Shown: one piece after another, positions 1 through 20,704 of the stretch
How positions within the stretch are numbered: position 1 is the stretch's first letter
Layout: every line of letters starts with the position of its first letter
Made by a program: the position numbers and the translations under genes
Notes under the pieces: generated by a model
The model's database searches: none
What the model was told of the DNA's origin: nothing
Seen by the model: the letters and a program-made list of their open reading frames with translations, nothing else
NCBI GenBank assembly: GCA_040755755.1
Contig: JBFLZW010000073.1
Location: forward strand, 1-20,704
Source of the DNA: a bacterium
GTDB lineage: Bacteria; SZUA-182; DTGQ01
Reading direction: 5' to 3'
Length of the DNA stretch: 20,704 nt

Positions 1-198
1 CCCTGATTTATCACAAAAATCCCTTCAATCAAAGCAAAATAATCCGAAAAATTTCTTGAGAATGTTTTTCTATCTCCTCAATATTGCTATGTTTTTACCC
101 CTATTTTTCCTCACTCTGAATTGCTGTTACGATGCAATAACGTACCTCTTTTTATGCGTATAGCGTACAGTATAAACACCTTACTCAGCGTAAAGATT
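1..198. other. AT-rich non-coding left edge, no tnpC seen
   Basis: In IS66 elements the DDE transposase gene tnpC normally follows tnpB closely. Here the 198 bases downstream of tnpB on the minus strand are AT-rich, stop codons interrupt the minus-strand frames I read, and I find no tnpC start. No terminal inverted repeat was recognised. Either tnpC lies further left or the element is a remnant. Confidence 0.4.
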
Positions 199-558
199 TC
201 ATCCAGGTAGCTGAATCTGCTTCCACATAGGTGCTACTTGTGCACTCTCCGGATTGCCATTCCAGATAAGAAGCTGTAAATCATGAGCGGCCAGTGAGCT
301 TACCTTCCCACTCTCATTGGGCCACCAGCTAAACTTTCCCTTCGACAACCGCTTACAGCATAGCCAAAACCCTTGCCCGTCATATACTAACACCTTTATG
401 GCTGTCCTTCTGCGATTGCGAAATACAAATACCCATCCCGAAAAGGGATCAGCCCCCATCACCTGCCGACATACCCTTGACAGACCATCAATCCCTCGAC
501 GAAAATCCACTGCTTCTACCGCTACCAATATCCTCATCTGAGGGGTGAGCTGGATCAT
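199..558 (-). CDS. tnpB: IS66 family accessory protein TnpB (IS66 Orf2)
   Basis: TnpB is the small accessory protein of IS66-type elements, needed with TnpA and the DDE transposase TnpC for transposition; its biochemical role is not settled. The protein begins MIQLTPQMRILVA and continues with VDFRRGIDGLSRVCRQ, FSGWVFVFRNRRRTAIKVLVYDGQGFWLCCKRL and a conserved FSWWP region, which is the family signature. I chose the ATG at 558 rather than an upstream ATG in the same frame. It gives the usual start, is preceded by GGGGGAGAG, and forms the typical ATGA overlap with the tnpA stop. At 119 residues it is of normal length and appears intact. No tnpC follows in the visible sequence, so the protein is probably an orphan. 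Confidence 0.9.
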   Translation of the reverse strand: MIQLTPQMRILVAVEAVDFRRGIDGLSRVCRQVMGADPFSGWVFVFRNRRRTAIKVLVYDGQGFWLCCKRLSKGKFSWWPNESGKVSSLAAHDLQLLIWNGNPESAQVAPMWKQIQLPG

Positions 559-989
559 GTGTCTCTCCCCCAAAATGCTTTAGCTATTTCCAAAAGATTA
601 AAGTTAGCTCCTCCTCCCTTGAGATGTACCCTCAGTCTGCCTCCCTTCTGGTCTTCCATCTCCATCACATACTCGGTATCAGATTCCGGCTTGCTTACCT
701 CATCAGACTCTGGCCTGCTTACTGCAACCTCTACAAAATGGTAAGACCTCCCTTCCTCCCGATACTCATTACCACTGCTGGCTTGAACCCTCCTCTTGAG
801 TTCTCTGTGATTCAGCCTCAATACTGTGGATATCCGGCCAACAGGATAGTCTCTTGCCAGACTTACCGCTGCCTCCCACAACGCTTCTGGCACCCGCTCG
901 CGGCACCTCCTGGTATTACGCCATGCTATAAACTGCTCCTGGATTTCCTCTATGGTTGGCTTAACCACTGGTAGGTATTCTTGTTTCAT
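555..989 (-). CDS. tnpA: IS66 family accessory protein TnpA (helix-turn-helix)
   Basis: This is the first gene of an IS66-type element, encoding a small DNA-binding-like accessory protein. In its 144 residues the N-terminal half (about 10-70) has an R-C-R-E-R-V-P-E-A-L-W-E-A-A-V-S-L-A motif followed by RISTVLRLNHRELKRRV, a helix-turn-helix pattern seen in IS66 TnpA. The C-terminal part carries VEMEDQKGGRLRVHLKG-like residues and an A-K-A-F-W end, also typical. A duplicated acidic PESD tract (about residues 93-104) looks like a small internal repeat. The ATG at 989 follows GGGAGGA with good spacing. The stop overlaps the tnpB start by four bases, so the two are translationally coupled. Confidence 0.85.
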   Translation of the reverse strand: MKQEYLPVVKPTIEEIQEQFIAWRNTRRCRERVPEALWEAAVSLARDYPVGRISTVLRLNHRELKRRVQASSGNEYREEGRSYHFVEVAVSRPESDEVSKPESDTEYVMEMEDQKGGRLRVHLKGGGANFNLLEIAKAFWGRDT

Positions 990-1015
990 AGGCTATCCTC
1001 CCTTATCTCAGTCTG

Positions 1016-1534
1016 TTGGATAACCTAATGATAATGCATTCTTATTCAATTTTCATGCAGGCTTGCCGGAAGGACACAACCATAGCGGAAAGCACGGTGA
1101 GAAAACAGGGTCTCTCGCATGGTCTTGCCCATGACCTTAAGAAACTTCTGGCCCCGGTGGCTCATACCGAAAGGGCAAAAAGGGCCCATGACCAGCTTAT
1201 TGCTTTCGTAGCGGAGCAATCATTAAAGGCCAAACCAGATGAGCGCCTTTTGGGAAGTAGCGAAGTGATTGAATCGGTCTTTGGAAAATTGAAGCGACTG
1301 GAACAAGATCAGGCAAGGAGTGGGTTCACTGCCCTTGCACTGAGTATTGGTGCTATAGTTTCCACAACGACCAAAGAGGTTATTCAAAAAGCTTTACAAA
1401 CGGTTCCCACAAAAAAGATCCTTATCTGGTGCAAGGAAAAACTTGGACAATCTGTGCAAGCAAAGAGAAGAAAGGCACTTGCACCTTCTGAAAAAACGGA
1501 ACAAAAACCGGATCAATCCAGGAAGGTAGCATGA
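1016..1534 (+). pseudogene. C-terminal remnant of a DDE-type transposase
   Basis: The 172-residue frame contains the block GSSEVIESVFGKLKRLEQDQ followed by SGFTALALSIGAIVS and VPTKKILIWCKEKLGQSVQAKR. I associate this with the C-terminal end of an uncharacterised family of transposases of several hundred residues; the exact family name is not certain. The glutamate in SSEVIESVFG may be the last acidic residue of the DDE triad. The first 20 or so residues read like random sequence and the conserved part begins abruptly, so the N-terminal two thirds are missing. It lies back-to-back with the IS66 tnpA, suggesting nested or sequential insertions. An inactive remnant is the best reading; an intact small protein is less likely. 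Confidence 0.6.
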
Positions 1535-1618
1535 TCATCTTTTCATCAGCCCGGTATGAGGAGATGGCTTTTAAAGAAAACAGGATGTTTTCTCTCCTAT
1601 GCTTGGAATACATACTTA

Positions 1619-2380
1619 CTACTTTACTAACCTTCTCAGGGCTTCTACAGCCACCCGCATGGTTTTCTCCTCAGCCGGAGAAATTGCATCCTCCTGGATC
1701 TGGTTTTCGACCACCCGGTTGACGATGACACCGCTGATGCATCCGGCGCGAAGTCCGAGAGCGCTGCAAACGGTGAAGAGCGTCGACGATTCCATCTCGT
1801 AATTCAAAACTCCCAGCGTTTGCCACTCCTTAAGGCTCCCCTGAAACTTCCTGATGACGCTGCCGGAAAAGGAATCATACCGTTCCTGGCCGGGATAAAA
1901 GCTGTCGGAGGAGGCAGTGATACCGACATGGTGGGGTATATTCAATGACCGAGCGGCAGCAACCAGGGCCTGAACGATCAGGTAATGGGCCACGGCAGGG
2001 TATTCGATCGGTGCGTAGTGAGTTGATGTGCCATCCAGCCGGACCGAAGCGGTGGTGATAATTACATCCTGCACCTGAATATTTTTCTGGATAGCGCCGG
2101 TTGTGCCGATGCGGATGAAGGTGTCCACTCCGAGCATGGCCAGTTCTTCGACCACAATGGCTGTCGATGGCCCGCCAATGCCTGTGGACATGGTCAGTAC
2201 GGGAACCGTATCCAGGTAGCCCAGAAATGAGGTGAATTCCCGATGACTGGCAAGATGCCTGGCCTGCCGGTCATACGAGAGGGCGATCTTTTCCACCCGT
2301 GCGGGATCACCCGGCAGGAGAGCAAATTCTGCTCCCTCCAGCATCTCCTGGTGGAGTTTAAGATGGTAGACCGTTTTCAT
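1619..2380 (-). CDS. udp: uridine phosphorylase
   Basis: Catalyses phosphorolysis of uridine (and often deoxyuridine) to uracil and (deoxy)ribose-1-phosphate in pyrimidine salvage; cytosolic hexamer in known members. At 253 residues it has the same length as E. coli Udp and matches it along the whole chain: PGDPARVEKIA (23-33, phosphate binding), LASHREFTS, STGIGGPSTAIVVEELA, IRIGTTGAI, VIITTASVRLDGTS, the uridine-phosphorylase-specific SSDSFYPGQERYDSFSG segment, and the ribose-binding NYEMES motif. The last two separate it from purine nucleoside phosphorylases. The start overlaps the stop of the upstream Rpn-type gene as ATGA (2377-2380) and lacks a clear Shine-Dalgarno, so translation is probably coupled to that gene, an odd partner for a salvage enzyme. 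Confidence 0.95.
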   Translation of the reverse strand: MKTVYHLKLHQEMLEGAEFALLPGDPARVEKIALSYDRQARHLASHREFTSFLGYLDTVPVLTMSTGIGGPSTAIVVEELAMLGVDTFIRIGTTGAIQKNIQVQDVIITTASVRLDGTSTHYAPIEYPAVAHYLIVQALVAAARSLNIPHHVGITASSDSFYPGQERYDSFSGSVIRKFQGSLKEWQTLGVLNYEMESSTLFTVCSALGLRAGCISGVIVNRVVENQIQEDAISPAEEKTMRVAVEALRRLVK

Positions 2381-3300
2381 GAGGTGGTCTCATCCTGCAA
2401 GATTCTCTTGACGAATTCCTGATAAATCTCTTCACTGAGAGACTGGCTTGCATGCAGCTTTTCGAGCTGTGCCCGCACCTGTTCGCTGGTGAGTATCCCT
2501 TCGCGGTAGAGATGGTATAAATTCCCGGCCATCCCCTGCTGTATTCCCTGTTGTATTCCCTGTTGTATTCCCTGCTCAAGGCCCTGCTCGATAGCTTTGG
2601 TTATCGCCCCTCGCTGGTCCTGGATAAATATCTCCCTCCGCTCCTGGTCATCCAGTTCTTCACGGGTCAGGTTGGCTTTGTTGGCTATCTGGAAGGCATG
2701 AGATATAGGCTGCTCAACTGCCAGAGTCCGGGGGATAAAATCCAGCGAACCCGCTTCCTTGAGGAAGTATATCCATTTATCGGTAATATCGCCAAGTTGC
2801 TCGTCGGTTTTGGTAAACTTGGGCAGCTCAATGAATACCAGCTCAAGGTCCGAATTTTTATATTCAAAGAATTCATCCTTTTCTATGAGGCGGAAGCTGC
2901 TGATGATCTGAGCGGTTTTGGGAAACATGACAAAATCGGTAATGGTGATGGCTATGACCGGGTTGAGGTTCAGGTATTTTTCCGCATTCTCGATCTGCGT
3001 GGAGTAAGACTTGGCTGCATTGTAGAGCACCCGCTTTTCAAAGCCAGCTACATTCAATACCTGCATTTCGATAATAAACTCCCGGCCATCCCTGCTTCTG
3101 GCTTTGACATCCAGATAGGTATCCTTCATCCCCTTGATCTTTGGTGCCAGATACGGATCGATGATCGTCAGATCAACAATCTCGTGCTCCGGGCTGAAAC
3201 GCAGCATGGCATTGATGAACGATATCAGGATATCTTTGCTCTCCGAGCTTCCAAATATCCTCTTAAAGGCAAAATCCGTCTTGGGATTGAGAAAACGCAT
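2377..3300 (-). CDS. Rpn family recombination-promoting nuclease / putative PD-(D/E)XK transposase
   Basis: Rpn proteins are PD-(D/E)XK endonucleases, abundant and variable in many genomes; E. coli RpnA promotes RecA-independent recombination and some members act in phage defence. The 307-residue protein opens with FLNPKTDFAFKRIFG, the family hallmark. The nuclease core is TYLDVKA...FIIEMQ, with likely metal-binding and catalytic residues D64, E78 and Q80. The C-terminal region has the usual EQG-x-x-QG-I-QQG repeats (about residues 235-258), encoded by tandem 12-bp units. The start ATG at 3300 follows GGGGTAAGG. A TATAAT hexamer lies on the minus strand at 3363-3358 but lacks a convincing -35 box. 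The gene is coupled to udp by a four-base overlap. All core motifs are present, so it is probably functional. Confidence 0.9.
   Translation of the reverse strand: MRFLNPKTDFAFKRIFGSSESKDILISFINAMLRFSPEHEIVDLTIIDPYLAPKIKGMKDTYLDVKARSRDGREFIIEMQVLNVAGFEKRVLYNAAKSYSTQIENAEKYLNLNPVIAITITDFVMFPKTAQIISSFRLIEKDEFFEYKNSDLELVFIELPKFTKTDEQLGDITDKWIYFLKEAGSLDFIPRTLAVEQPISHAFQIANKANLTREELDDQERREIFIQDQRGAITKAIEQGLEQGIQQGIQQGIQQGMAGNLYHLYREGILTSEQVRAQLEKLHASQSLSEEIYQEFVKRILQDETTS
2530..2589 (-). repeat. 12-bp tandem repeat inside the Rpn-type gene (five units)
   Basis: Five consecutive 12-base units, two of them identical (plus strand tattccctgttg) and three diverged, encode the Q/E-Q-G-I/L tetrapeptide repeats. 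Each unit is four codons, so gain or loss of a unit keeps the reading frame. Such G-x-x-x-G repeats are common near the C-terminus of Rpn proteins. Confidence 0.85.
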
Positions 3301-3424
3301 CCTTACCCCACTCTCTGGTAAATGATTAAGTATGAGCTATTTCACCAGTTCACCGTTATTATAATCATAGCTAACTCTTCGTACCATAACAAGAGATAAC
3401 TTGACAATCCATCTGGTCACTAAT

Positions 3425-3450
3425 CCTGTATACTGGCCACTGGCCACTGC
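3425..3450. repeat. dispersed CACTGGCCACTG-type short repeat
   Basis: The bases around 3431-3448 read as an iterated ctggccactggccact motif just downstream of pckA. Related iterations occur at 5083-5102 and 7330-7372, always between genes. Confidence 0.5.
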
Positions 3451-3460
3451 CTTCTATCTT

Positions 3461-5035
3461 TCACTCCCTGGGACCGTACTGCACAAGGTGATCCACGCCG
3501 GAAAAGCGGGCGAAGTTTTTCCGGAATTTCTCAGCCAGGGATTTTGCCTGCTGGTCATAGGCGTTCTTATCGGACCAGGTGGTCTTTGGATCCAGAATAT
3601 CCTTTGGGATATTCGGGCAGTCCTGGGGCACCAGAATGTTAAAGACCGGGTCAAGCCTGTACTCCACCTCGTTCAGATCTCCCCGCAAGGCAGCATTGAT
3701 CATGGCCCTGGAGTAGGCAATTTTGATCCTTGATCCAACTCCATAGGGACCGCCGGTCCAGCCGGTATTAATCAGCCAGACCTGGGGTTTATGCCTGGTA
3801 ATCTTTTCTCCCAGCATGGTGGCGTAAACGGAAGGGGGCAGGGGGAGAAAGGGTGCGCCGAAGCAGTTTGAGAAGTCGGCCTGGGGCTCCACCACTCCTA
3901 CTTCCGTACCGGCGACCTTGGCCGTGTAACCGGAGATAAAATGGTATTGTGCCTGGCCCTGTTCGAGTTTGCTGATGGGGGGGAGTACACCATAGGCATC
4001 ACAGGTCAGGAAGAAAATGTTGCGGGGGTGGTCTCCGATCCCGTCAGGTACGGCACCTTCGACATAATGAATAGGAAAGGCCCCGCGGGTATTTTCGGTA
4101 ATGGATATATCGTTGTAATCGGGTATCCGGCTCTTTTCATCCACAATGACGTTTTCCAGAATGGAACCAAAGGTGGTGGAGTTCCAGATCATCGGTTCAG
4201 ATTCTTTTTGAAGCCGGATGTATTTGGGATATAATCCTCCCTCCAGATTGAAAATACCCTCATCATCCCAGCCATGCTCGTCATCTCCGATCAGCCGGCG
4301 CTCAGGGTCAGCTCCCAGCGTGGTTTTGCCGGTGCCGCTCAAGCCAAAGAGAATGGCCACATCGCCATTGCGTCCGACATTGGCACTGCAATGCATGCTC
4401 AGAACGTTTCTCTCAGGCAAAAGGAGGTTACAGATATAGAAGATGATTTTCTTCATCTCACCGCCGTAGGCAGTTCCGATAATATAGACCAGCTTTTCGC
4501 TCAGGTCGGCCACGACCGCCACCTTGGAGTTCAGTTCCTTTAACTGGGGAGCTTCCATATCGGCACAGTTGATAATGGTCCACTCCGGCTGGAACCCTTC
4601 CAGTTCCTTTTCCGCAGGCCGGATGAAGAGATGATGGGCGAACAGGGCATGCCAGGCCTTGATGGCAATGACCCGTAAGGGTATCCGGTGAGCCTTTTTG
4701 GCTCCGGCGTAGCCGTCAAAGATGAAAAGGTCACGGTTTTGAATATTGACCTTGATGGCCTGATTGAGCTTGTCCCTGGTTTCCCGGGTAATCAAAACAT
4801 TGCGCTTGCCCCAGTCTATTCTGTCATGGTAGGGAGAGCCTTCGACGATGTAGCGGTCCTGCGGGGACCGCCCTGTCCGCTGGCCGGTTCTCACGCACAA
4901 AGCCCCATTGGCAGCCAGAAATCCTTCACCCCTGCGCAGTGACATCTCCACAAGGTAAGCGGGAGATAAGTTGCGGAAAACATAGCCAATATTCCGGATG
5001 CCGTAGCGTTGATCCAATTCCTGCACTAACTTCAT
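3461..5035 (-). CDS. pckA: phosphoenolpyruvate carboxykinase (ATP)
   Basis: Converts oxaloacetate and ATP to phosphoenolpyruvate, CO2 and ADP, the gateway to gluconeogenesis, or runs in reverse in CO2-fixing anaerobes; cytosolic. The 524-residue protein carries the ATP-type signatures in order: RTGRSPQDRY near the N-terminus, GTAYGGEMKK (metal-binding lysine), MHCSANVG (metal-binding histidine), the kinase-1a loop GLSGTGKTTLG with K237, then LIGDDEHGW with the metal-binding aspartates, and NTGWTGGPYG. Length is slightly under the usual 530-540. I prefer the ATG at 5035 to one 25 codons upstream: it has GGAGG five bases before it, and the extra residues are encoded by a dispersed intergenic repeat. 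A TATACT sequence just upstream could be a promoter -10 box. Confidence 0.96.
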   Translation of the reverse strand: MKLVQELDQRYGIRNIGYVFRNLSPAYLVEMSLRRGEGFLAANGALCVRTGQRTGRSPQDRYIVEGSPYHDRIDWGKRNVLITRETRDKLNQAIKVNIQNRDLFIFDGYAGAKKAHRIPLRVIAIKAWHALFAHHLFIRPAEKELEGFQPEWTIINCADMEAPQLKELNSKVAVVADLSEKLVYIIGTAYGGEMKKIIFYICNLLLPERNVLSMHCSANVGRNGDVAILFGLSGTGKTTLGADPERRLIGDDEHGWDDEGIFNLEGGLYPKYIRLQKESEPMIWNSTTFGSILENVIVDEKSRIPDYNDISITENTRGAFPIHYVEGAVPDGIGDHPRNIFFLTCDAYGVLPPISKLEQGQAQYHFISGYTAKVAGTEVGVVEPQADFSNCFGAPFLPLPPSVYATMLGEKITRHKPQVWLINTGWTGGPYGVGSRIKIAYSRAMINAALRGDLNEVEYRLDPVFNILVPQDCPNIPKDILDPKTTWSDKNAYDQQAKSLAEKFRKNFARFSGVDHLVQYGPRE

Positions 5036-5079
5036 AGATACCTCCGTTCTCTGGTAGTATAACGAAGAATTTGTATTTC

Positions 5080-5103
5080 TGAGCACTGACCACTGACCAC
5101 TGT
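5080..5103. repeat. dispersed CACTGACCACTG-type short repeat
   Basis: Iterated gagcactgaccactgaccac motif between the deacylase gene and pckA, extending the apparent pckA reading frame upstream of its true start. It is related to the copies at 3425-3450 and 7330-7372. Confidence 0.55.
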
Positions 5104-5106
5104 CTT

Positions 5107-6168
5107 TCAATTTTCAACACTTTTTTTTATAGTTTGCCAGAGGTCGTTCTCGACCATCTGAGCGTTGGGCAAGTGATCGATATAGAGGGAATGCTGATCC
5201 TTGCGCTCGTGATTGAAAGGAACAACCATGCAGAGCCTGGTTCCGGAGCGGATGATAGACTGGTGAGTAATTCCGGTAACAATGCCTTCGAGGGGAGAGA
5301 GAATATTGCCGGAATGAAAGCTCATGGGATCCATGATATCACCGATTTTTTGCCCTTCCCGAACCATTTGGCCAAGGCGGATGTCCGGCTTGAAGATCCC
5401 GCCGCTTGGACTGCGGATCCATTCCTCGTTCGATTTCAGCAGGATCTGGAACCTGGGAATCTTGGCCTTTCCTTTAATCATGCCCAGAACTTTCATAACG
5501 TTCTCACAGGCAGACAGCCCTACCTTGACATTGCCGCTGTTGATCAGGCCTGCTGCACCGATCTCGATGGTCAGGCACCGGACACCGATCCTGGCTGCCT
5601 CGACCTGCAGCATGCCATTGACAGCCGGGCCCTGCCAGATAACATTGATGCCGGTAGAATTCATGAATTGATTATGGGTCTCGTCCCCGCTTGATTCCCG
5701 GCGAAGGCGGATATGGGGAATCATCTCGTCCGGAAATTCGGCTGAATGCAGGTCGATGATATAATCGGCCCGGGGAACGAATTTTTCAAAAAAGAAATGG
5801 GCTACCCGCTCGGTCAGGGTTCCGTTCCTGTCTCCGGGGAAAACCCGGTTCATGTCCTGCCGGTCGAAAGGATCCCACCTGTCTCCGGCATTAAAACCCA
5901 TCGGATTGACAACCGGGATGGCCAGGATATTCCCGCAGAGATTTTGCGGGTCGATCTTTTCAACCAGCTTTCTGATGACTTCAACCCCGACCACCTCATT
6001 GCCGTGGACCGCTGCGTTGAGCAGCAGCGTTGGACCGGGACGGCATCCATAGATGCCGAAAAAACCGAGAAATATCTCCTGCCGGTAGGCATTTTCGGCA
6101 ATAGTGAACCTCCGGTATTCTTTGATCCCCGGATTAGGAGTAAATAGTGGATCCTGGGGTGTCGCCAT
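5107..6168 (-). CDS. succinylglutamate desuccinylase / aspartoacylase family zinc deacylase
   Basis: Predicted zinc carboxypeptidase-fold (M14-like) enzyme that would hydrolyse an N-acyl amino acid or related amide; the true substrate cannot be read from the sequence. In the 353-residue protein the zinc ligands are visible as HGNE (H55, E58) and IDLHS (H141). DMNRVFPG (N107-R108) matches the substrate-carboxylate-binding pair, and LTIEIGA supplies the catalytic glutamate (E202). Residues about 250-320 form the C-terminal beta domain usual for this family (GGIFKPDIRLGQMVREGQ, then NILSPLEGIVTGI). The start overlaps the end of the upstream P-loop gene by 35 bases and has only a weak Shine-Dalgarno, so the two are very likely co-translated. 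The pairing hints at a shared acylation/deacylation pathway, but that is inference. Confidence 0.85.
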   Translation of the reverse strand: MATPQDPLFTPNPGIKEYRRFTIAENAYRQEIFLGFFGIYGCRPGPTLLLNAAVHGNEVVGVEVIRKLVEKIDPQNLCGNILAIPVVNPMGFNAGDRWDPFDRQDMNRVFPGDRNGTLTERVAHFFFEKFVPRADYIIDLHSAEFPDEMIPHIRLRRESSGDETHNQFMNSTGINVIWQGPAVNGMLQVEAARIGVRCLTIEIGAAGLINSGNVKVGLSACENVMKVLGMIKGKAKIPRFQILLKSNEEWIRSPSGGIFKPDIRLGQMVREGQKIGDIMDPMSFHSGNILSPLEGIVTGITHQSIIRSGTRLCMVVPFNHERKDQHSLYIDHLPNAQMVENDLWQTIKKSVEN

Positions 6169-7234
6169 ATGATTTTCTCTGTTTGGTAAATTTTTGGTTG
6201 ATAATGCTCATAAAACCAGTTCTCGATTCCTGGGTATCGTCCAGGAACCGTACTTCAAGTTTGGAGTCAAGCTCCGCCCTGGAAAGGGAATTGGCTGTAA
6301 CCAGACCGGATACAAAGTCAGGCACAAGGCCGCAGGATTGCTGCAAATAGCATATTCCCCCATAGGCACTGACACTGTCACCGGCAGCGAAGGCCAGCAG
6401 GGAAATATCCTTCATGATAGCCGGACAATGGAAGACCATCTCGGTTTCCCGCTGAAATATTCCATCCGCTACTTCCATGACTAAGAATTCACAGCCACTC
6501 TGGCTGAAGTACCCTTCGAAGACCTTGAAAATATGCTCAAGTTCCGCTAACGAGCACCGGTAAGTCGATGGGTACCCGATATCCATAAAATCGAGGACAA
6601 GATGAGCGCCGCGGTCTTTCATCCAGAGAATGTCCTTCATCCGGGAAGTCCCGGTGAGTTTCCCCCCGCCGACTTTAAAGCCATGAGCGCTCAGGATGTT
6701 AATCATCCGCCCGGCAGTCAGCGTCTTGCCACAATCCATATCGGCACCAAAAACAGCAATAATCGTGAGGGGGAACCGCTCAGGCTTTGGCTCGCCACCG
6801 GCAGCGTCTATCCCAAAGTGCGCGGTATTCATTTTCTGCCCGCGATCATCAATGGCATGGCCAAGATAGATTAGCCTGGTCGGAATCCTGGCCAGGACGT
6901 TTCGGCTCAAAACCTCACCCGCAATTCCTCCGATATTGAGAAGGTCAAACTGTGCGCCCCGCGTGAGTTTTCCGGGGATTTCTCCGTAAAATTCCCGTGT
7001 TGAATACCGTCGGCCCAAGACCACAGCAACCACATTGCCAACCTGCAGGGGAATTTCCTTGCCCCCCGGCTCTTCGAATCTGGTGTGCTGGCCCAGCTCG
7101 GAAATTTCTGCAATGACCACATCTCCGCATTCCGGATTGCAGCCATAATCAGAATCGACTGCCTGGAGGGATGAAAGCGAATAGACCCGCCGGGTCGAAG
7201 AGGAAAGAATATCTATATGATAGCGCGTGAGCAT
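6134..7234 (-). CDS. DUF1611-like P-loop NTPase-fold protein
   Basis: A 366-residue two-domain protein. Residues 1-150 are beta-rich and contain GDVVIAEISELGQHTR and VVLGRRYSTREFYGEIP, like the N-terminal domain of DUF1611-type proteins. Residues 155-340 form a P-loop domain with Walker A GADMDCGKT (K170), VGGGKLTGTSRMKD, DIGYPSTYRCS and MEVADGIFQRET, a pattern I know from proteins annotated as DUF1611 or, loosely, MobB-like. The DUF1611 member DgcN is a D-glutamate N-acetyltransferase; whether this protein acylates an amino acid or hydrolyses a nucleotide is unknown. The ATG at 7234 follows AGGA. It is the first gene after a consensus promoter with a palindrome at the expected transcription start. 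It overlaps the M14-type deacylase gene, suggesting the products act together. Confidence 0.75.
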   Translation of the reverse strand: MLTRYHIDILSSSTRRVYSLSSLQAVDSDYGCNPECGDVVIAEISELGQHTRFEEPGGKEIPLQVGNVVAVVLGRRYSTREFYGEIPGKLTRGAQFDLLNIGGIAGEVLSRNVLARIPTRLIYLGHAIDDRGQKMNTAHFGIDAAGGEPKPERFPLTIIAVFGADMDCGKTLTAGRMINILSAHGFKVGGGKLTGTSRMKDILWMKDRGAHLVLDFMDIGYPSTYRCSLAELEHIFKVFEGYFSQSGCEFLVMEVADGIFQRETEMVFHCPAIMKDISLLAFAAGDSVSAYGGICYLQQSCGLVPDFVSGLVTANSLSRAELDSKLEVRFLDDTQESRTGFMSIINQKFTKQRKSYGDTPGSTIYS

Positions 7235-7246
7235 AGATAGATTTCC

Positions 7247-7263
7247 TGATTATTATATAATCA
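7247..7263 (-). promoter_or_regulatory. palindrome at the transcription start, possible operator
   Basis: TGATTAT-TAT-ATAATCA is a perfect inverted repeat with 7-base arms. It sits immediately downstream of the -10 box at 7270-7275, where a bound repressor would block initiation. It could equally be chance in an AT-rich stretch. Confidence 0.4.
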
Positions 7264-7269
7264 GCGCTC

Positions 7270-7297
7270 ATTATACGCGAATATTCCTGGATGTCAA
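7270..7297 (-). promoter_or_regulatory. consensus sigma-70-type promoter for the P-loop/deacylase operon
   Basis: Read on the minus strand, TTGACA is followed after 16 bases by TATAAT, both perfect consensus hexamers. The expected start is about 7262, giving a leader of about 28 bases to the ATG at 7234. Confidence 0.8.
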
Positions 7298-7327
7298 GGC
7301 GGGAAGATGCGAAGAGGCGGTCAGTAA

Positions 7328-7405
7328 GACAGTGGTCAGTGGCCAGGAAAAGCAAGTGGTCAGTGGTCAGGAAAGAAGGAGTCAGGAAGAAACTGAAAAC
7401 TGATA
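7328..7405. repeat. compound intergenic short-motif repeat
   Basis: Two CAGTGGTCAGTGG-type iterations (about 7330-7345 and 7355-7371) are followed by an aactgaaaactga iteration (about 7390-7402) between maf and the P-loop gene. These belong to the same family of iterated motifs as 3425-3450 and 5080-5103. Confidence 0.55.
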
Positions 7406-7412
7406 GCTTCTC

Positions 7413-7976
7413 CTAGACGAGCAGGCATCTGGCCAGGGATTTGAGCAGGCAGGTAACAGGAAGACCAATGACGTTGGTATAACACCCCTCGACGCCGGTA
7501 ACAAAGTTTGCGCCCCTGTCCTGGATGCCATAGGCTCCGGCTTTGTCCATCGGCTCTTTGGTGGCAATATAGCTGTCGATCTCATCCTTGCTTAAAGCCC
7601 GGAAAGAAACCTTTGATTCGACAGACTCGAGGATTCGCTGACCGTTTACCATGTTGATAAGAGCAAGACCGGTAATGACCCTGTGAGTGCGGCCGCTCAA
7701 TTGGCCGAGCATTTCCCCGGCTTCCCGCTCGCTTTGCGGTTTCCCAAGGATTCGATCTTCGAGGACGACGATGGTATCGGCCCCGATGATAACCCCGCCG
7801 GATGCTCGACCGGCTACAGCCTCAGCTTTGAGCATGGCCCAGAGGCGTGCTTTTTCCTCCGGGGTCCCCGGCATGTCCTTCTCTTCCACATGGCTGGGAA
7901 CAGTAATGAATCTCAAACCCAAAAGGTTAAGGATTTCCCTGCGGCGCGGGGATGCCGAAGCCAGGATAAGAGGCAA
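7413..7976 (-). CDS. maf: Maf family nucleoside triphosphate pyrophosphatase
   Basis: Maf proteins are cytosolic house-cleaning enzymes that hydrolyse non-canonical or excess nucleotides (dTTP/UTP or m7GTP, depending on subfamily) to the monophosphate and pyrophosphate. The 187-residue protein has the N-terminal SASPRR motif (7-12), the catalytic GADTIVVLEDRILGKP block, LSGRTHRVITG, and DKAGAYGIQDRGANFV with the conserved late VEGCYTNVIGLP. Length is normal. No ATG fits: the start is most likely the TTG at 7976, the only codon giving the standard M-x-L-I-L-A-S beginning, and it has no strong Shine-Dalgarno. The leader from the predicted promoter is about 150 bases and contains a possible 20-codon ORF (starting near 8074), so translation may be kept low or coupled. 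Confidence 0.95.
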   Translation of the reverse strand: MPLILASASPRRREILNLLGLRFITVPSHVEEKDMPGTPEEKARLWAMLKAEAVAGRASGGVIIGADTIVVLEDRILGKPQSEREAGEMLGQLSGRTHRVITGLALINMVNGQRILESVESKVSFRALSKDEIDSYIATKEPMDKAGAYGIQDRGANFVTGVEGCYTNVIGLPVTCLLKSLARCLLV

Positions 7977-8131
7977 GTCATCGCCGAGCTTGTGCCTGAT
8001 CCGGTTTATGAGGTTAATCCGGTTGATATCGTAAGGTATTTTTATAATAGTGGTATCCCGCTCTCTGGTTTTTCATCCGGTAGTCATACCTATTGGTCTG
8101 TATGTGTCCTGCTTTGCTCTCTCAGGTGGGT

Positions 8132-8160
8132 AGTATAGATGATATGGTATCTTTTTTCAA
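8132..8160 (-). promoter_or_regulatory. probable sigma-70-type promoter for maf
   Basis: On the minus strand TTGAAA (8160-8155), 17 bases, TATACT (8137-8132); each hexamer differs from consensus by one base. It points at maf with a leader of about 150 bases. Confidence 0.55.
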
Positions 8161-8590
8161 CCTTTGCGTGCCTTGAACGGATGTTCCCCATCTTTTAAGG
8201 CAACCTGTATCCTCTCTGGAGGGACAGGTCCCCTGTGGCCGCCCCTGCAAATATTATTATGAAATATTTTTCATTTGTTAACTTTTTGTAACTTATAAAG
8301 AAATATTATTTTAACATGCAAAATTTTTCATACTTCTCTTGGAATCGAGAATAATATGGATAATTATATATCTTTTATTTAAATAATTTATATATTTATA
8401 TATTATTTATAAATAAAATTAATAAACTATCTTTAATAAAATAGATAAAGTTAACATAATATACTGGGCATATTTTAATAAATAAATAATATTATAATCA
8501 TAATTATTTATATTAACATAATATATAATTATAATTAATTAAAATAAAATCTTAGATTATATAAAATAAATATATAATATTTTTTATTGC
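8161..8590. other. gene-free region with extreme AT-rich tract
   Basis: No ORF with coding character is seen on either strand. From about 8262 to 8590 the sequence is almost entirely A and T, with many TTAATAAA, TATATAA and ATTTATA runs and very few G or C, in sharp contrast to the surrounding genes. It ends just before the possible promoter/palindrome of the large protease gene. Possible roles are DNA bending, an UP-element-like promoter enhancer, or a target for AT-binding silencing proteins; none can be shown here. Confidence 0.6.
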
Positions 8591-8615
8591 TGGTATAGTA
8601 TTTGCTTCATACTAT
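8587..8615 (+). promoter_or_regulatory. possible promoter with overlapping palindrome upstream of the protease gene
   Basis: ATAGTAT-TTGCTTC-ATACTAT (8595-8615) is a perfect inverted repeat with 7-base arms. It overlaps a weak promoter-like pair, TTGCTG (8587-8592), 17 bases, TACTAT (8610-8615). The match to consensus is poor, so the promoter call is tentative; the palindrome itself is certain. Confidence 0.3.
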
Positions 8616-8798
8616 CGAAGTTAATTAGGGAATCGATAAATGGGGCTTACAGTCCTCCTCTTGTCATAATGAAGCTATCAAAAAGGTTCTCCTTACGAAC
8701 CAGAAGAGTACTTCAGACCCTTCCAAGCTCTACGGTTGTGCATCATATAGTTGTTAGTTGTTAGTTGGAGAAATCAGATGCAGAAATGGAACCCCCAT

Positions 8799-8843
8799 GC
8801 TCAAGGTACCTCGCCTGGTAAGAACGCGAGGTTATCTCATGAG
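8799..8843 (+). promoter_or_regulatory. two-tier hairpin in the leader of the protease gene
   Basis: ACCTCGC (8808-8814) and GCGAGGT (8826-8832) form a perfect 7-bp stem with an 11-base loop. Outside it, GCTCA (8799-8803) can pair with TGAGC (8839-8843) across an asymmetric internal loop. It lies about 35 bases before the AGGAGG Shine-Dalgarno of the interrupted small ORF. I could not match it to a known riboswitch. Confidence 0.45.
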
Positions 8844-8877
8844 CCAGTCTTATAACTTTTAAACAGGAGGAATAGCT

Positions 8878-8973
8878 ATGGAGTAAAACCAAAAGATAAA
8901 GCATCTTGTGTGCCTCGTTTTATTCACCTTATTTATCTTATTATCACAATCCTTTTGCAATCCTTACTTGTAA
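8878..8973 (+). pseudogene. signal-peptide-like small ORF interrupted by a stop at codon 3
   Basis: A strong Shine-Dalgarno (AGGAGG, seven bases before the ATG at 8878) leads into ATG GAG TAA. If that TAA (8884-8886) is read through, the frame continues for 28 more sense codons to a second TAA at 8971. It encodes a basic stretch (NQKIKH) followed by a long hydrophobic segment rich in Leu, Val and Phe, ending near a cysteine. This is the layout of a Sec or lipoprotein signal peptide. One T-to-A change at 8884 would restore a lysine codon. So this is either a recently broken small secreted-peptide gene or a genuine two-codon leader ORF. It lies directly upstream of, and on the same strand as, the secreted protease gene. 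Confidence 0.5.
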
Positions 8974-9017
8974 AAGGAAATTCAGGGTTTTTAAGGGATT
9001 AAGTTAAGGAGACCAGA

Positions 9018-12000
9018 ATGAAAAGAATCAGTATAGGGATTATGGTTATCTTGTTGTCTCTGGGATTATGGGGAACAGCCCTCGCTGCCACTTCAGCCCT
9101 GGAAAGGCCGCTAGGGTATTTAGGCAAACCCGCTGACTATAATCAGACTATCAAACGCTTTGATTATCCACCATCTAAACTCAGATTTCCCTCATACTTC
9201 AACTGGGCAGATCTGGGAATGGTGACTCCGGCCAAGGACCAGGGCTACTGTGGGAGCTGCTGGGCTTTTTGTGTTGTGGGAGTTCTCGAGTCAAAGATAC
9301 TCATAGCCGGAGGATCTTCCTATGATATCTCCGAGGAGCAGCAGGTAGCGTGCGATACTGATAATTTTGGATGCTGCGGCGGCTATTTGGATACCTTACG
9401 ATTCTGGGAAACCCATAGCCCTATGCAAGAAAGTTGTACCGGCTATCCTGACTACACCACCTCATGTCCAACCTATACTACCGTATCCTGCAGTAATCTG
9501 GAAAGTAGCTGCAGTACTCTGCCCTATCACACAACGGGATTCTATACGGTAGATGCCTCCAGTATCGATCAAATCAAGTCTACCGTCACTATCGATGGAC
9601 CTGCCTGTCTGGGATTTCGTGTGCATTATGATTTCTTCACTTATTGGGCTTATGCTTCCCCGGGAGCGGTCTATACGAACACCGTGAATGACTTGAGAGG
9701 TGGCCACATGGTCCCGATCATTGGCTGGGACGATGAAAAAGGTGCCTGGCTCTGCAAGAATAGCTGGGGCGCAACAGACGGGCCAAATGGTGACGGGACG
9801 TTCTGGATTGCATATACAGGCCATGCCAATGATCTGGATTTTGGTGTAGCTAATTCACAGTTGACCACTATAGTACCAGCTCAATGTGACCATACCGAAG
9901 AGATCATTGCGCATACCTTCCTTGGAACCGGAACCGGCCAGGACTGGAATAGCGATGATAACAGCTGGCCTTATACCCTGCCCTTTACTTTCCCCTTCTT
10001 TGGCCAGACCTATACATCGGTAAATGTTTCCTCGAATGGATTCGTTGATTTTGTCACCCCCAGTGGGGATTTTACTCCTTCTGAAGCAGAGCTGATTAAC
10101 AACGTCCGGATCGCCCCGCTTTGGGCTGACCTGGACACACGGCCTGGCGATATCTATATTCATCAGCCTACACCCGATTCTGTCTGCATCCGATGGGAAG
10201 GTTGTGAATGGGGTTACAGCAGCTCCTCCATAAACGTCGAGCTGATCCTGTATCAGGACGGTCGCATTCAGTTCAACTATGGGAGTGGAAATTCAATGTA
10301 CAGGACTCCCCTTATCGGCATATCGGGCGGAGATGGGGTCCATTATTGTCTCTCGACCTATAATGGCAACACCGTCCTCACCGATGCCGATTCCGTTCTG
10401 TACACGCCGGGCACCCCACCCCCACCAGAAGAAGCTGAATGGACCTTCATGGTTTACCTCGATGGAGACAATAATTTAGAGCAATTCGGGATAGCCGACT
10501 TTTTGGAAATGGCGAGTGTCGGGAGCAGCTCGGCAATCAATATCCTTGTCCAGTTTGACCGGATAGGGGAATATGATTCCAGTTATGATGACTGGACTAC
10601 CTGCAAACGATACCGGCTGACACCAGGCATGACACCAACCGCTGCCAATGCTCTCCAGGACCTCGGAGAAGTCGATATGGGAGATTTAGGGACTCTGAGA
10701 GATTTCATTGATTGGGGTATAGCTAATTATCCTGCCAGCCAGTATGCTCTGATTCTCTGGAATCATGGAGGCGGATGGCGTGAAAGAGAATTGGCCCTTA
10801 AGGCTTCCCTCAAAGCGGCGAGAACAGAACGTGAGCGGGCTAAGATAAAGAAGATGCTCCTGAAGCTTGAGGAAGAGAAGAAGGCTCATCCTGCGTATAA
10901 GGCAGTGTGCTGGGACGATACCGACGGGGGCGTCTTGTATACCCAGGAACTCCGTGAAGCTCTCGATGCAGCCAGTGGCGATATGAACCTGCTCGGTTTC
11001 GATGCCTGTCTGATGTCGATGATCGAGGTCGCCTACGAGGTAAAGGATACCGGAGTAAGTGTCATGGTCGGCTCCGAGGAAACCGAGCCGGGAACTGGCT
11101 GGCCTTATGACACCATCCTTTCTGATCTGGCTGGTAATCCTGCCTGGGATGCATCGGCTCTTGGCATTTCCATCGTTGACCGTTATTATGAGTCCTATGG
11201 TAATGATATGACGATGGCAGCAATCGATATAGCTCACCTCGATAGCCTGGCTGGCCTTGTCAGCTCATTAGCGGATACCATGATGGCTTCCTGGGCTACT
11301 GACCAGCAGGCAGTGAAAGACGCCGCTCAACTGGTAAAGGACGAGATCGATCAGACGGTGATTGACGAACATCATGGCTCATCCTGGCCAGGTGCTCATG
11401 GTCTGGCCATTTACTTCCCGCAATACGAGGGTGATTTTGATCCTGACTATAATGGCTCAAATATCAATTTTGCCGCAGACACCTTGTGGGAAGAATTTCT
11501 GGCTGATTTTTATGCCTCAATGTCAGGGTCATGGATTGCCTTAGCCCGGTCGGGCGCCCAAGAGTTTTACTATCCTCAACACATTGATCTGTACGACTTC
11601 TGTGAAAACCTGGTGTCATGGACGGAACCTGAATGCGGCCATACCGAAGCTATCCTGCCGCACACCTTCCTTGGCAATGGAACCGGCCAGGGCTGGAATG
11701 CTGATGATATGAGTTGGTCTTATACTTTGCCCTTTGCTTTCCCCTTCTATGGCGTGAGCTATACTACGGTCAATGTCTGCTCGAATGGATTCCTCGATTT
11801 TGCAAGCTCCTCTGCTGATTATACTAATTCCACAGAAGAGCTGATCAGCAACGTGCGAATCGCCCCGCTGTGGACAGACATAGTAACAACTGGCGATATT
11901 TATATTCACCAGCCGTCAGCCGATTCGGTCTGCATTCGCTGGGAAGGCGTGGAATATACAGACGGTGGCTCTATCAATGTTGAAGTGATCCTGTATGCTG

Positions 12001-13205
12001 ATGGCCGGATTAAGTTCAATTACGGAAGTGGAAACACGAGCATAGCCGGCTGGACTGGTTCACCTACTATCGGGATATCCGCCGGGGATGGAAGCCATTA
12101 TTGTCTCTCAATCCATAACGGCAACACAGAGCTCACCGATGCTGACTCCATTCTCTACACACCGGGAATTCCTCCGTCGCCGGTTGCAACCGATATCTTC
12201 TGGTACAAATCCGGTCATGCGCCTGACAGTTTGTGGGTGGCCAATGGTGATGGGACGTTTACCAATGTCGCGCAGCAAATCTATTTGACCTATAATCCGC
12301 CGTTCACGGGTGACTTTAACGGCGATGGTCTCACGGATATTTTCTGGTATCGGCCTGGTAATGACAGTGATTATATCTATTTTGCCAATGGTGACGGGAC
12401 ATTCTCTCCTCCTCCCGTCGAGGATCTCTTTATCGATGGAACCTACCAACCGCTCACGGGAGATTTTAACAGTGACGGCAAAACGGATATCTTCTGGTAT
12501 TGTCCCGGCGAAGGTGCCGATTTTGTATTTTTATCCAATGGCGATGGGACATTTGCCACGATTCCACTCTTTGTCGATGGCGACTATCAGCCACTGGCGG
12601 GTGATTATGATGGTGACGGCGATACCGACGTCTTCTTCTTCAAGCCTGGCACCGGAAGCGACTGGCTATTCTCGTCCAATGGCGATGGAACGTTTACCAG
12701 GATCTGGCAGGATATGGATGAATTTAACTGCAGAACCGCCGTCGGAGATTATAATGGCGACGGAAAAGCCGATATCTTCTTCTACGGGCTTGGCAGTGTA
12801 GCTGACTGGCTGTGGACATCCAATGGGGATGCCACCTTTACCGTGACTTCTCCTGTATCCATTGGCGAAAATTATCGTCCTCTCGCCGGAGATTTTAACG
12901 GCGATGGCAAGGCCGATATCTTCCTGTATCAACAAGATGGTACCGTGGCCGCTATACTGCTGATGTCCAATGGCGATGGAACCTTCACTGCCCACTCGCA
13001 AACGGTGGGTGGCAACTATCAGCGGATCCTGGGAGATTTCAATGCTGACGGCATGGCCGATATCTTCTGGTATCAGGCTGGTACCGGAGCCGATGAGCTG
13101 TGGCTGTCCAATGGGGATGGAACCTTCACCAGCAGCCCGCAGACGGTAGACGGCAATTATCGGCCACTGACGGGAGAGTTTGCCAACAGTTTACCTCCAA
13201 TGTAA
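9018..13205 (+). CDS. secreted multidomain double cysteine protease (papain C1A + clostripain C11) with FG-GAP propeller
   Basis: A 1395-residue exported protein. Residues 1-23 are a Sec signal peptide (cleavage near ALA-AT). Residues about 50-285 are a papain-like C1A domain: oxyanion Q75, catalytic C81 in CGSCWAF, H230 in GGHMVPIIGWD and N248 in KNSWG; the propeptide is very short. Residues 290-465 and 873-1050 are two copies of a beta-sandwich, nidogen-like domain (FPFFGQTY...SNGF...IAPLWADLD; 39 of the first 54 positions identical). Between them, 475-865 is a clostripain-like C11 domain with H583 in NHGGGW and C664 in FDACLM. Residues 1057-1390 hold seven FG-GAP repeats with DxNxDG calcium loops, probably a seven-bladed propeller for adhesion or substrate binding. 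The ATG follows AAGGAG by six bases, and a strong terminator follows. It probably digests external protein; no dedicated secretion-sorting tag is seen. Confidence 0.92.
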   Translation: MKRISIGIMVILLSLGLWGTALAATSALERPLGYLGKPADYNQTIKRFDYPPSKLRFPSYFNWADLGMVTPAKDQGYCGSCWAFCVVGVLESKILIAGGSSYDISEEQQVACDTDNFGCCGGYLDTLRFWETHSPMQESCTGYPDYTTSCPTYTTVSCSNLESSCSTLPYHTTGFYTVDASSIDQIKSTVTIDGPACLGFRVHYDFFTYWAYASPGAVYTNTVNDLRGGHMVPIIGWDDEKGAWLCKNSWGATDGPNGDGTFWIAYTGHANDLDFGVANSQLTTIVPAQCDHTEEIIAHTFLGTGTGQDWNSDDNSWPYTLPFTFPFFGQTYTSVNVSSNGFVDFVTPSGDFTPSEAELINNVRIAPLWADLDTRPGDIYIHQPTPDSVCIRWEGCEWGYSSSSINVELILYQDGRIQFNYGSGNSMYRTPLIGISGGDGVHYCLSTYNGNTVLTDADSVLYTPGTPPPPEEAEWTFMVYLDGDNNLEQFGIADFLEMASVGSSSAINILVQFDRIGEYDSSYDDWTTCKRYRLTPGMTPTAANALQDLGEVDMGDLGTLRDFIDWGIANYPASQYALILWNHGGGWRERELALKASLKAARTERERAKIKKMLLKLEEEKKAHPAYKAVCWDDTDGGVLYTQELREALDAASGDMNLLGFDACLMSMIEVAYEVKDTGVSVMVGSEETEPGTGWPYDTILSDLAGNPAWDASALGISIVDRYYESYGNDMTMAAIDIAHLDSLAGLVSSLADTMMASWATDQQAVKDAAQLVKDEIDQTVIDEHHGSSWPGAHGLAIYFPQYEGDFDPDYNGSNINFAADTLWEEFLADFYASMSGSWIALARSGAQEFYYPQHIDLYDFCENLVSWTEPECGHTEAILPHTFLGNGTGQGWNADDMSWSYTLPFAFPFYGVSYTTVNVCSNGFLDFASSSADYTNSTEELISNVRIAPLWTDIVTTGDIYIHQPSADSVCIRWEGVEYTDGGSINVEVILYADGRIKFNYGSGNTSIAGWTGSPTIGISAGDGSHYCLSIHNGNTELTDADSILYTPGIPPSPVATDIFWYKSGHAPDSLWVANGDGTFTNVAQQIYLTYNPPFTGDFNGDGLTDIFWYRPGNDSDYIYFANGDGTFSPPPVEDLFIDGTYQPLTGDFNSDGKTDIFWYCPGEGADFVFLSNGDGTFATIPLFVDGDYQPLAGDYDGDGDTDVFFFKPGTGSDWLFSSNGDGTFTRIWQDMDEFNCRTAVGDYNGDGKADIFFYGLGSVADWLWTSNGDATFTVTSPVSIGENYRPLAGDFNGDGKADIFLYQQDGTVAAILLMSNGDGTFTAHSQTVGGNYQRILGDFNADGMADIFWYQAGTGADELWLSNGDGTFTSSPQTVDGNYRPLTGEFANSLPPM

Positions 13206-13262
13206 GGATTAGCGGAAAAGAGACATTTCAGCATCTCGACTAAACATTGGAGTGCTTATTGC

Positions 13263-13306
13263 AACGTACCCAATTGACTCATGTCAATTGGGTACGTTTT
13301 TATTTT
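13263..13306 (+). terminator. rho-independent terminator of the protease gene
   Basis: AACGTACCCAATTGAC and its exact reverse complement form a 16-bp stem with a TCAT loop, followed by a T-rich run (tttttatttt). It lies 58 bases after the protease stop codon. Confidence 0.93.
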
Positions 13307-13406
13307 GACATTGCCGGGTTAATTATCTCGCCCCAAAACCTGAATCCGGCGAACAAGTCAGCCGATAAGAACATAAAGGTGGAAAGTTTATCGATTCAGC
13401 TTTTTA

Positions 13407-13436
13407 TTGACAATGGCAAATTTACTGAATTATAAT
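13407..13436 (+). promoter_or_regulatory. consensus sigma-70-type promoter for the TPR gene
   Basis: TTGACA (13407-13412), 18 bases, TATAAT (13431-13436); both hexamers are perfect. The expected start is near 13443, about 54 bases before the ATG. Confidence 0.8.
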
Positions 13437-13496
13437 GCATTATCAATTTAACCATTTTTCAACCCTTCAAACCTCTTATTTGGTAGGAATATTGCC

Positions 13497-14381
13497 ATGT
13501 TGAACAAAAAGATTGTTATTCCTGCTCTCCTCCTGGCTGTTTTAACAATTTCCTCGGTTAGTCTGGCTGATGATACAATCAATGCTGACAATCCGGCCAG
13601 CCGGTATTTTCAGAACGGAATTTCCCTGTTCGATCAGGGAGATTACGACCAGGCACTGCCAGCTTTTCAGAAAGCAACACAGGAAGATCCAAACTACGCC
13701 GAAGGCTATTATAACCAGGGAATTATCTATGACCTCCAGGGCAGGTTCACTGAAGCTATCGAGGCATATCAAAAAGTTATCCGGCTTGACCCTGAAGTCG
13801 GCACCGTGCTCAGGAATCTGGCGCAGGATTGTTACGTGACGGGAAGATTACGGGAAGCCATGGATTACATCAAACTGGCCGAATCCCTGGGCCAGCCTGT
13901 TGATAAGGAGTTCTATAACCAGATATGGGCCGAGTATAAGGGCCTCAAGTCCAGGCAGACAGGCGGCAAGACTGCTCCAGCGAGCGGGAAGGGGCGGATT
14001 GAAGGCCGGACCGCAGGCATCTCCCATGCGGAGTCCCCGGAGGACAGGGAACTGGAAAAGGTCCAGCGGGATATTGAACTCGACATTATCAGTCTGGAAA
14101 AGGAGCTCGGTCAACAGGAGACAGGAAAATCGGGGGAGCTTATCAACCTGGGAATCAAGTACCGTCAGAAGGGGGAGATTGACAAATCCATCGACGTTCT
14201 GACCAGGGCTCTTTCCCTCAGCACCGCCAAGATGATGATTTATGCCGAGCTTGGGCTGTGCTACTATTTTAAGGACCGCAAAGACCTTTTCGTGCAGAAT
14301 TTCGGGCAGGCTAAAAGAAGCGGCTTCAAGCCTTCCCGATCTTTGAACGATCTTTATCTGCAATGTCTGGCCCGGAAGTAG
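13497..14381 (+). CDS. exported tetratricopeptide repeat (TPR) protein
   Basis: TPR proteins are protein-protein interaction scaffolds. This 294-residue protein has an N-terminal Sec signal (hydrophobic residues 6-20, likely cleavage after SLA-24), so it should be periplasmic or surface-exposed. At least three TPR units run from about 34 to 135 (YFQNGISLFDQGDYDQALPAF, then AEGYYNQGIIYDLQGRFTEA, then LRNLAQDCYVTGRLREAM). A charged linker with predicted helix follows (about 150-205), then one or two more TPR-like units (210-285). AGGA precedes the ATG by eight bases. It has its own consensus promoter after the protease terminator, so it is a separate unit. Its last 56 bases overlap the tail of the convergent HAD gene. 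The specific partner is unknown. Confidence 0.85.
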   Translation: MLNKKIVIPALLLAVLTISSVSLADDTINADNPASRYFQNGISLFDQGDYDQALPAFQKATQEDPNYAEGYYNQGIIYDLQGRFTEAIEAYQKVIRLDPEVGTVLRNLAQDCYVTGRLREAMDYIKLAESLGQPVDKEFYNQIWAEYKGLKSRQTGGKTAPASGKGRIEGRTAGISHAESPEDRELEKVQRDIELDIISLEKELGQQETGKSGELINLGIKYRQKGEIDKSIDVLTRALSLSTAKMMIYAELGLCYYFKDRKDLFVQNFGQAKRSGFKPSRSLNDLYLQCLARK

Positions 14382-15048
14382 TTTTTTCATCTTTCGCTGC
14401 CTGGCCGAAAAGTAATTCTCGTACTTCCTGCACGGAATCAAGAATCACATCCGCCTGCTGAAGATACTCGCGGGGCAGGGAAGTGGTTACGGCTATGCAG
14501 AGCAGTCCTGCTCCCTTGGCCGCCTGAATGCCATAGGGAGCGTTTTCGATAACCAGCGCCTCATGGGGCCTGATATTCAGCTTCTCAAGCGCTGCAAGAT
14601 AGGGGTCAGGGGCTGGTTTTCCCCGTCTGACCCTGTCGCCAGTGATGATAACCTCAAAAAGGCTGCTCAACCGGGCAGGGAGGATGGAATCCACCTCATT
14701 TTGAGATGTCCCGGTAACCAGGGCCAGCCGGTATCCCCGCTTTTTGATCTCCTGAATTAAATCCTCAACCCCGGAAAACAGGCTTGGAGAGGCGATCTTT
14801 TTAAACAGGCTCTCCTTTTGCTGTACAAGATGCTGCTTTTCCTCCAGAGGCAATTGTTTCCCGTACTTGGCCAGCAGCTCTGACAGGGTTACCATGCCCG
14901 GCTCTCCCTCCCGCGCATAGATCTCGAGTTTATCGACCTGAATGCCGATTGACCGAAGGATCTCCTGCCAGGCTCGGAAGTGGTCTGGCATGGTATGGAC
15001 AATAACCCCGTCCATATCAAATAGCACGGCTCTGCGCTCTTGAAGCAC
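14326..15048 (-). CDS. HAD superfamily phosphatase, beta-phosphoglucomutase-like
   Basis: Predicted cytosolic phosphatase or phosphomutase of HAD subfamily IA. With the start used here (240 residues) the nucleophile motif is LFDMDGVIVH (D11, D13), followed by MPDHFRAW. Motif II is LVTGTS, motif III lysine is in RRGKPAPDPYL, and motif IV-like VIENAPYGIQAAKGAG matches beta-phosphoglucomutase and related sugar-phosphate phosphatases. The substrate cannot be assigned. I chose the GTG at 15048 instead of an in-frame GTG at 15114. It is preceded by AGGAG with a five-base spacer, gives the usual short N-terminus, and sits 8 bases after the ATPase stop rather than overlapping it. The gene is therefore co-transcribed with the ATPase. 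The last 25 residues are non-conserved and overlap the convergent TPR gene. Confidence 0.88.
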   Translation of the reverse strand: MLQERRAVLFDMDGVIVHTMPDHFRAWQEILRSIGIQVDKLEIYAREGEPGMVTLSELLAKYGKQLPLEEKQHLVQQKESLFKKIASPSLFSGVEDLIQEIKKRGYRLALVTGTSQNEVDSILPARLSSLFEVIITGDRVRRGKPAPDPYLAALEKLNIRPHEALVIENAPYGIQAAKGAGLLCIAVTTSLPREYLQQADVILDSVQEVRELLFGQAAKDEKTTSGPDIADKDRSKIGKA

Positions 15049-15056
15049 CGCTTCTC

Positions 15057-18000
15057 CTATATCATTGTGGTGGGGCACAGGGGATTTCTCTTCTGTCGCC
15101 GCCGCACCAGCCACTTTCTTCCCTCTTCACAAAGCAGGATGACCGGGCCAAAGGTAAACAGAAGCGCCCAATCCTTCAGACCGATGGGAGCAAGACCGAA
15201 GATATTCTGGAAGAAGGGCGTATATACGAAAAGGAAAATTAAAGCGATTTCGCTGATGATACCGCCAAGGACCAGTTTATTACTGAAAAATCCCACCTTG
15301 AAAATTGATTCCCGGTCAGTCCGGCAGCAGAAGACATTGCCGATCTGGACAGTGACGATACCGGCCAGGCACATGGTCGTAGCCATAATGTAGACTGGTC
15401 CGTTCGGGTAGGCATAGGCCGGGTTATTCGTCGGCGGTACAAGCGTCCCCCAGCTTAGGCCGTGGGTCCAGTAAAGAAAGTAGTAGCCCACCATACACAG
15501 GGCAGCTTCGATCATGCCCAGGAACCCATAGGCTCTCAGGAACAGCTTGGTATTGATCATCCGCTCGTTTTGCAGCCGGGGAGGCCGGTTCATGGTTCCC
15601 GGCTCAGGGGCTTCCACACCAAGGCCAAGAGCAGGCACCAGGTCTGTGCCCAAATCCACTGCCAGGATCTGCATAACCGTCAGGGGCAGGGGAATCTTGA
15701 ACATGACAAAGAGGATAAAAGGAATAATCTCCGGCATGTTGCTGGCGAAGATATAGGTTACAAACCGTTTGATATTGGCATAGACAGCCCGGCCCTCTTC
15801 GATACCGGCAACGATGCTGGCAAAATTATCGTCGGTGATAATCATATTGGCCGCTTCCTTGGCCACATCATTGGCATGCATTCCTAGGGCAACGCCGATG
15901 TCTGCTTTTTTCAGGGCCGGAGCGTCGTTAACCCCGTCTCCGGTTACGGCCACGATATACCCTTCATCTTTCAGACAGGAGACAATCCGCATTTTCTGGT
16001 CAGGGGCCATACGGGCAAAGATTACCGGCCCCTTGAGAATAGTCTTCAATTTCTGATCATCCATGTCTGACAGCTCATGGCCGGTAATGACCGTGACGTT
16101 ATCCGGATCTTCAATCATGCCGATCTTGTGGGCAATGGATTTGGCGGTCAGGCCATAGTCTCCGGTGATCATGATGACCTTGATCCCGGCATTGCGGCAA
16201 TCGGCAATAGCTTTGGGTACTTCAACCCTTGGGGGATCGATCATGGCCGTCAGGGCCAGGAAGGTGAGGGATTTTTCCACGTTTTCATTGCTGTAATGGG
16301 TTAACGACGACAGTTCCTGGTCCTCGCGGCAGGCTACAGCCAGCACCCTGAGTCCTTCCCTGGCAAACAGGTCGTTCTGGCGGGTAATCGACTGACGCAT
16401 CTGCGGCGTCAGTTTTTCTTTTTTGCCATTGATGAGAATCGAATCACACTGGGCCAGAGTCTCAATGGGTGCTCCCTTGGTAAAGGCTAATTTTTTGCCA
16501 TCCGGAGTTTGATTGATGGTGGTCATTCGCTTTCGGATCGACTCAAAAGGAAGATGGCCGATCCGCAGGTAATCCACTGTCAGCGCTTCGGTATCCACCC
16601 CGGCTTTCTGTGCCAGAACGATAAGAGAGCCTTCAGTGGGGTCGCCCATGATCCTCCAGGAGGTTGTCTGCGAAGTGGGAGCGAGAAGGTGAGCATTATT
16701 GCACAGTACGGCTGAGGTAAAAAACAGACGGCAGGCAGGATCCTGCTGCAGGTCAGAGGGGGTGATCAGCCGCCCTTTCTCATCATGGAACTCCCCTTTG
16801 GGTTCATAGGAAGTGCCGCTGACATCGATCAGCTTCTGGTTGATAAAAATTTTGCAGACACTGATCTGGTTTGTGGTCAGGGTACCGGTTTTATCCGTGC
16901 AGATAACATTGGTGCAGCCCAGGGTTTCCACCGAGGAAAGCTGCTTGATCAGAACGTTTCGCTTGGCCATCCGCTGAACACCCATGGCCAGAGCCAGTGA
17001 AACCGTGGGCAGGAGCCCCTCCGGAATATTGGCGACGATGATACCAATGGTGAAGATGAAAGAACCGATCAGAGAGAGCCCGCCCAGGCTCTTTCCCAGG
17101 AAGAAAAAGATGATCCCCATGCCAACGGCCAGGATAGAAATGATATTGACCATTTTTTCCATTTCTTTCTGGAGCGGGCTCAGCTCTTTCTTGACCGACT
17201 GGGTCAGCCGGGCAATTTTGCCGATTTCCGTATTCATACCGGTACCGATCACGACTCCCCGGCCACTGCCCGATGTTACCGAAGTTCCGGCGAAAATCAC
17301 ATTTGGCAGCTCGGTCCACAAAAGAATCGCTCCATCTTCAATGGGCTCGGACATTTTGTAGATGGGCCGGGACTCTCCGGTCAGGGCTGCATTATTGACC
17401 CGCATTTCGTGAGATTCTATCAGCCGGGCATCCACCGGGATGCTGTCTCCCTCCTCAAGGAAAATAATATCACCGGGCACCAGCTCTGAAGAGAGAACCT
17501 CGGTTTTCTGGCCGTTGCGAAGAATGCTGGATTTTTGAGGCAGCAGCTTTTGCAAAGCCTCAATGGCCTTTTCCGCTTTGAATTCCTGCCAGAAAGAGAA
17601 TACGGCGTTAATCAGGATCACCGCAAAGATAGCCCAGCCCAGTTGCGGCATATCCACACCGGGAATAAAGCACAAGAACCCGCCAACCCAGAGGAGGATG
17701 GCAAAGAGAGAAATAAAGTTTTTCAGGAGCTTGACGTAGACAGGAGTCTGCTTGATCTTCTTCAGGATATTGGGACCATAAACCTCCAGCCGCCTTTTTG
17801 CCTCTTCCTGGCTCAGCCCATTCTCCGAGGTCTGGAGCTCTGCAAAAATACTTTTCCTGTCGAGGTTGATGAATCCGTATTTTCCCTTGTCCTCTTCATC
17901 CACCAGAATTTTGTAGACTTTTTCCGGAGAGTCCGCCTGTTCCACACGTGCCCGGAGCTTTTCATTTCCCAGGATGCTCGATATTTTGGCCAGGATCTGC

Positions 18001-18347
18001 AAATGGGTAGAGGTCTGGTCGCTGGGAGTGATAAAAAGGAAGAATATCTTGCAGGGCTTCCCATCAATGGCGTTAAAATCAAGACCCTCTTTGATAACAG
18101 CCAGTCTGACTACCGGCTCCTTAAGACCGTCGAGCCTGATATGGGGAATGGCAACACCATTGCCAACTCCGGTCGAGGAAATCTCTTCCCTCTCCAGGAG
18201 TTGCTGGATTATCTGCCGCTGCGCAATTGTTCCATTGCCATTCAAAGCAAGTGATGGCGGAACGATCCGGGATAAAAGATCTTCCCGATCCTTGACTTTG
18301 GACAAACAGGAAATTTTTTCTGAATCAAGCAGTTCGTAAATTTTCAT
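15057..18347 (-). CDS. PTS EIIA-Ntr-like domain fused to a Na+,K+-ATPase-type (P2C) P-type ATPase
   Basis: A 1096-residue membrane protein. Residues 1-150 are a PTS EIIA (PtsN-type) domain with the phosphorylatable histidine (H69 in GVAIPHIRL). Residues about 160 to the end are a complete P-type ATPase: cation-ATPase N-terminal domain, NNAALTGES actuator motif, PEGLL in M4 (E443), phosphorylated D485 in DKTGTLTTN, the TGD...TGDGVNDAPAL hinge, and about ten membrane segments. M5 SNMPEIIPF (N870, E873) and M6 DLGTDLVPAL (D898, D902) match the cation-binding residues of Na+,K+-ATPase, so a monovalent cation pump is expected. No beta subunit is nearby. The start at 18347 fits the EIIA family (MKIYELLD); AAGGAGG lies 14 bases upstream, rather far. 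An in-frame ATG at 18371 overlaps that Shine-Dalgarno. The HAD gene follows in the same operon. Confidence 0.93.
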   Translation of the reverse strand: MKIYELLDSEKISCLSKVKDREDLLSRIVPPSLALNGNGTIAQRQIIQQLLEREEISSTGVGNGVAIPHIRLDGLKEPVVRLAVIKEGLDFNAIDGKPCKIFFLFITPSDQTSTHLQILAKISSILGNEKLRARVEQADSPEKVYKILVDEEDKGKYGFINLDRKSIFAELQTSENGLSQEEAKRRLEVYGPNILKKIKQTPVYVKLLKNFISLFAILLWVGGFLCFIPGVDMPQLGWAIFAVILINAVFSFWQEFKAEKAIEALQKLLPQKSSILRNGQKTEVLSSELVPGDIIFLEEGDSIPVDARLIESHEMRVNNAALTGESRPIYKMSEPIEDGAILLWTELPNVIFAGTSVTSGSGRGVVIGTGMNTEIGKIARLTQSVKKELSPLQKEMEKMVNIISILAVGMGIIFFFLGKSLGGLSLIGSFIFTIGIIVANIPEGLLPTVSLALAMGVQRMAKRNVLIKQLSSVETLGCTNVICTDKTGTLTTNQISVCKIFINQKLIDVSGTSYEPKGEFHDEKGRLITPSDLQQDPACRLFFTSAVLCNNAHLLAPTSQTTSWRIMGDPTEGSLIVLAQKAGVDTEALTVDYLRIGHLPFESIRKRMTTINQTPDGKKLAFTKGAPIETLAQCDSILINGKKEKLTPQMRQSITRQNDLFAREGLRVLAVACREDQELSSLTHYSNENVEKSLTFLALTAMIDPPRVEVPKAIADCRNAGIKVIMITGDYGLTAKSIAHKIGMIEDPDNVTVITGHELSDMDDQKLKTILKGPVIFARMAPDQKMRIVSCLKDEGYIVAVTGDGVNDAPALKKADIGVALGMHANDVAKEAANMIITDDNFASIVAGIEEGRAVYANIKRFVTYIFASNMPEIIPFILFVMFKIPLPLTVMQILAVDLGTDLVPALGLGVEAPEPGTMNRPPRLQNERMINTKLFLRAYGFLGMIEAALCMVGYYFLYWTHGLSWGTLVPPTNNPAYAYPNGPVYIMATTMCLAGIVTVQIGNVFCCRTDRESIFKVGFFSNKLVLGGIISEIALIFLFVYTPFFQNIFGLAPIGLKDWALLFTFGPVILLCEEGRKWLVRRRQKRNPLCPTTMI

Positions 18348-18414
18348 GGTACGAGTACTTACCTCCTTCATATCCTGCCGACGGCAAAAAACTGATCGCC
18401 GAACGGAAACTGAA

Positions 18415-18423
18415 ATTATAGCA
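18415..18423 (-). promoter_or_regulatory. extended -10 promoter for the EIIA-ATPase operon
   Basis: On the minus strand TGCTATAAT is a perfect extended -10 element; the -35 region is poor. The predicted start is near 18408, about 60 bases before the ATG at 18347. Confidence 0.5.
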
Positions 18424-18500
18424 CAAATCGTCAATATGGGAAACAATACTTTCTTATTTCATCGCCTATTGAGGGTAATTTCTTCCCCCCTCCTGAGCTG

Positions 18501-18533
18501 TCAATAAAAAAACCTCCCATATTGGTGGGAGGT
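18501..18533 (-). terminator. minus-strand rho-independent terminator upstream of the ATPase promoter
   Basis: On the minus strand ACCTCCCA-CCAATA-TGGGAGGT (8-bp stem, 6-base loop) is followed by seven T. It ends a transcript arriving from higher coordinates, where no annotated gene lies on this strand. It is upstream of the predicted ATPase promoter, so it is probably not an attenuator of that operon. Confidence 0.8.
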
Positions 18534-18779
18534 CTTCCGACAGGGCTGATTTTCAACCTGGCTGATAAACATTGACTGTTAAATGTATCCCGGTTTCAAC
18601 ACGCATAAATCATGCCATAAATCAAAAAAGTCACCTTTTGGCTAAGTATCAATATAATAATAAAATTCTCCAGGTGAACTGCCTGATGGAAGATTTTCCT
18701 TTCTCCAGCCGAAGCGATTAAATCCTGGCACCATGTTCAGGGCAAAATTTCATTTTGTTTTGACATATATTATGTATAA
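18505..18779 (-). ncRNA. candidate small RNA or small-peptide mRNA
   Basis: A minus-strand promoter-like pair (18786-18814) and a strong terminator (18501-18533) bracket about 275 bases with no long ORF. Within it an ATG at 18734 opens a 30-codon frame (18734-18642) rich in Gly, aromatic and charged residues, but without a clear Shine-Dalgarno. After its TAG the same frame stays open for 20 more codons. The unit may be a regulatory RNA, a small-protein gene or a decayed gene. I could not match it to 6S RNA or another known family. Confidence 0.4.
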
Positions 18780-18788
18780 CAATAAGTT
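18760..18788 (+). promoter_or_regulatory. possible plus-strand promoter for the 54-residue ORF
   Basis: TTGACA (18760-18765) is perfect, but the -10 at 17 bases is TAAGTT, a weak match. An inverted repeat ACATA-TAT-TATGT (18763-18775) overlaps the -35. The site overlaps the minus-strand promoter, so only one may be real. Confidence 0.3.
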
Positions 18789-18814
18789 ATAGCCTATTGC
18801 CTCCTTTTTGTCAT
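18786..18814 (-). promoter_or_regulatory. promoter of the candidate minus-strand small RNA
   Basis: ATGACA (18814-18809), 17 bases, TATAAC (18791-18786) on the minus strand; each hexamer is one base off consensus. The predicted start is near 18779. Confidence 0.45.
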
Positions 18815-18931
18815 CAGCTTCATTTTGGGCAGGCCAGCACGTAAGTTCCTGATAGAAACATCGTCTACTGAATCAAAGTAATTAAAAACAGCACCTGAAG
18901 ATTCATCTTCACTGTTCGAGAGGATCAAGCA

Positions 18932-19096
18932 ATGACGACTGCCAAATTAAACCGCCTCAAGTCCCGCATGGATCGAGAGCTCAACCGTTGCCTGGCTTCA
19001 TCTTTTTTCAGCAACGTAATCTATACCGCCCTCAAGAGAGAGCAGATTTCCCAGCGGTATCTCAGACTCATGCAGGCAGCAATGCGGAAAAACTGA
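18932..19096 (+). CDS. small basic protein of unknown function (54 residues)
   Basis: I do not recognise this protein. It begins MTTAKLNRLKSRMDRELNR and ends LRLMQAAMRKN. It is rich in Arg, Lys, Leu and Ala, with one cysteine and a short central hydrophobic stretch (SSFFSNVIYTALK), so it is probably helical and amphipathic, and cytosolic. GAGAGG stands 8 bases before the ATG. Codon use looks like that of neighbouring genes, favouring a real gene over chance. It stands alone between the candidate minus-strand small RNA and a cluster of inverted repeats. A small regulator or nucleic-acid-binding peptide is conceivable but unsupported. Confidence 0.5.
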   Translation: MTTAKLNRLKSRMDRELNRCLASSFFSNVIYTALKREQISQRYLRLMQAAMRKN

Positions 19097-19342
19097 TTAC
19101 CGGTACCCGGCTCGCCTTGACCGGTTCCGGGCATGATATAGGCTGAGGCTGCCTGCCTTGCCGGAAAGCAGGGCACTCCTAATGGAGCCCTATGGGAATT
19201 TCTCGGCCCCGCTATTCCTGATCCATTATAGAGGCCCATCCTATAATGACCAGGCCGGTATCCATGTGGATACCAGTATGAAGCACGTTTTTTCCCACTA
19301 TCTACCTGCCTTTCAAAGTTTTTAGTCTCTTTAAGCTGATTT
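19097..19342. other. intergenic region with clustered inverted repeats
   Basis: No convincing gene. Two adjacent hairpins are clear: CCTG...CATTATAG (19217-19231) with CTATAATG...CAGG (19241-19254), then GGTATCC-ATGT-GGATACC (19257-19274). A third, TGCCTGC with GCAGGGCA (about 19150-19180, one bulge), and CCGG-rich repeats near 19100-19132 precede them. It may encode a structured RNA or be an old insertion-element relic. Confidence 0.45.
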
Positions 19343-19378
19343 ATACCAAAGAAAAGCCATTTTGGTATTGCTTATAAT
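19343..19378 (+). promoter_or_regulatory. operator-like palindrome and -10 box of the methyltransferase operon
   Basis: ATACCAAA (19343-19350) and TTTGGTAT (19361-19368) form a perfect inverted repeat with 8-base arms and a 10-base spacer. A perfect TATAAT follows at 19373-19378 with no good -35, as expected of a site needing or blocked by a bound regulator. No regulator gene is adjacent. Confidence 0.5.
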
Positions 19379-19451
19379 TTATTAAACCATCACAGTTGAC
19401 TCCGTAATGCCTTGTGTTAAGATATTTCAGACGGAGATTGATGGCACAAAC

Positions 19452-19904
19452 ATGGGAAGACAGAGGTCATTTTTGATGCCGAACGGGAGAGCATTTAAGA
19501 CTGACGTTAGTTTTCTTGAGAAACTTGCTATCGGAGCATGTGGTACCAAAAATGTATCACAAGAAATACGAGCTGAAGCAGCCCGTGCGCTGGCCAAGAT
19601 ATCAGAAAATAACACTGAGAAGGTTTTAGAGCAATTTGCATCAGCAGATGAGATAACAAGGCCGGGTATTGCTTGGGCACTCAGTAAACGGGGTCGATTG
19701 GATATTCGTAAAATAATAGACATTGTCCCATTAGATTCAATTGACACAAGGCAATGGGTAGCATTTATGCTGGGTTATGCTGAACATAATCAACTTATTG
19801 GAAAAATTGAGGACTTAAAGAATATAGACTCTGAATTATATTTTGCAGTCACCCTGCTCTGGAAAATTATATCAAGTTGGGTATACAATCTTGAGGAGGT
19901 TTAA
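19452..19904 (+). CDS. HEAT-repeat-like protein next to a DNA methyltransferase
   Basis: From residue 1 (MGRQRSFLMPNGRAFKTDVS) the N-terminus resembles, from memory, a family of larger proteins with a GRRRSF-LPDGR-F-TDVSFLEKL start; that link is unverified. From about residue 35 it becomes an alpha-helical HEAT-like region (EIRAEAARALAKISE, then TRPGIAWALSKRG, then TRQWVAFMLGYAEHNQ). The frame is open from an ATG at 19407, but its first 15 codons look non-coding. Other candidates are 19452 (used here, by the N-terminal pattern) and 19476, which has AGAGG nine bases before it. The stop is 3 bases before the methyltransferase ATG and the terminal GAGGAGGTT serves as that gene's Shine-Dalgarno. 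The role is unknown; a partner of the methyltransferase or a shortened relic is likely. Confidence 0.6.
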   Translation: MGRQRSFLMPNGRAFKTDVSFLEKLAIGACGTKNVSQEIRAEAARALAKISENNTEKVLEQFASADEITRPGIAWALSKRGRLDIRKIIDIVPLDSIDTRQWVAFMLGYAEHNQLIGKIEDLKNIDSELYFAVTLLWKIISSWVYNLEEV

Positions 19905-19907
19905 TTG

Positions 19908-20645
19908 ATGCTCAATAGTACTCCTACACCATTATATTCTACCGAGTATGGTACTGCCTACGTTGGAGACTCCTACGATTTATTGAAGAAATTAGGCACC
20001 GCGTCTGTTGACCTTGTGTTAACATCACCGCCTTTTGCTCTCCAAAGGAAAAAAGAGTATGGGAATGAAGACCAGGAGGAGTATGTAGACTGGCTCCTCA
20101 GATTCGGTCCTGAAATTCTCAGGGTATTAAAGCCGACCGGGAGTTTTGTTTTAGATATTGGAGGGGCATATAAGGAAGGAATACCTGTACGTTCTTTGCA
20201 TAGTTACCGTATTCTTATACGACTCTGTGATGAGTGCGGCTTTAACCTTGCCGAAGAGTTTTTCTGGTATAATCCTGCAAAACTTCCATCTCCTATAGAG
20301 TGGGTTAATAAACGAAAAATACGGGTAAAAGATTCTGTAAATACTGTGTGGTGGTTATCAAAAACAGAGGAACCAAAGGCCGATGTAAAAAAGGTGCTAA
20401 TCCCTTACTCAGACAGAATGAAAACTTTGTTAGAGAATCCAGAAGCATTTTACAAACCGAAGAAACGTCCATCTGGCCACGATATTTCATATGGATTCAA
20501 AGTTAAAAACGAAGGTGCAATTCCATCTAATCTGCTTCAGATATCAAATACTGAGAGTAACTCAAAGTACCTTAGACTGAATGGCACTTACATAAGAATT
20601 AGTAATTCTCCCGCAGAGACGCTGAGACGCAGAGGATATCATTGA
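19908..20645 (+). CDS. PvuII-like N4-cytosine DNA methyltransferase, C-terminally truncated
   Basis: Residues 1-224 closely follow M.PvuII, a beta-class N4-cytosine methyltransferase: YVGDSYDLL, the catalytic motif IV LTSPPFALQRKKEYGN (S40-P-P-F43), LKPTGSFVLDIGGAY, LPSPIEWVNKRKIRVKD, PYSDRMK, RPSGHDI and NLLQISNTESN. In this class the SAM-binding F-x-G-x-(N/T) motif lies in the C-terminal third. Here the homology stops at about base 20580, and the last 21 residues are unrelated, encoded partly by a GCAGAGACGCTGAGACGC-type repeat. The product (245 residues against 336 for M.PvuII) lacks that motif and should be inactive. The ATG at 19908 has GAGGAGGT upstream; the TTG at 19905 is unlikely. 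No restriction enzyme gene is visible, although the window ends soon after. Confidence 0.85.
   Translation: MLNSTPTPLYSTEYGTAYVGDSYDLLKKLGTASVDLVLTSPPFALQRKKEYGNEDQEEYVDWLLRFGPEILRVLKPTGSFVLDIGGAYKEGIPVRSLHSYRILIRLCDECGFNLAEEFFWYNPAKLPSPIEWVNKRKIRVKDSVNTVWWLSKTEEPKADVKKVLIPYSDRMKTLLENPEAFYKPKKRPSGHDISYGFKVKNEGAIPSNLLQISNTESNSKYLRLNGTYIRISNSPAETLRRRGYH
20611..20637. repeat. GCAGAGACGC-type iterated motif at the methyltransferase break
   Basis: The bases cgcagagacgctgagacgca (with flanks) iterate a roughly 9-base gagacgcag motif, a kind of dispersed repeat seen in many bacterial intergenic regions. It lies inside the non-homologous tail of the truncated methyltransferase. Confidence 0.5.
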
Positions 20646-20690
20646 AAAGTAAAAGTAAAACAAGTTCCTCCTTGTGCCTTTTTACTTTTT
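20645..20690 (+). repeat. A/T-rich inverted repeat, terminator-like
   Basis: AAAAGTAAAA (20645-20654) can pair with TTTTACTTTT (20680-20689), and ACAAG (20660-20664) with CTTGT (20671-20675). It starts at the methyltransferase stop codon and could serve as a terminator or be another dispersed iterated motif (AAAAGTAAAAGTAAAA). Confidence 0.45.
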
Positions 20691-20704
20691 GCTTGCTTCC
20701 AGGC

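What the first reader, a model, noticed from the sequence alone, without database searches (positions are those of the whole stretch)
15057..18347. PTS EIIA-Ntr-like domain covalently fused to a Na+,K+-ATPase-type pump
Seen: a single uninterrupted frame encodes a complete EIIA domain with its phosphorylatable His (H69) followed by a complete P2C ATPase with all catalytic motifs. Known: in E. coli, PtsN phosphorylation state controls K+ homeostasis through TrkA and KdpD. Inference: this protein would put a cation pump directly under PTS-Ntr phosphorylation control by fusion rather than by a separate regulator. I know of no characterised example.
Basis: partly seen in the sequence, partly recalled or inferred. 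Interest (0 to 1): 0.85.

Follow-up and report, generated by a model that had tools for sequence, protein, structure and literature searches.

The report
Cation pump with built-in PTS switch
One bacterial gene joins a complete ion pump of the sodium-potassium-ATPase type to a domain that, in other proteins, carries phosphate in the sugar/nitrogen phosphotransferase relay; the same fusion occurs in three bacterial phyla with the phosphate-accepting histidine always kept, so these pumps are probably switched directly by the cell's energy relay, a kind of control I found no description of for any P-type pump.

Summary
The minus-strand ORF 15057-18347 (1096 aa) is a PTS_EIIA_2 domain (residues 6-148, H69) followed, after a short linker, by a complete type II P-type ATPase with all catalytic motifs. 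It is not an assembly artefact: the fusion recurs in the same genus, in 10 Spirochaetota genomes (two in 4.3-4.4 Mb contigs) and in a Fusobacteriaceae MAG. In a Spirochaetota sample every pump of this subtype carries the domain; in one Actinomycetota class none was seen to, and the two such genomes tested lack Enzyme I. Across 14 fused proteins the EIIA domain has drifted to about 25% identity, yet H69 is one of only three invariant positions. The genome encodes EI, HPr (H15 and Ser46 site), HprK, PtsN and a mannose-type PTS; EI has no GAF domain, so "PTS-Ntr/PtsP" is too specific. Ion-site residues resemble Na+,K+-ATPase more than Ca2+ pumps, but the curated Na,K/H,K cut-off is not met; ion and direction of regulation are untested. 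Best reading: HPr~P phosphorylates H69 and gates the pump, a new variant of LacS-type EIIA-transporter fusion. No paper in the open library searched describes it.

The parts
15057..18347 (-). EIIA - P2C-like P-type ATPase fusion gene, 1096 aa
   Evidence: single open frame; Pfam and NCBIfam matches
17892..18347 (-). EIIA domain, residues 1-152; phospho-acceptor H69 codon at 18141-18143
   Evidence: PF00359 2e-29; fold match to PtsN 1a6j/3urr/2a0j; H69 invariant in 14 fused proteins
17856..17891 (-). linker (residues 153-164) with conserved N161-L162 just before the pump's N-terminal region
   Evidence: conserved among fused proteins
15057..17855 (-). P-type ATPase, residues 165-1096: A, P, N and M domains; phosphorylated Asp D485
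   Evidence: Pfam domains, motif positions, best PDB relatives Na,K-ATPase alpha
18415..18442 (-). possible extended -10 promoter (TG n TATAAT) just upstream of the gene
   Evidence: pattern match only; number of such matches in the region is within the shuffled expectation
14326..15114 (-). downstream HAD-family phosphatase (beta-PGM/diphosphatase-like) gene; its longest frame overlaps the fusion's 3' end; the same neighbour in the sister genome
   Evidence: Pfam HAD_2; L038 3728-4390

Best explanation
This is a membrane P-type cation pump (most likely Na+ out, possibly K+ in) carrying its own PTS-responsive regulatory domain. EI takes phosphate from PEP and passes it to HPr; HPr~P phosphorylates H69 of the N-terminal EIIA domain; the phosphorylation state changes how the EIIA domain contacts the pump's cytosolic domains and so sets the pump's turnover. 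By analogy with PtsN, I expect the unphosphorylated domain (low PEP, or HPr drained by sugar uptake or by HprK) to restrain the ATP-consuming pump and phosphorylation to release it. Shown: the fusion, its spread, the invariant His, the intact relay genes, the catalytic and ion-site residues. Inferred: phosphorylation by HPr, the effect on activity, its sign, and the ion.
For: Domain architecture. EI, HPr, HprK, PtsN present in this 97.6% complete genome. Fusion in the same genus (87%), Spirochaetota and Fusobacteriaceae, including 4.3-4.4 Mb contigs. In a 385-genome Spirochaetota sample the ATPase core alone retrieves 10 pumps: 9 in one open frame with EIIA, the tenth a disrupted copy that still has EIIA. 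H69, P108 and E152 are the only invariant EIIA-region positions in 14 proteins at 25% mean identity; two proteins even lose the preceding Pro but keep the His. The diverged spirochaete domains are EIIA by profile comparison (98.8%, E 1e-16; PDB profile hits all EIIA). EI was found in every fused genome and is absent from both tested genomes with the unfused pump. Ion-site residues N324, E327, S775, N776, E779, D804, T807, D808, Q923, E954 are kept, while the same genome's other pump (C34) has A/C/N at N324/S775/D804. Precedents: LacS (PMC10710835) and phospho-state-dependent PtsN-YcgO binding (PMC11808508).
Against: No direct evidence of phosphorylation or regulation. EI is in 370 of 392 Spirochaetota genomes anyway, so co-occurrence there is uninformative, and the two EI-less unfused genomes are related. 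In 7 of 14 fused proteins the second active-site His (H115) is lost, and the active-site Arg (R53) survives only in this genus and the Fusobacteriaceae protein, so the diverged domains may accept phosphate poorly. The full-length model is too poor (pLDDT 56.5) to show where EIIA docks.
Confidence: 0.68

Rival explanations
1. The EIIA fold acts as a phosphorylation-independent regulatory or anchoring domain, as the EIIA-like cytoplasmic domain of the SLC4/band 3 anion exchangers does; H69 would serve another role such as metal or proton sensing.
For: Foldseek also matches band 3/AE2/NDCBE cytoplasmic domains; auxiliary active-site residues are lost in most spirochaete members.
Against: H69 is invariant at 25% identity while most of the domain drifts; the window's own domain keeps R53, S58, T59, H69 and H115; its Pfam score is well above the gathering cut-off.
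Confidence: 0.18
2. The domain is a working sugar-PTS EIIA that donates phosphate to a separate EIIB, with the pump merely its membrane anchor.
For: The domain scores at least as well against fructose-type IIA (TIGR00848, 89.7 bits) as against PtsN (TIGR01419, 79.2 bits), both below cut-off.
Against: No EIIC of the glucose/fructose type (PF02378) in the genome; the only permease found is mannose-type, which has its own EIIA. EIIB of the fructose/mannitol type was not searched for.
Confidence: 0.04
3. The domain mainly titrates HPr or feeds back on the relay, with the pump reporting ion state to PTS signalling, rather than the PTS controlling the pump.
For: The genome has five EIIA_2 proteins and one HPr.
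Against: A titration role does not need covalent fusion to a pump; fusion of EIIA to other transporters suggests local control.
Confidence: 0.06
4. Assembly or frameshift artefact joining two genes.
For: None; the window comes from a draft genome.
Against: Independent genomes in three phyla, including 4.3-4.4 Mb contigs, carry the same order and linker.
Confidence: 0.01

Closest known systems
LacS lactose/galactose transporter of streptococci and lactobacilli (EIIA-Glc-like domain fused to a GPH carrier)
   Same: A PTS EIIA domain fused to a non-PTS transporter; HPr phosphorylates the fused domain to modulate transport (PMC10710835).
   Different: LacS: EIIA of the Glc type on a secondary sugar carrier (C-terminal, from general knowledge). 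Here: N-terminal EIIA of the Ntr/Fru/Mtl type (PF00359) on a primary ATP-driven cation pump.
PtsN (EIIA-Ntr) acting in trans on K+ systems: TrkA, KdpD and the K+/H+ antiporter YcgO
   Same: The same EIIA family; phosphorylation state controls a monovalent-cation transporter (YcgO: PMC11808508; TrkA and KdpD: general knowledge).
   Different: Separate protein in trans and different transporter classes; here in cis on a P-type ATPase, and this genome has a separate ptsN as well.
Na+,K+-ATPase / H+,K+-ATPase alpha subunits (P2C)
   Same: Nearest solved relatives (37.6% identity to pig alpha1 in my alignment); most ion-site residues kept.
   Different: Scores below the TIGR01106 cut-off; T772I, T774A, D926N; added EIIA domain; a beta subunit was not looked for.
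Other EIIA_2-transporter fusions seen here: amino-acid permease + EIIA (this genome), CitMHS + EIIA (WOR-3), CPA2-like antiporter + EIIA (Neomarinimicrobiota, Spirochaetes)
   Same: An EIIA_2 domain fused to a transporter (the CPA2-like assignment is by eye).
   Different: All are secondary carriers; none is an ATP-driven pump.

Membership tests
PTS_EIIA_2 (PF00359) | profile score above the gathering cut-off | tested here: met
   102.9 bits against 27. Diverged spirochaete domains are weaker: five of eight match at E <= 1 alone, but their profile matches EIIA at E 1e-16
PTS_EIIA_2 (PF00359) | phospho-acceptor His in the IPH motif | tested here: met
   H69; His in 14 of 14 fused proteins
PTS_EIIA_2 (PF00359) | EIIA-Ntr/Mtl fold | tested here: met
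   pLDDT 92.9; TM 0.72-0.80 to PtsN structures
PtsN (NCBIfam TIGR01419) | equivalog score cut-off | tested here: not met
   79.2 bits against 138.7; a standalone PtsN-like gene lies on contig C31 in an rpoN-hpf-ptsN-hprK order
type II P-type ATPase | A, P, N and M domains with TGES, DKTGT, TGDGVNDAPA | tested here: met
Na,K/H,K-ATPase alpha, P2C (TIGR01106) | curated subfamily cut-off | tested here: not met
   663.8 bits against 946.1, though it is the best-scoring ATPase model
Na,K/H,K-ATPase alpha, P2C (TIGR01106) | Na+/K+ site residues | tested here: inconclusive
   N324, E327, Y771, S775, N776, E779, D804, T807, D808, Q923, E954 kept; T772, T774, D926 changed
Na,K/H,K-ATPase alpha, P2C (TIGR01106) | Na+/K+ transport | not testable with these tools
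   needs transport assays
Na,K/H,K-ATPase alpha, P2C (TIGR01106) | beta subunit | not tested
   no search for a beta-like subunit was made
LacS-type PTS-regulated transporter | HPr-dependent phosphorylation of the fused EIIA changes transport | not testable with these tools
   relay genes are present but no assay is possible

The most novel reading that the evidence does not exclude
A family of primary ion pumps in at least three phyla is directly gated by histidine phosphorylation from the PEP relay, coupling cation gradients to glycolytic state in cis; in many Spirochaetota the domain has drifted to the edge of or beyond Pfam recognition but keeps the switch histidine, so such pumps are hidden in annotation.
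Probability: 0.5. Interest if true: 0.82.

Novelty: new variant of a known kind. Interest (0 to 1): 0.64.

Why it matters
[quoted passage not shown] A fusion that puts the phospho-accepting domain on the pump itself would be a second and mechanistically different case, and would make the open question of how the PTS controls K+/Na+ homeostasis testable with three purified components (EI, HPr, pump).

Tried and rejected
Assembly artefact: rejected. Full-length AlphaFold model to see docking: one failed job, then a poor model (pLDDT 56.5), not used; its Foldseek matches to Na,K-ATPase have TM below 0.2 and rmsd about 31 A and are not evidence of fold. Structured RNA or riboswitch upstream: nothing at gathering score; a weak Phe_leader match (E 0.067) lies over a terminator-like hairpin. 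Single origin of the fusion: fused proteins group together on the ATPase alone (FastTree 0.96) but with only 62.6/61 support when pig Na,K-ATPase is added, so loss in Actinomycetota or more than one gain cannot be excluded. Plasmid carriage: no plasmid record covers 80% of the EIIA plus pump N-terminus. Conserved gene neighbours: none obvious across phyla, only the HAD gene within the genus. Literature: searches for an EIIA-P-type ATPase fusion, EIIA-transporter fusions or bacterial Na,K-ATPase homologues gave no description of this fusion; the library is open-access only.

Full report
The feature. On the minus strand, 18347 down to 15057, one open frame encodes 1096 residues. Pfam places PTS_EIIA_2 at 6-148, Cation_ATPase_N at 165-225, E1-E2_ATPase at 267-463, Cation_ATPase at 547-637, Hydrolase at 680-816 and Cation_ATPase_C at 886-1080. 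H69 lies in VAIPH; R53, S58, T59 and H115 of the EIIA active site are also there; the pump has TGES 323-326, PEGL 442-445, D485KTGT, KGAP 624-627, DPPR 704-707 and TGDGVNDAPA 802-811. The EIIA domain alone models at pLDDT 92.9 and matches PtsN structures with TM 0.72-0.80.

Is it real? The genus neighbour has the same protein at 87% identity, with dN/dS of about 0.12 over the EIIA part and 0.06 over the ATPase (synonymous sites are near saturation, so these are rough). The fusion also occurs in a Treponema MAG, another spirochaete MAG and a Fusobacteriaceae MAG and, in an even sample of about 390 Spirochaetota genomes, in eight further genomes in one frame, two of them in contigs of 4.3 and 4.4 Mb. 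Some of these proteins run into contig ends, and the Fusobacteriaceae contig has a run of N inside the gene.

How tightly does the domain go with the pump? Searching the Spirochaetota sample with the ATPase core only (E <= 1e-38) returned ten genomes, nine of them carrying the fusion in one frame; the tenth (G234) has a disrupted locus in which an EIIA stretch with IPH and HLQ lies directly before a shifted and shortened pump. By contrast, in the class of the Actinomycetota relatives 9 of 40 genomes have the pump, in frames of 929-953 aa that are too short to hold the domain; one further hit (G506) is a 423-aa fragment. The genomes with close fusions have EI, the two tested Actinomycetota genomes lack it. 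Because 370 of 392 Spirochaetota genomes have EI, that part of the correlation carries no weight; the Actinomycetota contrast rests on two related genomes.

Is the histidine under selection? In 14 fused proteins the EIIA domain averages 25% pairwise identity, against 54% for the first part of the ATPase. Only H69, P108 and E152 of 152 positions are invariant. P108 is also common in standalone EIIA domains. The second His is lost in 7 of 14 and the active-site Arg in most spirochaete members. Those diverged domains are still EIIA: a profile of eight of them aligns over 145 columns with standalone EIIA proteins at 98.8% probability, E 1e-16, with the histidines in register, and its only PDB matches are EIIA proteins. 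Two of three full-length diverged proteins scanned show no PTS_EIIA_2 match in Pfam at 0.001, so database architecture counts will miss them.

The phosphodonor. Contig C31 of this genome holds, on one strand, rpoN, a ribosome-hibernation-type gene, a ptsN-like gene, hprK, EIIA-Man, EIIB-Man, a 725-aa protein not identified here, EIIC and EIID of the mannose/sorbose family, HPr, EI and a pyrE-like gene (the hibernation and pyrE names are by eye). HPr has GLHARAA (H15) and GKSLLGILTL (Ser46 site); EI has the three PEP-utiliser domains and nothing else. The relay is therefore complete, but it is a general EI-HPr-HprK relay, not PtsP-NPr. No glucose/fructose-type EIIC was found.

The pump. The best PDB relatives are Na,K-ATPase alpha chains (576 bits), ahead of gastric H,K-ATPase (about 500), a Listeria Ca2+ pump (490) and SERCA (up to 469). 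The best NCBIfam ATPase model is the Na,K/H,K subfamily, below its cut-off. Aligned to pig alpha1, N324, E327, Y771, S775, N776, E779, D804, T807, D808, Q923 and E954 are identical; T772, T774 and D926 differ; the genome's other type II pump on C34 has A, C and N at N324, S775 and D804. Residue roles are from general knowledge. A monovalent-cation pump is the better guess, not a result.

Phylogeny. On the ATPase alone the fused proteins group together and apart from the Actinomycetota ones (0.96 in FastTree; 62.6/61 in IQ-TREE with the pig sequence). One origin followed by transfer between phyla is the simplest reading; the second tree does not force it.

Mechanism. LacS shows that a fused EIIA-like domain can be phosphorylated by HPr to modulate its transporter (PMC10710835), and PtsN binds the K+/H+ antiporter YcgO in its unphosphorylated form and inhibits it (PMC11808508). 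The most economical model is therefore HPr~P to H69, with the unphosphorylated domain restraining the pump. The sign is a guess (about even odds on top of the main claim). The main rival is a phosphorylation-independent EIIA-fold domain, as in band 3 relatives, which Foldseek also retrieves.

Known or new? I found no description of EIIA on a P-type ATPase in the open-access library. Sequence databases may already list the architecture; that could not be checked here.

Noticed in passing
L088 4317-6149 (-), own genome contig C6: An amino-acid permease with a C-terminal PTS_EIIA_2 domain (475-602): a second transporter-EIIA fusion in the same genome.
   Followed up: partly
L087 4029-4838 (+), own genome contig C79: EIIA_2 domain followed by a C-terminal C4-type zinc ribbon, an unusual combination.
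   Followed up: no
L045 7875-9815 (WOR-3 MAG): N-terminal EIIA_2 fused to a CitMHS-type carrier; Pfam also scores Band_3_cyto weakly over the EIIA part.
   Followed up: partly
L122 about 9400-12300 (G234, Spirochaetota): The EIIA-pump locus is disrupted: the EIIA stretch is followed by a shifted, shortened ATPase, by decay or by assembly error.
   Followed up: partly
window 18500-18530 (-): A terminator-like hairpin with a T-run (cctcccaccaatatgggaggttttttt) in the roughly 950-base non-coding stretch upstream of the gene, with no minus-strand gene seen before it; possibly the end of a small RNA or a leader.
   Followed up: partly
window 9018-13205 (+): 1395-aa protein combining papain-type (C1) and clostripain-type (C11) peptidase domains with FG-GAP repeats.
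   Followed up: no
fused spirochaete pumps, e.g. L094 7879-11391: A large insertion (up to about 95 residues) between the M8 and M9 regions that is absent from the window's pump.
   Followed up: no
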